Shown: positions 1 through 64,000 of the stretch, piece after piece
Layout: every line of letters starts with the position of its first letter
Position numbering within the stretch: the first letter of the stretch is position 1
NCBI RefSeq assembly: GCF_030846775.1
Contig: NZ_CP132910.1
Coordinates: 406,001 to 470,000, forward strand
Origin: Geothrix sp. 21YS21S-2
GTDB lineage: Bacteria > Acidobacteriota > Holophagae > Holophagales > Holophagaceae
Direction of reading: 5' to 3'
DNA: 64,000 nt
Made by a program: the position numbers and the translations under genes
Notes under the pieces: model-generated
Told to the model about the DNA's origin: nothing
Databases searched by the model: none
Seen by the model: the letters and a program-made list of their open reading frames with translations, nothing else

Positions 1-309
1 AACCAGCTCGAATGCATTCGGGCCTTTTCCGAAACGGACTTCACGGACGACCTCCGGAAGATCGATGTGCCGGCCCTGATCATCCACGGGGACGATGACC
101 AGATCGTGCCCCTGGAGGCCGCGTCCCAGGCGGCCGCACGGCTGGTTCGGAACGCGGTGCTGGTGATCTACCGGGGCGGCTCCCACGGCCTGGCCGACAC
201 GATGGCGGACCGGCTCGATGAGGATCTCCTCGCCTTCGTGCGTAAGCACGCCTCTTCCTCGAACCGGTTCAGCTACGTGTCGGGCATGGAGGGGATCTCC
301 CAGCGCTGA
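1..309 (+). CDS. Alpha/beta hydrolase, C-terminal part (cut by window edge)
   Basis: The reading frame is open from base 1, so the gene starts outside the window. The visible residues read DVPALIIHGDDDQIVPLEAA and later GGSHGL, which are the acid-residue turn (D after HGD) and the catalytic-histidine loop of alpha/beta hydrolases of the non-haem chloroperoxidase/arylesterase type. The nucleophile elbow is missing because it lies upstream. An ATG at 67 is inside the domain and is not a real start. The substrate cannot be told from this fragment. Confidence 0.8.
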   Translation, partial: NQLECIRAFSETDFTDDLRKIDVPALIIHGDDDQIVPLEAASQAAARLVRNAVLVIYRGGSHGLADTMADRLDEDLLAFVRKHASSSNRFSYVSGMEGISQR

Positions 310-523
310 ACCCGGTGGCAGGCGGGGGGTGGGACGAATCGATCAGGATGAATGACGGGTACTCCAATCTGACGTGAAACCCAGGTCAACCCGGGGAGGA
401 TCCGGTGCCCGGCCCCACAGGATCCGTGCGCGGGTGGTCTTTTTGCGGCATTGGAACGGTTGTTGCCCTATTTTTGTCCGCAGCACTGTCCTCCTTGTCC
501 CTCTCCCCCCACGAGGCCCCCAG

Positions 524-2995
524 ATGGCGGAGTCCACGGATCGCGAACGAACCTTCGGGAAGCCGGCCATCGGATCCCCGAGGCGGGTCCTCCTGGCCGC
601 GATGCTCGGCCTGCTGATCCTCGCTCCCGCCTGCTCGGGAGGCGGCGGAGGGAAGGAGCCGGCGACCCCCGGTCCGCCGCCCGCGCCACCCGTCGCCGAT
701 GTCTACCTTCCCGCCTCCACCCACCCCGGGGACCACTGGATGAAGGCCAGCGTTCCCGATCAGGCCGGCATGACCTATCGTTGGTCGGTCGTCCCCGCCA
801 CCGCCTCGGGCGTCCTGGTCACCGGGGCTTCCGGCGCGGTGGTTGGCTTTGCCGCAGGCACGTCCCCCGGCACCTTCCAGGTCGAAGCCCAGGTCCAGGG
901 CCCGGCGGGCCAGTACGCCACCGGCTCCCGGACCGTGAGCATCCAGACGGGCACGTGGCTGGTGAAGAACGGCGGACCGGTCCACGTCCACGCCCATGGC
1001 TCGGCCACCCGCCTGTTAAGCGGGCGGGTGCTCGTGGCCGGCGGTCATGATGCCTATGGCCAGGCCCTGGCCGGCGCCGAGCTCTTCGATCCCGCAACCG
1101 GCACCTGGGCCGCCACCGCGAGCCTGGGGACGGCCCGGTGCTTCCACACGGCCACCCTGCTGGCGGATGGGACGGTCCTGGTCACCGGAGGGTCGGCTCC
1201 CAATGCGCTTCTGGCCAGCGCTGAAATCTACGATCCGGCGACGGCGACCTGGCGGGCCACGGCCAGCCTCGCCACCGCGCGCCAATTCCATACGGCCTGC
1301 CTGCTCCCCGATGGGAAGGTGATGGTGGCCGGAGGCGAGGGCTCCAGCGGGGCCCTCGCCTCCCTTGAAATCTACGATCCGGCTGCGGGCGCCTGGGGCG
1401 CTGGGCCCGCCATGGCCATCGCACGGGCGGCCCACTCGGCGACCGTGCTGCTGTCCGGGGCGGTGCTGGTGGCCGGCGGCATGGACACCCGGGGCAACCC
1501 TCTCGCCAGCGTGGAGCGCTTCGATCCCGCGGTCCGGAGCTGGGCCGAGGTCCGCCCGGGCCTGGCCTCGCCCCGCTGCTCCCACACGGCCAACCTCCTC
1601 CCCGGCGGCGCCGTCCTGGTGGCGGGGGGCGACGGGCCCGCCGGCGTCCTGGCCTCGGCGGAACGCTTCGACCCCGCTACGGGCCTCTGGGCGGCCGCTT
1701 CGCCCATGGGGACGCCGCGGACGGACCATACGGCCACGCTGCTTCCTGACGGTACCCTGGTGGCTGCAGGGGGCAACGACGACCACGGCACCCTGGGCAG
1801 CACCGAACGCTTCGACCCCCGTTCAGGGACCTGGGCCGCCCTGCCGCCCCTGGGCACCGCCCGCGGCGGCCACACGGCCGTCCTGCTCGCCGACGGGACC
1901 GTCCTGGTGACCGGCGGGGAGGGACCCACCGGCGCCCTTTCCAGCGCCGAACGCTTCGGCGCGGGTGTCTGGACCCCCGCCCCGCAAGGCACGGGCACGG
2001 CCCGCGCCTACCACACCGCCACCCTGCTGGAGGACGGCAGGGTCCTCGCGGTGGGAGGCCTGGGTCTGGACACCGACTACCAGCTCCTGGCCAGCGCCCA
2101 GATCTATGATCCCGCGACGGGGTTCTGGAGTGGCACGCCCGGGCTCGCCACCGCCCGGCTCCGCCACACGGCCACGCGCCTTCCCGGCGGCAAGGTGCTC
2201 GTCGCAGGAGGCGGGGGCGATGCCGGGGCCCTGGCCAGCGTTGAGCTATTCGATCCCGCCCTGGGGACCTGGAGCCCGGCGGCCCCCATGGGCGCGGCGC
2301 GCACCGGCCACACCGCCACCCTGCTGTCCAGCGGCAAGGTGCTGGTGGCGGGAGGCACGGATACCTTCGACACCGCCCTGTCCGGAGCCGAGCTCTATGA
2401 TCCGGCCTCGGGCGTCTGGAGCGAGGCCCCTGGCATGGGAACGGCCCGCAGCGGCCACACCGCCACCCTGCTGCCGGATGGCCGGGTCCTCGTCGCGGGC
2501 GGCGAAGCGGCCCTCGGGGCCCTGGCCAGTGTCGAGCTGTTCGACCCCGGCACCGGGGCCTGGACCGCGGATCCCCATGGCCTCGGCACGGCCCGCACCG
2601 GCCATACGGCCACGCTCCTGGCCGACGGCCGCGTCCTGGTGGCCGGCGGCCTGGGCAGCGCCGGGCAGGTCCTGGCCGGCGCGGAAGTCTACGACCCGGC
2701 CTCCGGGACCTGGAGCGCCACGGGGAGCCTTGGCACGGCCCGCCTCTACCATGCGGCGACGCTGCTCCCCGGGGGGAAGGTGCTGGTTTCGGGCGGTTGG
2801 GAGGCCTGGGGCCTCCTGGTCTCCACCGAGGTGTACGATCCGGCCCTGGGCACCTGGAACCCCACCGGGGACCTGGCCTCGGGGCGGATGTACCACACGG
2901 CCACCCTGCTGGCGGACGGCACCGTCCTGGCCACCGCGGGCGCGGGGGGTGACACCGTCACCGAAATCCACATGCCCGCCGTTCCGCACCCCTGA
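524..2995 (+). CDS. Kelch-like beta-propeller lipoprotein
   Basis: The frame is open from 374, but ATG 524 puts a signal peptide (RRVLLAAMLGLLILAPAC) near the N-terminus with a lipobox ending in Cys, followed by a Gly-rich linker; this start is preferred. After an Ig-like segment (about residues 50-140) come about 14 copies of a ~50-residue unit of the form GTAR..HTATLLxDGxVLVAGG..SAELFDPATGTW, the Kelch/galactose-oxidase central-domain repeat. This predicts a lipid-anchored, exported beta-propeller, probably two propellers of about seven blades. The repeats are so alike that recent internal duplication is likely. No catalytic motif was seen; a binding or surface role is inference. Confidence 0.85.
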   Translation: MAESTDRERTFGKPAIGSPRRVLLAAMLGLLILAPACSGGGGGKEPATPGPPPAPPVADVYLPASTHPGDHWMKASVPDQAGMTYRWSVVPATASGVLVTGASGAVVGFAAGTSPGTFQVEAQVQGPAGQYATGSRTVSIQTGTWLVKNGGPVHVHAHGSATRLLSGRVLVAGGHDAYGQALAGAELFDPATGTWAATASLGTARCFHTATLLADGTVLVTGGSAPNALLASAEIYDPATATWRATASLATARQFHTACLLPDGKVMVAGGEGSSGALASLEIYDPAAGAWGAGPAMAIARAAHSATVLLSGAVLVAGGMDTRGNPLASVERFDPAVRSWAEVRPGLASPRCSHTANLLPGGAVLVAGGDGPAGVLASAERFDPATGLWAAASPMGTPRTDHTATLLPDGTLVAAGGNDDHGTLGSTERFDPRSGTWAALPPLGTARGGHTAVLLADGTVLVTGGEGPTGALSSAERFGAGVWTPAPQGTGTARAYHTATLLEDGRVLAVGGLGLDTDYQLLASAQIYDPATGFWSGTPGLATARLRHTATRLPGGKVLVAGGGGDAGALASVELFDPALGTWSPAAPMGAARTGHTATLLSSGKVLVAGGTDTFDTALSGAELYDPASGVWSEAPGMGTARSGHTATLLPDGRVLVAGGEAALGALASVELFDPGTGAWTADPHGLGTARTGHTATLLADGRVLVAGGLGSAGQVLAGAEVYDPASGTWSATGSLGTARLYHAATLLPGGKVLVSGGWEAWGLLVSTEVYDPALGTWNPTGDLASGRMYHTATLLADGTVLATAGAGGDTVTEIHMPAVPHP

Positions 2996-3011
2996 ACCCC
3001 CGGATGGGCGT

Positions 3012-3245
3012 CTACTTGGTTGTGCGGCCTGCCACCATCCCGGGACGCATCCGGTGCTGCTCCACATTCAAGCGCTTCCGGTCCCTGGTCTCGGCGAAGT
3101 GGATGGACGTGCAATCGACGCAGATTCCCTGGGCGTAGGTCTCGCGCCCCTGGGGACGCCTTTCCTCCACCCACTCCTGGCCGGTCCAGATGCGGGCGCA
3201 CCACGCACACCGGGATGAGATGAAGGCATGCCTTGAATTCCACAT
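3012..3245 (-). CDS. Small Cys-rich (zinc-binding-like) protein
   Basis: A 77-residue frame from ATG 3245. It contains CAWCARIW, a Trp-containing stretch, and then YAQGICVDC. The pattern CxWCxxI...W...T/AxGICxDC is seen in small metal-binding-like proteins and at the ends of some signalling proteins. The four cysteines suggest a zinc site. The gene points towards the Kelch lipoprotein and has no operon partner. The frame can be extended upstream to 3308, but that part is low-complexity and unlikely. Function unknown. Confidence 0.5.
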   Translation of the reverse strand: MWNSRHAFISSRCAWCARIWTGQEWVEERRPQGRETYAQGICVDCTSIHFAETRDRKRLNVEQHRMRPGMVAGRTTK

Positions 3246-3528
3246 GGGGACCCTCCTGGAGGGATGACCGGAAAAGGGGCCGTTTCCGGGCGGCGGTGAG
3301 GTATTCACCTGATTGGACGGGAAAGCCTTCGCAGGGTTGACCCCCCTGAGTGCGAAGGCTGTGCCAAACGCCTACCTGGATGGGAATCAAGGATTAACTA
3401 CTCAAGGCCGTCCCTCGCAGGTCCGGGTCGATCAAAGTGAAGGCCGACCCCATCAGACTGGATTCGAGGCGATTGGCCAGGAACCTGCTCCAGCAGGGTT
3501 TCCAGGTTCCTGACCTGCAGCCGTAGGA

Positions 3529-3732
3529 GTGATCCCGATGGACGAAATTCCCGAATCGGAACGCGAGGAGATCGACCAGAACATCCAGGCCGTCCTGGGG
3601 TCCTATTTGATGATGAACGCCGTCCCTCTTCCCCGCCGCCTGGGGCCGGCCGGCCCATGCCAGGATCGGGGCCGGCCCGGAAAGCCCTCACGGGCCCGAC
3701 ACCGTGGCGGACGTGGCACGGCCCATGCATAG
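3529..3732 (+). CDS. Possible short ORF of unknown function
   Basis: A 67-codon frame with MDEIPESEREEIDQNIQAVL near its start and a purine-rich stretch (gtaggag) upstream. The first 30 residues look like a helical protein, but the rest is Arg/Gly/Pro-rich and looks like a chance frame, so it may be a truncated gene. The remaining sequence between 3246 and 3801 shows no other supportable gene. Confidence 0.2.
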   Translation: MIPMDEIPESEREEIDQNIQAVLGSYLMMNAVPLPRRLGPAGPCQDRGRPGKPSRARHRGGRGTAHA

Positions 3733-3801
3733 ACCCAGATGAGGCCGCGCCCCGCACGGCCCCAAAACCGCTCCAACCCGTCACCCTTCCCGGATGTGTC
3801 C

Positions 3802-4500
3802 ATGAAAATCCTGATGGTTCTCACCTCGCACGACCAGCTCGGCGCCACCGGCAGGAAGACCGGCTTCTGGCTGGAGGAATTCGCAAGCCCCTACTACGCC
3901 TTCCTGGACGCGGGCGTCGCCGTCACCCTCGCCTCGCCCCGAGGGGGCCAGCCGCCCCTGGATCCCAAGAGCGATGACGCCTCCGCCGAGACCGCCGCCA
4001 CCCGGCGCTTCAAGGCCGACCCGGCCGCCCAGGCCCAGCTGGCGGACACCCGCCCCCTGTCGGGCGTGGACCCCGCCGGCTTCGACGCCGTGTTCTATCC
4101 GGGCGGCCACGGCCCCCTGTGGGACCTGGCCGAGGACGCCTCCTCCATCGCGCTCATCGAGGCCATGCTGGCCGCCGGAAAGCCCGTGGCCGCCGTCTGC
4201 CACGCGCCGGGGGTGTTCCGCCATGCCCGGACCCCCAAGGGCGAATCCATCCTCCAGGGCCGGTCCGTCACCGGCTTCTCCAATGCGGAGGAGCTCGCGG
4301 TGGGCCTGGACGGCATCGTGCCCTTCCTGGTGGAGGACATGCTCAAGGAGAAGGGCGGGGCGTATAGCTGCGAACCCGAATGGCAGCCCCACGTGATGAC
4401 CGATGGCTTACTCATAACAGGCCAGAATCCGGCTTCATCCGAACCCGCGGCCAAGACGCTGCTCCTGAGCCTCACCCCGGTGCCGTCCTTCGGCCGCTGA
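3802..4500 (+). CDS. DJ-1/PfpI family (Hsp31-like) class I glutamine amidotransferase-fold protein
   Basis: 232 residues from ATG 3802, chosen because MKILMVLTSHD is the usual first strand of the family; the frame upstream has no family similarity. The nucleophile elbow AVCHAPG carries the Cys, and YPGGHGPLWDL matches the conserved glycine-rich loop. Length and the inserted segment between strands resemble Hsp31/YDR533C-type members, which act as glyoxalase III-like or protein-repair enzymes and chaperones. Which activity applies here cannot be decided. It is single-gene, followed by a long inverted repeat. Confidence 0.85.
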   Translation: MKILMVLTSHDQLGATGRKTGFWLEEFASPYYAFLDAGVAVTLASPRGGQPPLDPKSDDASAETAATRRFKADPAAQAQLADTRPLSGVDPAGFDAVFYPGGHGPLWDLAEDASSIALIEAMLAAGKPVAAVCHAPGVFRHARTPKGESILQGRSVTGFSNAEELAVGLDGIVPFLVEDMLKEKGGAYSCEPEWQPHVMTDGLLITGQNPASSEPAAKTLLLSLTPVPSFGR

Positions 4501-4553
4501 TTCCTTGCGGTCGTGTCCTCCCTGAAATGACTGAATTTAAAGTCTTTTATCGA

Positions 4554-4678
4554 CGAGCCTCGGCCCCTCGGCCACCTCGGCGATGCTTTTTTTATTCCAG
4601 TTGCGGCGCAATGCCATCGCGCGCCGGAGGGGAGTGAAACAAATGGCATCGCCGAGGCAGCCGAGGGGCCGAGGCTCG
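4554..4678. repeat. Long inverted repeat (33-bp arms, ~60-bp loop)
   Basis: Bases 4554-4586 are the reverse complement of 4647-4678 apart from about two mismatches in the middle. The left arm is followed by a run of seven T. It lies between the DJ-1 gene and the kinase gene. It could be a terminator-like structure or a small palindromic mobile repeat. No second copy was noticed in the window. Confidence 0.7.
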
Positions 4679-4797
4679 CCGAGGAGAAGAGTGCCCCATG
4701 ACCCTCGCCTTGGAGAATAATGAACCTGGACGGGATTGGCCAAGGCGTGCGGTTCCCGCCCCGACGACCTTCTCCTGTCCCGTAAGCAAGGATCGCG

Positions 4798-7071
4798 ATG
4801 CCCCTTTCCCCCCCAGCCCCCGACCCGTCCAGGATGCAGCCCTGGTGGGAGGCCGTGGCGGCCTCCCCGCTGCCCCTGGCCATGGTGGACCACGCCACGG
4901 GCAACCTGCTCCAGGTGAACCCGGCCTACGCAACGGCCCGGGGCTACACGCCCGAGGAGATGGCCGGCATGAACCTGGGCCGGATCCTCGGCCCGCCCAT
5001 GTCGGCACGGCAGGACGAGATCCGCCGGGAGCTGGAGATCCACGGCCACGCGGTCTTCGAGGCCACCAACCTGCGCAGGGACGGCAGCGCCTTCCCGGTC
5101 CTCGTGGACGCGACCCTGGTGCGCGATCCCGACGGCACGCCGCGCTCCCGCATCGTCTACGCCCGGGACCTCACCGAGATCAAGAAGGCCGAGGCCGCGC
5201 GCCAGAAGGACGCCGCCTTCCTGCGGACCCTCCTGGACACCCTCCCCGACCTGGTCTGGCTCAAGGACCCCGACGGCGTCTACCTGGAGTGCAACCACCG
5301 CTTCGAGCGGTTCTTCGGGGCGCCCAAGGCGGAGATCCTGGGCCGCACCGACTACGACTTCGTGGACCGGGACCAGGCGGACTGCTTCCGGGCGCAGGAC
5401 CGCCTGGCCCTGGCCACCGGCGCCCCCACGGCCAACGAAGAGGAGATCACCTTCCGGGACGACGGCCACCGGGAATCCCTGGAGACCATCAAGACCCCCA
5501 TCTTCGGCGCGGATGGACGCCCCATGGGCGTGCTGGGCATCGGCCGGGACATCACGGCCCGCAAGCGGGCCGAGGACCGGATGCGGGTCAGCGAGGAGAA
5601 GTACCACCAGGCCTTCCACAACTCCCCCCTCCTGGCCTCCCTGAGCCGCAAGGAGGACGGCCGCCTCCTGGAGGTCAACGACCGCTACTGCCAGGCCCTC
5701 GGGTTCTCCCGGGAGGAGGTCCTGGGGCGGACCTCCGTGGAGCTGGGGATCCTTTCGCCGGAGGTGCGGGCCCGGATGATCGAGGCCCTGGGAACCCGCG
5801 GGAGCGTGCAGAACCTGGAACTGCCCGTGGGCACGCGGGACGGCCACACCTTCCCCTGCCTGTTCTTCGCCGAGGCCTTCCGGGTGGGTTCCGACCAGCT
5901 CCTCCTGGTCATGGCCCTGGATATCCGGGAGCGCCACGCGGCCGAGGACCTGCAGCGCAAGCTGGACGCCGAGCTCCACCAGATGCAGAAGCTGGACAGC
6001 CTGGGCAGCCTGGCCAGCGGCGTGGCCCACGACATGAACAACGTCCTGGGGGCCATCCAGGCCCTGACCGAGACGGTGGCCGGGCGCGTCGAAGGCGACG
6101 CCTTCCTGGACGGGCGGCTGGGCCTCATCGTCCGGGCCTGCCACCGGGGCCGCGACCTGGTGAAGGGCCTGACCCACTTCGCCCGCAAGGACCTGCGCGA
6201 GCCCGAATCCCTGGACCTGAACGCCATGGTGGCCGAGGAGATGGAACTCCTGGCCCGCACCACCCTGCAGAAGGTGCATCTGGTCATGGACCTGGAGCAG
6301 AACCTGCCCCGGGTGATGGGCGAAGGGGGCACGCTGTCCAGCGCGCTCATGAACCTGTGCGTGAACGCCGTGGACGCCATGCCCGGGGGCGGCACCCTGA
6401 CCCTGCGCACGCGGGTGGTGCCGCCGGACACGGTCGAGGTGCAGGTGGAGGATTCGGGGGAAGGCATGAACGAGGCCGTGCTGGCCCGCGCGCTGGAGCC
6501 GTTCTACACCACCAAGCCCATCGGCAAGGGCACCGGCATGGGGCTGTCCATGGCCTATGCCACCCTCAAGGCCCACGGCGGCAACCTGTCCATCCGGAGC
6601 GCGCCGGGGCAGGGCACGCAGGTGACCCTCAGCCTGCCCGCGGGGCCCGCCCAGGCCGAGGCCGCGCCGGTCCCCGAACCCGAGCCGCTCCCCTCCGGTC
6701 CCCTGCGGATCCTCCTGGTGGACGACGACGCCCTGATCCTGTCGACGATCCCCGACCTCATCGAGGTCCTGGGCCACGCCGTGGCCACCGCCGCCTCGGG
6801 CCAGGCCGCCCTGGACCGCATCGCCTCGGCCGACGACCTGGACCTGGTGATCCTCGACCTGAACATGCCCGGCATGAACGGCGTCGACACCCTCAAGGGC
6901 CTCCGTCAGCTTCGTCCGCGTCTGCCGGTGCTCATGGCCACGGGCTTCCTGGACGAGGAGACGGGGGAGATCCTGCTTCGGGACGGCCGCGCCCTGAGCA
7001 TCCTCAAGCCCTTCTCCAAGGCCCACCTGGGACGGAAGATCACCGAGATCGGGGAGTTGGGGCGGCGCTGA
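4798..7071 (+). CDS. PAS-PAS-PAS hybrid sensor histidine kinase with receiver domain
   Basis: 757 residues, with no membrane segment seen, so probably cytoplasmic. Order: PAS about 18-125, PAS about 135-260, PAS about 265-385, dimerisation/phosphoacceptor helix with His about 411 (SGVAHDMNN), HATPase_c with N box (NLCVNAVDAMP) and G boxes (GEGMNE, GKGTGMGLS), and a C-terminal receiver with DDD and acceptor Asp about 687 (LVILDLNMPGMNG). The receiver suggests phosphorelay to a separate Hpt or feedback control. It is a close paralogue in design and motifs of the kinase at 14110-16470. Start ATG 4798 is just upstream of the first PAS; earlier in-frame sequence is not conserved-looking. Signal unknown. 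Confidence 0.9.
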   Translation: MPLSPPAPDPSRMQPWWEAVAASPLPLAMVDHATGNLLQVNPAYATARGYTPEEMAGMNLGRILGPPMSARQDEIRRELEIHGHAVFEATNLRRDGSAFPVLVDATLVRDPDGTPRSRIVYARDLTEIKKAEAARQKDAAFLRTLLDTLPDLVWLKDPDGVYLECNHRFERFFGAPKAEILGRTDYDFVDRDQADCFRAQDRLALATGAPTANEEEITFRDDGHRESLETIKTPIFGADGRPMGVLGIGRDITARKRAEDRMRVSEEKYHQAFHNSPLLASLSRKEDGRLLEVNDRYCQALGFSREEVLGRTSVELGILSPEVRARMIEALGTRGSVQNLELPVGTRDGHTFPCLFFAEAFRVGSDQLLLVMALDIRERHAAEDLQRKLDAELHQMQKLDSLGSLASGVAHDMNNVLGAIQALTETVAGRVEGDAFLDGRLGLIVRACHRGRDLVKGLTHFARKDLREPESLDLNAMVAEEMELLARTTLQKVHLVMDLEQNLPRVMGEGGTLSSALMNLCVNAVDAMPGGGTLTLRTRVVPPDTVEVQVEDSGEGMNEAVLARALEPFYTTKPIGKGTGMGLSMAYATLKAHGGNLSIRSAPGQGTQVTLSLPAGPAQAEAAPVPEPEPLPSGPLRILLVDDDALILSTIPDLIEVLGHAVATAASGQAALDRIASADDLDLVILDLNMPGMNGVDTLKGLRQLRPRLPVLMATGFLDEETGEILLRDGRALSILKPFSKAHLGRKITEIGELGRR

Positions 7072-7150
7072 GGGCCTCTTCAAGAACCCTGATGGGTAAC
7101 GGCTTGGGCGGCAGCGCCACCCCAGGGTGGCCCGGCGGGAAGCGCAGGGA

Positions 7151-7579
7151 TCAGGGCTTGGGAAGAGCTGTCGGGGGCTGCTTTTCCCAGTCTGCAAGTT
7201 TCAGCCCCCTGATACGCCCGAAGTGTTTCGTGTTGCCGGTGACCACAACCTTGGCTTGAGCCATAGCCGTGGCAGCGATGATGGCATCTTCCGTTTCGAT
7301 GCGGTTTCCCTGCTTGCGGAGGCTGGCATCCAACTTGGCCCATTGAATCGCTTCGTCTCTGCCGAAGGACAGAACCGGGATCGGTCTTAAAAAGGCCTCG
7401 AGCCTTGCCCGTTCAACATCCGGCTTGTCGGCCAGGTGCGCGCCCAGGACTAATTCACCCAACGTCATTGAGGACACGGCAACGGAGTTCAAGGGAACAC
7501 TGCTAAGAGCTTTGATCGCCCACGGCTTGCGACGCAGACATGCGATGCAGAAATTTGAATCGAGGAGGAAGCCGGCCAT
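7151..7579 (-). CDS. vapC: VapC-type PIN-domain ribonuclease toxin
   Basis: 142 residues. LLDSNFCIACL carries the first acidic residue of a PIN domain (usually D-T-N; here D-S-N), GELVLGAH the second acid, ETEDAIIAATA the third, and VVTGNTKHFGRI the conserved end. Together they make the Mg-dependent RNase fold of VapC toxins. The ATG overlaps the vapB stop (ATGA at 7578-7581), as is normal for coupled toxin-antitoxin operons. VapC toxins cleave initiator tRNA or rRNA; the target here is unknown. Confidence 0.93.
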   Translation of the reverse strand: MAGFLLDSNFCIACLRRKPWAIKALSSVPLNSVAVSSMTLGELVLGAHLADKPDVERARLEAFLRPIPVLSFGRDEAIQWAKLDASLRKQGNRIETEDAIIAATAMAQAKVVVTGNTKHFGRIRGLKLADWEKQPPTALPKP

Positions 7580-7851
7580 CAGAGTCTGCCCTTCTCGCCG
7601 AAAAGGCGCTTCATCCTGTCGCCGGCAGGCGCCCTTTCGGGAAGTTCGATGCTCGAGGGTTCCCAGCTATCGAAGTAACCCAGGGGCCACCCAAGGGTGT
7701 CCGCATGCCGGAGTACCAGGGCTTCGCCATCGCGGAAAGCCACCACTCTTTCTCCAGGTTCGAAGCCCAGGGCCTTGGGCAGGCGAAGGGCGGCTGAATT
7801 GCCGGATTTGAAGATCGTGAGTTCGAGGGGTTCGGGTTTTGAAGTGGCCAT
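7579..7851 (-). CDS. vapB: VapB-type antitoxin, AbrB/MazE fold
   Basis: 90 residues. LTIFKSGNSAALRLPKALG is the swapped-hairpin AbrB/MazE DNA-binding motif at the N-terminus, and the C-terminal part (RMKRLFGEKGRL) is the usual toxin-wrapping tail. It precedes vapC with a 4-base overlap. A good ribosome site (GGAGG) lies just upstream, and a repeated palindrome at 7871-7891 is the likely autoregulatory operator. Confidence 0.92.
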   Translation of the reverse strand: MATSKPEPLELTIFKSGNSAALRLPKALGFEPGERVVAFRDGEALVLRHADTLGWPLGYFDSWEPSSIELPERAPAGDRMKRLFGEKGRL

Positions 7852-7870
7852 GGAATGCCTCCAAGAGAAT

Positions 7871-7891
7871 GTATATACCTGAAGTATATAC
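7871..7891 (-). promoter_or_regulatory. Probable VapB operator / vapBC promoter region
   Basis: Two copies of the self-complementary octamer GTATATAC, separated by 5 bases, lie 20 bases upstream of the vapB start. AbrB-fold antitoxins bind such palindromes to repress their own operon. The AT-rich core also resembles a -10 region. Confidence 0.65.
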
Positions 7892-8362
7892 TGTCAAGGA
7901 GGCATGTGCCCCGGATGCTCGAGGGCTCATTGTGGTGGAGAATCTGGAACGGCCAAGTGCATAATGGATGCGCTGTGGGCGCTACCGCTGACTCGAGTCG
8001 GTCTGGCGGCACCTAGGTTGAAGGAGGGCGGCTTTACTGAAAGAAACGCGGGGTCGGGCGACGACATTTAAGCTGCGAGTCCTGGCAGTTCGAAGCGTGG
8101 TTTCGGACGCGGCTCCAAGACGAAACGTTTCCCCCTGTGCCTGCATGAGCCCCCGAACTTCGGTGAAGAACGCCGCTGGCCGAGATCTTGATGGTGACGC
8201 GGGGATGCCCCGACACCACTTTTCCCAGGAGCCTCGAGATGCCTGTTAGGAAAGTTCGAAGAAGTACTGATAATAGGGTAGTTGCAGAATGGAGCGGTAA
8301 GTCTGGCTGGCTGGCCCGCCCCATGACTTTCAGCGACCGTGGCGCTCCTTGGGGGGCAGAGG
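7892..8362. other. Intergenic stretch with no supportable gene
   Basis: About 470 bases between the vapBC promoter and the isolated attC-like site. No frame with credible protein features on either strand and no RNA gene recognised. Confidence 0.5.
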
Positions 8363-8526
8363 GTCTAACGCCGAAGTTGGGTCGGCCCCAACCTGGCGGT
8401 GCGAACGGGCCGAAGTTGAGTCGGCCCCACCCTAGCGGCACGAACGGAGGAGAAGGAGGTTTGGATAGATGCTACCTCGAAGGGATAAGGTCAACATGGG
8501 ATCCGACCGCGAACGCGGAGTTAGGA
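8363..8526 (-). repeat. Isolated attC-like site, family A, with internal duplication
   Basis: Starts with GTCTAAC and ends with GTTAGGA, with the family A inner arms (GTCGGCCCCAACC on the left; a decayed partner on the right). The left arm is duplicated (8372-8408 and 8410-8447), making the site about 40 bases longer than others. It lies 3' of the brnA at 8566-8790, exactly where the attC of a minus-strand cassette should be, and about 32 kb from the main array. Confidence 0.75.
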
Positions 8527-8565
8527 CCGGCGCGCCATAATGACCATGTTGGTGCGACTCTCTGA

Positions 8566-8790
8566 CTACGGTTGTGCCGGCCAGCCGATATGGACCTTGC
8601 GGTGCTGGGCAATACAATCACGAAGATACAAGTTGATCAGGCTTTGGTAGGGAACCCCGGCCTCGGTTGCCATGTTCTTGAAATACAGGACGACATCCTC
8701 GGAGAGCCTCATGGTCACAGGCCTCTTCAGCTTGGAGGCGTAGGGGTTCTTCCGTGATTTCAACTTGGAGAGATCGTATTCCGTTTTCAT
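8566..8790 (-). CDS. brnA: BrnA-type antitoxin (CopG-like)
   Basis: 74 residues; KRPVTMRLSEDVVLYFKNMA and GVPYQSLINLYLRDC form the ribbon-helix-helix of BrnA antitoxins. The start overlaps the stop of the broken brnT (ATGA). It resembles the intact brnA at 48579-48812 (shared PYxxLINLYLR core) but is clearly a different allele. With its toxin gene disrupted it is an orphan antitoxin that may still be expressed from another promoter. It is followed by an attC-like site. Confidence 0.88.
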   Translation of the reverse strand: MKTEYDLSKLKSRKNPYASKLKRPVTMRLSEDVVLYFKNMATEAGVPYQSLINLYLRDCIAQHRKVHIGWPAQP

Positions 8791-8911
8791 GATTCCTCAC
8801 CTCCATAGAAGGTGCTCTCGCGTTTGGTGGCTCGGCGTGCAGAAATAATGTGGAGGACGTTCCCGGATTCTCTTGCACAGTGGCATACAAGGAGGAGCCT
8901 TGCTTGTGCGC
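8787..8911 (-). pseudogene. brnT: brnT toxin gene, 3' fragment
   Basis: Reads ARLLLVCHCARESGNVLHII and then SARRATKRES, the C-terminal strand and helix of BrnT toxins, ending in an ATGA overlap with brnA. The 5' part lies at 10931-11090. Joining the two (125 + 160 bases) gives exactly 95 codons in one frame, which shows that the gene was intact before about 2 kb of insertion DNA (8916-10930) entered. TAAG is found at both outer junctions. Confidence 0.9.
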
Positions 8912-8913
8912 TA

Positions 8914-9182
8914 AGAGGGTGTCTGCTAAAAGGAAGGCCCCGCGACGGCGTCCAGAGGCCCGATTATCGGGCGCAAGGCCCGCAGGAAGTATAAGTGATA
9001 CTTTCAAGGGTCTTGCACACGAGAAGCGGGCCTCTGGGCGCCGCCCTACGGGTGATGGCAGCGGCCACGGCAGTCCAGCGTTCCACTCGTCGACCGATTA
9101 CCCGAATCGCTCTCCTCGCGGGCCTTGGCCTGCCATGGCCGGTGCCATCATCGCGGGGCCTTCCTTTTAGCAGACACCCTCT
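8914..9182. mobile_element. MITE-like element with 32-bp terminal inverted repeats
   Basis: Bases 8914-8945 and 9151-9182 are near-perfect inverted repeats (outer end AGAGGGTGTCTGC). A second, inner inverted pair is at about 8948-8965 and 9029-9044. No coding capacity. The ends resemble those of IS5-group elements, so it may be a non-autonomous derivative; this is a guess. It abuts the IS1111-type element and the brnT break. Confidence 0.7.
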
Positions 9183-9229
9183 GATATGTATTGGCCTGTC
9201 AAGGCTGGCAGCCAACTATTTCTCTTTTC

Positions 9230-9427
9230 CGGCAGTGTGTAGGGAGCAGAACGGACGGCATGCCGACGGTTGATCAGTCTGATATGCGCGGGTTGGGTAC
9301 CGCATGACAACGGGTTCGTCGAGGAGCTGCCTCGATCTAGTGGCGAGGGTCATTCCAGAAGCGAATGCCTCTTAGAGGGTTCGAGGATTCTCCCACCGTT
9401 GTCCGTTCTGCTGCCGACACACTGCGG
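9230..9427. repeat. Short element with inverted ends inside the IS1111 element
   Basis: Bases 9230-9257 and 9401-9427 are inverted copies (core AGCAGAACGGAC). The 200-bp unit lies between the transposase stop and the IS end and codes for nothing credible. It is probably a nested MITE; it could alternatively be part of the IS end structure. Confidence 0.5.
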
Positions 9428-9442
9428 CTGCACTTCAGCCAG

Positions 9443-10567
9443 CTAAGGCTTGGGGGTAGGCGGTGGCAGGGCCTGGCCAATGGCCCAGAGGAAGCCGGTC
9501 AGCTCGCGGGCGATGGCCGTGCAGGTCTGGACCTTCTTCTTGCCCCTGGCCTCGAACTGCCGGTAGCGTGCGCAAAGGCGCTTCTGTGCAGCCCAGGCGA
9601 TGGTCTGCACTGCTTCTGGAGCACGTTCGGCCCGTCTTTGCAGGCTCGGGGTTTTCCTCGCGGGATGCCGGTAGGTCCATGCTGCCTCCACCAGGACCCT
9701 GCGCACATGGCCATTGCCGGTCTTGGTGATCCCCCCGCGGGACCGGGTCTCGCCACTGGAATGCTCGCTGGGAACCACCCCCAGATACTTCATCAACTGG
9801 GGTGCATTGGCGAATCGCCTCAAATCGCCGATCTCAGCCACGATCGTGGTCGCAGTGAGGCGGTTGATCCCGCGCAGGGCCATGTAGCCTTCGATCAGCC
9901 TGGAGAAGGCCGAACTCGATCCGGCGGTTTCGATCTGCTCGTCGAAGGCCGCAACCCGTCTGGTCATGGCCTGGACCGTATCGACATATTCCTGAAAGAC
10001 GATTTGTTGGACCGGCTGGTCGAACTTCATGGTTTCCAGCCAGCGGAGATGGGCCTGGGTCCACCGGGTTTTTCCGGAATAGGTCCGCCCGTGCCGCAGC
10101 AGGAAGGCCAACAGTCGCTGCTTGGCGACGTGCTGCAAATGCTTCAGGTCCTCCCGAGCCCGGGTCAGATCCCGCAGGGCCTCCTGGGCTTCGTCGGGCA
10201 CCCATATTGCCGTTAGTTCCCCGGCCCGGTGGAGCCTGGCCAAGGTCAGACTATCGCGGCGGTCGGTTTTGACCCGGTCCCCAGGTTTCCTGGGAATGAG
10301 GGACGGCGCCACAACCTGGCACTCCAGCCGTAAAGCGAGTAGTTGCCGATAAAGGATGTAACCGCAGGGGCCCGCTTCGTAGCAGAACGAAAGCGTCGCG
10401 CCATCCTTCCGGAGTTGCCTCACAAGTTTCACCACGGCCTCCGGTGTATTGGCGATCTCACCCACGTACCGAACTTCCCCTTCGTGGGCTTCAGCCACCG
10501 AGACCGCAATCGTCTCCTTGTGGACATCCAGCCCGACGTACTTGCTCACCTTGCTAGAATCGTTCAC
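9443..10567 (-). CDS. IS110-family (IS1111 group) DEDD transposase
   Basis: 374 residues. The N-terminal DEDD (RuvC-like) domain starts at YVGLDVHKETIAV with its first Asp and includes FCYEAGPCGY and KTDRRDSLTLARL. The C-terminal transposase_20 domain reads GVVPSEHSSGETRSRGGITK, including the catalytic-type serine region. This class uses a Holliday-junction-like or RNA-guided mechanism. Length is full for the family and no defect is visible. The copy at 57336 is closely related but truncated. Confidence 0.93.
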   Translation of the reverse strand: MNDSSKVSKYVGLDVHKETIAVSVAEAHEGEVRYVGEIANTPEAVVKLVRQLRKDGATLSFCYEAGPCGYILYRQLLALRLECQVVAPSLIPRKPGDRVKTDRRDSLTLARLHRAGELTAIWVPDEAQEALRDLTRAREDLKHLQHVAKQRLLAFLLRHGRTYSGKTRWTQAHLRWLETMKFDQPVQQIVFQEYVDTVQAMTRRVAAFDEQIETAGSSSAFSRLIEGYMALRGINRLTATTIVAEIGDLRRFANAPQLMKYLGVVPSEHSSGETRSRGGITKTGNGHVRRVLVEAAWTYRHPARKTPSLQRRAERAPEAVQTIAWAAQKRLCARYRQFEARGKKKVQTCTAIARELTGFLWAIGQALPPPTPKP

Positions 10568-10930
10568 GGCCTGTCCTCCTCAATTACGGCTCTGAGCCGG
10601 TTGTGTAATGCGCACTGAGCTTAACCCGCGTCATTTAAGGACGGACAGGCCCCTTTGAGGAGCCTGGGGCCTTGCCTCGGTGGGCCTTGCGCACCACCCT
10701 TTAGACAGCCGGGCGGAGGTTAGGGCTACCGCAGGGATGCGACCCGAGCGCCGACCCGGGCCCGGAAACAGGGTGGGCCGGAGTCATCCGGCCCCGTCCT
10801 TGGCAACCGCCTTTCCAACCGGCCCAGTTTCTGGGCTTCAGGCGATAAATCCCGGGGGTCTGGGGGCAGAGCCCCCGGGGATCTCGTTCTAACGGCCCGC
10901 CTGATTCGTGTCAGGCCAATACATGATGTC

Positions 10931-11090
10931 TAAGGCCATGCTTCAGGAACCGCTCCTCGATGTCCGAAGGATCGTCGTCAAAGAACTGAATTGCAAATTC
11001 GTCGTAGAAAACGGATTGTGCCTCCTCAAAGGAGACTCCGTGTTTCCGCGCATTCCCGGTGGCCTTGGCCGGGTCCCAGTCGAACCGCAT
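10931..11090 (-). pseudogene. brnT: brnT toxin gene, 5' fragment
   Basis: From ATG 11090 it reads MRFDWDPAKATGNARKHGVS then FEEAQSVF and DIEERFLKHGL, the N-terminal half of a BrnT ribonuclease toxin. The frame stops being BrnT at 10931, where the IS1111-type end begins. The other half is at 8787-8911. The reconstructed protein would be 94 residues, the normal BrnT size. Confidence 0.9.
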
Positions 11091-11173
11091 CAGGCATACA
11101 GTGTATTGCTGGCAAGTGTTGCGTCAAGACTGATCTAAGTAAAGATATGACGTAATCTTGACCCTGTGGGCTC

Positions 11174-11740
11174 TCAAATGCCTGACGTTCCCAAGTTGGA
11201 CCTGCCCCCGAGCAGAATCTCGTCCACCAGATCCGCCGGCGTCTGCCCCGCCCGGTCCGGCGTGGGCGTGGGTTTCTCCGGCACCAGCCCGATGGCGAAG
11301 CCCAGGAAGCTGGATACCAGTTCCGGCTTCCAGGTCCCCTTCGGCCTCAGGATGGCCAGCGCCCCGATCTTCAGGAACGAGATGATCTGCACCTCGTCCG
11401 CGTTCTCCAGCCAGCCGCGGCGCCGGGTGCCGACGTTGATGAGGTTCTGGAACAGCTCCTCGGGCTCCCCCGCGGGCGGGACGATCATCGCCCGGTCCCC
11501 GGGCCAGTCCCGGATGAAGGCCTGGATGGGCGTGGCCAGCGCGCCCTCCTCCACGCGGGGCCGCAGGACCCCGGCGAGCTGCTGCATGCCCGCCTGCAGC
11601 CCGTCCCAGGTGTCCGCCTGGCAGCCGAACCATACGGGCCGTTCCTCGAAGGAGCCGCCCGCCACCCCCTTGACCGTTCCGCTGGCCACCCAGCCCTCCG
11701 CCACCGATCTGAAGCAGTCGAACGTGAAGGTCGTTGCCAT
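11174..11740 (-). CDS. Hypothetical protein, unknown family
   Basis: 188 residues from ATG 11740 with a purine-rich ribosome site (AAGGAGA). The sequence is mixed alpha/beta with no signal peptide or membrane segment (GGWVASG/GTVKGVAGGS-type turns early; GDRAMIVPPAGEPEELFQN in the middle). No catalytic motif recognised. It is divergent from the corrinoid/methyltransferase operon; the 105-base gap holds AT-rich sequence (about 11758-11771) that could be a promoter. Confidence 0.65.
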   Translation of the reverse strand: MATTFTFDCFRSVAEGWVASGTVKGVAGGSFEERPVWFGCQADTWDGLQAGMQQLAGVLRPRVEEGALATPIQAFIRDWPGDRAMIVPPAGEPEELFQNLINVGTRRRGWLENADEVQIISFLKIGALAILRPKGTWKPELVSSFLGFAIGLVPEKPTPTPDRAGQTPADLVDEILLGGRSNLGTSGI

Positions 11741-11845
11741 GGGGCCGTCTCCTTGAAAGAATTATATAACACTGATTCTACAGGTCTTCAGGGAATCTGC
11801 CGATGGAAGGGCATCCCCATCCAAACGGCTCCCGAACGAGGTGAC

Positions 11846-12514
11846 ATGGACCGCGATTTCTCAGACGAACTCCTCGCCGCCATCGAACGCGCCGACCGCG
11901 AGGGCGCCAAGGCGGTCATCGACGCCTGGGCGGTGGGCAGGCCCTTCCACCAGGTCGTGCCGGAGCTGCTGGCCCCGACCCTGGAGCGCTTCGGGGTCAT
12001 CTGGTCCCTGGGGCAGGGCGGGGTGTCCCTGGCGACGGGCTACATGGCCTCCAAGGTCGCGGAGGACGTCCTTTCCCGGCTGCTGGTGGAGACCCGCCCG
12101 GGGGACGCGCGCAGCCGGGGCAAGGTGCTCCTGGGCAACGTCGAGGACGACTTCCATCCCCTGGGCCGCAAGATGGTGGCGGCCTTCCTGCGCACCGATG
12201 GCTGGGAGGTCCTGGACCTGGGGGTGGATGTGCCGCCAGGGCAGTTCCTGGACGTGGCCGAGGAGACGGGGGCCCGGGTCATCGGGGCCTCGGCGATGAT
12301 GTACACCACGGCCCGGAACGTGGCCGGCATCCGGGAGGAGATCGGCCGCCGGGGGCTGACCGGGAAGGTGCAGCTCGCCGTGGGCGGCGCGGTCTTCAAG
12401 CTGAGGCCCGGCCTGGTGGCCGAGTTCGGCGGGGACGGCACCGCCGCCAGCGCCGTGGAGGCCTCGGCCCTGTTCCAGGACCTCTGGGCGCGGTCCCTGG
12501 AGGCGGCGCCGTGA
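11846..12514 (+). CDS. Corrinoid (B12-binding) protein, MtaC/MtbC-like
   Basis: 222 residues from ATG 11846. An N-terminal helical cap (about 1-85; B12-binding_2) precedes a Rossmann B12 domain with the cobalt-ligand motif DFHPLG (D-x-H-x-x-G) in GNVEDDFHPLGRK, then GASAMMYTT and AVGGAVF. Such proteins carry a methyl group on cobalt between methyltransferases. The next gene starts in the overlapping GTGA and encodes a methylcobalamin:thiol methyltransferase-like protein. No substrate-specific MtaB/MttB-type partner is in the window. Confidence 0.9.
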   Translation: MDRDFSDELLAAIERADREGAKAVIDAWAVGRPFHQVVPELLAPTLERFGVIWSLGQGGVSLATGYMASKVAEDVLSRLLVETRPGDARSRGKVLLGNVEDDFHPLGRKMVAAFLRTDGWEVLDLGVDVPPGQFLDVAEETGARVIGASAMMYTTARNVAGIREEIGRRGLTGKVQLAVGGAVFKLRPGLVAEFGGDGTAASAVEASALFQDLWARSLEAAP

Positions 12515-13533
12515 ACAGCCTCGAACGCCTGCTCGCTGCCCTCCAGGACCAGCCATCCGACCGGCCGGCGCTCTTCCTCAATTCGAGCCTCTACGGGGCC
12601 CGCCTCACCGGGGCCACCCTGGACGAGCACTACACCCGGCCCGAAACCTACGCCGAGGGCCAGATGGCCGTGCGGGAGCAGTTCGCCCCCGATCTGCTGA
12701 CCAGCCCCTTCTTCGTGTCCGCCATCGGGGAAGCCTTCGGGTCCTCCTGGCGCGTGCGCTCCCGGCAGGCCCCCAACCTCTCGGGCTTCGCGGCCCGCAG
12801 CGCCGAGGAGGTGCTCAGGCTCCCCCTGCCCGACGTGCACGGCCATCCCCGGCTGCAGTACGTGCGGGAGACCATCCGGATCCTCGCCCGCCGCTACGCG
12901 GGGGAGGTCCCGGTCATCGGCGTGCTGGTGGCCCCCATGGACATCCCGCCCCTGGTCATCGGCCTGGAAGCCTGGCTGGACGCCCTGCTGTTCCAGCCGG
13001 ACGTGGCCCGGGCCCTCCTGGACCGCCTGACGCCCTTCTTCCTGGACCTGGGCCGGGCCATGGTCGACGACGGAGCCACCGGCCTGGTCCTCACCGGGAA
13101 CCTCGCCAACCGCTTCATCGTCACCGACGCGGTGGCCGAGACCCTCACGCTGCCCGCCCTCCGGACGGCCTTGGCGGAACTGAAGGCGCCCCTCATCTTC
13201 CACCACGGCGGATGCCCACTCGTTGACCAGCTGGCCCGCTTCAAGGACCTGCCGAACGTGGTGGCCTATTTCATCGACGCCGGGGAGGACCCCGGCGCCG
13301 CCCGACGGGCGCTGGGCCCCGGGCCCATCGTCATGGGCAACCTGGACGGCCCCGGTCTCCTCCACCTGGCCCCCGCGGAGGTGCGGGAGCGGTGCCGCCG
13401 GGTCCTGGACCAGCGGGGCGGGGATAGGCAATTCATTCTTTCCACCTGCGGCGCCGATATCCAGCTGGATACGCCGCCCGAGGGGATCGCCGCCGTCGCC
13501 GAGGCCCTCCGCCAAGCCGCGGTGGACGCGTGA
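12511..13533 (+). CDS. UroD-family methyltransferase, MtaA/CmuA-like
   Basis: 340 residues; the GTG start overlaps the previous stop by 4 bases. The family shape is UroD-like. IFHHGGCP about residue 230 and LSTCGAD about 312 supply His and Cys residues that match the zinc site of methylcobalamin:coenzyme M methyltransferases, while the porphyrin-site arginines of true HemE were not seen. It probably moves a methyl group between the corrinoid protein and a thiol or tetrahydrofolate-like acceptor. It lies second in a tight operon with DUF1638 and a hybrid kinase. Confidence 0.85.
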   Translation: MNSLERLLAALQDQPSDRPALFLNSSLYGARLTGATLDEHYTRPETYAEGQMAVREQFAPDLLTSPFFVSAIGEAFGSSWRVRSRQAPNLSGFAARSAEEVLRLPLPDVHGHPRLQYVRETIRILARRYAGEVPVIGVLVAPMDIPPLVIGLEAWLDALLFQPDVARALLDRLTPFFLDLGRAMVDDGATGLVLTGNLANRFIVTDAVAETLTLPALRTALAELKAPLIFHHGGCPLVDQLARFKDLPNVVAYFIDAGEDPGAARRALGPGPIVMGNLDGPGLLHLAPAEVRERCRRVLDQRGGDRQFILSTCGADIQLDTPPEGIAAVAEALRQAAVDA

Positions 13534-14117
13534 GCCCCGGCCGGGTCTGCCTCTCCTGTTCGATCTTCAGGCGGGAGATCCAGGCGCTCCAGGCCGCCGG
13601 CCGCTTCTCCCTACCCGTGGACTACCTGAGTTCGATGCTGCACATGAATCCCGGCCTGCTGGAGGCCCGGCTGCGGATCGCCCTCGAGGCCGTCCAGGGC
13701 GGGGACCGGGACGTGGTCCTGGTGTACGGGGACTGCTGCGGCCACATGGAAGCCTTCGCGGCCGGTCCGGGCACGGCCCGGACCGAGGGCCTCAACTGCT
13801 GCGAGATCGTCCTGGGCCGCGAAACCTACCGGAAGCTCCGCAGGGAGGGCGCCTTCTTCCTCATGCCCGAATGGACCCTCGCCTGGAAGCGGGTCTTCGA
13901 GGGCCAGCTGGGACTGCTGGGACCCTGCGCCAAGGCCTTCATGCAGGAGATGCACACGCGCCTGATCTACCTGGATACGGGCGTCCTGCCGGTCCCCCAC
14001 CGGGAGCTGGAGGAGGCCGGCGCCTACATGGGCCTGCCGGTGGAGATCCTGCCCGTGTCCCTGGAACCCCTCCGGGCCAGCCTGGAGCTGGCCGCAGGCA
14101 GGACGCGCCATGACTGA
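13530..14117 (+). CDS. DUF1638 family protein
   Basis: 195 residues; GTG/ATG overlap with the previous gene (13530-13533). It has conserved cysteines in VCLSCSIFRREI, YGDCCGHM and GLNCCEIVLG, and the FFLMPEWTL and LIYLDTG blocks typical of DUF1638. This family is repeatedly found beside corrinoid proteins and MtaA-like enzymes (established association); its biochemical role is unknown. The paired cysteines could bind metal or the corrinoid. Confidence 0.82.
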   Translation: MSPGRVCLSCSIFRREIQALQAAGRFSLPVDYLSSMLHMNPGLLEARLRIALEAVQGGDRDVVLVYGDCCGHMEAFAAGPGTARTEGLNCCEIVLGRETYRKLRREGAFFLMPEWTLAWKRVFEGQLGLLGPCAKAFMQEMHTRLIYLDTGVLPVPHRELEEAGAYMGLPVEILPVSLEPLRASLELAAGRTRHD

Positions 14118-16470
14118 ATCCGGCCGGGCCCGGGACGAGGCCGTCATCCAGTTCATGATCACGGATTTCCTCGCCGAGATCCTGAAGTACTCGGCCAGCC
14201 CCGGGGAGATGGGCCAGTACCTCGCCCGGCAGCTCCGCGAGTTCATGGGGGTCCGCACCGTCGTGATGCTGCAGCAGGAAGGCGGGGCGCGCATCGTGGC
14301 CATCGAACCCGGGTCCGCCAGCACCGAGGCCATGGTTCCGCGCCTGGAGCAGGTCCTGGCGCTCATGCCCGGGGCGGCCGGGTCCGCCCTGACGTCCACG
14401 GAAACCGCGGCACCCGAGCTCCGGGCCGCCCTGGCCGCGCTGAAGGTGGACTCCCTGAGCATGACCCCCCTGCGGGTCGGCGACCTCCGGGTGGGGACCC
14501 TGTTCGGCCTGGGCCACCTGGACATCCAGCGTCCGGACGAACTGTCCCGCCTGCTGGACGCCCTCTCTCCGGTGTTCGCCCTCATCCTGCGCAACACCCT
14601 CCATTTCGAATCCCAGGAAATGATGGTCCTGACCCAGGCCGAGAACTACCAGGCCCTGCTCCGCACGAACCTGGACGGCTTCGTGGTCGTGGGGCCCCAA
14701 GGCGCCATCCTGGACGCCAACGAAGCCTATGCGCACATGACGGGCTACTCCGTGGATGAGCTGCGCACGCGGGACGTCCTCAGCCTGGAGGCCCTGGAGT
14801 CCCACGCCGCGTACCTGCGGCGCACGGAGAACCTGAAGACGCACGGCTCGGACCGCTTCCTGTCCCGCCACCGGCGCAAGGACGGCACCACCTTCCCCGT
14901 GGAGGTGTCGGTCACCTACGTGCCCAACCAGGATCTCATCATCGGGTTCATCCGGGACCTCACGGACCGGGTCCGGGCCGAGGCCGCGCTCCGGGAGAGC
15001 GAGGCCCACCACCGGGAGCTCCTCGAAATGCTCGGGGAAGGCATCTCGATCGTGGACCCCGGCGAGATCTTCGTCATGGCGAACCGGGAAATGGACCGGA
15101 TCTTCGGGGTCGGACCCGGCGGGCTGGTCGGCAGAAACCTGCGCGAATTCCTGGACGAACCGGACCTTGCCTGGGTGCTGGACCAGACCCGGCTGCGCCG
15201 GAAGGGCGCCACCGGTTCCTACGAAGTCCGGATCCGGCGCCCGGACGGGCAGGTCCGGACCCTCCACAACACCGTCACGCCCCGCTTCGACTCCGCGGGG
15301 ACCTTCACGGGGAGCCTCTCCGTGGTCCGGGACCTCACGGACCAGCTGCGCACCCAGGAGGCCCTGCGCCTGGCCCAGAAGATGCAAAGCCTGGGCAGCC
15401 TGGCCGGGGGCGTCGCCCATGACATGAACAACGTGCTGGGGGCCATCCTGGCCCTGGCGAGCGTCCACCATCTGCAGGCGGAGGACGGCTCCCCGCTCCA
15501 GGCCCACATGGAGACCATCGTCAAGGCCTGCCAGCGGGGCGGCACGCTGGTGAAGGGCCTCCTGGGCTTCGCCCGCCAGGACCTGGCCGAGAAGCGGGAA
15601 GTGGACCTGAACGCCGTCGTCCGGGAGCAGGTCGCGCTCCTGGAGCGCACCACGTTGCAGAAGGTGGACCTGGCGGTGGACCTGGCCCCGGACCTCCCCC
15701 GCATCCTGGGGGACCCCGCGGCCCTCAACCACGCCCTCATGAATCTCTGCGTGAACGCCGTGGACGCCATGCCCGGCGGCGGCACCCTGGCCCTGCGCAC
15801 CTGGCGGGAGGCCGGCAAGGCCCGCCTCGAGGTGGCCGACACCGGCAGCGGCATGCCCGAGGAGGTCCTGCGCAAGGCCCTGGATCCCTTCTTCAGCACC
15901 AAGCCCCAGGGCAAGGGCACCGGCCTGGGGCTGTCCATGGCCTACAGCACCGTGACCGCCCACCGGGGCGAACTGGAGATCCAGAGCCGGGTGGGCCAGG
16001 GCACGCGCATCCTGCTGGCCTTCCCCGCCTGCGCCGAACCCGCCCCGGGCCCCGGGGCGGACGGCGGCCGCCAGGCCCCGCCCCTGGCGAGGCGCCTGGA
16101 GGTGCTCCTGATCGACGACGACGAGCTCATCCAGGAGGCCGTCCGGGCGCTGCTGAAGGCCCTGGGCTGCACCGTCGCCGTCGCCTCCGGGGGCGAGCAG
16201 GCCCTGGCGGCCCTGGAGGCCGGCCTGGATCCGGGCCTCGTCATCCTGGACATGAACATGCCCGGCCTGGACGGGGCGGCCACCCTGCCGCACCTCCGCG
16301 CCCTGCGCCCGGACGTGCCGATCATCCTGGCGACCGGCCGCGTCGATCAGTCGGTGCTGGCCCTGGTGGACGCGGACCCGCGGCTTTCGCTGCTGGCGAA
16401 GCCGTTCAGCCTCGAGGAGCTGCAGGCCAGGCTGGAGGAGCTGGCGGGGCAGGGCGCGCTTGGCGATTGA
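14110..16470 (+). CDS. Hybrid sensor histidine kinase (GAF-like, PAS, PAS, kinase, receiver)
   Basis: 786 residues; overlaps the DUF1638 gene by 8 bases, so it is co-translated with the methyltransferase set. Order: GAF-like region about 1-170, PAS about 178-290, PAS about 297-410, phosphoacceptor His about 437 (GGVAHDMNN), HATPase_c (NLCVNAVDAMP; DTGSGMPE; GKGTGLGLS), receiver with acceptor Asp about 714 (LVILDMNMPGLDG). No membrane helix. The kinase half is a paralogue of the one at 4798-7071. Its place in this operon suggests that it senses or regulates the methyl-transfer pathway, which is inference. Confidence 0.9.
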   Translation: MTESGRARDEAVIQFMITDFLAEILKYSASPGEMGQYLARQLREFMGVRTVVMLQQEGGARIVAIEPGSASTEAMVPRLEQVLALMPGAAGSALTSTETAAPELRAALAALKVDSLSMTPLRVGDLRVGTLFGLGHLDIQRPDELSRLLDALSPVFALILRNTLHFESQEMMVLTQAENYQALLRTNLDGFVVVGPQGAILDANEAYAHMTGYSVDELRTRDVLSLEALESHAAYLRRTENLKTHGSDRFLSRHRRKDGTTFPVEVSVTYVPNQDLIIGFIRDLTDRVRAEAALRESEAHHRELLEMLGEGISIVDPGEIFVMANREMDRIFGVGPGGLVGRNLREFLDEPDLAWVLDQTRLRRKGATGSYEVRIRRPDGQVRTLHNTVTPRFDSAGTFTGSLSVVRDLTDQLRTQEALRLAQKMQSLGSLAGGVAHDMNNVLGAILALASVHHLQAEDGSPLQAHMETIVKACQRGGTLVKGLLGFARQDLAEKREVDLNAVVREQVALLERTTLQKVDLAVDLAPDLPRILGDPAALNHALMNLCVNAVDAMPGGGTLALRTWREAGKARLEVADTGSGMPEEVLRKALDPFFSTKPQGKGTGLGLSMAYSTVTAHRGELEIQSRVGQGTRILLAFPACAEPAPGPGADGGRQAPPLARRLEVLLIDDDELIQEAVRALLKALGCTVAVASGGEQALAALEAGLDPGLVILDMNMPGLDGAATLPHLRALRPDVPIILATGRVDQSVLALVDADPRLSLLAKPFSLEELQARLEELAGQGALGD

Positions 16471-16493
16471 GGGCGGTCCGCCGGGCCCGGGCC

Positions 16494-16931
16494 TCAGGCC
16501 GGCCGTTTCCGGAACGCGATGGCGAAGCGGTTCCAGGCGTTGATCGTGGCCACCAGCAGCGTCAGGTCCACGAGCTCCGCGGGCGTGAAGTGCGGATGCA
16601 CCCGCTCCCAGACCTCGTCCGGCACGCGCGTCTCGGCCACCCGGGTGACGGCCTCGGTCCATTCCAGGGCGGCGCGCTCGCGGGCGCTGAAGAACGGGGT
16701 CTCGTGCCAGACGCCCAGCGTCGCCAGGCGGCGCTCGCTCTCGCCCGCCTTCCGCGCGTCGGCGGCGTGGACATCGATGCAGAATGCGCAGCCGTTGATC
16801 TGCGAGGCGCGCAGGCGGACGAGTTCCACCAGGGCGGGTTCCAGGCCCGAGCGGGCGATTTGCTGCTCGAGGGCGGACATGGCCTTCATGGCATCCGGGC
16901 CGGATCGGTGGAAGTTGAGACGGGGTTCCAT
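16494..16931 (-). CDS. Carboxymuconolactone decarboxylase/AhpD-like protein
   Basis: 145 residues. It has the CMD/AhpD core with INGCAFCIDVHAADARKAGE, where CxxC followed by xxxH is the thiol relay of alkylhydroperoxidase D-type proteins. The C-terminal NAWNRFAIAFRKRP is typical of this subgroup. Likely a cytoplasmic peroxidase-type reductant; the physiological substrate is not known. It is single-gene and convergent with the preceding kinase. Confidence 0.9.
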   Translation of the reverse strand: MEPRLNFHRSGPDAMKAMSALEQQIARSGLEPALVELVRLRASQINGCAFCIDVHAADARKAGESERRLATLGVWHETPFFSARERAALEWTEAVTRVAETRVPDEVWERVHPHFTPAELVDLTLLVATINAWNRFAIAFRKRPA

Positions 16932-16960
16932 GGTTGGCTCCTTTGCGGGTGGGGAGGGGT

Positions 16961-18210
16961 TCAGTACCGGAAGGTCGCCCCGGCGTAGGCGTAGCTCCCG
17001 GAACGAAGCCGGGCGCGGGTGAGCACGCCGCCGGCGGCGAAGTGCTCGTAGTTGAAGAACAGGGTCAGGCTGGCGCTGGCCGACCAGCTGCCCATGACCC
17101 GCAGCAGGCCGCCGAGGTCGCGGCCCGGAACCTTCTGGGTTCCCGCGTAGGCGCGCTGGCCCCCGGCATAGGCCGCGTCCCGGGCATCGAACCGCCGAGC
17201 GAAACCGTACTCAGCGGAGAGGGCCGTCCGGGGCGAGGGCGTCACGGCAAGGCCCGGAGCGATCATCACCAGGTTGCAAAGGCCGAGGAACTGCCCTTCA
17301 CCCAGGTAGCCGGAACTCGCATAGAGCGGATTGAACGCCTTGAGGGTGCCGCCGCCGTAGGCGCCGCCCGTGGCGAGGTCCAGATGGGCCGTGAGGGCGG
17401 GTTTCCACCCCCCGCCGGCAAGGGCCAGGCTCTGGACGGCGAACAGGCCCCAGGCGTCGATTCCGCGCTTCAGGTACCGGCCGCTCTGGTGCGCCAGGGT
17501 CCAGTCGTAGGCCAGCCCGCCGCGCCGTCCCCGGAAGCGCAGGCCGAAGGTGTCGCGGTCATCGAGGCCGACCTGGCCGCCCGCGCGGAAACCCGGCTTC
17601 TCGGTGTGGAACCAGAAGGGTTCCAGGTAGGCGTCCGTCCCCCCTTCCGATGGGAGCGCCAGGCTGGCGTTGACCCCCTGGAGCCGTTCGCCGTGGTCGA
17701 TCGTCTCGTCGAAGGCCCCGCGGGCCAGGCGCGTGGCACGCAGGTCGAAGGCGCCCGCCCGGAGCCTCCGGCCTTGGGCCTGGAGGCGCAGGCCGTTCCA
17801 GGTGCGGTGGACGTTGGGACCGTCGCCGACGCTGATCAGCTGGCGGGGGCCGTCGGCGAACTCCTGGCGGCCGGCCATGGCGCCCACGAGCGTTCCTCCG
17901 GCCTGCCCGCCGACCTCCACGAACACCTGCTGCAGGGAGGCCTCGTTCTGGAAGTTCGCCCCGGCGGCTCCACGGCGGTCATGCACCTGGCCCGTGCCGG
18001 CCTCCCCATGGATGCGGACATGGCGGTCCAGCCGCAGGTCCGCGCCCACGGTCCCGCGGAACAGGCCCTGCCGGTAGTCGTCGCCGGCCACCAGCCGGGC
18101 GTTGGCATAGGCGTCCGCGCGCATCCGGGCCTCGGCGCTCAAGGTCAGGGCCGCTTCGCCTTTCAGAACGCCGGCGGCCGTCACGGCGAGTGCGCAGGCC
18201 CTAGCAAAAC
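16961..18210 (-). pseudogene. Alginate-export-like outer-membrane beta-barrel, 5' end lost to IS200
   Basis: About 410 residues of an alginate_exp-type porin remain (SAEARMRADAYANARLV, VEVGGQAGGTLVGAMAGRQE, RTWNGLRLQAQGRRLRAGAF, ending in an aromatic SYAYAGATFRY as beta-barrels do). The frame runs on into the IS200 left hairpin at 18219-18236. A hydrophobic ACALAVTAAGVL stretch of the signal peptide survives, but its basic N-terminus and start are missing. Expression would need a start inside the IS. The family moves polysaccharides or small solutes across the outer membrane. Confidence 0.75.
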
Positions 18211-18862
18211 CAGGAGACCCCCCGGCTCTGCCGGGGTGGCAGTAGAAGTTTGACATTTCAGGGAGTCCATCCTGGAATCTCCGATTGTGAGCCGCCAAGC
18301 ACACGAAAGGAGGTCCAAGATGGACTCGTCGGAAAGTCTAAGCCACTCCCGGTGGGAGTGTAAGTACCACGTGGTGTTTATCCCAAAATGTCGAAGAAAG
18401 ACGCTCTACGAGAAGTTACGACCACATCTGGGTGAGGTGTTCCGGCAACTGGCCGCGCAGAAGGAATGCCGGATCGAGGAGGGGCACCTCATGGCCGATC
18501 ACGTCCATATTCTGATTTAGATTCCGCCAAAGTATGCCGTGGCGCAGGTGATCGGGTTCATCAAGGGTAAGAGCGCGATTCACCTCGCCCGCGTGTATGG
18601 GGAGAGGAAGCGCAACTTTGTAGGCCAGAACTTCTGGGCGCGCGGCTACTTCGTATCGACAGTGGGCCGAGATGAGACGGTCGTGCGCGAATACATCCGA
18701 AAACAGGAAAAGGAGGACGAGCGATTTGAGCAACTGTCCCTGTTTCGCTGACCAGGCACCTCCAAGGTGCCCATCCTATGATTCGGGGCCGCGTTAGCGA
18801 CCCCGACCAGCCGCTTTGAGCGGCTCACGTTTTAAACCCCCCGGCTCTGCCGGGGGATGTCT
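18205..18862 (+). mobile_element. IS200/IS605-family element (IS200 type, transposase only)
   Basis: The element ends are marked by near-identical subterminal hairpins (CCCCGGCTCTGCCGGGG) at about 18219-18236 and 18838-18856, as in single-strand-transposing IS200 elements with no inverted repeats. One Y1 transposase gene lies inside. It sits between the broken porin gene and the stop codon of the MFS gene. The exact outer bases are uncertain by about 10. Confidence 0.85.
18320..18751 (+). pseudogene. tnpA: IS200-type Y1 transposase with in-frame amber stop
   Basis: From ATG 18320 the frame reads the full Y1 transposase: CKYHVVFIPKCRRK, HLMADHVHILI with the HUH-type His pair, then stop TAG at 18518-18520, and in the same frame IPPKYAVAQVIGFIKGKSAI and ARGYFVSTVGRDE with the region of the catalytic Tyr further on. 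The family normally has Ser at the TAG position, so a single base change explains the stop. Unless the amber codon is read through the copy is dead. Confidence 0.9.
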
Positions 18863-20310
18863 TAGTCCAGGACATGGGCTTCCTCCTGGCTCCCAAGGGA
18901 GGGGGTGGAGCGCCGGGCGAGTGCCTGGCTGCCGGAGGCGATGGCCAGCGCCCCGGCGATGAGGACCGCGGCGACCGCGAAGGTGATGCGCATGCCCGCG
19001 GCCAGGGCCCCGGGACCCGCGGTGGTGACGTCCGTTGCCGCGGAGGCGAGGGCGAAGACGGCGCCCATGACGGAGGCGCCCGTGATGAGTCCCAGGTTGC
19101 GCGAAAGGCTGAGCATGCCGGAGATGACGCCCCGCTGCCCCGGGCCGGCGCCGGTCATGACGGCGGTGTTGTTGGCCGTCTGGAACAGGGCGTAGTGGGA
19201 GGTGATGACGGCGATGGGGCCCAGGTAGCCCGCGAGGCCGCAGGTTGCCGGAAGCAGCGAGAGGAGGACGGCGCCGGCCGCCATGCCGGCGAGCCCGGCG
19301 AGGGTCATGCGGTGGGGGCCAAAGCGGTCCACAAGGCGGCCGGCAGGCACGCCCGCCAGGGCGGCCACCAGCGGGCCCACCGACAGGGCGGCCCCGGTGA
19401 GCGTCGCGGGAAGCCCCAGCGCCCGGGAGAGGTAGAACGGCCCGACCACCAGGGTGGCCATCATCACCGTGGAGACGAGCGTGCTCATGGCGAGGCTTCC
19501 GCTCAGGGCCGGGTCCCGGAACATGGCCAGGCGGATGAGGGGCGACGCGGCACGCCGCTCCGCCACGGCGAAGAGGCCCGCGCCCAGGACGGCGGCGGCC
19601 AGCAGGGCCAGGTTGAGCGAACCCGGGCGGCCCCGGCCCAGGGTCATGGCCAGGGCATAGGCCCCCAGCGCCAGGGTGAGCAGCCCGGTGCCCGCGCCGT
19701 CGAACCGGACCGCGCCGGCCTGCCGCCCCGGGGCGTCGGGGGCCAGGTGGCGGTCCACCAGCAGGATGTTCAGGATGCCCAGCGGCACGTTGACGAGGAA
19801 GAGGGTCCGCCAGCCGAAGCCGGCGATCAGGAGCCCTCCCAGCGACGGGCCGAGGGTGGTCCCGATGGCGGACATGGTTCCCAGGAGACCCATGGCGCTG
19901 CCGGCCCGGGTCTTCGGGACGGCCTCGCCCGCCAGGGCGACGGTGAGGGCCATCATGAGGGCCGCGCCCAGGCCCTGCGCCGCCCGGGCCGCGATCAGCA
20001 GCCCGAGCGTGGGCGCCAGGCCGCACAGGAGGGAGGCCGCCGTGAATACGGCGATCCCGGCCTGCAGCAGGCGCCGGCGGCCGAAGAGGTCCCCGAGCCG
20101 GCCGGCGCTGACGATCAGGGAGGTGATGGCCAGGAGGTAGGCCAGGACGATCCACTGGACGGCCTGGAAGGAGCCGTGGAACGCCAGGGCCAGGGTGGGC
20201 AGGCCGGCGTTGGCGATGCTGGTGTCCAGCGAAGGCATCAGCATGGAGAGGGACAGGGTGGCCAGCGCCCAGCGGACGGCGGGTGGGAGGGGGGGGCGGG
20301 ACGGTTTCAT
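18862..20310 (-). CDS. MFS drug-efflux-type transporter (DHA2/EmrB-like)
   Basis: 482 residues from ATG 20310. 13-14 membrane segments; motif A GRLGDLFGRRRLL between helices 2 and 3, the N-terminal SLSMLMPSLDTSIANAGLPT of DHA2 members, and motif C-like GPSLGGLLI. Predicted proton-driven export of a hydrophobic compound across the inner membrane. The C-terminal codons run into the IS200 right end, so the last few residues may be altered. It is divergent from the LysR-type gene at 20483, its probable regulator. Confidence 0.92.
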   Translation of the reverse strand: MKPSRPPLPPAVRWALATLSLSMLMPSLDTSIANAGLPTLALAFHGSFQAVQWIVLAYLLAITSLIVSAGRLGDLFGRRRLLQAGIAVFTAASLLCGLAPTLGLLIAARAAQGLGAALMMALTVALAGEAVPKTRAGSAMGLLGTMSAIGTTLGPSLGGLLIAGFGWRTLFLVNVPLGILNILLVDRHLAPDAPGRQAGAVRFDGAGTGLLTLALGAYALAMTLGRGRPGSLNLALLAAAVLGAGLFAVAERRAASPLIRLAMFRDPALSGSLAMSTLVSTVMMATLVVGPFYLSRALGLPATLTGAALSVGPLVAALAGVPAGRLVDRFGPHRMTLAGLAGMAAGAVLLSLLPATCGLAGYLGPIAVITSHYALFQTANNTAVMTGAGPGQRGVISGMLSLSRNLGLITGASVMGAVFALASAATDVTTAGPGALAAGMRITFAVAAVLIAGALAIASGSQALARRSTPSLGSQEEAHVLD

Positions 20311-20482
20311 CGGGGATCCTTTCCAAGGCAGGCCGCGGGCAGGGCGGGGCTGCCTGGGCGCCTCCGCCGGTGGGAACTGGACCTCAGGATCGGTCCCGGC
20401 CAGATGTGGCGGAAGACGCACCATTTGCATTTTATTAGTGTGTTTAACGCCATGGTAAAAACAGGCCATGCTAGCCTGGGGG
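20311..20482. promoter_or_regulatory. Divergent promoter region of MFS and LysR genes
   Basis: AT-rich compared with its neighbours. Contains the imperfect dyad TTTAACGCCATGGTAAA at about 20439-20455, close to the T-N11-A form of LysR-type binding sites, and TTGCATTTTATTAGTG just upstream. This would allow the LysR protein to control both genes. Site assignment is by eye. Confidence 0.5.
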
Positions 20483-21382
20483 ATGGCCATGCCCGACCTC
20501 AACCTGCTCGTCACCCTGGATGTGCTGCTCGCGGAAGGCAACGTCGCCCGCGCGGCCCAGCGCCTGCACCTCAGCCCCTCGGCCATGAGCCGGGCGCTGG
20601 CGCGGCTGCGCGAGACGACGGGCGACCCGCTGCTGGTCCGGGCAGGGCGGGGCCTCGTCCCGACGCCCAGGGCCCTGGAACTCCGGGAGCAGGTCAGCCG
20701 GCTGGTGCAGGACACCGAAGCGGTCCTCCGTCCCGCGGAGACGCCCGACCTCAAGCACCTCGTCCGGACGTTCACCCTGCGGACCAGCGACGGCTTCGTG
20801 GAGAACTTCGGCCCCGGCCTCCTCGCCCGGGTGGGCGCGGCCGCTCCCGGGGTGCGGCTGCGCTTCGTGCAGAAGCTGGACAACCGCGACAGCACCCTGC
20901 TCCGGGACGGGACGGTCGATCTGGAGACGGGCGTCGTGGGGAACGCGGTGGGGCCGGAAGTGCGGGTCCAGACCCTGTTCCGGGACCGCTTCGTGGGCGT
21001 GGTGCGGGCGGGCCACCCGCTGTGCGAGGGCGAGCTCACCGCCGCCCGGTATGCGGCCGGCCGGCATATCTACGTGTCGCGACGGGGCCGGGAAACGGGC
21101 GTGATGGACGAGGCCCTGGCCGTGCTCGGGCTGGAGCGGGAGATCTTCACGATCGTCGGCGGCTTCTCGGCCGCCCTGGCCCTGGCCCGGGCCTCGGACC
21201 TGGTGGCCACCGTCCCCGAGCGGCACACCGGGGACCTGCGCGCGGGGATGCGCACGTTCGCTCTCCCGTTCCCCACTCCGGACCTGACCGTGTCGCTCCT
21301 CTGGCATCCGAGGATGCACGCCGATCCGGCCCACCGCTGGCTCCGCGGCCTCGTCGCGGAGGCCTGCGACGCCGGAAGGTAG
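20483..21382 (+). CDS. LysR-family transcriptional regulator
   Basis: About 299 residues. The N-terminal winged helix (LDVLLAEGNVARAAQRLHLS then PSAMSRALARLRE) and the periplasmic-binding-like effector domain (LRDGTVDLETGV, HPLCEGELT, GGFSAALALARASDLVATVP) are of the subgroup that regulates adjacent MFS or quinone/nitroaromatic genes. Start at ATG 20483 or 20489; an ATG-in-frame at 20468 is also possible but leaves less room for the operator. It is divergent from the exporter. Confidence 0.9.
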   Translation: MAMPDLNLLVTLDVLLAEGNVARAAQRLHLSPSAMSRALARLRETTGDPLLVRAGRGLVPTPRALELREQVSRLVQDTEAVLRPAETPDLKHLVRTFTLRTSDGFVENFGPGLLARVGAAAPGVRLRFVQKLDNRDSTLLRDGTVDLETGVVGNAVGPEVRVQTLFRDRFVGVVRAGHPLCEGELTAARYAAGRHIYVSRRGRETGVMDEALAVLGLEREIFTIVGGFSAALALARASDLVATVPERHTGDLRAGMRTFALPFPTPDLTVSLLWHPRMHADPAHRWLRGLVAEACDAGR

Positions 21383-21437
21383 GCGGGCGGCGCGGTTTGG
21401 GGGATACTGGACGCGGGACACTTCGCGAAGGACAGGC

Positions 21438-21836
21438 ATGGGTTTGATTGAATGGAGCTCGGCCCTGGAGACCGGGGACGCCAGGATCGACGAGCAGCAC
21501 CGGACCCTCGTGCAGGCCTTCAACGATCTGGAGGACGCCCTGGCGCGCAGGCGCGGCCGGGAAGCGGCGAGCCGGACCCTCCTGTTCCTGGTGGGGTACG
21601 CCACCGAGCATTTCCAGATGGAAGAGAAACTCATGGACGACGCCGGGTTCCCCGACACCGCCCGCCACAAGAGGTTCCACCACGACCTGGTCGTGAAGCT
21701 CTCCGCGCTCCTGACCTCCTATACGCAGGGTTCGGCCACCCTCAACCCGGATGTCATGGGGTTCCTGGAGGGCTGGCTGGTCGAGCACATCCTGGGGGAG
21801 GACCTGCGCCTCGCGGAGTTCCTCAGGGCCCACTGA
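21438..21836 (+). CDS. Bacteriohaemerythrin
   Basis: 132 residues, the usual single-domain length. All diiron ligands are present: DEQHRTLV (His), EHFQMEEKLM (His, Glu), HKRFHHDLV (His, His), EHILGEDLRL (His, Asp). Binds O2 reversibly in the cytoplasm, for oxygen storage or sensing. ATG 21438 has a purine-rich upstream (GAAGGACAGG). No obvious operon partner. Confidence 0.95.
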   Translation: MGLIEWSSALETGDARIDEQHRTLVQAFNDLEDALARRRGREAASRTLLFLVGYATEHFQMEEKLMDDAGFPDTARHKRFHHDLVVKLSALLTSYTQGSATLNPDVMGFLEGWLVEHILGEDLRLAEFLRAH

Positions 21837-21918
21837 CTCCCGGGCCCATGGAATCATGATGAGAACAGGTTCATTGGCTACACTTGATGAACCTCTAAAG
21901 CCGAATCAGGGAGCCGCA

Positions 21919-23598
21919 ATGCCCGTCTACGTCATTGGCCACAAGAACCCGGACACCGACTCCATCTGCTCGGCCATCTCCTACGCCCACTTCCTCCGCC
22001 AGACCCACATCCCGGAGGCGGTGGCCGCCTGCTGCGGGGAGGTCAACCCGAGGACGCTCTTCGTGCTGAAGGAGGCGGGGCTGGAGCAGCCCAAGCTGCT
22101 CATGGACGTGCATCCCACCGTGGGGCAGCTGTGCAGCCGGGAGGTGGTGACGGCCCGGGAGGGCGAGCCCTTCTTCGAGGTGTACCGGCGCATGCAGGCC
22201 CACCGGCTGCACGCCATGCCCGTGGTGGACGCGGCCGGCCAGCTCACGGGCATGCTGACCCTCTCCCGCCTCCTGGAACTCCTCATGCCCGACGCCGCCA
22301 ACAGCGACAGCCCGCGGGTGGTGCGCTCCACGGTCGAGAACATCCGCCGGGCCTTCTCGGGCACCTTCCTGAACGTGGTGGACCCGGACCGCGCCGACGC
22401 CCTCCTCCTCAGCGTGGGCGCCATGAGCTACGAGAACTTCATGCCGCGCCTGCGGGAGCGCAAGCCGGAGAACACCCTCATCGTCGTGGGGGACCGCCCC
22501 ACCATCCAGCGCCCCACCATCCAGTTCGGCGCGCGCTGCCTGGTAGTGACCGGCAGCCACGGCCTGGCCCAGGACCTCCTGGAAGAGGCCCGGGCCCAGG
22601 GGGTCACGGTCATCGGCAGCCCCCTGGACACCGCCAGCACCGCCATGATGATCCGCGGCGCCAAGGTCATCGATTCCGCCGTGGACCGCACCTTCCGGAA
22701 GTTCAAGGAGAAGCAGCTGGCCCGCAGCGTCCGCAAGGAGGTGCACTCCCTGCAGCAGGAACTCTTCCCCGTGGTGGGCGAGGCCGGCGAACTGCTCGGC
22801 GTCTTCACCAAGGAGGACCTGGCCAGCCCCGAGCCGGTGCGCCTGGTGCTCGTGGACCACAACGAGCTGGCCCAGGCCGTCAGCGGCGCCGAGGACGCGG
22901 AGATCCTGGAGGTGCTGGACCACCACCGCGTGGGCGGCGGGCTCATCTCCCGGGTCCCCATCCGCTTCCAGAACGACACCGTGGGCTCCACCTGCACCAT
23001 GGTGGCGCGCTGCTTCCGCCGGGAGGCCCTGATGCCCCCCAAGGGCATCGCCCAGTGCATGGCCGCCGGCATCATCTCCGACACCCTCAACCTCAGCTCC
23101 CCCACCACCACCCCCGTGGACCGGGACATGCTGGCCTGGCTGGGCGAGGCGGGGGGCTTCGACGTGCAGGCCTTCGCCGAGGCCTTCTTCGCCATGGGTT
23201 CGGCCCTGCAGCTCTCCACCCCCCGGGCGGCCCTGCGCATGGACTGCAAGGAGTACACCGAGGGCCCCTGGAACCTCGCCGTGGCCCAGATCGAGGAAGT
23301 GGGCTTCCAGCACTTCGAGCGCCTCAAGCCGGTGCTCGCCGAGGAGCTGGAGGTCCTGGTCCAGGAGAAGCGCCTGGCCTTCGCCTGCCTCCTGGTCACC
23401 GACATCTCCCTGAACAACAGCCTCCTCCTGGTGGCCGGCCGCGAGCACCTCATCGACGCCATCGACTACCCCCGCCTCGAAAGCAACCTGTTCCAGCTGG
23501 ACTCCGTGGTGAGCCGCAAGAAGCAGCTTCTGCCGCATCTCGCGAGGCAGTTCGCGCGGGTGGACGTGGACGCGGCGGCCGGGAGCCTCGGGCGGTAG
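21919..23598 (+). CDS. Mn-dependent inorganic pyrophosphatase with CBS and DRTGG domains (family II, DHH)
   Basis: 559 residues from ATG 21919. Metal motif HKNPDTDSICSA at the N-terminus; CBS pair split by a DRTGG-like region (about residues 70-300; AHRLHAMPVVDAAGQLTGML first, ELFPVVGEAGELLGVFTKED second); then VDHNE, DHHRVGG (the DHH motif) and the DHHA2 end with the SRKKQ substrate loop. CBS domains bind adenine nucleotides and control hydrolysis of PPi. Length and order match regulated CBS-PPases of Clostridia, Geobacter and similar. The frame is open upstream but not conserved-looking. Confidence 0.95.
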   Translation: MPVYVIGHKNPDTDSICSAISYAHFLRQTHIPEAVAACCGEVNPRTLFVLKEAGLEQPKLLMDVHPTVGQLCSREVVTAREGEPFFEVYRRMQAHRLHAMPVVDAAGQLTGMLTLSRLLELLMPDAANSDSPRVVRSTVENIRRAFSGTFLNVVDPDRADALLLSVGAMSYENFMPRLRERKPENTLIVVGDRPTIQRPTIQFGARCLVVTGSHGLAQDLLEEARAQGVTVIGSPLDTASTAMMIRGAKVIDSAVDRTFRKFKEKQLARSVRKEVHSLQQELFPVVGEAGELLGVFTKEDLASPEPVRLVLVDHNELAQAVSGAEDAEILEVLDHHRVGGGLISRVPIRFQNDTVGSTCTMVARCFRREALMPPKGIAQCMAAGIISDTLNLSSPTTTPVDRDMLAWLGEAGGFDVQAFAEAFFAMGSALQLSTPRAALRMDCKEYTEGPWNLAVAQIEEVGFQHFERLKPVLAEELEVLVQEKRLAFACLLVTDISLNNSLLLVAGREHLIDAIDYPRLESNLFQLDSVVSRKKQLLPHLARQFARVDVDAAAGSLGR

Positions 23599-23604
23599 TC
23601 CGCG

Positions 23605-23955
23605 TCACCCCCCGGGGGCCTTGCCCTTCAGCTCCGCCGCCAGGTCCCGGAACCCGTCCTGGACAGCCTCCCGGGCCTTCTCCTCCATGCTCCGGAACAC
23701 GCCGAGAACCCGCCGGCCGATCTCGGTCACCACCGCTCCTCCCCGTTCGCTTCCGCCCCTCGACGTCTCGACCAGGGGGGACCGGAAGGACAGGTTCATC
23801 TCGTCGACGAGCCGGCGCGTCTTGCTGTAGCTGAGCCCCAATTCCCGGCCGGCGCCGGAGATGGATTCGTGCCGGGCTATGGCGTCCAGGAGGGCGGCCT
23901 TGCCGGGGCCGAAGGCGAAGAGGTCCTCGTGGAGGATCCGGATTTTCAGGATCAT
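23605..23955 (-). CDS. ModE-type winged-helix regulator (N-terminal domain only)
   Basis: About 116 residues (MILKIRILHED start; a GTG at 23979 would add 8). LLDAIARHESISGAGRELGL and SYSKTRRLVDEMN are the LysR-like helix-turn-helix of ModE, followed by TEIGRRVL. There is no molybdate-binding TOBE/MOP domain, so it is the short ModE form found beside molybdate transport genes. It lies directly downstream of modA on the same strand with a 58-base gap, so it may be co-transcribed with it. Confidence 0.85.
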   Translation of the reverse strand: MILKIRILHEDLFAFGPGKAALLDAIARHESISGAGRELGLSYSKTRRLVDEMNLSFRSPLVETSRGGSERGGAVVTEIGRRVLGVFRSMEEKAREAVQDGFRDLAAELKGKAPGG

Positions 23956-24013
23956 GGAAGGTTCGGGGACGGTCGGCACGGAACACCCATCCTGGCCCGG
24001 GAGGCCGCCGATT

Positions 24014-24784
24014 TCAAGGCCTGCCGAAGCCGTGCCTGGCGAGGATCGCCTGGCCCTCGGGGCCCACCAGGAACGCCATGAAGGCCCGGGCCGGCTCCGG
24101 GCTGGCGGTGCGTTTCAGGATGACCCCGGCCTGGATCAGGGGCGGGTACGTCCCGTCGGGCACCTTCCACGCCACCCCCGTCTGCTGCAGGGCCGGGTTG
24201 CGGGCCTGGGAATAGGAGATGAGCCCGGCCTCGGCGGCGCCGGCCTGGAGGAACTGGGCGGCCTGGGCGATGTTGTCCGCGAAGACCAGCCTGGGTTTCA
24301 CGGCATCGTAGAGCCCCGCGTGCCGCAGGGCGGCTTCGCCGGCCCGCCCGTAGGGCGCCATCTGGGCGTTGGCGGTGGCCACCTTCTTGACGCCCGGCTG
24401 GAGGAGCACCTTGAGGCCGTCCCGGGCCGGATCGAGGTTCAGGTCCTTGCGGACCCAGAGGGTGAGGCTGCCCTTGGCATAGGGGAAGAGGCCGTCCGCG
24501 GTGGCGAGCCCGGCCTGCTGAACGGCCTCCGGAAACCCCGTGTCGGCCGCCAGGAAGATATCGAAGGGGGCGCCCTGCCGGATCTGGGCCGTGAGGTTCC
24601 CCGAGGCCCCGAAGGAAAGCTGGAGGCCGGCTTCCGGGTGCCTGGCCTCGAAGGCCGCCTGAACCTCTTCCAGGGCCCCGCGGAGATCCCCGGCCGCGGC
24701 GATGACCATGACCGTGGGCCGGGGCTGGGCGCCCAGGGCGAGGCACAAGCCGAGGGCGAGGGCGAGAAGGGCGCGGCGTTTCAT
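24014..24784 (-). CDS. modA: Molybdate ABC transporter substrate-binding protein
   Basis: 256 residues with an N-terminal signal peptide (MKRRALLALALGLCLALGAQ). ASGNLTAQIRQGAPFDIFLA and ADNIAQAAQFLQAGAAEAGL are conserved ModA blocks that supply oxyanion ligands. Periplasmic capture of molybdate or tungstate. No modB or modC is nearby, so it must use a distant permease. Molybdate is needed by the IorAB-type enzymes at 35.9-38.5 kb and 63.7 kb. Ribosome site GGAGAC just upstream of the ATG. Confidence 0.92.
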   Translation of the reverse strand: MKRRALLALALGLCLALGAQPRPTVMVIAAAGDLRGALEEVQAAFEARHPEAGLQLSFGASGNLTAQIRQGAPFDIFLAADTGFPEAVQQAGLATADGLFPYAKGSLTLWVRKDLNLDPARDGLKVLLQPGVKKVATANAQMAPYGRAGEAALRHAGLYDAVKPRLVFADNIAQAAQFLQAGAAEAGLISYSQARNPALQQTGVAWKVPDGTYPPLIQAGVILKRTASPEPARAFMAFLVGPEGQAILARHGFGRP

Positions 24785-24809
24785 CGGGTCTCCTGCGGCG
24801 GTTGCCGAT

Positions 24810-24825
24810 GTATCTTACAACATAC
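24810..24825 (-). promoter_or_regulatory. Candidate ModE-type operator upstream of modA
   Basis: GTAT-N8-ATAC dyad 26 bases upstream of the modA start, in an AT-rich patch. Molybdate-regulator boxes have AT-rich dyads of this kind, and a ModE-like gene is adjacent. Assigned by eye only. Confidence 0.4.
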
Positions 24826-24849
24826 TTCGGGATTTCGTGAAGCGCCGCC

Positions 24850-25221
24850 TCAGCGCATGAACTCCCGGATGGAACCGCAGACGGAGACCAGCTGGGGCCC
24901 GTCCATGCGGACGATGATGCTGCGGATGACGGACCCCATGAGCTTTCGCGCCCCGGCCATGCCCAGGGACGCCGACTGCTGGGTGACGAATCCCGCCTTC
25001 GCCTTCTTGAGGGGTTCCATGAAATAGGCGTCAAGGCCACATGCGGTCAAGGCGACGACCACCTCGGCGAGGGCTTCACGATGCTGGACGGGATCCGTGG
25101 ACCGCTCGATCCGGTCGAGGGCGGCACAGGTCCTGCGGTTCAGCTCCCCGGAGCAGTGGAAGCGGAGGGAGGCGGGCACTGCGCCTGGGGGAGGCGGTTT
25201 GCTGGCGGATGGACGGACCAT
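24850..25221 (-). CDS. Conserved-looking helical hypothetical protein
   Basis: 123 residues from ATG 25221 with GGAGCTCGAGC upstream as ribosome site. Helical and charged (ELNRRTCAALDRIERSTDPV, AEVVVALTACGLDAYFMEPL). No signal peptide or membrane segment. Not recognised; a regulatory or scaffold role is possible. Divergent from the radical SAM gene. Confidence 0.65.
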   Translation of the reverse strand: MVRPSASKPPPPGAVPASLRFHCSGELNRRTCAALDRIERSTDPVQHREALAEVVVALTACGLDAYFMEPLKKAKAGFVTQQSASLGMAGARKLMGSVIRSIIVRMDGPQLVSVCGSIREFMR

Positions 25222-25413
25222 GCTCGAGCTCCTCGATGCACCCCAAATATTCATTCCCTTGAAGGGAATGGGGGCCCTTTTTTCACCGCCCCGCGGCGAT
25301 GGGGGGAATTCGCGGAGAATGGGGAGAATAAGCCTCGTTTCAATGAATCCAGTATGGCGATGCCGGGAGGCCGGTCCTACCTTGAGGTCGATCATCCCTG
25401 AAGGGGGGCAGCC

Positions 25414-26979
25414 TTGAGCATCAAGGCTCTGTTGGTGTACCCGGAAATGCCCCCGACCTACTGGAGCATGTGCTACGCGCTGCCCTTCCTCGGCAGGAAG
25501 GCGACCTTGCCGCCCCTCGGGCTGCTGACGGTGGCCGCCCTGTTGCCCCGGGACTGGGTGCTCACGGTGCTGGACCTGAACGTGGAGCCCCTGGCCCCCG
25601 GAGCGCTGGCCAGGGCGGACCTGGTCCTCGCCTCCGCCATGCTGGTGCAGAAGGCCTCCTTCGAGCGGCTCATCGCCCTCTGCCGGGAGGCCGGGACCCC
25701 CGTCGTGGCGGGGGGTCCCTATCCGACCAGCTGCTGGGAGCAGATCGAAGGGGTCACCACCTTCGTCCTGGGGGAGGCGGAGGTCAACCTCCCGCCCTTC
25801 CTCGCCGACTTCGGGAAGGGCGTGGCGAGGCACCGCTACGACGATTCCGGCCACCCGGACCTGGCGGCCACGCCCGCGCCCCGCTACGACCTGGTGGACA
25901 GCAGGCGGTATGCCGGAGCGGCCCTGCAATATTCCCGGGGCTGTCCGCACGACTGCGAATTCTGCGACATCGTCTCCCTGTTCGGCCACCGGCCCCGGAC
26001 CAAGACGCCGGCCCAGTTCCTCCGGGAACTCGACGTGCTCGTGGAGAACGGCTGGAGCGGCTCCCTGTTCATCGTGGATGACAATTTCATCGGGAACCGG
26101 GCGGAGGTCCGGCGCCTGCTGCCGGCCCTGTCGGACTGGCAGGAGAAGCGGGGGCGCCCCTTCGAGTTCTTCACGGAAGCGAGCCTGGATTTGGCGGCCG
26201 ACGAGCCCCTCCTGGAGGGCATGGCGGAAGCGGGCTTCAACATGGTCTTCGTGGGCATCGAAACGCCCGATGCGGCCACACTGAAGGCCGTCCACAAGCA
26301 CCAGAACGTCCGGGCCGACCTGCTGGAGAGCGTGCGGACCATCCAGGGGAAGGGCCTCGAAGTGGCGGGCGGTTTCATCGTCGGCTTCGACGAGGACCGC
26401 GAGGACATCTTCGACCGGCAGACGGCCTTCATCCAGGAAGCCGGCATCCCCACCGCCATGGTCGGCCTCCTCACCGCCCTGCCCAAGACCCGCCTCCATG
26501 CGCGCCTCGCCGCCGAAGGCCGGCTCCTGGGGGCTTCCAGCGGCGGGAACAACACCCACGACCTGGACCTCAACTTCGTGCCCCGCATGGATGCCGCCCG
26601 GCTGCGGGAAGGCTACAAGCGGATCCTCCGCGACCTCTACACGCCCAGCCACTATTTCGCCAGGTGCCTCGAGCTCCTGCGGCGGATGCGGCCGGCGAAG
26701 GTCCTCTGCCGCAGGGTGGGCGGGATGGAAGTGCGCGCCCTGATCCATTCCCTTGTGCGCCAGACCTTCAGCCACTACGGGCTGGCCTACGTGTCCTTCC
26801 TGGCGAGGGCCCTGGCCATCCGCCCCCGGATGATCGCGGAGATCATCGCGATGGCGGTGAAGGGGCACCACTTCATCACCATCACGGACGGCCTCCTGGC
26901 CCTGGAACGGCTCCGGGACCGCCTGGACCTGGATCCCCCTCCCGAAGCGAAACCGATCCTGCGGGCGCCTGCAGGCTGA
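25414..26979 (+). CDS. B12-binding-domain radical SAM protein (DUF4070 type)
   Basis: 521 residues; TTG start at 25414 (codons TTG AGC ATC AAG) preceded by GGGGGG. N-terminal B12-binding-like Rossmann domain (about 1-150), then the radical SAM cluster motif CPHDCEFCD (C-x3-C-x2-C) about residue 178, VDDNFIGN and GIETPDAATLKAV strands, and a C-terminal DUF4070 domain from about 370. This class includes hopanoid and magnesium-protoporphyrin-type methylases or cyclases; the substrate here is not known. It appears monocistronic. Confidence 0.92.
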   Translation: MSIKALLVYPEMPPTYWSMCYALPFLGRKATLPPLGLLTVAALLPRDWVLTVLDLNVEPLAPGALARADLVLASAMLVQKASFERLIALCREAGTPVVAGGPYPTSCWEQIEGVTTFVLGEAEVNLPPFLADFGKGVARHRYDDSGHPDLAATPAPRYDLVDSRRYAGAALQYSRGCPHDCEFCDIVSLFGHRPRTKTPAQFLRELDVLVENGWSGSLFIVDDNFIGNRAEVRRLLPALSDWQEKRGRPFEFFTEASLDLAADEPLLEGMAEAGFNMVFVGIETPDAATLKAVHKHQNVRADLLESVRTIQGKGLEVAGGFIVGFDEDREDIFDRQTAFIQEAGIPTAMVGLLTALPKTRLHARLAAEGRLLGASSGGNNTHDLDLNFVPRMDAARLREGYKRILRDLYTPSHYFARCLELLRRMRPAKVLCRRVGGMEVRALIHSLVRQTFSHYGLAYVSFLARALAIRPRMIAEIIAMAVKGHHFITITDGLLALERLRDRLDLDPPPEAKPILRAPAG

Positions 26980-27012
26980 CCACATCCGGCAGGGTGATGA
27001 CCGTGTCCGGCG

Positions 27013-27180
27013 TCAGGGCTTGCCCGGGATCCCCGTGGCCTTGCCTGCCGCCGCGGCCGGCTTTGCGGCCGGGACGTCATCGGGCATGGCGGCCGCGATC
27101 CTCAGCACGGCCTTCTCGATCTGCTTGCGCTTCTCGGTCGCCCGCTTTTTCTTCTCGGCCTGGCCCCTCGTCTTCGCCAA
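27013..27180 (-). CDS. Small Lys/Ala-rich basic protein (TTG start)
   Basis: 55 residues: MAKTRGQAEKKKRATEKRKQ and then a helical IEKAVLRIAAAMP and an Ala/Lys/Pro tail. TTG start at 27180 with GAAAGGAAC as a good ribosome site 6 bases away, so it is easily missed when only ATG starts are used. The highly basic helix suggests nucleic-acid binding or a coiled coil. Same strand as the next gene upstream. Function unknown. Confidence 0.5.
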   Translation of the reverse strand: MAKTRGQAEKKKRATEKRKQIEKAVLRIAAAMPDDVPAAKPAAAAGKATGIPGKP

Positions 27181-27234
27181 TGGGTTCCTTTCGATGGCCC
27201 CCCCAGGATACCCGACCCGGCCGGCGGGTCCGCG

Positions 27235-27834
27235 TCAGGGCTTGCCCAGCGCCCCGGCAAGGCGTTCCATGGTCTCCCTCCCGATCGCGAACTGGCCCGC
27301 CAGCGGCGTCGTGCACCACTCGGTCCAGGTCTTCCCCCCCGTCACGGCCATCCGCAGGGAGATGTAGGGATTCCTCAGCTTCTCCTCCGTGAGGAGCCGG
27401 CACGCGGGCAGGTTCGGGCCCAGGGCCCGCCCGGGTTCCAGCTGGAGCGAGGGCAGGGCCAGCACCTGGGTCATGCGCGGGATGAAGGCGAGGCCCAGGC
27501 CCTTCAGGAATTTGAAGAGCGCGTTCTGCTGGGCCTGGAGGACGTCGGCAGGGCTCTTCTCCAGGGGGTCGTACGTCCCGTCCGCGTTCCGGCGGACCCA
27601 GTGGCCCTTGCGGGGTTCCACGCCCTCGGCCGGAACGTTCACGATCACCAACCCCAGTTCGGCATCCGCCACGAGGAAAGCCAGGTACTGCCCGTGGGGC
27701 GTCTCCGGATCGGGCAGGTTGACCCCCACGAAGACCCGGGTCTCCGCGGGTAGGGTGCGGAAGGCTTCCAGGACCTTCCGCTTGCCATGCAAGTGGGCCG
27801 GGATCTGCGGCGGCTGGGGATGGAAGATGGGCAT
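27235..27834 (-). CDS. NERD-like (nuclease-related) domain protein
   Basis: 199 residues from ATG 27834. The start MPIFHPQPP...VLEAFRTLP and then VFVGVNLPD and LVIVNVPAEG resemble the first strands of NERD-type nuclease-related domains, where the last strand normally carries the acidic/Lys active site; here V-N-V-P replaces E-V-K, so activity is doubtful. The C-terminal half (RNPYISLRMAVTGGKTWTEW) is not recognised. No membrane segment. Confidence 0.5.
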   Translation of the reverse strand: MPIFHPQPPQIPAHLHGKRKVLEAFRTLPAETRVFVGVNLPDPETPHGQYLAFLVADAELGLVIVNVPAEGVEPRKGHWVRRNADGTYDPLEKSPADVLQAQQNALFKFLKGLGLAFIPRMTQVLALPSLQLEPGRALGPNLPACRLLTEEKLRNPYISLRMAVTGGKTWTEWCTTPLAGQFAIGRETMERLAGALGKP

Positions 27835-28026
27835 GGGAAGACTCCACGTCCAGGATGGCACAGGATTCGGACCCCCGGTCCGGCGGCGCCCCCCGTAGGC
27901 CAGATTGATGCAAGGGGCCATCATTCTGATCGCGTGGCCCTCGCCTGCCGCCCCGCCACCGCGGGATCTCAAGGACCTGCGCGGGTGGCCTGGAAGTTGC
28001 TGCCGACCTTCCCTGGGAGGTGCCCC

Positions 28027-29178
28027 ATGGCCACCCGAGCTCGCCGTTCCCTCCTCAACACCCTCTTCCTCGCGGGGACGCTGGTCCTCGCCGTGGTCCT
28101 GGTCCCGCTGAAACTGGTCCTGCAGGGGCTCCGGTGGAGCGAGGCCGGGATGCTGGTCCTGATGTTCGTCCTGATCGGGCTGGCCATCACGGTCGGCTAC
28201 CACCGGCTCTTCAGCCACCGGGCCTTCCAGGCGGCCTGGCCCCTGCGCCTGGCGGTTCTGCTGCTGGGCGCCGCGGCCTTCGAGAACTCCGCGCTTTGGT
28301 GGTGCAGCGACCACCGCCGGCATCACCGCTTCGTGGACGACCCGGCGGAGGATCCCTATGCGATCTCCAGGGGGTTCTGGCACGCCCACTGGCTGTGGGT
28401 GATGGAGGGGGAGGTCCGGCCCCTGGCGCAGGTGGCGGACCTGCAGGCCGATCCCCTCGTGCGCTGGCAGCACCGGCACCACTTCTGGATCGGCGCGGCC
28501 GTCGCCCTGGCGCCGGTCTACGTCGGCCTGGCCACCGGCGACGTGTGGGGGCAGGCGGTGATGGGCGTGCTTTTGCGCATCGTGCTGACCCACCACAGCA
28601 CCTTCCTCATCAATTCCGCCGCCCACAGGTTCGGGTCCCAGCCCTTTTCGGACGCCACCAGCGCCCGGGACAACGGGTTCCTGGCGCCCTTCACCTTCGG
28701 GGAGGGCTATCACAATTTCCACCATCATTGGCCGTGGGACTACCGGAACGCGCCGCGATGGTACCAGTGGGACCCCGGGAAATGGCTCATTTCCGCCTTC
28801 GCCTGGGTGGGGCTCGCCCGGGGGCTGAGGCGGATTCCGGCCACGGAGATCCGCCGCGCCAGGGTCGCCATGGAGGCGCGGCGGCTGACGTCGCTGCTCG
28901 CCCCGGCCGGGCCGGTCACCTGCGATGGACTGCTTGAGCGGTTGATGGCTGCCAAGGCCCGGGTGGACGAGGCGCTGGCCGCCTTCCAGGCGCACCGGGA
29001 AACCTTCGACCTGCTGAACCGCCAAAGGACCCTCCTTGGCCGCACCGCCGGCGACCTCCGCCGGGCGGCCCGTGCCCAGGGGAAGGCGGACCGGACGCGG
29101 TTCCGGGCAGCCTGGACCGCCTGGAAGGCCACGCGTTCGTGGTTCGGCCGCCAGGCCCACCAGGGATCCGCCGGATGA
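28027..29178 (+). CDS. Membrane fatty-acid/acyl-CoA desaturase
   Basis: 383 residues from ATG 28027. The three histidine boxes of delta-9-type desaturases are present: HRLFSH, HRRHH, and HNFHHHWP, with hydrophobic helices between them. It forms a diiron site at the inner face of the membrane and puts a double bond into acyl chains. The C-terminal 90 residues after the catalytic core are helical and basic, longer than the minimal enzyme. No electron-donor gene is adjacent; the ferredoxin at 34967 is a possible partner (inference). Confidence 0.93.
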   Translation: MATRARRSLLNTLFLAGTLVLAVVLVPLKLVLQGLRWSEAGMLVLMFVLIGLAITVGYHRLFSHRAFQAAWPLRLAVLLLGAAAFENSALWWCSDHRRHHRFVDDPAEDPYAISRGFWHAHWLWVMEGEVRPLAQVADLQADPLVRWQHRHHFWIGAAVALAPVYVGLATGDVWGQAVMGVLLRIVLTHHSTFLINSAAHRFGSQPFSDATSARDNGFLAPFTFGEGYHNFHHHWPWDYRNAPRWYQWDPGKWLISAFAWVGLARGLRRIPATEIRRARVAMEARRLTSLLAPAGPVTCDGLLERLMAAKARVDEALAAFQAHRETFDLLNRQRTLLGRTAGDLRRAARAQGKADRTRFRAAWTAWKATRSWFGRQAHQGSAG

Positions 29179-29354
29179 GCGCGACTGGTTTCCCCGCTTC
29201 CAGGGCCGGGCGGGAGATGCCATCCTTCGTGGGGTTTCACGCTGGATCGGACACACTTGAAAAGGGGCGTAAGGATGGGGTTGGCCGCTCGGATTGATGC
29301 CGGACCCGGGGCGGGAAAGCCCCTCGGCCTCCAGGTCCGGACCGGCGGATTTCC

Positions 29355-31103
29355 ATGAATCCGGCGGGTCGGGCCCGGGTGGCCATCCTCGCCGGGCTCC
29401 TGTCCGGGCCCCTGCTTCCGGCCCCGCCGGGGGGGGCCGTGCAGGTGACCGTCACCGGCCTGGAGGGTCCGCTGCGGGACCAGGTGCGCAAGGCCCTGGC
29501 CCTCCCCCGGGGCATGGACGGACCGGGAGCGGTGGACCGGGGCTGGGTGGACCGCTTCGCCGGCCAGGTGGAGGCCAAGGTCAAACTGGCCCTCGAACCC
29601 TTCGGCTACTACCGGCCGGTGATCCAGGTGACCCGCTCCGGGCCCGCGGGCGGCCACCTCCAGATCCAGGTGGCGGCGGGGGAGCCGGTGCGCATCGGTC
29701 ACCGCCGGGTGGAGGTCACCGGCGCCGGCGCCTCCGATCCGACCCTCGCGGCCCTGGTGGCCGCCTTTCCCCTCAAGCCCGGCGACCCGCTGATCCACCC
29801 TGAGTACGAGGCGGCGCGCTCGGGCCTCAAGAGCCGCGCCGAAGGGCTGGGCTACCTGGACGCCGACTTCACCCGCCACGAGATCGTCGTGGACCCCGCC
29901 ACCCAGACCGCCACGCTGGACCTGGTCCTGGCCACCGGGGAGCTGTACCGCTTCAAGGACGCCCGCTTCCTGGGCGCCCCCGACTACCCGGCCCCGTTTC
30001 TCCGGCGGTACGTGGCCTTCCAGCCGGGCGACCCCTTCACCCGCGCCCGGCTCGGCCTGACCCAGGTGCAGCTGGCCGGTTCGGAGCGCTTCAAGGAGGT
30101 GATCCTCACCTCGGAACCGGCAGACCGCGACGTCACCCTCCGCATCGACCTCAAGCAGGGCCCCCGCCGGTCCCTGCGCACCGGGGTGGGCTACGGCACC
30201 GACACCGGGCCCCGCTTCTCGGTGCGCTACCGGGACCTGGACATGCTGAACCGGGGCCATGAGCTGACCACCAGCCTCTACGCCTCCCAGCGCCTGCAGG
30301 GCCTCTCCTCCACCTACACGCTGCCCATGGGCTCCGGATTGCAGGACACCGCCACCCTGCAGGTGATCCTGCAGAAGGAGGAACTGGCGGATTTGGTGAC
30401 CCGGCTGGCGTCGGTGGAGGTGGCCCGGAACCGTTCGCTGGGGCCCGGCACCCTGGGCACGGCCTACGTGCGGTTCCTCCAGGAGGCCTACACCTCCGTG
30501 GGGCTCTACCACCGCACCCGGCTGGTGCTTCCCGGCGTGCGTTTCACCCGGGACCGGCTCGACGACCCCAGGCTCCCCACCCGGGGCCTGCGCGTCGCCC
30601 TGGAGGCCCGGGGCACGGACCGGGCCCTGGGGTCCGACACCCGCATGGTCCAGCTCCTGGGCGCGGTGAGCCACCTCCAGCCCCTGCCGGCCCGGTTGTC
30701 CGTCCAGAGCCGCCTGCGGGTGGGCGCCACCTTCTCCGCCGAGCCGGTGGACGCCCTGCCTCCGACCCTGCGCTTTTTCGCCGGAGGGGACCAGAGCGTT
30801 CGCGGCTACGCCTATCAAAGCCTGGGCCTGCGGAACGCGGCCGGAAAGGTGGTGGGCGGCAAACAGCTCCTGGCCACCAGCCTGGAGCTGGAACGGGCGC
30901 TGCCCCGCAACTGGGGCGTCTCGATCTTCCACGACGCCGGCAACGCCTTCGAGTCCTTCAAGGGAGTGCGCCTGCACCAGGGGGCCGGGGTGGGGCTCCA
31001 CTACCGCTCGCCGGTGGGCAGCCTCAACCTGTCCCTGGCCCGGCGGATCCGGGACGAAGCGCCCGGCTGGCGGATCCACTTCAGCGTGGGGGCCTTCCTG
31101 TGA
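29355..31103 (+). CDS. tamA: TamA-like outer-membrane Omp85 protein
   Basis: 582 residues with a hydrophobic signal-like N-terminus (VAILAGLLSGPLLPAPPGGA). Three POTRA-like repeats (about 30-250) and a 16-strand barrel. GGDQSVRGY is the L6 (V/I)RGF/Y loop that all Omp85 members need, and GAGVGLHYRSPVG is the last-strand region. It works with TamB, encoded by the overlapping next gene (GTGA). Role: outer-membrane protein insertion or phospholipid movement. Confidence 0.92.
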   Translation: MNPAGRARVAILAGLLSGPLLPAPPGGAVQVTVTGLEGPLRDQVRKALALPRGMDGPGAVDRGWVDRFAGQVEAKVKLALEPFGYYRPVIQVTRSGPAGGHLQIQVAAGEPVRIGHRRVEVTGAGASDPTLAALVAAFPLKPGDPLIHPEYEAARSGLKSRAEGLGYLDADFTRHEIVVDPATQTATLDLVLATGELYRFKDARFLGAPDYPAPFLRRYVAFQPGDPFTRARLGLTQVQLAGSERFKEVILTSEPADRDVTLRIDLKQGPRRSLRTGVGYGTDTGPRFSVRYRDLDMLNRGHELTTSLYASQRLQGLSSTYTLPMGSGLQDTATLQVILQKEELADLVTRLASVEVARNRSLGPGTLGTAYVRFLQEAYTSVGLYHRTRLVLPGVRFTRDRLDDPRLPTRGLRVALEARGTDRALGSDTRMVQLLGAVSHLQPLPARLSVQSRLRVGATFSAEPVDALPPTLRFFAGGDQSVRGYAYQSLGLRNAAGKVVGGKQLLATSLELERALPRNWGVSIFHDAGNAFESFKGVRLHQGAGVGLHYRSPVGSLNLSLARRIRDEAPGWRIHFSVGAFL

Positions 31104-34100
31104 GCCGCCGGGGCAGGGTCCTGCGCGGGCTGGCCGCGGGCGCCCTGGCGCTGCTGCTCCTCTGCGCCGGCGTCGCCGGCTGGCTGGGCGGGACCGGGAG
31201 CGGGGTCCGCTGGCTCCTGGCGACCCTGGCCCGGCGTTCCGGGGCCGTCTATTCGGCCCGGAAGGTGGAGGGCCGCCTGGGCCGCCTGCACCTGGAAGGG
31301 GTCCGGCTGGCGATGGGCACGCTGGACGTGGAGATCGACCGGGCCGACCTGGACTGGAACCCCGGGGCGCTGCCGTTCCGCCGCATCCCCGTCCAGGCGC
31401 TGGTCCTCCAGGGGGTCCGGGTCCGGGACCACGCCCCCCGGGAACCGGAACCGAAGCCCTTCCTCTGGCCGGCCGTGCCGGATGTGGTGGCCCGGCTGCG
31501 CGTCGAGGTGGCGCGGGCGGAGGTGGCGGATCTGACGTACCGGCGCCTGGACGATCCCGCCGTGAAGGTGACCCGGCTGCGGACCTCAGCCCGCTGGGAG
31601 GCCTCCCGGCTCAGCCTGCCGGCCCTGGAGCTGGAAACGCCCCAGGGGCGCCTCGGCGGCACCCTGGCCGTGGCCTTCCGGGAGCCGGCCTTCCAGGCCG
31701 ATCTGGCCCTGGTCCCCGGGGCGCCGCTGGGGGGCGTGGACAAGGCGACCCTGAGGGTGCGGCTGGGAGCGGGCGCCGCATCCGAGCTGCTGGCCGGCCC
31801 GGTCCAGGGCGTCCTGGAGGGCAGGGGGCGGTGCCTGGCCGCCGTGGACGGGACCCTCCGCCTCGCCCCCACCCGCCTGGCCTTCCAGATCGTGCAGGGG
31901 CGCTGGTTGAACGGGTCCCTCACCGGCAGCCTGGGACTGGACCTGCGGGCCGGATGGCAGGGGGATCTGGCCGGCCGGGGCCTGGATCCCGCGGGGCTGG
32001 ACCCCGCCTGGAAGGGGCTCCTGAACTTCGATCTGAAGGGCGCCGGGCAGGCTGAGCGCACCGAGGTGCAAGCCGTCCTCCTGAGGAGCCGCCTGCATGG
32101 CCAGGCCCTGGATGGCCGGCTGAGCCTCCTGCGCGAGGGCGGGGAGGTGACCCTTTCGAGCCTGTTCCTGCGGGGCCGGGGCTTCGAGGTGACCGCCTCG
32201 GGCCGGCTGAGCCAGCGCATCCAGCTGGAAGCGCGGGTCCAGGAATTCGCCCTGCTTCTGCCCGGAACCCGCGGCAGCCTCCAGGCCAAGGGGTGGGGCC
32301 GGCGCGCCCAGGGCGCGTCCACCGGCGAGCTGGCTGGGCAGGGAAGGGGTCTGGCCGGCTTCGGCGGCAAGCTCGACCGCGTGACCTTCAAGGGGCTGCT
32401 TCAGGACCGCCTGGCCCTGGATCTCGCCCTGGAGGGCCTGGCCCTGGGCCGCTTCCAGGCCGGCAGCCTGGGCCTGAAGGCCCAGGGCACGGTGGCCCGC
32501 CACGAACTCCAGGCCACCCTCCGGAGCCGGGAGGCCCAGGTGGGTCTCGCCTTGTCCGGGGGCTACGCCCAGGGGGCCTGGACCGGCACCCTGCTGTCCC
32601 TGGCCGGCCGGGACCGCTCCGGCCCCTGGACTCTCCAGGCTCCGGCGGCGCTGGAGTTCGGCCCCGGCCACGTCCGGATCGCCGCCTTCCGCCTCCAGGG
32701 CCGCGGCCCGGAACGGCTGGACGCTTCCGCCCGGATCCTCCTGAACCCCGTCCGAGGCAGCGCCTCCGCGGCCTGGGACAGCCTGGACCTGGGCCGCCTG
32801 CGCTCCTGGATCGCCGGCCTGGAGGTGCAGGGGGCCACCACGGGGAGGGCCTCCGGCGAGCTCCGGGACGACGGCCGCCTGACCCTGTCCAGCCAGGTCC
32901 AGGTCCGGGGCAGCCTCGCCTCCGGCGGACGGACCTGGGTCCTGGAAGGGGCCCGCCTGGAGGCGGCCGGGGACGAACGCGGCCTCCAGGGCGCCCTGGG
33001 CCTCCGCCTGGCCGGGGGCGGCGGCCTGGACGCGCGGTTTTCGGCCCCCGGCCCGGCGCGGCTGGCCCTGCCTCCCGGGGGCAGCCTGGACCTCGCCTGG
33101 AACGACCTGGATCCCGCCTGGGCGCGGCCCTGGCTTCCGTCCGGGATCGCCGTGGAGGGCCGTCTCGCCGGCAAGGTCCAGGCCAGGGTCCAGGCCGACC
33201 GCAGCTTCATGGTGACCGGCCGGGCTGATCTCACCCAGGGCCGGGTCCACGGCCGGACCTCCGGCGGCGAAGTGGAAGCGGTGCTGGGCAGCACCACGCT
33301 CGCCTGGACCTGGAGCGGCGAGGCCCTGAAGGGCGACCTGGACCTGGCGCTGGCCGGGCACGGCGGCGTGAAGGGCGGCTTCCGCCTCCCGCTGGCGGCC
33401 CGCTGGCCCCTGGTCCTGGACCGCGACGCCGCCCTGGAGGCGTCCCTGGCCGGGCGGATCCAGGAGAAGGGCCTGCTCGGGGCCCACCTGCCGTCCCTTG
33501 CCCAGGAGACGAGCGGTGAGCTGGAGCTGGACCTGCGCCTGCGGGGCTCCCCCCGGGCGCCCGCCCTCGCCGGGCGCGTGGTGCTGTCCGGGGCCGGGGC
33601 CTACCTGCCCGCCGCCGGCATCACCCTGCGCGACGTCCGCTGCACGGCCCTGCTGGAGAAGGACCTGATCCGCCTCCAGGATTTCCATGCCGCGTCGGGG
33701 CCCGGGTCCCTGCAGGGCTCGGCGGACTTCCACCTGGCGGGCCCCAGCCTGGTGTCCTGGAAGGGGGCCCTGGAGGGCAAGGACTTCCAGGTGGTGGCCT
33801 TCCCGGAGGTGGACGCCCTGGCCTCGCCCGCCCTCACCTTCGAAGGCGGCCCCGGCCGCCTGCAGGTGCGCGGGGAGGTCCTTCTGCCGACCCTGAAGAT
33901 CACCGGCGAACCCGACCACGGCCTGCAGGCCCCCAGCGCCGACGTGCGGGTCCTGGGCCGCGAGGCGGCCGCGGCCAGGGCCTTCCCCCTGGCCCTGGAC
34001 GCCCGCGTCAAGCTGCGCTTCGGCGACCACGTGCTGGTGTCCACCGGCCCCATCGACGCCCGGCTGGGGGGGGAGCTGATGCTGGTCTTCAGCAACCCGG

Positions 34101-34777
34101 ACCAGGTGCAAAGCCAGGGGCAGATCCAGGTCGTGCAGGGCCGGTTCCGCACCTACGGAGTGGACCTGGACATCACCCGCGGCCGCCTCTACTACGCAGG
34201 CGGCCCCCTGGCCGATCCCACCCTGGATGTCCTGGCCGTGCGGCAGGTGGGGGAGGTGAAGGCCGGGGTCACCGTGACGGGGCCCCTGACCGCCCCCGTG
34301 ACCGCCCTGTACTCCGACCCCGCCATGCCCGACGAGGACAAGCTGTCCTACATCGTCATGGGCCATGCCCTCGGCGCCGCGGGCGGCGCCGGCGTGGACC
34401 TCATGGGCCGGGCCTCGTCCTACCTCATCAGCAAGGGCCAGTCCGCCGTCCTCCAGGACCGCATCAAGTCCCGCCTGGGCCTGAGCACCCTGGATATCCG
34501 CACGGCCCCAGGGGACGATCCCCGGCTCATGGGCTACAAGCCCCTGGTCTCCACGTCCGCCGCGGCCGCCAACGCCCAGGCGGTGCCCGCGGCCCAGGCC
34601 ATGATGACCCTGGGCAAATACCTGACCCCGCGCCTGTTCGTAAGCTACGGCCGGTCCCTCTTCACGGGCGGCAACCTGTTCCTGCTGCGGTTCGATCTGC
34701 AGAAGCACGTGCAGGCGGAGGCCCAGACCGGCACCGAAAGCGGCGTGGATATCTATTACAAGCTGGAATTCAAGTAG
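31100..34777 (+). CDS. tamB: TamB-like translocation/assembly module protein
   Basis: 1225 residues; GTG start overlaps tamA by 4 bases. N-terminal membrane anchor (GLAAGALALLLLCAGVAG), very long AsmA/TamB-type beta-repeat region, and the C-terminal TamB (DUF490) domain from about 860 (GPIDARLGGELMLVF; GRFRTYGVDLDITRGRLYYA; SDPAMPDEDKLSYIVMGHAL). Periplasm-spanning bridge between inner membrane and the TamA barrel, now linked to phospholipid transport. Length and arrangement are normal. Confidence 0.95.
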   Translation: MSRRGRVLRGLAAGALALLLLCAGVAGWLGGTGSGVRWLLATLARRSGAVYSARKVEGRLGRLHLEGVRLAMGTLDVEIDRADLDWNPGALPFRRIPVQALVLQGVRVRDHAPREPEPKPFLWPAVPDVVARLRVEVARAEVADLTYRRLDDPAVKVTRLRTSARWEASRLSLPALELETPQGRLGGTLAVAFREPAFQADLALVPGAPLGGVDKATLRVRLGAGAASELLAGPVQGVLEGRGRCLAAVDGTLRLAPTRLAFQIVQGRWLNGSLTGSLGLDLRAGWQGDLAGRGLDPAGLDPAWKGLLNFDLKGAGQAERTEVQAVLLRSRLHGQALDGRLSLLREGGEVTLSSLFLRGRGFEVTASGRLSQRIQLEARVQEFALLLPGTRGSLQAKGWGRRAQGASTGELAGQGRGLAGFGGKLDRVTFKGLLQDRLALDLALEGLALGRFQAGSLGLKAQGTVARHELQATLRSREAQVGLALSGGYAQGAWTGTLLSLAGRDRSGPWTLQAPAALEFGPGHVRIAAFRLQGRGPERLDASARILLNPVRGSASAAWDSLDLGRLRSWIAGLEVQGATTGRASGELRDDGRLTLSSQVQVRGSLASGGRTWVLEGARLEAAGDERGLQGALGLRLAGGGGLDARFSAPGPARLALPPGGSLDLAWNDLDPAWARPWLPSGIAVEGRLAGKVQARVQADRSFMVTGRADLTQGRVHGRTSGGEVEAVLGSTTLAWTWSGEALKGDLDLALAGHGGVKGGFRLPLAARWPLVLDRDAALEASLAGRIQEKGLLGAHLPSLAQETSGELELDLRLRGSPRAPALAGRVVLSGAGAYLPAAGITLRDVRCTALLEKDLIRLQDFHAASGPGSLQGSADFHLAGPSLVSWKGALEGKDFQVVAFPEVDALASPALTFEGGPGRLQVRGEVLLPTLKITGEPDHGLQAPSADVRVLGREAAAARAFPLALDARVKLRFGDHVLVSTGPIDARLGGELMLVFSNPDQVQSQGQIQVVQGRFRTYGVDLDITRGRLYYAGGPLADPTLDVLAVRQVGEVKAGVTVTGPLTAPVTALYSDPAMPDEDKLSYIVMGHALGAAGGAGVDLMGRASSYLISKGQSAVLQDRIKSRLGLSTLDIRTAPGDDPRLMGYKPLVSTSAAAANAQAVPAAQAMMTLGKYLTPRLFVSYGRSLFTGGNLFLLRFDLQKHVQAEAQTGTESGVDIYYKLEFK

Positions 34778-34966
34778 GGTCTGGGGGATCACGAGCACCA
34801 CCCCGGGCCGCGCCATGGGGGATGCCTGCGTCTGGACGCTCACGACCGGCATCGCGCAGGCTGCGGTCCGAACACCCTCCGAAAAGCAGCCCGTTGACCG
34901 GGCCCGCCCTGCGATTCCAGGTCCAGGGGATGGGCCGGAACCAGGCTCGATCGTTAACCGGGCGCC

Positions 34967-35227
34967 CTAGTGTTTGAAGTAATCGGCGTTCTTCTCGATG
35001 TAGGACTCGAACCCGGCCGGCACCTCATCCTTCGGGAAGATGGCGTTCACCGGGCACTCGCTCACACAGGCGCCGCAGTCGATGCAGGTGTCGGGGTCGA
35101 TGAACAGCTGGTCGACCTTGTCGAAGTCCCCTTCGGCCTTGGCTGGATGGATGCAATCCACCGGACAGACCTCGACACAAGCCGTATCCTTCGTTCCGAT
35201 GCAGGGTTCCGTGATCACGTAGGTCAT
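34967..35227 (-). CDS. 7Fe/8Fe ferredoxin
   Basis: 86 residues. First cluster: Cys in EPCIGTKDTACVEVCP, the C-x7-C-x3-CP form that holds a [3Fe-4S] or [4Fe-4S]; second cluster CIDCGACVSECP (C-x2-C-x2-C-x3-CP). Typical of Thermus/Azotobacter-type ferredoxins. Cytoplasmic electron carrier. Ribosome site GGAGG. Stands alone, 95 bases before the cytochrome gene. Confidence 0.95.
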   Translation of the reverse strand: MTYVITEPCIGTKDTACVEVCPVDCIHPAKAEGDFDKVDQLFIDPDTCIDCGACVSECPVNAIFPKDEVPAGFESYIEKNADYFKH

Positions 35228-35322
35228 GCCCCGCCTCCTTTCCAGAGGTGCGCTGATGAGGCCCTGCCAAATTTAGTCTGGATCTCCGGTCGCGCAAGGC
35301 CGGGTCCCGGCCGGAGGACGCC

Positions 35323-35895
35323 CTACTCGGGAGCGGGCGCCCCGCCCTCGATCCAGCGCTTCATGAGGCGCGCGAAGGCCTTCTGGGAGATGGGCGGCCG
35401 GGGCCTGCCTTCGCCCGGGTTCCAGCCGGCCTTCACCAGCGGATCCTCCGCCACGTGGCGAAGCAGCTGGGCGAGGGTCAAGCCCCCGTTCTGGTCCGGG
35501 TCCTTGAGCTGCCGGGCCAGGGCCGCGGGGCTGCGGCCCTGGAAGACCAGCGGCATTTCGGGGGGAGGCAGGCGCCATGCGGGGTTGCCGGGGGGCATGC
35601 CAGGGCCCGGCACGTTGGCCGTCTGGTGGCAGTTCATGCATTTGAGGGCGTAGACCCCCTCGCCGGAAGGGCCTCGAACGACGTTCTGGGTGTGGGGATG
35701 GCTGTCCTCGCCCTGGAGGGGGCGGTTGCCGTCGGGGTGGCAGTTCATGCACCGGGGGTGCATGAAGACCTTGTAGGCCTCCAGGAAGGCGGCCTTGGCC
35801 TCCGCCGCGGTCGGCGGGGGCGCGGGCTTGGCCGCGTGGAGGGGGCCGGCCGCGAGGGCCAGGCCGAGGAGGAAATGCCGGATCGAGGGGGGCAT
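35323..35895 (-). CDS. Periplasmic di-haem c-type cytochrome
   Basis: 190 residues with a signal peptide (FLLGLALAAGPLHA) and two CMNCH haem-binding motifs about 40 residues apart. It directly follows the large molybdenum-hydroxylase subunit on the same strand (9-base gap), so it is the probable electron acceptor of that enzyme, as cytochromes are in other Tat-exported isoquinoline-oxidoreductase-like complexes. Confidence 0.9.
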   Translation of the reverse strand: MPPSIRHFLLGLALAAGPLHAAKPAPPPTAAEAKAAFLEAYKVFMHPRCMNCHPDGNRPLQGEDSHPHTQNVVRGPSGEGVYALKCMNCHQTANVPGPGMPPGNPAWRLPPPEMPLVFQGRSPAALARQLKDPDQNGGLTLAQLLRHVAEDPLVKAGWNPGEGRPRPPISQKAFARLMKRWIEGGAPAPE

Positions 35896-35904
35896 TGCGG
35901 ACTC

Positions 35905-38043
35905 CTAGAGCCGGATGGGCAGGTGCCTCACCCGCTGGCCGGTGAGGAGGAAGAGGGCATTGGCCACCGCCGGCGCCACCGGGGGCACCCCGGGCTCGCC
36001 GATGCCGCCCATCTTCGCGGTGCTGGGCAGGATGTGGACCTCCACGCGGGGCATCTCGTTGATCCGGAGCAGGGGATAGTCGTGGAAGTTCCCCTGCCGG
36101 ACCCGGCCCTGGGCGAAGGTGATCTCGCCGTGCAGGGCCGCCGTGAGCCCGAAGACCACCGCCCCTTCCATCTGGGCCCGCACCCCTTCGGGGTTCACCG
36201 CCAGCCCGCAGTCCACGGCGCAGACCACCCGGTGGACCCGGGGCCGGCCCTGGTCCACGGACACCTCGGCCACCTGCGCCACGAAGCTGCCGAAGGACTC
36301 GTGGACCGCCAGGCCCAGGGCATGGCCCGCGGCCACGGGACGGCCCCAGCCGGCCTTCTCCGCGGCCAGCTCCAGCACCGCCAGGTGGCGGGGGTGGGCC
36401 TGGAGCAGGCGGCGGCGGTAGGCCAGCGGGTCCACGCCCGCGGCATGGGCCAGTTCGTCGATGAGGCTCTCCATCACGAAGGCCGTGTGGCTGTGGCCCA
36501 CGGAGCGCCACCACAGCACGGGCACCCCGGTGCTGGGGCTGTGGAGGCTCACGTGGTGGTGGGGGACGCCCGCGAGGTAGGGGGAATCCGCCACGCCCTC
36601 CGTGGAGGTGGGGTCGATGCCGTTCTTCATCATCATGGCTTCGAAGGGCGTGCCCACCAGGATGGACTGCCCCACCAGGGTGTGCTGCCAGGCTTCGGGC
36701 AGGCCGTCGGCCCCCAGGGCCACCCGGGCCCGGTGCAGGAAGCCCGAGCGGTAGTAGCCGCCCCGGATGTCGTCCTCGCGGGTCCACACCACCTTGACGG
36801 GCCTGCCCGCCGCCTTGGCCACGTGCAGGGCCTCGGTGACGAAATCGGACGTGGGGTTCGCCCTGCGTCCGAACCCGCCCCCGAGGAAGACGGTGTGGAG
36901 GGTGATCTGGCTGGGCTTGAGGCCCGTGATGCGGGCGGCGGCCTGGTGATCGGGGCCCTGGAACTGGGTCCCGCTCCAGATCTCGCAGCTGTCCGGGCCC
37001 AGCTTCACGGTGCAGTTGAGCGGTTCCATGGGGGCGTGGGCGAGGTAGGGCACGGCGTACTCGGCCTCCAGGACCTTGGAGGCCTTGGCCAGCACGGAGG
37101 GGGCGTCGCCGGCCTGGGCCGCCACCTTTCCCGGGGTGGCCGCCAGGCGCCGGAACTCCTGGAAGAGGGATCCGGTGTCCAGCCCCGCGTTGGGGCCCAG
37201 GTCCCAGGCCACCGCCAGGGCGTCCCGCCCGCGCTCGGCCGCCCAGAAGTCCTCGGCCACCACCGCCACCCCGCTGGGCACCTGGAGCACCGCGCGCACG
37301 CCCGGGACGGCCTTCGCGCGGGCCGCATCGAAGGACCGGACCTTGGCCCCGAACACCGGAGGCCGGGCCACCAGGGCCGTGAGCAGGCCCGGGAACTGCA
37401 CGTCCATCCCGAAGATGGCCCGGCCGTTCACCTTTTCCGGCCCGTCCAGCCGGCGCCGCGGCTGACCGATGATCTTCCAGTCCCGGGGATCCTTGAGGGG
37501 GATGGGGCCCGGGGCCGGCAGCCTGGAGGCCGCCACCGCCAGCTCGCCATAGGTGGCCTTGCGGTCCCCCGCGTGGACCACGCCGTTGTCCGTGCGGCAC
37601 TGGGAGGGATCCACCCCGAAACGCTGGGCGGCGGCCTGGATCAGGAGGGCCCGGGCCAGGGCCCCGGCCTGGCGGTACCGGTCGAACTCGGACCAGGTGC
37701 TGCTGGAGCCTCCGGTCATCTGCATGCCGAAGACCGCGTGGGCGTAGGCCGGGGCGGCGGGGGCATGCTCGGCCCGCACCCTGGACCAGTCCGCGTCCAG
37801 CTCCTCGGCGATGAGCATGGGCAGGGTGGTCCAGATGCCCTGGCCCATTTCCGAATGGGACAGGAGCACCGTGATGCGGTCGTCGCTGCCGATGCGCAGG
37901 AAGGCGTTGGGGGCGAAGGGGGCGGCGGGCTCCACGGCCTGGGCGGCCCGGGAGGCGGCCGGCACCAGGAAGGCGACCGTCAGTCCTCCTGCCGCGGCGC
38001 CACCGGCCTTGAGGAAATCGCGGCGGGTCAGGGTCCCGGTCAT
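35905..38043 (-). CDS. Molybdopterin (molybdenum hydroxylase) large subunit, IorB-like, Tat-exported
   Basis: 712 residues from ATG 38043. Twin-arginine signal [15 protein letters not shown], then the xanthine-dehydrogenase-family aldehyde-oxidase fold: [28 protein letters not shown] (molybdopterin loop), and near the end [20 protein letters not shown] with the catalytic Glu. Subgroup of isoquinoline 1-oxidoreductase beta. It starts in the ATGA overlap with the [2Fe-2S] subunit gene and is followed by a cytochrome gene. Substrate: N-heteroaromatic or aldehyde, not decidable. Confidence 0.93.
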
Positions 38044-38510
38044 CGGCCACCTCCCTTGGCGGCGAGTTCGGCAGCCCGGTGGACGGCGGCGCGGATGCGC
38101 TGGTAGGTGCCACAGCGGCAAAGGTTGCCAGCCAAACATCGATCGATGTCCTCGTCCGTGGGGTCGGCCTTTTCCCGCAGGAGCACCGCGGCGGCCATGA
38201 TCTGGCCGGACTGGCAGTAGCCGCACTGGGGCACGTCCGCCTCGAGCCAGGCCAGCTGAAGGGGATGGCGGTTGTCCGGGGAAAGGCCCTCGATGGTCAC
38301 CACCTGTTTGCCCACCGCCCGGGACACCGGAGTCACGCAGGAGCGGACGGCCTCCCCGTCCAGGTGCACCGTGCAGGCGCCGCACTGGGCCATGCCGCAC
38401 CCCAGCTTGGTGCCCGTGAGCCCCAGCCTGTCCCGGAGCACCCAGAGCAGCGGCATGTCCGGCCGGGCATCCACGGTCCGGGCCTTCCCGTTCACGGTCA
38501 GCTTCAGCAT
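38040..38510 (-). CDS. [2Fe-2S] subunit of molybdenum hydroxylase, IorA-like
   Basis: 156 residues from ATG 38510 with GGAGGTGAAGCG as ribosome site. Plant-type [2Fe-2S] motif [18 protein letters not shown] and the second cluster CGYCQSGQ and CRCGTYQRI. Shuttles electrons from the molybdenum centre to the cytochrome. A second gene of this type begins at 63705. Confidence 0.94.
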
Positions 38511-38908
38511 CGCTTCACCTCCGTACGTCCTGGAACCTCCCTTGGATGCCCAGCAGGCCGATCGGTGACGGATCCCCATCCCGGGATTTGAGGGGTGGTT
38601 CATATCAGTCGTATTTTCAAGAAATGGAAATCCGTCCTGAAACCCGGCCGGCTCCGCCCCGCCGGGTCCAACCTCGAAGAGGCTGCCGGGCGCCATGCCA
38701 GGCGAGGCGGAGCGGTCGCCCGCGCCCGGAGCGATCCTGGGGCTGACGGCTCTCCAGGTCTGGAGGGGGACCTGACCTTCCTTCAAGGGCCGGGCGACCC
38801 GGTACGGGCTGGAGCCGACCCCCTGACGGGAAGGCCTTCGTGCTGACCTTCAACCGCAAGCCCCTTTTCAAGGAGCGTGGAGGTCAGCGATGGAACGGCC
38901 CGAAAGGA
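38511..38908. other. Intergenic stretch with no supportable gene
   Basis: About 400 bases between iorA-like and the membrane-protein gene. Only short frames of biased composition. Likely holds the promoter of the iorAB-cytochrome operon close to 38520-38560. Confidence 0.4.
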
Positions 38909-39541
38909 CTAGGCATTGTCATGCGCGCCTCCCGGCCCCGGGGTTGGGGTTCCCGAGGATGCGCGCATCGAGGCCAGCATCGCCAGGGCGGCGTTGAGGA
39001 GGAAAACGTAGGCCACGAACGCCGCACTCTGGAAGTTGAAGGTCTGAACCGAAAGAAGGCTGATTCCGAACCCGGTGGCGCTGATCGCGTAGGCCACCCA
39101 GCTTTCGGAGCGGGGGTGGCGACGGGCCTTGAGGAGGGTCGGGACGCTCGCCAGCATATCGGCCAGCAGGGAGAAGAGCAGGGCCAGGTTCGGATTGCGG
39201 GTGATGCCCCAGAGGAGGATGCCGAGGATGGCCGCCGCCATCAGGCCGTAGTCCCGCGGTTCGGTCTTCCAGTAGGCATTCCTGTTGAAGAAGGATGCTG
39301 CGACGACCAGCAGCGGCGTCAGGCCGGCGGCAAAGGACGCCCACGAAACGCCCGGAACCCCCTGCACCCTCTGCGCCACGAAGATGACCATCGGGAAGAT
39401 TCCCCAAAGCAGCCAGGTGATGCGGTTGGGCTGGGCCCGGCCGGCCATGGTTTCAAACACGTAATAGAATCCGCCGAGCGAGCCAATGACCGCACCGATT
39501 ATTGCGAAGGTATCGGGAAGCATGGCTCGACTATAGCTCAT
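38909..39541 (-). CDS. Multi-pass membrane protein (7 segments, PQ-loop-like)
   Basis: 210 residues from ATG 39541 (or 39523). About seven hydrophobic helices: FAIIGAVIGSLGGFYYVFET, NRITWLLWGIFPMVIFVA, WASFAAGLTPLLVVAASFF and others. The repeated short helix pattern with conserved PNR.TW...W resembles PQ-loop/SWEET-like carriers, but family membership is unsure. Same strand as the macro-domain gene and the cassette array. Confidence 0.7.
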   Translation of the reverse strand: MSYSRAMLPDTFAIIGAVIGSLGGFYYVFETMAGRAQPNRITWLLWGIFPMVIFVAQRVQGVPGVSWASFAAGLTPLLVVAASFFNRNAYWKTEPRDYGLMAAAILGILLWGITRNPNLALLFSLLADMLASVPTLLKARRHPRSESWVAYAISATGFGISLLSVQTFNFQSAAFVAYVFLLNAALAMLASMRASSGTPTPGPGGAHDNA

Positions 39542-39646
39542 TTCAAAGCGGTCGCTCCCGGCCCCCTGCCCGCGGCGGAACGCGGCCCGTGGCCGCCCCC
39601 ATGGGTGATGGAGGCCGAGGACGGGTGGGGACCGATCGATGTGGGA

Positions 39647-40165
39647 CTAGGTGGGAAGGCCCCTGAGAACGCCTTCGTAGACCTCCAGGTCGGACGGGCT
39701 GAAGCAGCAGAAGACGACTTCGACGATGGAGCTGGGTCTGGCGAGGAAGGCGCGCGTGGTCGACACGGCAATCCGGCAGGCGCTTTCGATGGGGTAGCCG
39801 AAGATGCCCGTGCTGATGCTCGGGAAGGCGATGGAGTGGATGGAATGCTCCGAGGCCAGCTCCAGGCACCGGAGATAGCATGACGAGAGCACGTCCGCTT
39901 CCTGCCAGGCCCCGCCCCGCCAGACGGGGCCCACCGTATGGATCACGTGTCGAGCCGGGAGCCGGTACCCCTTGGTCATCTTCGCTTCGCCCGGCCTGCA
40001 GCCCCCCAGCAACCGGCATTCATGAACCAGGTCGGGCCCAGCCGCACGGTGGATGGCTCCGTCGACCCCACCTCCGCCAAGCAGGGACGAATTGGCGGCG
40101 TTGACGATGGCGTCCACATCCAGGTGGGTGATGTCGCCGAGCTGGGCGCGAATCGTCGAGTTCAT
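39647..40165 (-). CDS. Macro-domain ADP-ribosyl hydrolase, YmdB-like
   Basis: 172 residues, full length. [36 protein letters not shown], and [12 protein letters not shown] are the three macro-domain loops with the catalytic Asn/Asp. Removes O-acetyl groups from O-acetyl-ADP-ribose or ADP-ribose from proteins/nucleic acids. A decayed attC-like site lies directly upstream (40173-40260), so this may be the last cassette of the array. Confidence 0.93.
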
Positions 40166-40172
40166 CGGGTGG

Positions 40173-40260
40173 TCCTGGCGCCGTGAAGGGGGAGGAGGGG
40201 AATCGCAAAGACGATACCACCACGGGGAGAAGTGCAGGTTGGGGACCGGCTTCTCCAGGT
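40173..40260 (-). repeat. attC-like site, family A, decayed
   Basis: Retains CCTGGCGCCG, the internal AAAGACGATACCACC and GTGCAGGTTGGGG of family A. Both outer boxes are lost. Confidence 0.5.
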
Positions 40261-40303
40261 TGATGGAAAAGGGCCGTTGAACGGATTTCCAAACGGCAGT
40301 TGT

Positions 40304-40356
40304 CTACCGGGGCCTTCAGGGGCGCCGCATCAGGACGCGGAGCACCGCTGGGCCCA
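40304..40356. repeat. Copy of cassette-end module (partial)
   Basis: CTACCGGGGCCTTCAGGGGC and on to CGCTGGGCCC match the outer end of longer copies at 43701, 51090 and 55676. It lies between the VOC gene stop and the next attC-like site, as the others lie between a gene and attC. Confidence 0.55.
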
Positions 40357-40412
40357 TGGGATCCTCGTGCCCGAAGCCAGCCGGACCCGCCGCGGCTGAA
40401 ACCAAAGCACCC

Positions 40413-40813
40413 CTAGGACTCAGGATTGGAAACCATGTGGAGCACCCCCCACCCATGACCATCCAGGTCGACGAAGCTGTGGGTGTACATGAACCCGAAA
40501 TCCTCGGGTTTATCGTAGGTTGAACCACCCGCGGCAAGGGCCTTGGCAACCAGTTCATCCACCTGCTCGCGGCTCTCACAGCTGAGGGAAATCAGGACCT
40601 CGGCGGCCTGACTTGTGTCGCAGACGGCCTTGGGCGTGAACTCACGAAACTTCGCGTGGGTTCCCAGCATCACGGAAATGGTTTCATTGATGATGATGCA
40701 CGCAGCCGTCTCGTCGCTGAACTGCGGGTTGTGAGCAAATCCAAGCGCCTTGAAGAAGGCGACCGACCTCTCGAGGTCGGCGACGGGAAGGTCAGGAAAA
40801 CCTGGTTGATCAT
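40413..40813 (-). pseudogene. VOC-family (glyoxalase-like) protein with 5' frameshift
   Basis: ATG 40813 reads MINQVFLTFP and then goes out of frame; the next frame continues VADLERSVAFFKALGF through FMYTHSFVDLDGHGWGVLHM to the normal end, so one base (a C in the TTCCC run at about 40785) seems missing. Otherwise it is a complete 133-residue glyoxalase/bleomycin-resistance-like domain of the DUF1428/PhnB-like type. There is no good alternative start in the second frame. Cassette orientation. Confidence 0.8.
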
Positions 40814-40860
40814 GCCGTCCTCCTTTGGCCTGGCAGGTTTTTCGATGGGGTTGCGATCTG

Positions 40861-40920
40861 GCGCCGAAGCCGGGTCGGCCCCGATCGGGGGATAGGGGAA
40901 AGACGATACCACCAAGGGGA
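40861..40920 (-). repeat. attC-like site, family A, partial
   Basis: Left arm GCCGAAGCCGGGTCGGCCCC and AAAGACGATACCACCAAGGGG of family A, directly after the VOC gene's ATG side; the right arm and both outer boxes are not found. Confidence 0.5.
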
Positions 40921-40983
40921 GCGGTGTCTTGGCACCGAAGAAGAATTCGTGCTCGCCGTATTCGGCGCCGACGCAAAGGGCCA

Positions 40984-41080
40984 CCTGGCGCCACAAACGG
41001 GGGAGAAGGAGGATCGGATAGACGATACAGCCAAGGGGGGAAGTGCAGGTTGGGGTCAGACCTCGAACGCGGGGTTGGGA
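40984..41080 (-). repeat. attC-like site, family A
   Basis: Right half complete (GTGCAGGTTGGGGTCAGACC, ending GTTGGGA) followed by the family A tail (GCGCGTGAATATCACCTCG). The left box is lost but the left inner part CACCTGGCGCC remains. Confidence 0.65.
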
Positions 41081-41094
41081 CCGGCGCGTGAATA

Positions 41095-41556
41095 TCACCT
41101 CGTTGGGACGGCGCGGTGGGACGGCCCTTTGGACCGCATCGACTCCGGCATTGGCCCTTTGGGAGGGATGATCTTGGCGAGAAGGATGCCGTAAAAGCTG
41201 AACTCGAGAAGGCCGCCGGCAAACCAGCAGGCAGCAACCTTGGCGGGGATGGGGTAAAGGAGGAATTGATTGAGATCGACCAGTAGACCCGCCAGGAGCC
41301 CGAAGGACAAGCCGTAGGTCAGGCCCTCCCTCAGGGTTGGACGCCTGGAAAAGCGCAGATAACCGAGCAGGAAGAGCGTGACAATGCCAGCCGTCAGAAG
41401 GAGGGAGGTCGGAATCACCCATGGCTGGTTGGGGCGGCGAAGGTGCAGCACCAAGGCATTGACCTTGGCCAGAAGGACAAGGTGAAGAAGGGCATTCCAC
41501 GCCAATGCGACCCCGAACAGAATCAAACCGGCGAGTGCAATGCGCTTTCGCTCCAT
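41095..41556 (-). CDS. Cassette gene: multi-pass membrane protein
   Basis: 153 residues. Four hydrophobic helices (IALAGLILFGVALAWNALLH, PTSLLLTAGIVTLFLLGYL, LTYGLSFGLLAGLLVDLNQF, AACWFAGGLLEFSFYGILLA). The last ~15 codons run through the conserved tail and stop just before the attC box, a mark of a cassette. Not recognised; resembles small DUF-type inner-membrane proteins. Confidence 0.7.
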   Translation of the reverse strand: MERKRIALAGLILFGVALAWNALLHLVLLAKVNALVLHLRRPNQPWVIPTSLLLTAGIVTLFLLGYLRFSRRPTLREGLTYGLSFGLLAGLLVDLNQFLLYPIPAKVAACWFAGGLLEFSFYGILLAKIIPPKGPMPESMRSKGPSHRAVPTR

Positions 41557-41578
41557 TTCGGCACCTCATGCTGGGTGA

Positions 41579-41694
41579 TACCTGGAGCCGAGGTCGAGTC
41601 GGTCCCAACCTGGCGGCGCGAAGGGGGAGAAGGGAGATCGGAAAGACGATACCACCAAGGGAGAAGCGCAGGCCGGGGTTCGACCTCTCAGGAC
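41579..41694 (-). repeat. attC-like site, family A, eroded boxes
   Basis: Inner arms GTCGAGTCGGTCCCAACC and GCGCAGGCCGGGGTTCGACC, with AAAGACGATACCACCAAGGG between. Outer heptamers no longer match. Confidence 0.6.
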
Positions 41695-41760
41695 CGGCCC
41701 GCGAACCTGCCGTCGGTGGGATGAGCGGATGGAACGCGCGTGTTGAGACCTGATCCCGGG

Positions 41761-42078
41761 TCACAGGATCAAGTGGAGCTTGTAGACGATAACGGCCCAC
41801 GGTGCAATATTTGCAAATAAGGCGAGCGCGATTGTCCATGCCATGGCCCTTGTTGGCGCCCTTCGGTAAGCAAAACGACCGAGGAGGCCGGCCACGACCA
41901 GGAGAGCCAATGTGCTTGGAACGGCGAATTCCCATTGAGCAGAATCGATACCGCCAAACCCAAGGGCAGCGTAGGCAACGTGGCCACTGGTGGCAAGGGC
42001 GAGGGATGCCAATGTAACGGCAACAAACGCCAGGATCCAATTGCGGGCGGATGGGTTGGTTGGCTGATTGACCTTCAT
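41761..42078 (-). CDS. Cassette gene: small membrane protein
   Basis: 105 residues, three predicted helices (WILAFVAVTLASLALATSGH, FAVPSTLALLVVAGLLGRFA, MAWTIALALFANIAPWAVIV). Start at 42078 lies 16 bases from the attC box, as in the other cassettes. Not recognised. Confidence 0.65.
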   Translation of the reverse strand: MKVNQPTNPSARNWILAFVAVTLASLALATSGHVAYAALGFGGIDSAQWEFAVPSTLALLVVAGLLGRFAYRRAPTRAMAWTIALALFANIAPWAVIVYKLHLIL

Positions 42079-42093
42079 GAGACCACCCGGAAA

Positions 42094-42218
42094 TCCTGAC
42101 GCCGAAGTTGCGTCGGCCCCAACCTGGGGGCGCGAATGGGGGAAAAGGAGGATGGGATGGATCCTGCCTCAAAGGGCGGAGGTCAGGTTGGGGTCCGACC
42201 TCGGACGCCGGACTGGGA
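42094..42218 (-). repeat. attC-like site, family A
   Basis: TCCTGAC ... ACTGGGA as outer boxes (both one or two bases off), with good inner arms GCGTCGGCCCCAACC and GTTGGGGTCCGACCTCG. Confidence 0.75.
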
Positions 42219-42280
42219 CCGGCGGGCCAATCAGACCTCGTTGGGATGGCTCAGTATTTCCATGCGGGCCAACCCTGCCA

Positions 42281-42577
42281 TCAGCCTTGCTTGGAGAAGA
42301 GCCTCGAATAGCCGGAATATGGCGCCAGGGGAACCAGTTCAAAACGGATGAGGCTGTTTGAGACAAGTGGAAGTGAAGCCAGAATTGATTCGGCTTCCGG
42401 GAGGCTCTCGCATTCCAGGACCAGCACCGCCGAATGCAGGTCAGGGCGGAAATAGATTTCACGGATGAGGTCCGCTTGCTGGAGCTCCCAGACCCTTTGG
42501 GCCTCTGCTTCAAGATACGGCGCAAAATCCTTGGCGGACAATCCGGGAAGTTCATTCTCAAGCGCGAGGATCTTCAT
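42281..42577 (-). CDS. Cassette gene: muconolactone-isomerase/YciI-like small protein
   Basis: 98 residues, soluble. MKILALENELPG at the start and LIREIYFRPDLHSAVLVLEC in the middle resemble dimeric alpha+beta barrel proteins (muconolactone isomerase-like, DUF3303 type). No catalytic residue assigned. Confidence 0.6.
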   Translation of the reverse strand: MKILALENELPGLSAKDFAPYLEAEAQRVWELQQADLIREIYFRPDLHSAVLVLECESLPEAESILASLPLVSNSLIRFELVPLAPYSGYSRLFSKQG

Positions 42578-42604
42578 CGCCTCTCCAGGAAGGTCGTGTT
42601 CCGT

Positions 42605-42850
42605 TCAGGTCAAACCGGGTTTGGGACATTTGCGGATTAGGACGGAAGAGAAATACTGTTCTTGAAAATAGGTCATTTCTCGAATTTGTGAATCAGATAA
42701 ATCGATGCCCTCTGGGACGACTTCGACTTTGTCATCGTCTTCCTCGAGCCGGTGGACAATGGCAATGCAACGTCCATGGAAGGTTTGAATGGGTTCAAGC
42801 ACGGCGAGAACATCGGCATCGAGTTCTTCGCCATCCCCGGAGATCACGCC
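42605..42850 (-). pseudogene. Inorganic pyrophosphatase-like gene, C-terminal fragment
   Basis: Reads GDGEELDADVLAVLEPIQTF, GRCIAIVHRLEEDDDKVEVV, PEGIDLSDSQIREMTYFQ, the second half of a family-I (Ppa-type) pyrophosphatase-like protein. The N-terminal half is gone and the frame runs straight into half an attC site at 42851, so the cassette has suffered a deletion that fused the attC half to the gene. Confidence 0.75.
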
Positions 42851-42890
42851 AGGCAGGTATTGGGGTGCGACCTCGAACGCCGGGGTAGGA
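42851..42890 (-). repeat. Half attC-like site, family A
   Basis: Only the right half (TTGGGGTGCGACCTCGAACG, ending GGTAGGA) plus the tail ATTGGCGCGCG; the left half is missing together with the 5' end of the pyrophosphatase gene. Confidence 0.65.
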
Positions 42891-43009
42891 TTGGCGCGCG
42901 AAAAGTCGAATCTTGGTGAAACCAATACGCTATCCACTGCATTTTGTTGGCAAGCAGTGGAAGCGTCACCCCGTTCACCCTTCCAACCTACTGGATTAGG
43001 AGAAGATCT

Positions 43010-43450
43010 ATGTTGACTAGGCTGGTCCTTGTCGTTCCCTGTCTTGTGTCCGCTTCGGCATCCTGTCAAGAACTGCACCCTCTGCAGGGGGTTTGGCAGG
43101 TAACTGGTATTGAGGGCGATTGCAATTGTGTGGATGCAGCGCCCGGGGGAACTAATACCTATATTTGGCATATGCATCCTGACAATGACGGATCGGTAAC
43201 TATTACTGTGCAAGGAAACACCGCCTTTCCAAGGCTTCTGGGGCATTGGGATTCTGAGACAAAAACCTTGATCATCGATGGTTATGCCACGGATGGCATG
43301 GATGCCTGTTGGTTCAAACTGACATTGGAGAATAATGGAATATTGAAAGGAACGAGGCGGTATCTAAGCGGTGGTGGATCTCGAGATCATCGGCCATGCT
43401 TTATAGATTTCACCATTACAGCAAAGAAAACTTCAACGTATCTAGGCTAG
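43010..43450 (+). CDS. Secreted small protein on plus strand inside the array
   Basis: 146 residues from ATG 43010 (signal peptide LTRLVLVVPCLVSASAS); beta-rich body with GVWQVTGIEGDCNCVDAAPG and YATDGMDACWFKLTLENNGI. Four or more Cys could form disulfides. It has lower GC than the chromosome-type genes and runs against the cassette direction. ATTAGGAGAAGATCT upstream is a plausible ribosome site. Not recognised. Confidence 0.65.
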   Translation: MLTRLVLVVPCLVSASASCQELHPLQGVWQVTGIEGDCNCVDAAPGGTNTYIWHMHPDNDGSVTITVQGNTAFPRLLGHWDSETKTLIIDGYATDGMDACWFKLTLENNGILKGTRRYLSGGGSRDHRPCFIDFTITAKKTSTYLG

Positions 43451-43544
43451 GTCGTGTCCCGCGCAGTTGCCTACCGAGCCCTACCCTGGAGTCGGCGCAC
43501 GGCGCGGGCCGCCGTTGTTGCAGCAAGGAGCCGCGCGCCCCATG

Positions 43545-43667
43545 CCCCAACCCCGAAGTTGATCTGGCCTGGGCCTTGCGCCGCGAACGGGGGAGAAGGG
43601 CATCCGGAAAGACGATACCACCGGGAGAACCGCAGGTTGGGGTCCGATCCCGAACGCTGGGTTTGGA
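43545..43667 (-). repeat. attC-like site, family A
   Basis: CCCCAAC ... GTTTGGA outer boxes, right arm GCAGGTTGGGGTCCGATCCC; left arm altered (GTTGATCTGGCCTGGGCC). Tail GCGCGTGGATATTACCTCG follows. Confidence 0.7.
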
Positions 43668-43700
43668 CCGGCGCGTGGATATTACCTCGTTGGGACGGCG

Positions 43701-43852
43701 CGGTGGGATGGGCCCCCAGTTGAAACGCTCGGAGGAGAAGCGCGCTGATTGCCCATCGGGCTGCGGCTTGCCCTGGTGATGTAGCTCTGGGTTTTTCGCC
43801 AGCTGATACCGGCGCGGAGAAGCCTGCCTACCGTGGCCTTCGGGGGAGCCCC
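43701..43852. repeat. Cassette-end module, copy 2
   Basis: About 150 bases nearly the same as 51090-51262 and 55676-55858 (for example TGCGGCTTGCCCTGGTGATG and GCCTACCGTGG). No credible coding content. It lies just beyond the family A tail. Confidence 0.75.
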
Positions 43853-43953
43853 AACTTGGCGACGGGAACGTGGGAGAAGGGAAGATTGAGCAAGAAAACG
43901 ATTTGAAGGCATCCAAAAGGCGGGGCCCCGGTTGAACGCAAGGATAGGGGGAC
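43846..43953 (-). repeat. attC-like remnant, family A, strongly decayed
   Basis: CCCCAACTTGGCGACGGGAA with GAGAAGGGAAGATTG matches the left half of family A; the right half is only traceable as GTTGAACGCAAGGATAGG. Confidence 0.4.
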
Positions 43954-44122
43954 GAGCGCTTTTTTTACTGTTAAACTCGCGGCGCAACACACTTTGGCTG
44001 GTCAAGGCGAAAGAGCGTGATAGACCCCATATTACGGAGCAAGGAACCTTCTGCGTCGTCCGGATATTTGATGGGACGGGGACGCATTCCCTGGGGCATC
44101 GGGGCCGCTTTGGGAAGAGGGG

Positions 44123-44347
44123 GTGGACATGGATCATTCTGTCCAAGGAATTGCCATATGTATCACGATCGTAGTTGTGGTGACCCTCCTCGTGATGGCG
44201 CTCGAACCGGTAAGGCATTGCCCGAAATGCCACTGCACACTGCCTAGATTCCGAATGCCCAGATCCATTCGACAACTCTTTTGGGGTGGCTGGCGTTGCC
44301 CCGAGTGGGCTTCAAAAGTATCCCGCACTGGCAGGCTCCTGCCATAG
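44123..44347 (+). CDS. Small membrane protein with damaged zinc ribbon
   Basis: 74 residues: one membrane helix (ICITIVVVVTLLVMALEPV) and then CPKCHCTLPRFRMPRSIRQL and WGGWRCPEW. The family form is CPxCGTPLPRxRxPxxxRQxLWGGWxCPxCG; here the last Cys is replaced (CPEW), so the metal site has three Cys plus another ligand or is lost. Plus strand, against the cassettes, about 70 bases upstream of the bacteriocin-like gene. Confidence 0.6.
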   Translation: MDMDHSVQGIAICITIVVVVTLLVMALEPVRHCPKCHCTLPRFRMPRSIRQLFWGGWRCPEWASKVSRTGRLLP

Positions 44348-44416
44348 ACGCATTGCATCCCTGTCCTTTAAAAATGGGCATCAAGGATGCCCTTCCATAC
44401 TGAATTGGAGAATCTG

Positions 44417-44767
44417 ATGAATGTTATTCAAAGGCCTGCAAACATCCTCTCCGAGGACTCTCTTGACCAGATATGCGGAGGAATGTACCCCTTCCGACCC
44501 CAGACGGGACCTGTATATGATTACTCCGTGAACCCGAAAGCGATGGGCGCACTCATGGGCGTGGGGGCCGTGACAGGAGGCCTTGGGTGGATGGCCGTGG
44601 GTGGGATTGGGGCTGTGCCCGGTGCAGTTGGGGGCGCGCTGCTCGGTGGCATAGGTTATACAACGGAGCGCATTCTCAATCCTACGCAGGTTCTCCCGGC
44701 TATGCCCCTTGCCGTTTGCCATAACGCGCCACCGATGGCCATGGCGCATTGCCACCGACCGCGCTGA
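44417..44767 (+). CDS. Probable double-glycine-leader bacteriocin/microcin precursor
   Basis: 116 residues from ATG 44417 (GGAGAATCTG upstream; an ATG at 44387 would add 10). The N-terminus IQRPANILSEDSLDQICGG is a typical GG leader (LSxxELxxIxGG), which would be cut after GG by a C39-peptidase ABC exporter. The mature part has a Gly/Ala-rich hydrophobic core (MGALMGVGAVTGGLGWMAVG, GAVGGALLGGIGY) like pore-forming class II bacteriocins, then a Cys/His tail. No exporter or immunity gene was recognised; the small membrane protein at 44123 is the only candidate for immunity. Confidence 0.65.
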   Translation: MNVIQRPANILSEDSLDQICGGMYPFRPQTGPVYDYSVNPKAMGALMGVGAVTGGLGWMAVGGIGAVPGAVGGALLGGIGYTTERILNPTQVLPAMPLAVCHNAPPMAMAHCHRPR

Positions 44768-44797
44768 AGCGACTTTTGTAATGTTCTAATGGTTGAA

Positions 44798-44839
44798 GGC
44801 CTGGACTAGCGTTCATCTGCTGATACGCCGGTCCAGGCC
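44798..44839. terminator. Stem-loop after the bacteriocin-like gene
   Basis: Perfect 9-bp stem GGCCTGGAC/GTCCAGGCC with a 24-base loop, 30 bases after the stop codon. No T-run follows, so it may be a transcript-end stabiliser rather than an intrinsic terminator. Confidence 0.45.
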
Positions 44840-44906
44840 TATGAACGGAAGAGAGGTCGAGTTCCACGGCTGGGGCTGACGACCAGTGGGTGCGGGTTTA
44901 GGAAAT

Positions 44907-45029
44907 GCCTAACGGCCCAGCTGACCGGACTCAAAGTGGCGGCGCGGTCGGCTGGGAAGGTGGAAGGGGCTCGAGAATTGACGGGTGGATGAAGGTACTT
45001 TGAGGTCCGGGGTCGAGCGCGGGATAGGC
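44907..45029 (-). repeat. attC-like site, family B
   Basis: GCCTAAC ... GATAGGC outer boxes; inner arms GCTGACCGGACTCAAAGTG and CTTTGAGGTCCGGGGTCGAG pair, with extra bases on the right arm as in family A, which sets the same (minus) orientation. Confidence 0.8.
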
Positions 45030-45074
45030 AGACGGACGATTGATGATGTTGCTGGATAACATAGCGCATCGGGT

Positions 45075-45362
45075 TTACACCTGGCCAGATGGGGTGGCAT
45101 GGAAATCAAGGAGCAGCTTGCAGCATGCGTTGCAGCGCCACCCTTCGATGTGGCTGCCGCGAATCATGTCGACTTCTGAATTGATGATGTCTCCACCGCC
45201 AAGTAATTCTTGGAAGAACCCTGGCTTTCCATCGAACCATTGAACCGGCCCCTGCGTGCTTAAAAGCCCCTTGGTCATTGGGCTATTGCAAAAGGGGCAG
45301 AGGGGGCTATCTGAGGGCATGGGACCAGTATAGGTATTCCGGCGTTGTCGGTGGACCATCAC
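45075..45362 (-). CDS. Cassette gene: zinc-ribbon protein (DUF6487-like)
   Basis: 95 residues (or shorter from ATG 45317). CPFCNSPMTKGLL near the start and WRCNACCKLLLDF near the end give two CxxC pairs that frame a small beta domain with GPVQWFDGKPGFFQEL between, as in small zinc-ribbon families. Start 41 bases from the attC box. Function unknown. Confidence 0.7.
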   Translation of the reverse strand: MMVHRQRRNTYTGPMPSDSPLCPFCNSPMTKGLLSTQGPVQWFDGKPGFFQELLGGGDIINSEVDMIRGSHIEGWRCNACCKLLLDFHATPSGQV

Positions 45363-45402
45363 CTAGGGTGCCGCGCTCACGTTGGTTTTGGAGCCTTGGG
45401 AT

Positions 45403-45527
45403 GCCTAACGCCGAAGGTGAGTCGGCCCCAATCTGACGGCGCGAACGGGGGAGAAGGGAGATTGGAAAGATGTTACCTCAAAGGGAGAATGTCAGGTTGG
45501 GGTCCGACCTCGAACGCTGAGTTGGGA
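45403..45527 (-). repeat. attC-like site, family A
   Basis: GCCTAAC ... GTTGGGA; inner arms GGTGAGTCGGCCCCAATC and GTTGGGGTCCGACCTCG; central AAAGATGTTACCTCAAAGGG variant; tail GCGCGTGAATATCCCCTCG. Confidence 0.85.
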
Positions 45528-45728
45528 CCGGCGCGTGAATATCCCCTCGTTGGGACGGCGCAGGTGGGACCTGTTCTCCGTTTGGGAACTAAGTGCCCGA
45601 CGACACTGAGTAGTCCCCACTGCGGACAATTACACTTCCCCATCGGCTTGCCCATTCCGGGATAGCCAAGGGGACTCAGATGTCGGCACGGTACCCCATG
45701 GCCACCTGGCCTTGGGGAAGGCGGTGCC

Positions 45729-47294
45729 ATGGGTCGGGTCACGGATCAGCAGGTGAGGCGTTTGAACGAGGAAATGGCGAAGCATGGCCAGGTCGGCAGG
45801 GCGGCGATGATGGCCAATATGGACCGTAAGACGGCGCGGAGTTACATACGGGCCAAGCAGTTTCCTTCGGAGATGCCGACGGAACGGGCCTGGCAGACCC
45901 GGGCGGATCCGTTCGCGGCGGACTGGCCGGAGGTTGCTGGCCGCCTAGCCGAGGCCCCGGAATTGGAGGCCAAGGGCCTGTTCGAGCACCTGATGCGCCA
46001 GCGGCCAGGGGTCTACCAGGAGGGCCAACTCCGGACCTTCCAGCGGCGGATCCAGGTCTGGCAGGCCCAGTTCGGCCCCGACAAGGAGGTGTTCTTTCCC
46101 CAGGACCACGTGCCGGGCGAAGCCATGCAGACGGATTTCACCTGGGCAACGGAGCTGAACGTGACGATCCATGGCGAGCCGTTCCCCCACATGCTCTGCC
46201 ATGTAGTGCTGCCCTACTCCAACTGGGGCTGGATCACCGTGTGCCAGTCGGAGTCCATGCTGGCCCTGCGGCGGGGGATCCCGGCGGCCCTGGCCCAGCT
46301 GGGCCGGATCCCACTGTTCAGCCAGACCGACAACTCCACTTCCGCGACCCATAAGATCGCCGCCAGCGCTGCGGTCGAGGTGGAGATCACGGGGTCGGGA
46401 GAGGAGAAGTCCACGATTCACAGGACCCGCAGCCGGAAACCCCGGGCCTATAACGACGACTACTGGGACATGATGACCGGGCACTACGATGTCCAGGTGC
46501 GGACCATCAGCGTGGGCAAGTCTGAGCAGAACGGCGACGTGGAAGCCTCGAACAATGCCCTCAAGCGGCGCCTGCACCAGCACCTGCTGCTGCGCGGCCA
46601 CCGGGATTTCCCTTCGGTGGAGGCGTGGGAAGCCTGGGCCCAGGGGGCCTGCGTAATGGCGAACGCCCGCCGCAAGCGGGTTCCCGAAGAACTGGCCGCC
46701 ATGCGGCCCCTGCGGGTGGAGGCGTTCGCCGAGTTCGACGAATGGCGGATCAAGGTAAGCGAGGAAAGCACCCTGCTGGTGAAGCGGAACACCTACTCGG
46801 TGCCTCCGAAGTTGCTGGGCAAGTGGGTGCGGGTGCGGCTCTACGAGATGACGCTGGAGGTCTGGTTCGCAGACCGGCGGTTGCTGGTGATCCCCAGGCT
46901 GCTGGGGGAGTACCGGACCCGCATCGACTACCGCCACGTGGTCAAGGCGATGCTCAAGAAACCGGGCGCCTTTGCCCAATACCGGCACCGGGCGGACCTG
47001 TTCCCGGGGCCGGTCTGGCACCAAGCCCTGGAAGCTCTACAGAAGGGACTGGGCGAGCGCCGGGGCGAAGTGGCCTACCTGCGCAACCTCAACCTGGCCG
47101 CCGAGGAAATGGAGTGCGATGTCGAGGCGGCCCTGGTGCTGCTGATGGCGGAGGGCATCATCCCGGAGCCGGCGCGCGTGCAGGACCTGATGGGGCTGGG
47201 TAGACCCACCGAGATTCCGGACATGCCGGCCCTGGTGGTGGACCTGGGCGGGTTTGACGCGTTGCTGACGGAGCGGCTGGAGGAGGCGGTATGA
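45729..47294 (+). CDS. istA: IS21 transposase IstA
   Basis: 521 residues. N-terminal helix-turn-helix (RAAMMANMDRKTARSYIRAK), then the DDE core: MQTDFTWA, FSQTDNSTSATH and, with the Glu, SVGKSEQNGDVEASNNALKR; C-terminal beta-barrel of Mu/IS21 type (KRNTYSVPPKLLGKWVRVRL). Full length. Overlaps istB by ATGA. Confidence 0.95.
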   Translation: MGRVTDQQVRRLNEEMAKHGQVGRAAMMANMDRKTARSYIRAKQFPSEMPTERAWQTRADPFAADWPEVAGRLAEAPELEAKGLFEHLMRQRPGVYQEGQLRTFQRRIQVWQAQFGPDKEVFFPQDHVPGEAMQTDFTWATELNVTIHGEPFPHMLCHVVLPYSNWGWITVCQSESMLALRRGIPAALAQLGRIPLFSQTDNSTSATHKIAASAAVEVEITGSGEEKSTIHRTRSRKPRAYNDDYWDMMTGHYDVQVRTISVGKSEQNGDVEASNNALKRRLHQHLLLRGHRDFPSVEAWEAWAQGACVMANARRKRVPEELAAMRPLRVEAFAEFDEWRIKVSEESTLLVKRNTYSVPPKLLGKWVRVRLYEMTLEVWFADRRLLVIPRLLGEYRTRIDYRHVVKAMLKKPGAFAQYRHRADLFPGPVWHQALEALQKGLGERRGEVAYLRNLNLAAEEMECDVEAALVLLMAEGIIPEPARVQDLMGLGRPTEIPDMPALVVDLGGFDALLTERLEEAV

Positions 47295-48067
47295 GCAAGG
47301 AAGCGCGTCGGCAACTGGGGGACATGCTGCGGGAGCTCAACCTGACCGGGGTGGCGGCGACTTACGGGGAAGCCGGGAAACGGGCTGAGAAGGAGGGCTG
47401 GGCTTTCGATCGGTTCCTGCACCACCTGATGGAACTGGAACTGGAGCAGCGGCGCCAGAAGCGCCTGGAACGGGTACTCAAGGCCGCCAAGCTCCCGGTC
47501 GGCAAGACCCTGGCCACCCTCAAGCAGGACCTCCTGCCCGTGAAGGTCCGCCGGCAGATGGCGACCCTGATCGAAGGCGGGTTCGTCGACCGGGGCGAGA
47601 ACCTGCTGGCCTTTGGCCTCCCGGGCCGGGGCAAGACGCACCTCGTCTGCGCTCTGGGGGCGGAATTGATCCAGCGGGGCTACAAGGTGTATTTCACGCC
47701 AGCCTACGCCCTGGTCCAGCGCCTGCTGATCGCCAAGCAGGGCCTGGGCCTGGAGCGCGAGATGCGCCGACTGGACGCATTCGACGCGATCATCATCGAC
47801 GACATCGGCTATATCCAGCAGACCCGAGACGAGACCGAGGTTCTGTTCACCCTCCTGGCTGAGCGCTATGAGCGGCGTACCGTGATCATCACCTCGAACC
47901 TGGTGTTTTCCCAGTGGGACCGGATATTCAAGGACCCCATGACGACGGCGGCGGCCATCGACCGAATCATCCACCACTGCGTGATCCTGGAACTGAACGG
48001 CACCAGCTACCGGGCCGATGCGGCCAAGGCACGGATGCCCCAGCCTGAGGAATCCGCATCAGCCTGA
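47291..48067 (+). CDS. istB: IS21 helper ATPase IstB
   Basis: 258 residues. AAA+ ATPase with Walker A FGLPGRGKTHLV and Walker B DAIIIDDIGYIQ, then IITSNLVFSQWDRIF. Assembles on DNA and activates IstA. Stop at 48065-48067, followed by the element's right-end region. Confidence 0.95.
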   Translation: MSKEARRQLGDMLRELNLTGVAATYGEAGKRAEKEGWAFDRFLHHLMELELEQRRQKRLERVLKAAKLPVGKTLATLKQDLLPVKVRRQMATLIEGGFVDRGENLLAFGLPGRGKTHLVCALGAELIQRGYKVYFTPAYALVQRLLIAKQGLGLEREMRRLDAFDAIIIDDIGYIQQTRDETEVLFTLLAERYERRTVIITSNLVFSQWDRIFKDPMTTAAAIDRIIHHCVILELNGTSYRADAAKARMPQPEESASA

Positions 48068-48578
48068 CCCCCCCCCAGACCCCCCCGGCGCCGGTCCCTG
48101 CTCGGGCGCGGATTTCCCATGGAAGGCGGGGCCCCTCCCATGGAAAACCGCAAAGGGCGCGGTTTCCCACGGGCCCCGCCCCCCGTTCCACGGGAAACCC
48201 GCCTCCCTCGGCCTGCGGCTGAAAACCGCATGCGCGGTTCCCACAGGGTCCGGCGCCAAGGGCGCAGCAGCAGCAGGTGTCCATTTGTAATTGTCGTCGG
48301 GTCTGCTTTTACCACCCGTGCCCATGGCGATGCCAGGGAAGAACAGGTAAGCCAGCGGCTCCGCCGCGGCCCTGGCGATGGGGAATTGTAATTGTCGTTG
48401 GGCCGGAATTTACCTCATCTGAAATTCGACCGAGGGCACACGATTGCCTCACGTAATGACCCGACCGAAATTCCAAGTCCAAGCGCCCAAGAACTTGGTA
48501 AGCCGGCTGCTACGCAGCGGCCCCTCGATGGGGAATTGTAATTGTCGTCGATGGGGAATTGGCGTTGACGTCGGGCAA

Positions 48579-48812
48579 CTAAGCGGGTTTGGCGCTTTTC
48601 GGCGCTTCCCAAGTTAGCCTCAAATGCTTTTTCGAGGCAGCACATTCTCGGAGATAGAGGTTGATCAGAGTCTGGTAAGGAATGGCCATTTCGGTGGACA
48701 GAGCTTTGAAATACTCCAGCGTCGATTCATCAACACGCAAAGTGATTTGGCGCTTAAGCATCCTGGAGTAGGGATTTGGGCGGGCGTTGGAGAAATCGTA
48801 ATGCTGTCTCAT
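48579..48812 (-). CDS. brnA: Cassette gene: BrnA-type antitoxin
   Basis: 77 residues; KRQITLRVDESTLEYFKALS and IPYQTLINLYLRECAASKKH form the ribbon-helix-helix. ATG overlaps the brnT stop (ATGA, 48809-48812). BrnA neutralises BrnT and represses the operon. The last codons are only a few bases from the IS21 right end, so IS21 entered just after the stop and removed or displaced the cassette's own attC. Confidence 0.93.
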   Translation of the reverse strand: MRQHYDFSNARPNPYSRMLKRQITLRVDESTLEYFKALSTEMAIPYQTLINLYLRECAASKKHLRLTWEAPKSAKPA

Positions 48813-49108
48813 GAAGTAAACCTCCGTAGGTAGTCTTGACGCTCCTGGCGGTCGGCCTTCCGGGCTGAAATAATCCGGATGAGACCTTCTTTGGCTCGAT
48901 AGCAGTGGCAGACGAGGAGTATCCGGAGCGACGAACTTAGGCCAAGGAGGATGAACCTGTCTTCCTCCTCCGAGTGGTCGGGGTCATCGATCAACAGAGC
49001 ATTTTCATCAAGGAAGGAGGTCGAAGCCTCGTCAAATGAGACTTTATGCCTCCTGATGTTGAGGGTGTTTTTCCCTGGATCCCATTCGAACTGCAAGTCG
49101 ACGGCCAT
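48809..49108 (-). CDS. brnT: Cassette gene: BrnT-type ribonuclease toxin
   Basis: 99 residues, complete. FEWDPGKNTLNIRRHKVSFD, DDPDHSEEEDRFILLGLSSS, RILLVCHCYRAKEGLIRIIS and ARKADRQER are the BrnT core. First gene of the cassette, start 42 bases from the attC box; an AT-rich repeat around 49110-49128 (ACTACATTGTAGTGCA, a dyad) is a likely operator/promoter, so the pair can be expressed independently of an array promoter. Confidence 0.95.
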   Translation of the reverse strand: MAVDLQFEWDPGKNTLNIRRHKVSFDEASTSFLDENALLIDDPDHSEEEDRFILLGLSSSLRILLVCHCYRAKEGLIRIISARKADRQERQDYLRRFTS

Positions 49109-49130
49109 ACACTACATTGTAGTGCATTCC
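49108..49130 (-). promoter_or_regulatory. Probable brnTA operator
   Basis: Dyad ACTACATTGTAGT lies immediately upstream of the brnT start; BrnA-type ribbon-helix-helix proteins bind such short palindromes. Confidence 0.5.
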
Positions 49131-49149
49131 TGATAACGCGCCATGGGAT

Positions 49150-49271
49150 GCCTAACGCCAAAGTTGAGTCGGCCCCAACCTGGCGGCGCGAACGGGGGAG
49201 AGGGAGGATTGGATGGATGCTACCTCAAAGGGAGAAGGTCAGGTTTGGGTCCGACCTAAACGCTGGGTTAG
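49150..49271 (-). repeat. attC-like site, family A, cut by IS701
   Basis: GCCTAAC at the left; right arm GTCAGGTTTGGGTCCGACCT; the right box GTTAGGA is split: GTTAG at 49267-49271, then the IS; TTAGGA resumes at 51044. Confidence 0.85.
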
Positions 49272-51043
49272 TTTGACTGGGTGGGCCGGCTCCCCCGGCG
49301 ACCACAGGGAGGATTGAAAGAAGGGCTTGGCCGTCGGTCATCATTGATGCCCGTCCATTAGCGTGGCCATTGGGTGCTAGGGCCCGGCGGTTCCTGGGTT
49401 CGCCCTTGGATGGGCCCGCCAGGGCACGCTGACACCAGGGCTTTAGCCTAGGCTGAGCTTCGTCCCTCCCCACGCCCGGGCTTGCCTACCCGGCTTTTGC
49501 TTCGGCACAACCTGTCCTACCGCAGCAGGGGCACCGGGTCATCCCGACGATGAGAGCCTGGGCGATGAGGATTTGAAGGGTCTCCAGGGAGCTCGGCACA
49601 TGGCGATCCACGCGGGCGGGGAGAGGCTGCCCAGGGATGACTTCTGGAGAGGGCAAATTGGATTCGTTGGAGGGCCTCCCAGATCGTAGGGGGGAAAAGC
49701 CGAGCTTCCTCGGCGGTCAGGAACGCGTAGGCCGCGATGGCCAGGCTGAAGTGATGGTGGAATCCCCTCCAGGTCCTTCCCTCGAAATGGTCAAGCCCGA
49801 GTTGGTCTTTCAGAACCTGATAGTCCCTCTCGATACGCCAGCGCAACTTGGCCATCCGGATCAGTTCCTGTAACGGGGTTGTGGCGGGCAAGGTTGATAA
49901 CCAGTAGTGGGTGGGTTCGGCCTCCCCCTTGGGCCACTCGATCAGAAGCCACTCCAGAGACGGGACTCTGGTTTGTCGTTGCGTCCGGTGTGCGCTGCGG
50001 ACCCTGAGAATGGTGAACCGCGAGGTCAGGGGCCCCTTGGATCCCTCCTCCCACCAGGTGATCTCCTTCCAGGTTTCCGGGCGCCTGGACAAAGCTATTT
50101 CCTTCACCGTCTTGGGCGGGTGGTCCGGGTCCACCTGCAGCCGGTGGGACCTGGCACCCCTGGCTGGCTTGGGCTTGGGAGGCAGAGGCCTGGTTCCGGG
50201 AGCCCAGACCGTGGTGTTGGATTGGATGCCGGCCACGTAGGTCATACCCAGCCTCGTCAACCCCTCGCAGAACTCCGAGGCGTTCCCGTAGCCGGCATCC
50301 GCCAGCACAGGAGCAGGAGCCATACCCTCCTTGCGGAGCCCCTCGATCATTCCCAGAGCCATTTCCCACTTGGTCTGGAACCGGATTTCCTCCGGGACGC
50401 CTACCTTCTTCCTTGCGACAGCATCCTTCGCCCAGGATTCAGGAAGGTAGAGGCGGAAAGCGCACGGAAGGCTTGTTTCCTGGTTGGCGACGGATACGCT
50501 CACAGCATCCTGGCAATTGTCCTGCTTCCCCTTTAACCCGCAATACTGCCGGGCGACTCCTACCGAATGCTTGCCACTCTTGGGGAAGGCGGTGTCATCA
50601 ACGATCCAGGCTTCCATGGGACCCGTCCGAAGTAGGATAGGCAGGGCGTATTCCCGAACGCCCCGGAGAAGGGCTTCGTGGCTCCATTTGGAATCGGTGA
50701 TGAATTGCTGGACGGCTTCGCGACTTGCTTGGGCATGCCCCGGATCCATCCGAACCGCAATCGGTTCCATGCTCTTTCGGCCGTTCGGAATCAGGAGGCC
50801 CCGGCAATACCCCAGAAGAACCTCATCCCGCCCACACCAATCAGCGCGGTGTAACTCATTGGCAAGCCTGTCGATATATTCCTTGAACCGATCGCTGAAG
50901 CCTTCTGCCTGGACCATGGCACACCTCTCCTTTAGAGCTGTGCGCCTCCGGGGAGAACGGTTGCAATGGACTTGGCGCTCGAAGGCCTGAGCATGCGGGC
51001 CTATACCGGGACGGCAGGGATGGAGCCGGCCCGCCCAGTCAAA
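49272..51043 (-). mobile_element. IS701-family element inserted in an attC box
   Basis: Inverted ends TTTGACTGGGTGGGCCGGCT (left) and the matching GGCCCGCCCAGTCAAA (right). Flanked by a 4-base direct repeat TTAG (49268-49271 and 51044-51047), which fits the 5'-YTAR target of the IS701 family. Length 1772 bp. Contains one transposase gene. Confidence 0.92.
49517..50917 (-). CDS. IS701-family transposase, 3' end frameshifted
   Basis: DDE_5 transposase: WIVDDTAFPKSGKHSVGVAR, APVLADAGYGNASEF, and WRIERDYQVLKDQLGLDHFE with the catalytic Glu. The frame shown ends in an unlikely Pro/Arg-rich tail. The neighbouring frame from about 49630 reads VPSSLETLQILIAQALIVGM and TRCPCCGRTGC, the normal family end, so a single-base shift seems to have occurred near 49630. 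Activity is doubtful. Confidence 0.88.
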   Translation of the reverse strand: MVQAEGFSDRFKEYIDRLANELHRADWCGRDEVLLGYCRGLLIPNGRKSMEPIAVRMDPGHAQASREAVQQFITDSKWSHEALLRGVREYALPILLRTGPMEAWIVDDTAFPKSGKHSVGVARQYCGLKGKQDNCQDAVSVSVANQETSLPCAFRLYLPESWAKDAVARKKVGVPEEIRFQTKWEMALGMIEGLRKEGMAPAPVLADAGYGNASEFCEGLTRLGMTYVAGIQSNTTVWAPGTRPLPPKPKPARGARSHRLQVDPDHPPKTVKEIALSRRPETWKEITWWEEGSKGPLTSRFTILRVRSAHRTQRQTRVPSLEWLLIEWPKGEAEPTHYWLSTLPATTPLQELIRMAKLRWRIERDYQVLKDQLGLDHFEGRTWRGFHHHFSLAIAAYAFLTAEEARLFPPTIWEALQRIQFALSRSHPWAASPRPRGSPCAELPGDPSNPHRPGSHRRDDPVPLLR

Positions 51044-51089
51044 TTAGGACCGGCGCGCCCATATTGCCTCGTTGGGACGGCGCGGTGGG

Positions 51090-51262
51090 AGGGGCGTTCC
51101 GGAAGCGCTCGGAGGAGAAGGGCGCTCATTGCCCATCGGGCTGCGGCTTGCCCTGGTGATGTAGCTCTGGGCTTTTCAGTTTCTGAGGCCGGCGCGGAGA
51201 AACCAGCCTACCGTGGCCTTCGGGGGAGCCGCTGCAGGACGCGGCGCACTGCTGGGCCCTGG
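51090..51262. repeat. Cassette-end module, copy 3
   Basis: Follows the family A tail (51050-51085) beyond the IS701 insertion. Same sequence as copy 2 and 4 (AAGGGCGCTCATTGCCCATC, TGCGGCTTGCCCTGGTGATG, GCCTACCGTGGCCTTCGG), ending GCTGGGCCC. Non-coding. Confidence 0.75.
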
Positions 51263-51280
51263 GTTTCTTCGCGCACCATG

Positions 51281-51406
51281 CCCTAACGGCAGCATTGGCG
51301 GGTACGGCCCCAAACGCGCGATAGCGGAAGAGATAATGCTTGTGCTGGTTTACCAAATATTGGGGCAGCACGAGGGCCGTGCCCGGGGTGGAATGCCCGG
51401 GTAGGC
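51281..51406 (-). repeat. attC-like site, single variant (type C)
   Basis: CCCTAAC ... GGTAGGC outer boxes; inner arms GGGTACGGCCCC and GGGCCGTGCCCG pair. Sequence differs from families A and B but the layout is the same. Confidence 0.55.
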
Positions 51407-51504
51407 AAGATGGAACTGCTCTTCACTGAAACCCGCGGCGCGATTGATTCGGGGAGTATTGCAACCTCGAAAAGGCTTTCGCTGTCAACTTCAGTGCGCG
51501 TGGA

Positions 51505-51939
51505 TTACCGGAGGGCGCTTTCGAGCTGTTTAAGAAGTTCCTGGCAAAGAGCAGGATCCAGGATCTCGCGGCCGTTAACACGATTGGTTTCGGTCACAAT
51601 GATTCGGACGCGAGTCGAACCGGAACCTTCTCCCTGAAAGAATAGGGTTCCTTCCATGGTCAAAGATAACCTGCCGCCGAGGCCAGTCGAAACATCCCAG
51701 GTTCGGAAAATGTTCACTTGGCCCACCTCCTGATTTACGGACCGTACCTGGTAGCCCATGCCCATGAGTACCCCTACAACCTTCGGAAACACCTGGTCCC
51801 TACCAATAGGCATCACACGAACCAAGTTGCTGCTGGTCGCCTCCGATGGGACTGGTGGTAGTTGCGGTGCAACACAGCCCAAGGATCCGGTCAGAATGGC
51901 CAAGGTAGGGAGAAAGATGAAGAATCCCGTTTGGGGCAT
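51505..51939 (-). CDS. Cassette gene: lipoprotein of unknown function
   Basis: 144 residues with lipobox LTGSLGC after a hydrophobic stretch (FIFLPTLAILTGSLGC). Mature part beta-rich (VVGVLMGMGYQVRSVNQEVG, GSTRVRIIVTETNRVNGREI), similar in feel to periplasmic NlpC/BamC-type stabilising lipoproteins but not assigned. An unusually long gap (215 bases) separates it from the upstream attC, probably with its own promoter (AT-rich 51960-52010). Confidence 0.65.
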   Translation of the reverse strand: MPQTGFFIFLPTLAILTGSLGCVAPQLPPVPSEATSSNLVRVMPIGRDQVFPKVVGVLMGMGYQVRSVNQEVGQVNIFRTWDVSTGLGGRLSLTMEGTLFFQGEGSGSTRVRIIVTETNRVNGREILDPALCQELLKQLESALR

Positions 51940-52153
51940 GATTCGTCCTTCCGAGAGATGATCTATCTGGTAGGAATTAAATGCTCAGATATATCCTATA
52001 GACCTTCCGGATCAACCTGAGTTGAATCGGTCGTTGCGAAATATTCCCAGCTACAGGTAGGTGCCAGACCAAAGGATGGCAGAGGATTCCGTTTACCGGA
52101 TTATCTGTCGCGCCGCCTCTTTGTGCTTTTCGGTGGGTCGGCGCCCGGCTTGG

Positions 52154-52279
52154 GCCTAATGCACGAGTTGACCGTCCACAGCTAGGCGGCGCGAACGGTG
52201 GAGGAGGGAGATTGAAGACGCGGAAAAAACGGTTAGATCCTCTTCTGGCTGTGGTCCGGGGTCGAACACGGGGTTGGGC
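52154..52279 (-). repeat. attC-like site, single variant (type D)
   Basis: GCCTAAT ... GTTGGGC; inner arms GTTGACCGTCCACAGC and GCTGTGGTCCGGGGTCGAA pair; central part differs from A and B. Tail GCGCGAAATATATACCTCG is family A-like. Confidence 0.65.
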
Positions 52280-52344
52280 ACGGCGCGAAATATATACCTC
52301 GAATTCGCGCCGCTATAGGATGAGAGGGAAAATGACTGGAAGAG

Positions 52345-52779
52345 CTAAGCGCGGGGCCTTCGCTTTCCATTCAAATGGGGAGGCGGGTCTGGATGATGGG
52401 ACAGGTATATTAGTAATTTTTTGCAACATGCATCGAATGTCCTCTGTTCTTGCTCTGAGTAACTTTCTCCGAGCAACGGACCGCCATAGTAATCAATCGA
52501 ATCCATAAGGATGTCGCGACCTGTTCTCAGGCCTGGGAATGGACGACCGCTCTGATCCCATACTATTTCGCCTCCGAGCAACCATAGGCTTCCGAAGTAG
52601 CGACGGAGAGTGGTCTCGGAACGCCCCTCCTCAAAAAGGCTTTCAAGGAAAGGCTGCATGGCATCACGGATTGCGGTAGCAAGCGGAAGGTCTTCCTCCG
52701 TCTTTGCCCAAGCTCCCGGCCACTCGAGAGTGGTTTCGAGGAAACGTAAATTCATATGGATTCGATTTTTCGTTGGCAT
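52345..52779 (-). CDS. Cassette gene: hypothetical soluble protein
   Basis: 144 residues (or 136 from Met9). Helical with ETTLRRYFGSLWLLGGEIVW and DILMDSIDYYGGPLLGESYS. No signal or membrane segment. Start 22 bases from the attC box. Not recognised. Confidence 0.65.
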   Translation of the reverse strand: MPTKNRIHMNLRFLETTLEWPGAWAKTEEDLPLATAIRDAMQPFLESLFEEGRSETTLRRYFGSLWLLGGEIVWDQSGRPFPGLRTGRDILMDSIDYYGGPLLGESYSEQEQRTFDACCKKLLIYLSHHPDPPPHLNGKRRPRA

Positions 52780-52801
52780 AGATTTGATTATATTCGGGGC
52801 T

Positions 52802-52925
52802 GCCTAACGGCCGAGCTGACCGGACTCAAAGTGGCGGCGCGGTCGGCGGGGAGGGTCGGTGGGGTCTGAGGAACGACGGTGGGATGATGGCACTTTGAGG
52901 TCCGGGGTCGAGCGCGGGGTTAGGC
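52802..52925 (-). repeat. attC-like site, family B
   Basis: GCCTAAC ... GTTAGGC, both boxes perfect; arms GCTGACCGGACTCAAAGTG and CACTTTGAGGTCCGGGGTCG. Confidence 0.88.
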
Positions 52926-52980
52926 AGATGGACGTTGGTTGATGATGCCCGGGTTCGCGACGCGCTGGGATACGGGTGGA

Positions 52981-53523
52981 CTACTTATGATAGCTCGCAA
53001 TCATCGTTGTGAAGAGTGGCAGCGATGCTTCGTAGCCCTTCTTGGAACGAGAACTGAGGGTGAACAACAAGTAGAATTCGCCCTCTTCACTGTACGCAAC
53101 AGATTCCCAATTTCCTGACCCAGATGGGGCAAAGGTGAACACTATTGCCTGCTTGGCATCTCCATCCTTGATGGCCGGGCCTGATTGAACAATCAGGTTT
53201 GGGTCACGTTGCCTGAACGCAACCACATCATTTTCAATCAGGGCCTGAAGAGTTTTCACGTCAGGGATTCCCGGTTTGAAAGCAGCTTTGGCATAGATCA
53301 CGGTTTCAGCGTTGGAAAACGTGCATCCGATAGGGATGAACATCTTAACGGCGGTTTGATGGGAGACGGCCTGGTCAAACACGAATCCCGGAGGGGGGTT
53401 TACCTTTGGCCACCACAAGAGATTCAAACCATCCTGGGATGGAATCGCGATCTTCTCGATCTCCCCTCGACAAATCGTCGAGCTGAGTAAAAGGAGAAGG
53501 CTGAAAGTGAGGCTCCTTTTCAT
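52981..53523 (-). CDS. Cassette gene: exported protein
   Basis: 180 residues from ATG 53523; signal peptide LTFSLLLLLSSTICRG. Mature part reads GLNLLWWPKVNPPPGFVFDQ and AIVFTFAPSGSGNWESVAYS; unknown family. The start is 5 bases past the attC box; the frame continues upstream through the whole attC site without a stop, but the signal peptide shows the real start. Confidence 0.75.
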   Translation of the reverse strand: MKRSLTFSLLLLLSSTICRGEIEKIAIPSQDGLNLLWWPKVNPPPGFVFDQAVSHQTAVKMFIPIGCTFSNAETVIYAKAAFKPGIPDVKTLQALIENDVVAFRQRDPNLIVQSGPAIKDGDAKQAIVFTFAPSGSGNWESVAYSEEGEFYLLFTLSSRSKKGYEASLPLFTTMIASYHK

Positions 53524-53528
53524 GGGAT

Positions 53529-53653
53529 TCCTAACGCCGAAGTTGAGTCGGCCCCAACCTGGCGGCGCGAACGGGAGAGAAGGAGGATTGGAAAGACGAT
53601 ACCACCAAGGGGAGAAGTGCAGGTTGGGGTCCGACCTCAACGCTGGGTTAGGA
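53529..53653 (-). repeat. attC-like site, family A
   Basis: TCCTAAC ... GTTAGGA; arms GTTGAGTCGGCCCCAACC and GGTTGGGGTCCGACCTC; AAAGACGATACCACCAAGGG in the loop; tail GCGCGCCAATATTACCTCG. Confidence 0.9.
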
Positions 53654-53702
53654 CCGGCGCGCCAATATTACCTCGTTGGGACGGCGCGAGGGGCAGAGGG
53701 GT

Positions 53703-54002
53703 TCAGATACTGCGTTCGGAGGGGAAGTACCCTAGCCATTTGATTTCAGACGCGGACACCTCGAGGATCGACACTCGGGCTAGCTCTACCCATGGGGCTT
53801 GGGCTGAGTCGTATTCCACGATCTCATAGCGCCGACCGCAAGTTACCCAGTTAGAACATGGTGCACGATTGGGCGAAACATCCCAAGGGATGGCTTGGAG
53901 TCGTCTGAGTTCGGCAATGGCAAGTTCGTATGAGGCAAAATCACCAAGCATTTCAGCATGGATTTCGTCCTCAATTACGAATAGGGTGGGCTTCTCGTTC
54001 AT
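53703..54002 (-). CDS. Cassette gene: hypothetical protein
   Basis: 99 residues. TLFVIEDEIHAEMLGDFASY and ELAIAELRRLQAIPWD at the start and VELARVSILEVSASEIKWLG at the end; two Cys. Soluble. Similar in type to other small cassette proteins of unknown role. Confidence 0.65.
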   Translation of the reverse strand: MNEKPTLFVIEDEIHAEMLGDFASYELAIAELRRLQAIPWDVSPNRAPCSNWVTCGRRYEIVEYDSAQAPWVELARVSILEVSASEIKWLGYFPSERSI

Positions 54003-54015
54003 AGTGTCTTGGAGT

Positions 54016-54138
54016 GCCTAGCGGCCCAGTTGACCGGCCTCAAAGTAGCGGTGAGGTCGGCAGGGAAGGTGGAAGGGGTTAGAGGAATGATGGTGGGGTG
54101 GATGCACTTTGAGGTCCGGGGTCGAGCGCGGGCTTAGC
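54016..54138 (-). repeat. attC-like site, family B
   Basis: GCCTAGC ... GCTTAGC (each altered once or twice, but still complementary to each other); arms GTTGACCGGCCTCAAAGT and ACTTTGAGGTCCGGGGTC. Confidence 0.8.
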
Positions 54139-54322
54139 GCCATAATCGAACCGCTGGCCGAAAATCGCCCCGAAGAAACACTGCGGGACAGCCTGTATGA
54201 TTCGATCTTCATTTCACGAATGCGCTTGTAAGTTACTTCATATCAATACATGAGAATGTGTTTCTTAAGAGGCCGACGAGCGTTTGTTGATTCGGCGGAA
54301 GGCCGCGGTGCAGTAGGACTAC

Positions 54323-54814
54323 TTAATCAAAGCCAAATACCAAACGTTCAAAAGCTTCGCAACCAGCCTTAACGAATATGAATTCACGAAAAACGTCGAG
54401 AACCGAACCCCATTCGTGGAATTTTTCGAAGTCATTTTCGGTGAAACGCAATTTGAAACAACATTCGTTTCGCTTTACCACTTCAGAGGCCAGGTAGAGA
54501 ACTGGTTTCCAATCGTCATCCGATGCTGGAGATGAGAACCCGCTGGGCTGACGGATGGATGCAAGGAGGTAACTAAATTCCTTGTGAGAAATTAGCTCGA
54601 AATCAGAGTGCGAAATCGCTGCCCTTAAGAATGGGCCATGGATGTCTACTAAGGAGTCACGCTTCGGACCCACAAAGCTGGTTCCAAATTCGTCGCTTTG
54701 AATGTAGTGGGCAATGACCTCTTCTGGACTGTGGGAAGGAGGTACGGGGAGGCAATCGTGGTCGCACCAACCGTAATGCCAGAGAGGTAGAATTTTTCGA
54801 ACCTGACCTGTCAT
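54323..54814 (-). CDS. Cassette gene: hypothetical protein
   Basis: 163 residues, low GC for the window. KILPLWHYGWCDHDCLPVPP and IAHYIQSDEFGTSFVGPKRD; aromatic C-terminus (VLDVFREFIFVKAGCEAFER). Soluble; not recognised. 185 bases of AT-rich DNA separate its stop from the next attC (54016-54138), with no further gene. Confidence 0.65.
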   Translation of the reverse strand: MTGQVRKILPLWHYGWCDHDCLPVPPSHSPEEVIAHYIQSDEFGTSFVGPKRDSLVDIHGPFLRAAISHSDFELISHKEFSYLLASIRQPSGFSSPASDDDWKPVLYLASEVVKRNECCFKLRFTENDFEKFHEWGSVLDVFREFIFVKAGCEAFERLVFGFD

Positions 54815-54880
54815 GGGTGCCTTGGGTAGAGTTGTTGCGGCATGGGAGAGACCCGACGCTTGTTCATGGTGCCTTAAGAT

Positions 54881-55004
54881 GCCTAACGCCGAAGTTGAGT
54901 CGGCCCCAACCTGGCGGCGCGAAGGGAGGAGAAGGAGGATTGGAAAGATGTTACCTCAAAGGAAGAAGGTCCGGTTGGGGTCCGGCCTCAACGCTGGGTT
55001 AGGA
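54881..55004 (-). repeat. attC-like site, family A
   Basis: GCCTAAC ... GTTAGGA, both boxes good; arms GTTGAGTCGGCCCCAACC and GGTTGGGGTCCGGCCTC; loop variant AAAGATGTTACCTCAAAGG. Confidence 0.9.
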
Positions 55005-55067
55005 CCGGGGCATCAATCATGTCGCACTGGGGCGGCGCTTCTAAGACGAACCCGAGACTGCTTCAGG

Positions 55068-55493
55068 TCAAAGCGTCGGATGGGTTCTTCTCAATGGAAG
55101 GAACTGGTCTCTGTACTTGTCTAGGATGTAAATTGCGTAGCAATTGCAAATGCCAAGGATGATCCCCAAGGAAAAATAGGGCCAAAGAGGTACCGGGGGA
55201 TGGTAGGGGCGGTCAAAATTGGAATAGGGGCTGAGCGCCATGAAGTGGATTGTGAAAAATAGGATCCCATGAACTACTAAGGCAGCAACTTGTGCGATTT
55301 TCTTCATGTGCCATAGACCTAATGCGAGGGGAAGCCAGAAGAAAATACCGAGTAGTCCATTGAACCAGTGGCCTTGGAACCCGAAACGGATATTGATAAT
55401 TCCCCACGCCATGAAAAGAAACGCGTCGAAAATTAATACGACCCGGAGTCTTGGATGGGTGGTTTTCGGGAGGAGCATAGGGATGCTTAACAC
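55068..55493 (-). CDS. Cassette gene: small multi-pass membrane protein
   Basis: 141 residues with four hydrophobic helices (RVVLIFDAFLFMAWGIINIR, GLLGIFFWLPLALGLWHMKK, AALVVHGILFFTIHFMALS, YFSLGIILGICNCYAIYILD). Not recognised. Confidence 0.7.
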   Translation of the reverse strand: MLSIPMLLPKTTHPRLRVVLIFDAFLFMAWGIINIRFGFQGHWFNGLLGIFFWLPLALGLWHMKKIAQVAALVVHGILFFTIHFMALSPYSNFDRPYHPPVPLWPYFSLGIILGICNCYAIYILDKYRDQFLPLRRTHPTL

Positions 55494-55515
55494 TGAGACT
55501 CTGCAATCTTGGGAT

Positions 55516-55641
55516 GCCTAACGCCGAAGTTGAGTCGGCCCCAACCTGGCGGCGCGAACAGGGGAGAAGGGAGATTGGAAAGACGATACCACCAAGGGGA
55601 GAAGCGCATGTTGGGGTCCGACCTCGAACGCTGGGTTTGGA
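55516..55641 (-). repeat. attC-like site, family A
   Basis: GCCTAAC ... GTTTGGA; arms GTTGAGTCGGCCCCAACC and GTTGGGGTCCGACCTCGA; tail GCGCGTGAATATTACCTCG. Confidence 0.9.
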
Positions 55642-55675
55642 CCGGCGCGTGAATATTACCTCGTTGGGACGGCGC

Positions 55676-55858
55676 GGTGGGATGGGCGTTCAGTTGAAAC
55701 GCTCGGAGGAGAAGGGCGCTGATCGCCCACCGGGTTGCGGCTTGCCCTGGTGATGAAGCTCTGGGCTTCTCGCCCACCGCGGCCGACGCGGTGAGACCCG
55801 CCTACCGTGGTCATCGGGGGAGTCGCCTCATACCGCAGCGCAATGCTGGGCCCCGCGG
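55676..55858. repeat. Cassette-end module, copy 4
   Basis: Runs from the tail of the attC site (55516-55641) to the stop of the next gene at 55872. Near-identical to copies 2 and 3 (GTTGAAACGCTCGGAGGAGA, TGCGGCTTGCCCTGGTGATG). No credible gene. Confidence 0.75.
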
Positions 55859-55871
55859 GCTGTTCCTAATC

Positions 55872-56168
55872 TCACTCGATATAGTAAGGAACTGGTTTCG
55901 GGGCATTCTTCTTTACGAAATCCTGGAAATCGGGTCGGCCTCTTTTGGTGACTAAGATCTGGCCACCTGTGATCTTGACCCAGGTTGAACCAGAGTGTGT
56001 GTTCCCAGCCTCAACAGCCTTTCCGGACAAAATCAGACCATCCATCTGCGAAATGGTGATTTCCTGTTCATTGGTCGATGTGGCTACTAGCGGAACCGCA
56101 GAAGGAGGGGATGCCTTGCAAGCAACGAAGCCAGCAGTGATGAGAAGGATGTGGATCTTTGAGATCAT
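55872..56168 (-). CDS. Cassette gene: small exported protein or lipoprotein
   Basis: 98 residues: signal sequence ILLITAGFVACKASPPSAVP with a Cys at the likely cleavage point; the -3 residue is Phe, not the usual Leu, so lipidation is uncertain. Mature part ITISQMDGLILSGKAVEAGN and VKITGGQILVTKRGRPDFQD. Not recognised. Confidence 0.6.
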   Translation of the reverse strand: MISKIHILLITAGFVACKASPPSAVPLVATSTNEQEITISQMDGLILSGKAVEAGNTHSGSTWVKITGGQILVTKRGRPDFQDFVKKNAPKPVPYYIE

Positions 56169-56226
56169 GGCGGCCTAGATTCGTTTGGGGGGGCAATCGA
56201 GAAAGCGAGGATTGCGGCCTTGAGAT

Positions 56227-56351
56227 GCCTAACGGCCCGGCTGATCGGACTCAAAGTGGCGGCGCGGTTCGGCGGGGTTGGTGGATGGGGTTCGAGAAAT
56301 GACGGTGGGATGAAGGCACTTTGAGGTCCGGGGTCGAGCGTGGGGCTAGGC
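56227..56351 (-). repeat. attC-like site, family B
   Basis: GCCTAAC ... GCTAGGC; arms GCTGATCGGACTCAAAGTG and CACTTTGAGGTCCGGGGTCG. Confidence 0.85.
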
Positions 56352-56401
56352 AGACGGATGTTTGAGGATGTCACCGCATTATGCGGCGCGATGGCCGAAA
56401 T

Positions 56402-56851
56402 TTAAGGCCATTCGAAGCCCTCGCCGAGCATTCGGAGACTACCTGTGGAGTGGTACATCTCCGACAAAACCCGATTGGCAAGGCCCTCAAGGTCGGAGCC
56501 CTGCACATCAATCAGGGGGCAGCCGTTTGCAGCCTTGATTTCAGTGTGGGCATAGCCATGCTTGTCGAGGAATTCGATGAACCTGCCTTTGTCTTCGATG
56601 TTCTTTGGGCAAAGTAGGCACCAGTTGAATTCGAATTGGCCATTATTGACTGCGTAGTCCAGGGCTAGGCCATCGTTTTCGTCAGAGATTAACTGGGCCC
56701 AGGCCAAGGGCCCAGGGCTTGAACGAAGCTTGGTGATAAGGGTCGGGATCTCAGACGAAGAGATTTGCCATTCCTTGGCTGTACGGTATTTCAGGAACAG
56801 GAAAAGGCCCACCAGGGCCGCCGCGATGCATAGGATAAGCGTCAGGTTCAT
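56402..56851 (-). CDS. Cassette gene: membrane-anchored protein
   Basis: 149 residues from ATG 56851: an N-terminal helix (LTLILCIAAALVGLFLFLKY) and a soluble alpha/beta domain (EIPTLITKLRSSPGPLAWAQ, WCLLCPKNIEDKGRFIEFLD, HGYAHTEIKAANGCPLIDVQ). Resembles ribonuclease-E-inhibitor-like (RraB) folds in layout, but this is not secure. Frame open upstream through the attC; the ATG at 56851 is chosen by the helix. Confidence 0.6.
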   Translation of the reverse strand: MNLTLILCIAAALVGLFLFLKYRTAKEWQISSSEIPTLITKLRSSPGPLAWAQLISDENDGLALDYAVNNGQFEFNWCLLCPKNIEDKGRFIEFLDKHGYAHTEIKAANGCPLIDVQGSDLEGLANRVLSEMYHSTGSLRMLGEGFEWP

Positions 56852-56879
56852 AGGAGGCCTTTGCCTAGTGCGTTGAGAT

Positions 56880-56992
56880 GCCTTACGCCGAAGTTGAGTC
56901 GGCCACAACCTGGCGGCGCGAACGGGGGGAGAAGGATGATTGGAAAGACGATACCACCAAGGGGAGAAGTGCAGGTTGGGGCCAGACCTCGA
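56880..56992 (-). repeat. attC-like site, family A, cut by IS1111
   Basis: GCCTTAC; arm GTTGAGTCGGCCACAACC and part of the right arm up to GGGGCCAGACCTCGA, where the IS begins. Right box missing. Confidence 0.85.
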
Positions 56993-57977
56993 GACATCAT
57001 GTATTGGCCCGGCGAATTTGAAGGGATCGATTCTCCAGGTTACTCCGGGGGCTCTGCCCCCGGGCCCCCGGGGTTTATCGCCTGACGCCCAGAAACTGGG
57101 GCATCACTGAAAAAGGGGGCCGGGAAGCTCCCGGCCCATCAGTTTCCGGGCCCGGGCCGGCGCTCAGGTCGCATCCCTGCGGAGCCTTGTCTTCCGCCCG
57201 GCTGAACGAAGGGTGAGTCCCTCGCGGTGGGTTCGCAAGAGAGGAAAAGGGCCTGCCCGTCCGCAGCGTTCGTGGATTAAGCTCGGGTCGCTTTTCAACC
57301 AACCGGCTCAGAGCCGTAAATGAGGAGGGCAGGCGATGGAAGTCTACTGCAAATTCGTCGGGTTGGATGTCCACAAAGCAACGATCGCCGCTGCTGTGGC
57401 GGAAGGTGCGGGCGGAGTGCCCTGCTATCTGGGGGAGATCCCAAACACCCCGGAAGCGGTGGCCCAGTTGGTCCGGAAGCTGAAGAAGGACCACGCCCCG
57501 CTCCGGTTCTGCTACGAGGCCGGTCCGTGCGGGTTCGGGCTATACAGGCAGTTGCGCAGCCTGGGCCAGGAGTGCCAGGTGGTGGCGCCGTCGCTGATCC
57601 CGAAAAAGCCCGGCTGCCGGATCAAGAACGACCGCCGGGACAGCCTGTCGCTTGCGGATTTGTTTCGCTCCGGCCACTTGACCGCAGTCTGGGTGCCGGG
57701 CGAACCCCAGGAAGCGCTGCGCGACCTGACCCGGGCCCGGGAGGACCTGATGCGCGTGCATAAGCAAGCCAAGCAGCGGTTGCTGGGCTTCTTGCTGCGC
57801 CACGGCAAGCGCTATCCGGAAAAGAGCCACTGGACCCAGGCGCACTTCCGTTGGCTGGAGACGATCAAGTTCGACCGCCCTGTGCAGCAGATCGTGTTCC
57901 AGGAATACGTGGACCTGGTCCTGGCCATGGGGGTCCGGGTCAAGGCCCTGGACACCCAGATCCTGGCGGCCGAGCCC
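56993..57977 (+). mobile_element. IS1111-group element in attC, truncated
   Basis: Begins GACATCATGTATTGGCC, the same end as the element at 10930 (reverse orientation), directly after CCTCGA of an attC arm. GC hairpin near 57045-57072, then the first part of a transposase. The 3' portion is replaced by an IS3 element at 57978. IS1111-group 'attC' elements are known to target these sites. Confidence 0.85.
57336..57977 (+). pseudogene. IS1111-group transposase, truncated by IS3
   Basis: First ~214 residues of a DEDD transposase (FVGLDVHKATIAAAVAE; FCYEAGPCGFGLYRQL; KNDRRDSLSLADLF; QQIVFQEYVDLV), about 70% like the copy at 9443-10567 by eye. The C-terminal catalytic-serine half is missing; the frame continues 12 codons into the IS3 end. 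Confidence 0.92.
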
Positions 57978-58044
57978 TGGCCTTTCCCCAAATCTGAGTA
58001 CCAAATGAAACGTTAGGGCTCATCCTGAACGAGGAGAACCCTGA

Positions 58045-58314
58045 ATGCGCAAGCCCAAGCTCACCGACGAGCAGATCGTCGCCCTTCTGCGTGAGGCAGA
58101 ACGAGGCGAAAACACCATCACCGAGCTTTGCAAAAAGGCCGGCGTCTCCGAGGTGACCTTCTACCGGTGGCGGAACAAGTTCTCCGGGAACACCGTGCAG
58201 GACGTCCGGAAGCTCAAGCAGTTGGAGAAGGACAACGCTCGCCTCCTGCGGCTCCTTGGGCAGCGGGACGTCGAGATCGACGCCATGAAGGAACTGCTCG
58301 CAAAAAAATGGTGA
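58045..58314 (+). CDS. IS3-family OrfA (helix-turn-helix)
   Basis: 89 residues. PKLTDEQIVALLREAERGEN and KAGVSEVTFYRWRNKF are the IS407-type HTH, followed by a leucine-zipper (LKQLEKDNARLLRLLGQRDV). Ends at an A7 run (58302-58308) where -1 frameshifting would yield OrfAB. Confidence 0.93.
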   Translation: MRKPKLTDEQIVALLREAERGENTITELCKKAGVSEVTFYRWRNKFSGNTVQDVRKLKQLEKDNARLLRLLGQRDVEIDAMKELLAKKW

Positions 58315-59297
58315 GCGCTCCTCAGAAACGCGAGGGGGTAAGGCTCTTGAAGGCTGAAGGGATTTCGGAGCGCAGGATCGCTGTGCTTCTGGGCATCACA
58401 AGGACTGGGCAGCGCTACCAAGCCCGGCCCAAGCCCCAGGACCACCAGGCTGACCTGATCAAGGCCCTGAGCGCCGAACACCCTCGCTACGGGCAGAACC
58501 GCGTCTGGGCCCTGCTCCGGCGCAGCGGCGTCGTCATCAACATCAAAGCCGTGAACCGCATCTGGCAGAAGTACGGCCTTCAGGTTTCTCGGCGGCCAAG
58601 GCGGAAGAAAATCAGGACCGGGGACAGCGTTCCTCGGAAGGCCGAGTTCATCAACCATGTCTGGACCTACGACTTCGTCTTCGACTGGTCGTTCAATGGC
58701 GTCTCCTTGAAGTTCCTGACCTTGGAAGACGAGTTCACTCGGGAGTCGCTGGCCATCGAGGTTGGGCACACCTTCAATTCCCTTCAGGTCCGTGGCGTGC
58801 TGGCCCGGGTCTTCCAGGAGCGCGGCGTACCCAAGTTCTTGCGCAGCGACAACGGCTCAGAGTTCATCGCCATCGACCTGAAATTATGGATCGGGGACCT
58901 GGGCATCGACACTCACCTCATCGACCCCGGCAAGCCCTGGCAGAACGGCTACGCCGAGAGCTTCAACGCCAGGTTCCGGGACGAATGCCTTAACCAGGAA
59001 ACCTTCCACGGCGTGCGGGAGGCCGCCGTCATCATCAAGGCCTTCAGCAAGCGATACAACGAGTGCCACCCGCATTCCAGCCTCGGATTCTATACGCCCA
59101 GGGAGTTTGCCCGGCTTTCCAAGTCGGGGGCTCTGCCCCCGGACCCCCGGGATTTACCGCCTTGGGGCCTACCCGCGGTCAGCAAGAGGACCGCACGCGG
59201 CCCCCTTGCTCCTGCAGTGCAGGCCCCTGGGATGGCGCTCGAGTCGGATCCCTCCGGCGCTCTATCCTCCACCCAGGCAGCGGAGAAGGTATCATGA
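58311..59297 (+). CDS. IS3-family OrfB (rve integrase)
   Basis: About 328 residues; GTG start or translated by -1 slippage from orfA. HTH_21 (HPRYGQNRVWALLRRSGVVI) then DDE: VWTYDFVFDWSF, LRSDNGSEFIA, and NGYAESFNARFRDECLN. After the usual end (SSLGFYTPREFARL) the frame runs ~65 more codons through a GC hairpin, so the true C-terminus is altered by an inserted tail. Confidence 0.93.
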   Translation: MSAPQKREGVRLLKAEGISERRIAVLLGITRTGQRYQARPKPQDHQADLIKALSAEHPRYGQNRVWALLRRSGVVINIKAVNRIWQKYGLQVSRRPRRKKIRTGDSVPRKAEFINHVWTYDFVFDWSFNGVSLKFLTLEDEFTRESLAIEVGHTFNSLQVRGVLARVFQERGVPKFLRSDNGSEFIAIDLKLWIGDLGIDTHLIDPGKPWQNGYAESFNARFRDECLNQETFHGVREAAVIIKAFSKRYNECHPHSSLGFYTPREFARLSKSGALPPDPRDLPPWGLPAVSKRTARGPLAPAVQAPGMALESDPSGALSSTQAAEKVS

Positions 59298-59388
59298 ACC
59301 CGACCAAGCCTGCGGCTTGGCGGTCTTTTTGCCCCCAATTTAACCGAGGACTAACCTTCCACTTGGTTCTCAATTTGGGGAAAGGCCA

Positions 59389-59498
59389 GAGTCGGCCCCA
59401 ACCTGGCGGCGCGAACGGGGGAGAAGGGGGATTGGAAAGACGATACCACCAAGGGGAGAAGTGCAGGTTGGGGTCCGACCTCGAACGCTGGGTTAGGA
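59389..59498 (-). repeat. attC-like site, family A, left end lost
   Basis: Starts within the left arm (GAGTCGGCCCCAACC) next to the IS3 end; right side complete (GGTTGGGGTCCGACCTCG, ending GTTAGGA). Tail GCGCGCGGATATTTCCTCG. Confidence 0.85.
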
Positions 59499-59648
59499 CC
59501 GGCGCGCGGATATTTCCTCGTTGGAACGGCGCGGTGGGATGACCGACCCAGCGGGGGCCGAAACTATATGCAGAGACGATGAAATTGTATTAATAGGGCG
59601 AAGGACCTAGGCGCTGGCGCTGGGTCAGAGTTGAGCGGAGGGTAAGGG

Positions 59649-60107
59649 CTACCAGCGTTTCCACCAAGGTTTTGCCGGTGAGGGCTGAGGCAACTTTTGG
59701 GGTTGAGTGAGCAACTGTTTGGCCCATTCTATGGCGGAAGAACTGGCTACTGGTTGCCCTTCCTCGGGGTCGAGTAAAGTTCCACTGCAAATAGAACAGA
59801 GCACTGCGGCAGCTGTGACGGATGATAGGAATTCGATAAGGTCAGCGTGGGTTACAAGGCGAACGCAGACTGGATCATTCATGCTGAGGGCAAAACCTAT
59901 GATTTCTTCTCTGGTTGGGGCGGAAAGAAACAGCTCAAATCCAGTAGGGCTGGCCTCGAATGTGGCGGGAAGAAACCCCGAGTGGGTTTCAAATTGGAAT
60001 TCGGAGCTGATTTCAGTTGGGAACCCTGAATGTGAGATGGCCTCCGCCCATTGTTTTGGTGACGGCAAATTCAATCGCTCTAGGAAGACTGGAATCTCGA
60101 CTGACAT
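59649..60107 (-). CDS. Cassette gene: hypothetical soluble protein
   Basis: 152 residues. IPVFLERLNLPSPKQWAEAI, SPTGFELFLSAPTREEIIGF and VTAAAVLCSICSGTLLDPEE. No membrane segment. Start 6 bases from the attC box. Not recognised. The 150 bases between its stop and the preceding attC are without a gene. Confidence 0.65.
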   Translation of the reverse strand: MSVEIPVFLERLNLPSPKQWAEAISHSGFPTEISSEFQFETHSGFLPATFEASPTGFELFLSAPTREEIIGFALSMNDPVCVRLVTHADLIEFLSSVTAAAVLCSICSGTLLDPEEGQPVASSSAIEWAKQLLTQPQKLPQPSPAKPWWKRW

Positions 60108-60113
60108 GGGGAG

Positions 60114-60238
60114 CCCTAACGCCGAAGTTGAGTCGGCCCCAACCTGGCGGCGCGAACGGGGGAGAAGGAGGATTGGATAGATGCTACCTCAAAGGGAGGA
60201 GGTCAGGTTGGGGTCCGACCTCGAACGCTGTGTTAGGC
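60114..60238 (-). repeat. attC-like site, family A
   Basis: CCCTAAC ... GTTAGGC; arms GTTGAGTCGGCCCCAACC and GGTTGGGGTCCGACCTCG. Confidence 0.9.
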
Positions 60239-60312
60239 CCGGCGCGTGAATATTTCCTCGTTGAGACGGCGCTTCCCTGGCTAGGGAATTCACTATAAAT
60301 GGAGTGGACTGT

Positions 60313-60594
60313 CTAACGAAGAGGTGGTTTTGGACTTCTTCGAAGCCATCGAATTGAGAAGTATGGAAAGACGAGGCCTGCGGCAATGAGCCAAGTCGGG
60401 AACCTCTCTGCGAAGAAGGCGCCGGAATAGTACAGACCCCAGTTAGTCGTTGCTTGGATTGGGTGGAAGAGCAGATAGATGCCCATGCCTAACAGTGCCG
60501 GACTTGAGATAAGCCCGATCCAGGACCACCTGTCACGGAGGCGGACAGCGTCTGAATTATGCTCAAGGATCTTCCGGTAGAGTTCGGGGTCCAT
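60313..60594 (-). CDS. Cassette gene: small membrane protein
   Basis: 93 residues with two helices (WIGLISSPALLGMGIYLLFH, TWLIAAGLVFPYFSIRWLRR). Basic C-terminus. Not recognised. Confidence 0.7.
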   Translation of the reverse strand: MDPELYRKILEHNSDAVRLRDRWSWIGLISSPALLGMGIYLLFHPIQATTNWGLYYSGAFFAERFPTWLIAAGLVFPYFSIRWLRRSPKPPLR

Positions 60595-60603
60595 CTGGGT
60601 GAT

Positions 60604-60729
60604 GCCTAACGCCGAAGTTGAGTCGGCCCCAACCTGGCGGCGCGAACGGGGGAGAAGGAGGATTGGAAAGACGATACCACCAAGGGGAGAAGGTCAGGTT
60701 GGGGTCCGACCTCGAACGCTGGGTTAGGA
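60604..60729 (-). repeat. attC-like site, family A (reference copy)
   Basis: GCCTAAC ... GTTAGGA; arms GTTGAGTCGGCCCCAACC and GTTGGGGTCCGACCTCGA; both boxes and arms intact. Tail GCGCGTGAATATTACCTCG. Confidence 0.92.
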
Positions 60730-60794
60730 CCGGCGCGTGAATATTACCTCGTTGGGACGGCGCGAGGCGCACTGCAACAGGGGTTTGGTTGGGC

Positions 60795-61283
60795 CTAAAT
60801 GGCTTCAATGCCATAGGAAAGCCCACGGCTGCGCATTCTGTACCGGATTGTTGCGGAGCCAAGCATATGCCCCCGTGAATCGAATACGGAAAAGGCAAGC
60901 GGTTCGCCTTTGGCTTCACGGACGAGGAAGGAGAAATGGAAATTGGGTTGCACTGCGATGAGGTGTGGACCACTAAGCATTCCGGGTTCTCCATGAGCGG
61001 TCTTCACCTCAAGGAAAACGACAGGCTCAGGATTCACAGGGGTGGAAATAACCACCTTGAAGCCATTCCCGCGGAATTCGGCCTCGATTGGTAAGTTGCC
61101 CTTTGCAAACGCAAATCCCTTGCGGTTTTCTGCTTCCCCACTCCTTTTTGTGACCGTCAAGGCGGAGGTTTCTTGAATCCATACGTGCTTCCTGGAATCG
61201 GCATACGGAGCGCAAGAACCAACGATGAGGATGCTGGCTACAAGAAGAGCCAATCGGACCTTCGAGGTTCGTTGGTTGGCCAT
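60795..61283 (-). CDS. First cassette gene: lipoprotein
   Basis: 162 residues; signal peptide with lipobox (LALLVASILIVGSC). Mature beta-rich domain (FRGNGFKVVISTPVNPEPVV, LIAVQPNFHFSFLVREAKGE, HMLGSATIRYRMR). Start 5 bases from the GTTAGGC box at 61289-61295. Being first from the leading end, it would be nearest to any array promoter. Not recognised. Confidence 0.72.
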   Translation of the reverse strand: MANQRTSKVRLALLVASILIVGSCAPYADSRKHVWIQETSALTVTKRSGEAENRKGFAFAKGNLPIEAEFRGNGFKVVISTPVNPEPVVFLEVKTAHGEPGMLSGPHLIAVQPNFHFSFLVREAKGEPLAFSVFDSRGHMLGSATIRYRMRSRGLSYGIEAI

Positions 61284-61288
61284 ATGAT

Positions 61289-61331
61289 GCCTAACGCTAA
61301 TTAGCCCAACTTCAAAATGTAGGCCAAGGTT
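61289..61331 (-). other. Leading-end core site, attI-like or remnant attC
   Basis: On the minus strand GTTAGGC sits just before the first cassette gene; upstream GGCTAAT is its imperfect inverse with a 4-base spacer, and no long attC arm partner is found within 150 bases. This is how an attI simple site would look, but a decayed attC is also possible. Confidence 0.4.
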
Positions 61332-61658
61332 GACCTAATCTGGGCGAAGGATGCATAGAGCTTGAATTGCTTTGGATTCTACCTCGAGCCTCGGCTTCGG
61401 AGTACCAATTTTGGTCGGATAGGAGTTATCCACTCCCTTTGGCGCGAGGAACAGGCAACCGGTACCGGCTTCCAGGCCGGGAAGGGTTTTTGATGATTCC
61501 CCCTTTGCCCGATCCGCCCGAATTCCATTGTAGGTCCTTCGCTTCATCGATCGGGCCGTACGCCGAAACCTCCAGGCTTCCGCCACCTGGATCAGGGCCA
61601 ACAGGGATGCCTGACCCAACGGGGTCTCCGTAAGGAGCGCAACCGGGGTTGGGGAGGG
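61332..61658. other. Stretch beyond the array leading end, no convincing gene
   Basis: About 330 bases. A 94-codon minus-strand frame (61335-61619) ends KIGTPKPRLEVESKAIQALC but has no clear features. There is no integron integrase (no tyrosine-recombinase boxes) on either strand. Confidence 0.5.
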
Positions 61659-62930
61659 TCAGGGTCTGGATGGGACGGTCCGTTGGCCGGACCGGGGGAG
61701 CAGTACCCGCTCGAATTCGTGCTTCGCCCGGTTCGCGCAGTCCTCGATCGAGAGACCGGAAAGGTAGTTGCCCAGGAGCATCAGGCCTGTGCCCTCAAGG
61801 CTGAGGTCCAAGGCCTCGACCCATGCTTCGTGTCCCAGGCGGATGGCGGGCATGGCGTGGTCCCGGCGGAAATGGCCTTCCACGGACGCACGGGTGCACC
61901 CCATGGCTCCGCAGGCATAGTCCAGCATCGCATCCTCGGAATCCTCCATCCGGGAGGCATCGAAATGGAAGGTCCAGGCACGCTTGCCGGGGACAGGGAA
62001 GGTGTCGGCTGAAACGGCGGAAAAGCATGGGCTCCCGGGGAAGATGAGGCCGGTCAGTCTGGGCAGGTGGGCCAACGGCGCGCCGAACACCACGCCCAGG
62101 GACCTGACGGTGCGGGTCTCGATCCGGCCGAGCCATTCGGCAGTATCCGGGAAGGAAGGTGACAGGAGGGCCCGGGCGGCATCCGCAGGCACCGCCAAGG
62201 CCACATGGCCGGCCTGGATGACGCTTCCGGACCTCAGGCGGACCGCGAAGCCCTCCCCGGACCGCTCCACCGCCACGGCTTCCTGACCCGTGGCGCACGT
62301 GATCCCGGGTTGGGCCGCCAGGGTCCGGGCCGCGCCGCCCAGGCCGCCGCGAAGGGCGAAACTCCGGAGCACGTCCTTTCGCCGGGAGGGCCGGGGCTTG
62401 AACAGGGCGTCCGCGGGGAAGGCTTCCGTTTCCTGGGAGGCCACGGCGTTGAGCATGGGGTGCATGACCTTGGACCAGTTCCCCTTGCCGAGGATCCGGG
62501 AATAGTAGGAGGCGGCGGTCTGGCCGGCCTTTTTCTCCCCCAGGAGCAGCCGGGGCAGACAGAGGGCCGCCTCCAGAACATTCAGGCAGGAGGGGATCGA
62601 ACGAAGGGAGCCATCGGCCATGATCCTGAAACCGAGGCTCTTGCGTGACACGGTCCGGTCCAGGAGGTCGGTGCCGGCCACGAGGTCAAGGAAGCCGGCA
62701 TACGAGTTGTAGCAGGTGTGGGCGCCGAGTTCGAGCCAGCCCCCGGGGGCGTCGTCCGGGCCGATCGGCACCGTGGCAAGGCAGCCGCCGGGCTGCTTTT
62801 CCTTTTCCAGGACCAGGGCCTGCATGCTCAGGCGGGAGGACGCCAACTGCGCGAGAGCCAGGCCGCTGATGCCGCCCCCCACGACGCAGAGGTCGAACCG
62901 GTCACCATTCTGGGGGCAAGCTTCATTCAT
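61659..62930 (-). CDS. FAD-dependent protoporphyrinogen-oxidase-like amine-oxidase-fold protein
   Basis: 423 residues from ATG 62930. N-terminal dinucleotide motif FDLCVVGGGISGLALAQLAS, LELGAHTCYNSYAGF, and the C-terminal FAD-closing GTGLMLLGNYLSGLSIEDCA, the form seen in HemY/HemG-type protoporphyrinogen or coproporphyrinogen oxidases (GNxxxGxSxxDC). It may therefore act in haem synthesis, but distant flavin amine oxidases look alike. Single gene next to the array. Confidence 0.82.
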   Translation of the reverse strand: MNEACPQNGDRFDLCVVGGGISGLALAQLASSRLSMQALVLEKEKQPGGCLATVPIGPDDAPGGWLELGAHTCYNSYAGFLDLVAGTDLLDRTVSRKSLGFRIMADGSLRSIPSCLNVLEAALCLPRLLLGEKKAGQTAASYYSRILGKGNWSKVMHPMLNAVASQETEAFPADALFKPRPSRRKDVLRSFALRGGLGGAARTLAAQPGITCATGQEAVAVERSGEGFAVRLRSGSVIQAGHVALAVPADAARALLSPSFPDTAEWLGRIETRTVRSLGVVFGAPLAHLPRLTGLIFPGSPCFSAVSADTFPVPGKRAWTFHFDASRMEDSEDAMLDYACGAMGCTRASVEGHFRRDHAMPAIRLGHEAWVEALDLSLEGTGLMLLGNYLSGLSIEDCANRAKHEFERVLLPRSGQRTVPSRP

Positions 62931-63704
62931 CGATTCACCATGGCAATTCAAAGGGTTGTGCGGGGCTTCGGCCGCTGTGGCCGAATCCTTCCAAATGCGT
63001 TCGGACCTTCATCCTATCGTCTCCCATCCAATGCAAGCGTTGAAGGTGATCGCAAAGGGAAAGCCCCAGGAACGCGTGGTTCCTGGGCCGCTCTCGTCAT
63101 GACGATCGAACGGCGTTCTTTTTGCGATGGCTTCTCAACTTGATGCGGCCTGCCCCCCACTTCCGAGGGTCATTCCAGGATGCTCACCAGCCTTGCCGGC
63201 TCTTGATTGGCCTTCGCCCTTTTGGGAAGTTAGGTTCATCGCCTTGACCCCGATCGGCGGTGCTCACGTTCGCATTGGCGGGGATGCACCCATGCCCCGA
63301 CAGGACCCGAGTCCTGCAGGGCCGAGGGATTCGTCGTGAGTTCCGTTTGCGCATGGGTCGGGACGTTCCTCTCCATCCGTTCGCTCAAGGGCTTGAAGCC
63401 CGGGGCGATGCCGGCTCCGCCCGCTCGGGGTCACGGGCCCTGGGAAACCACCCACCACCGATCGCTCCCTCATCCAGCACGGATTCGTTGAACCGCCATC
63501 CGCATGAATGGGAAAGAATTTCGGAGGACTGGGCAAGTCCAGGGCCGGGAAAGGGTTCAAGCTGGATTCAGTCATCGATGCCTGTCGAGCGGCCCGACTG
63601 GAGGGAGTCGGGTGGTTTCAATCCTCCCTCCTCGGCACTGATCCTGGGTTTCAAGAATATAATGTGGCATCCCTGCGCCATGCCCCGCTCCTGGAGGATT
63701 CCCG
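62931..63704. other. Intergenic stretch with no supportable gene
   Basis: About 770 bases. Several frames of up to 128 codons, all with shadow-like Arg/Pro composition. Promoters of the flanking genes are expected here. A GGAGGATTCCCG ribosome site precedes 63705. Confidence 0.5.
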
Positions 63705-64000
63705 ATGAACGCCACCGTCTCGTTCAGGCTCAACGGCAAACCTGTCACCGTCACGAGCCCCCCGGACCGCATGCTCGTGTGGGTGCTGCGGGACGAACTG
63801 GGGCTCACCGGCACCAAGGTGGGCTGCGAGGCGGGTCTCTGCGGGGCCTGCACCGTGCTCGTGGACTTCGAGGCGGTTCCTTCCTGCTCCACCGAGGTGG
63901 GGGACGTGGCCGGGAAGTCGGTGCTCACCATCGAGGGCCTGGCGAAGGACGGCGCCCTGGATCCGGTCCAGAAGGCCTTCCAGGACCACCACGCCTTCCA
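63705..64000 (+). CDS. IorA-like [2Fe-2S] subunit, start of gene (cut by window edge)
   Basis: 98 residues visible: FRLNGKPVTVTSPPDRMLVW, LGLTGTKVGCEAGLCGACTV, and SVLTIEGLAKDG. The first [2Fe-2S] cluster Cys are present; the second cluster lies beyond the edge. It is a second, diverged version of the gene at 38040-38510, so another molybdenum hydroxylase operon probably continues to the right. Confidence 0.93.
   Translation, partial: MNATVSFRLNGKPVTVTSPPDRMLVWVLRDELGLTGTKVGCEAGLCGACTVLVDFEAVPSCSTEVGDVAGKSVLTIEGLAKDGALDPVQKAFQDHHAF

Follow-up and report, generated by a model that had tools for sequence, protein, structure and literature searches.

Here, we describe two adjacent genes of the soil bacterium Geothrix sp. 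21YS21S-2 (Holophagaceae, Acidobacteriota) that are carried by a reversed integron cassette. They likely encode a bacteriocin that resembles class II microcins (Cdz-like) and is exported in trans, and a zinc-ribbon membrane immunity protein. The original prediction, made from the DNA letters of the locus, of a bacteriocin is probably right. The peptide family is new, genus-restricted, and of a known bacteriocin kind. Two features stand out as unusual: the zinc ribbon of the immunity candidate, and a putative killer housed with its putative protector in a single reversed cassette. The window, i.e., the whole 64-kb stretch that was analysed, spans positions 406001-470000 of a 5.25-Mb single-contig genome (G000). 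Features of the locus are listed in Table 1.

Table 1. Features of the candidate bacteriocin cassette and its borders (window coordinates)
Feature	Position	Strand	Evidence
Putative immunity protein, 72 aa, N-terminal transmembrane helix and Arg-rich zinc ribbon CPKC-x22-CPEW	44129..44347	+	Homologue starts, helix prediction
Hairpin GGGCATC-aag-GATGCCC between the two ORFs, just 5' of the bacteriocin RBS	44376..44392	+	Sequence, G004 comparison
Double-glycine leader, 22 aa, MNVIQRPANILSEDSLDQICGG	44417..44482	+	Translation, homologue comparison, motif scan
Mature part of the putative bacteriocin, 94 aa, begins MYPF	44483..44767	+	Translation, homologues
Perfect 10-bp stem-loop 3' of the putative bacteriocin gene	44797..44840	+	Folding, z -4.8; genome scan
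attC, probably the bacteriocin cassette's own	43542..43669	-	61.9 bits, E 2.6e-10
Weak attC-like match, degenerate site or chance	43823..43951	-	22.4 bits, E 0.032; overlaps repeat shared with 55696-55853
attC bounding the cassette on the high-coordinate side; belongs to the neighbouring DUF6487 cassette	44904..45032	-	121 bits, E 2e-22

The putative bacteriocin and its zinc-ribbon partner

The 116-aa precursor is encoded on the plus strand by ORF 44417-44767, with a GGAG at 44407-44410 ahead of the ATG. Its leader ends in LDQICGG and is followed by a hydrophobic Gly/Ala-rich segment with GxxxG repeats that leads into a Pro/Met/His tail containing two Cys-His motifs. This ORF, its GG leader, and its Gly/Ala-rich peptide are present as first described, and the motif and reading frame are conserved in homologues. 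When both strands of the 64-kb window were scanned with the family leader pattern, ORF 44417-44767 was the single match; the same pattern, which was derived from the family and is therefore partly circular, matched once in ~210 kb of reversed control sequence. The number of GxxxG repeats in the window peptide does not clearly exceed that expected from composition (5 versus 2.5, with 5 being reached by 6.7% of shuffles), and glycine-zipper enrichment is significant in some other family members. The top Pfam model is Bacteriocin_IIc (PF10439), which represents double-glycine class II bacteriocins; its alignment covers residues 9-79 with the leader and the Gly-rich segment, but the score (13.7 bits) is below the gathering cut-off of 27.1. 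The window peptide passed none of the bacteriocin family models and matched ComC weakly, and the family peptides match none of the NCBIfam precursor models. A PDB search with the peptide returned nothing credible and its AlphaFold model was uninformative (pLDDT 43).

A one-helix protein with a damaged zinc ribbon had been proposed to start at position 44123. The helix, the ribbon, and the lost cysteine were all recovered, but translation probably begins at the ATG at 44129, which matches the homologue starts, and less likely at the GTG at 44123. A single helix is predicted at residues 3-24, the only part that AlphaFold models with confidence. In size, position, and helix, the partner is as expected of immunity proteins of class II microcins, its putative role here; known microcin immunity genes encode small proteins with transmembrane helices and are located near the peptide gene (PMC9746304). 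Trp replaces the fourth ligand cysteine (Cys60) in the window copy, and this loss may have impaired the window immunity gene; CPxC...CPxC is the form found in every other copy that neighbours a GG peptide. Profile searches gave weak matches to prepilin peptidase N-terminal domains (PF06750, best 3e-4) and generic zinc ribbons, and PDB searches returned generic zinc fingers only. The weak profile matches are a hint of the partner's origin and no assignment.

The hairpin between the two ORFs has a counterpart at the equivalent position of the G004 homologue (AGGCATC...GATGCCT), which amounts to one compensatory change. The perfect stem-loop reported after the peptide gene was confirmed by folding. 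It lacks a T run and probably forms a transcript-end structure; downstream of the G004 homologue lies a 9-bp hairpin of unlike sequence. An origin of the stem-loop as a genome repeat was rejected, as it is the sole perfect copy in the genome. No Rfam family reached its gathering threshold in the window, and no sigma-70-like promoter was found for the pair.

Homologues, partner linkage, and constraint

When 100 relatives were searched with profiles and protein sequences, eight family peptides were identified, all of them in this genus: three in the genome studied here, one in G004, and two in each of G002 and G005. The GG leader followed by Met is kept in 8/8, and a ninth, leader-only remnant in G002 (L033:1818-1964) retains LSEIELDQIRGG and adjoins a zinc-ribbon gene; the leader on which the original prediction hinged is thus found throughout the family. 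Homologues share 56-58% amino acid identity and retain both leader and partner. A sample of 396 genomes from across the phylum was also screened with a profile, with at most 11 candidates per genome scored in the first pass, and yielded no family peptide outside the genome studied here. Protein searches of genome contigs with the peptide gave no match, as did searches of plasmids, and an alignment of the zinc-ribbon protein, searched against genome contigs, recovered only the two Holophagaceae contigs that were already known, plus a single match that is short and doubtful.

The immunity assignment is strengthened by linkage: across four genomes, there are six loci at which the zinc-ribbon protein is encoded next to a peptide with a GG leader. 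Its gene lies upstream of the peptide at five of these (window, L003, L004, L005, L033) and downstream at one (L014), and the L033 pair was recovered by a profile search that was built without L033. Three further zinc-ribbon relatives (L030, L031, L034) have no GG peptide nearby. Directly downstream of the L011, L013, and L024 peptides, a small hydrophobic ORF of 50-58 aa takes the place of the zinc ribbon; it probably encodes a two-helix protein. Immunity proteins share little sequence among themselves, and the alternating partner types would fit swapped or exchangeable immunity genes. Partner exchange is also suggested by a small tree (supports 0.84-1.0), in which the L014 peptide clusters with the set of the L011/L013/L024 type despite its zinc-ribbon partner. 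Two of the family loci with GG leaders, L011:8088-8633 and L014:7363-7928, are additional to the window pair in the same genome, differ in partner type, and have no attC nearby.

In G002, the L005 peptide is interrupted by a single in-frame TAG and the L033 peptide is reduced to its leader, and both adjacent zinc-ribbon genes are intact. Between the window and G004, dN/dS was 0.37/2.0 for the peptide and 0.39/1.5 for the zinc-ribbon ORF, with dS near saturation. Where dS was estimable, dN/dS of the window's two ORFs was ~0.18-0.27, and changes were biased among codon positions. These results support coding, and both ORFs have apparently been under protein-level constraint.

An exporter encoded elsewhere in the genome

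A C39-peptidase ABC exporter, which the bacteriocin interpretation calls for, is encoded in the genome. The single C39 domain (E 1.8e-36) is part of an ABC exporter whose gene lies in a cluster (L010:8274-13589) with one for HlyD and one for a further ABC protein on its flanks, and its catalytic Cys, His, and Asp were read by eye in the translation (TECGAA, DHFVVV, VDP). The HlyD-family gene (L010:8274-9503) matches TIGR01843 with an E of 3.5e-29, under the model cut-off. NHLP bacteriocin exporter models (TIGR03794/03796/03797) are the best NCBIfam matches of both ABC genes and best or near-best across the cluster, with all scores under the curated cut-offs (659.8 versus 853.3, 261.7 versus 709.4, and 79 versus 156.2 bits). 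The three-gene layout of HlyD, C39-ABC, and second ABC is likewise that of NHLP/NHLM export systems. The exporter (4.41 Mb) and the peptide gene (0.45 Mb) are unlinked. A C39 domain is encoded in 6/6 genomes of the genus, and outer-membrane efflux (OEP) domains have 19 matches in the genome.

A reversed cassette in a detached array

The cassette array occupies ~40-61 kb of the window (40.9-60.7 kb), roughly 20 kb in all. Its ~130-nt repeats align and their paired arms covary (18 pairs, 7 changed on both sides). An attC covariance model detected 18 strong and 3 weak copies in the array, all on the minus strand, which is also where the best ORF of most cassette bodies without transposase is located. 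The peptide and its partner are on the plus strand, and both lie between attC 43542-43669 and attC 44904-45032, in agreement with the original description of a gene read against the cassettes. The weak attC-like match leaves the assignment of the pair to this cassette unchanged. As the pair opposes the polarity of the array, it would have to use its own transcription signals and not the array promoter.

An integron integrase is encoded at G000:4037607-4038548 (TIGR02249, 448 bits), beside an attC array of the same family, which identifies the window array as a detached, integrase-less one. The two are ~3.6 Mb apart, a distance that would be ~1.7 Mb in the opposite direction on a circular contig. 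The window array is a mixture of two attC subfamilies, whose arm sequences differ but are compensated (44904, 52799, 54013, and 56224 versus 45400, 53526, 54878, and 60601), and a lone strong attC (8398-8528, minus strand, 94 bits) lies far from it. The array also holds an IS21-type pair, recognised by Pfam, and other transposase genes that are apparent from sequence only (45729-48067, 49517-50917, 57336-59297). In the cassette body next to the pair, an ORF at 43010-43450 (plus strand) also runs against array polarity; its product probably starts with a signal peptide (MLTRLVLVVPCLVSASASCQ...) and has no confident Pfam match. The DUF6487 protein of the neighbouring cassette on the other side (45075-45362, minus strand) contains two CxxC pairs. 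No attC was found at the relatives' loci L011-L016.

Proposed function and alternative explanations

Briefly, the C39 domain of the distant ABC exporter would recognise the leader and cut after GG, and the 94-aa glycine-zipper-like peptide would exit via this exporter together with HlyD and a channel in the outer membrane, and then insert into the membranes of relatives that are susceptible. The one-helix zinc-ribbon protein would reside in the inner membrane of the producer, with the ribbon probably cytosolic, and block the peptide. The two genes would move together as one integron cassette. The ORFs, leader, homologues, partner linkage, exporter genes, and attC sites were observed directly, whereas we infer that the peptide is exported in trans and kills, that the partner protects, and how the topology and the promoter are arranged. 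A more far-reaching version, in which a self-expressing cassette spreads the bacteriocin and immunity pair, a shared chromosomal C39 exporter acts in trans, and immunity is conferred by a zinc ribbon that is anchored in the membrane and similar to the prepilin peptidase metal-binding loop, is put forward tentatively and is rather less probable than not.

Many long spurious ORFs arise in high-GC DNA such as this array, and the GG motif could be a coincidence. Such chance ORFs are ruled out by conservation, with only a vanishing probability left to them: homologues of 56-58% identity keep leader and partner, changes are biased by codon position, and the leader motif has one match in the window. 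It is considerably harder to dismiss that the window pair is a decaying, non-functional locus with damaged immunity in a cassette that may be silent, an explanation that we consider possible if doubtful and that is compatible with the preferred one. The exchange of Cys60 for Trp and the divergence of one flanking attC fit decay, which has also occurred elsewhere in the genus, namely in the two G002 peptides. However, both ORFs are full length, are accompanied by RBS-like sequences and hairpins, and have low dN/dS, and a cysteine change by itself is no proof of function loss.

The peptide might alternatively be exported by the C39 system without killing, as a signalling or surface peptide or as the precursor of a further-modified RiPP, and its neighbour would then be an accessory protein or receptor. 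Signalling peptides such as ComC have GG leaders too, as do modified peptides; Cys-His motifs are present in the tail, and the exporter cluster is nearest to the NHLP type. We nevertheless consider this unlikely, given that neither the flanks of the pair nor the listed ORFs around the exporter showed a modification enzyme, that the mature peptide is a long and hydrophobic one rich in Gly, and that the partners are alternative small membrane-type proteins as is typical of bacteriocins. A slightly less probable proposal still is that the cassette serves mainly as an addiction module, whereby cells losing it are killed by peptide-making kin and the array is stabilised, a role also proposed for toxin-antitoxin cassettes. 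A complete set of putative killer and protector is contained in one reversed cassette, and toxin-antitoxin genes are common enough among cassettes to form their own category (PMC11089894). The relatives, however, lie outside cassette arrays (no attC in L011-L016), so the pair is independent of integrons, and the exporter is encoded outside the cassette.

Relation to known systems and significance

Class II microcins comprise a GG precursor, a C39 ABC exporter, a HlyD-type adaptor, and an outer-membrane channel (PMC9746304). The system proposed here resembles them (e.g., microcin V) in its GG-leader precursor, its genes for a C39 ABC exporter, HlyD, and outer-membrane channels, and its adjacent small membrane immunity candidate. 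It differs in that the peptide is unmatched by profiles, the exporter is unlinked, the immunity candidate is a zinc-ribbon protein, and the host belongs to the Holophagaceae (Acidobacteriota). With Cdz, the glycine-zipper bacteriocin system of the Gram-negative Caulobacter, it shares a short bacteriocin-like leader, a glycine-zipper-like mature part (tentatively so here), a small inner-membrane immunity protein (a candidate here), and type I secretion (predicted here). Yet Cdz has two peptides beside the exporter and is contact-dependent, whereas one peptide and a distant exporter are present here (PMC5380434).

Resistance genes and toxin-antitoxin genes are the well-known cargo of integron cassettes. 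In the open-licence literature, we found no bacteriocin-immunity pair in an integron cassette, and the only related cassette gene named was MccF (PMC2674596). MccF-like cassettes likewise carry a bacteriocin-related gene, but encode the immunity protein alone and from another family, while both genes are together in the present cassette. A zinc-ribbon mode of bacteriocin immunity was not found described in that literature either.

If true, a cassette that holds killer and protector would make integron arrays a route for interbacterial weapons between kin, and the zinc-ribbon membrane family would represent a new protein type for immunity. The copies across the genus, with some peptides decayed and their partners retained, would then provide a natural series for comparing producers with immune non-producers in the Acidobacteriota.
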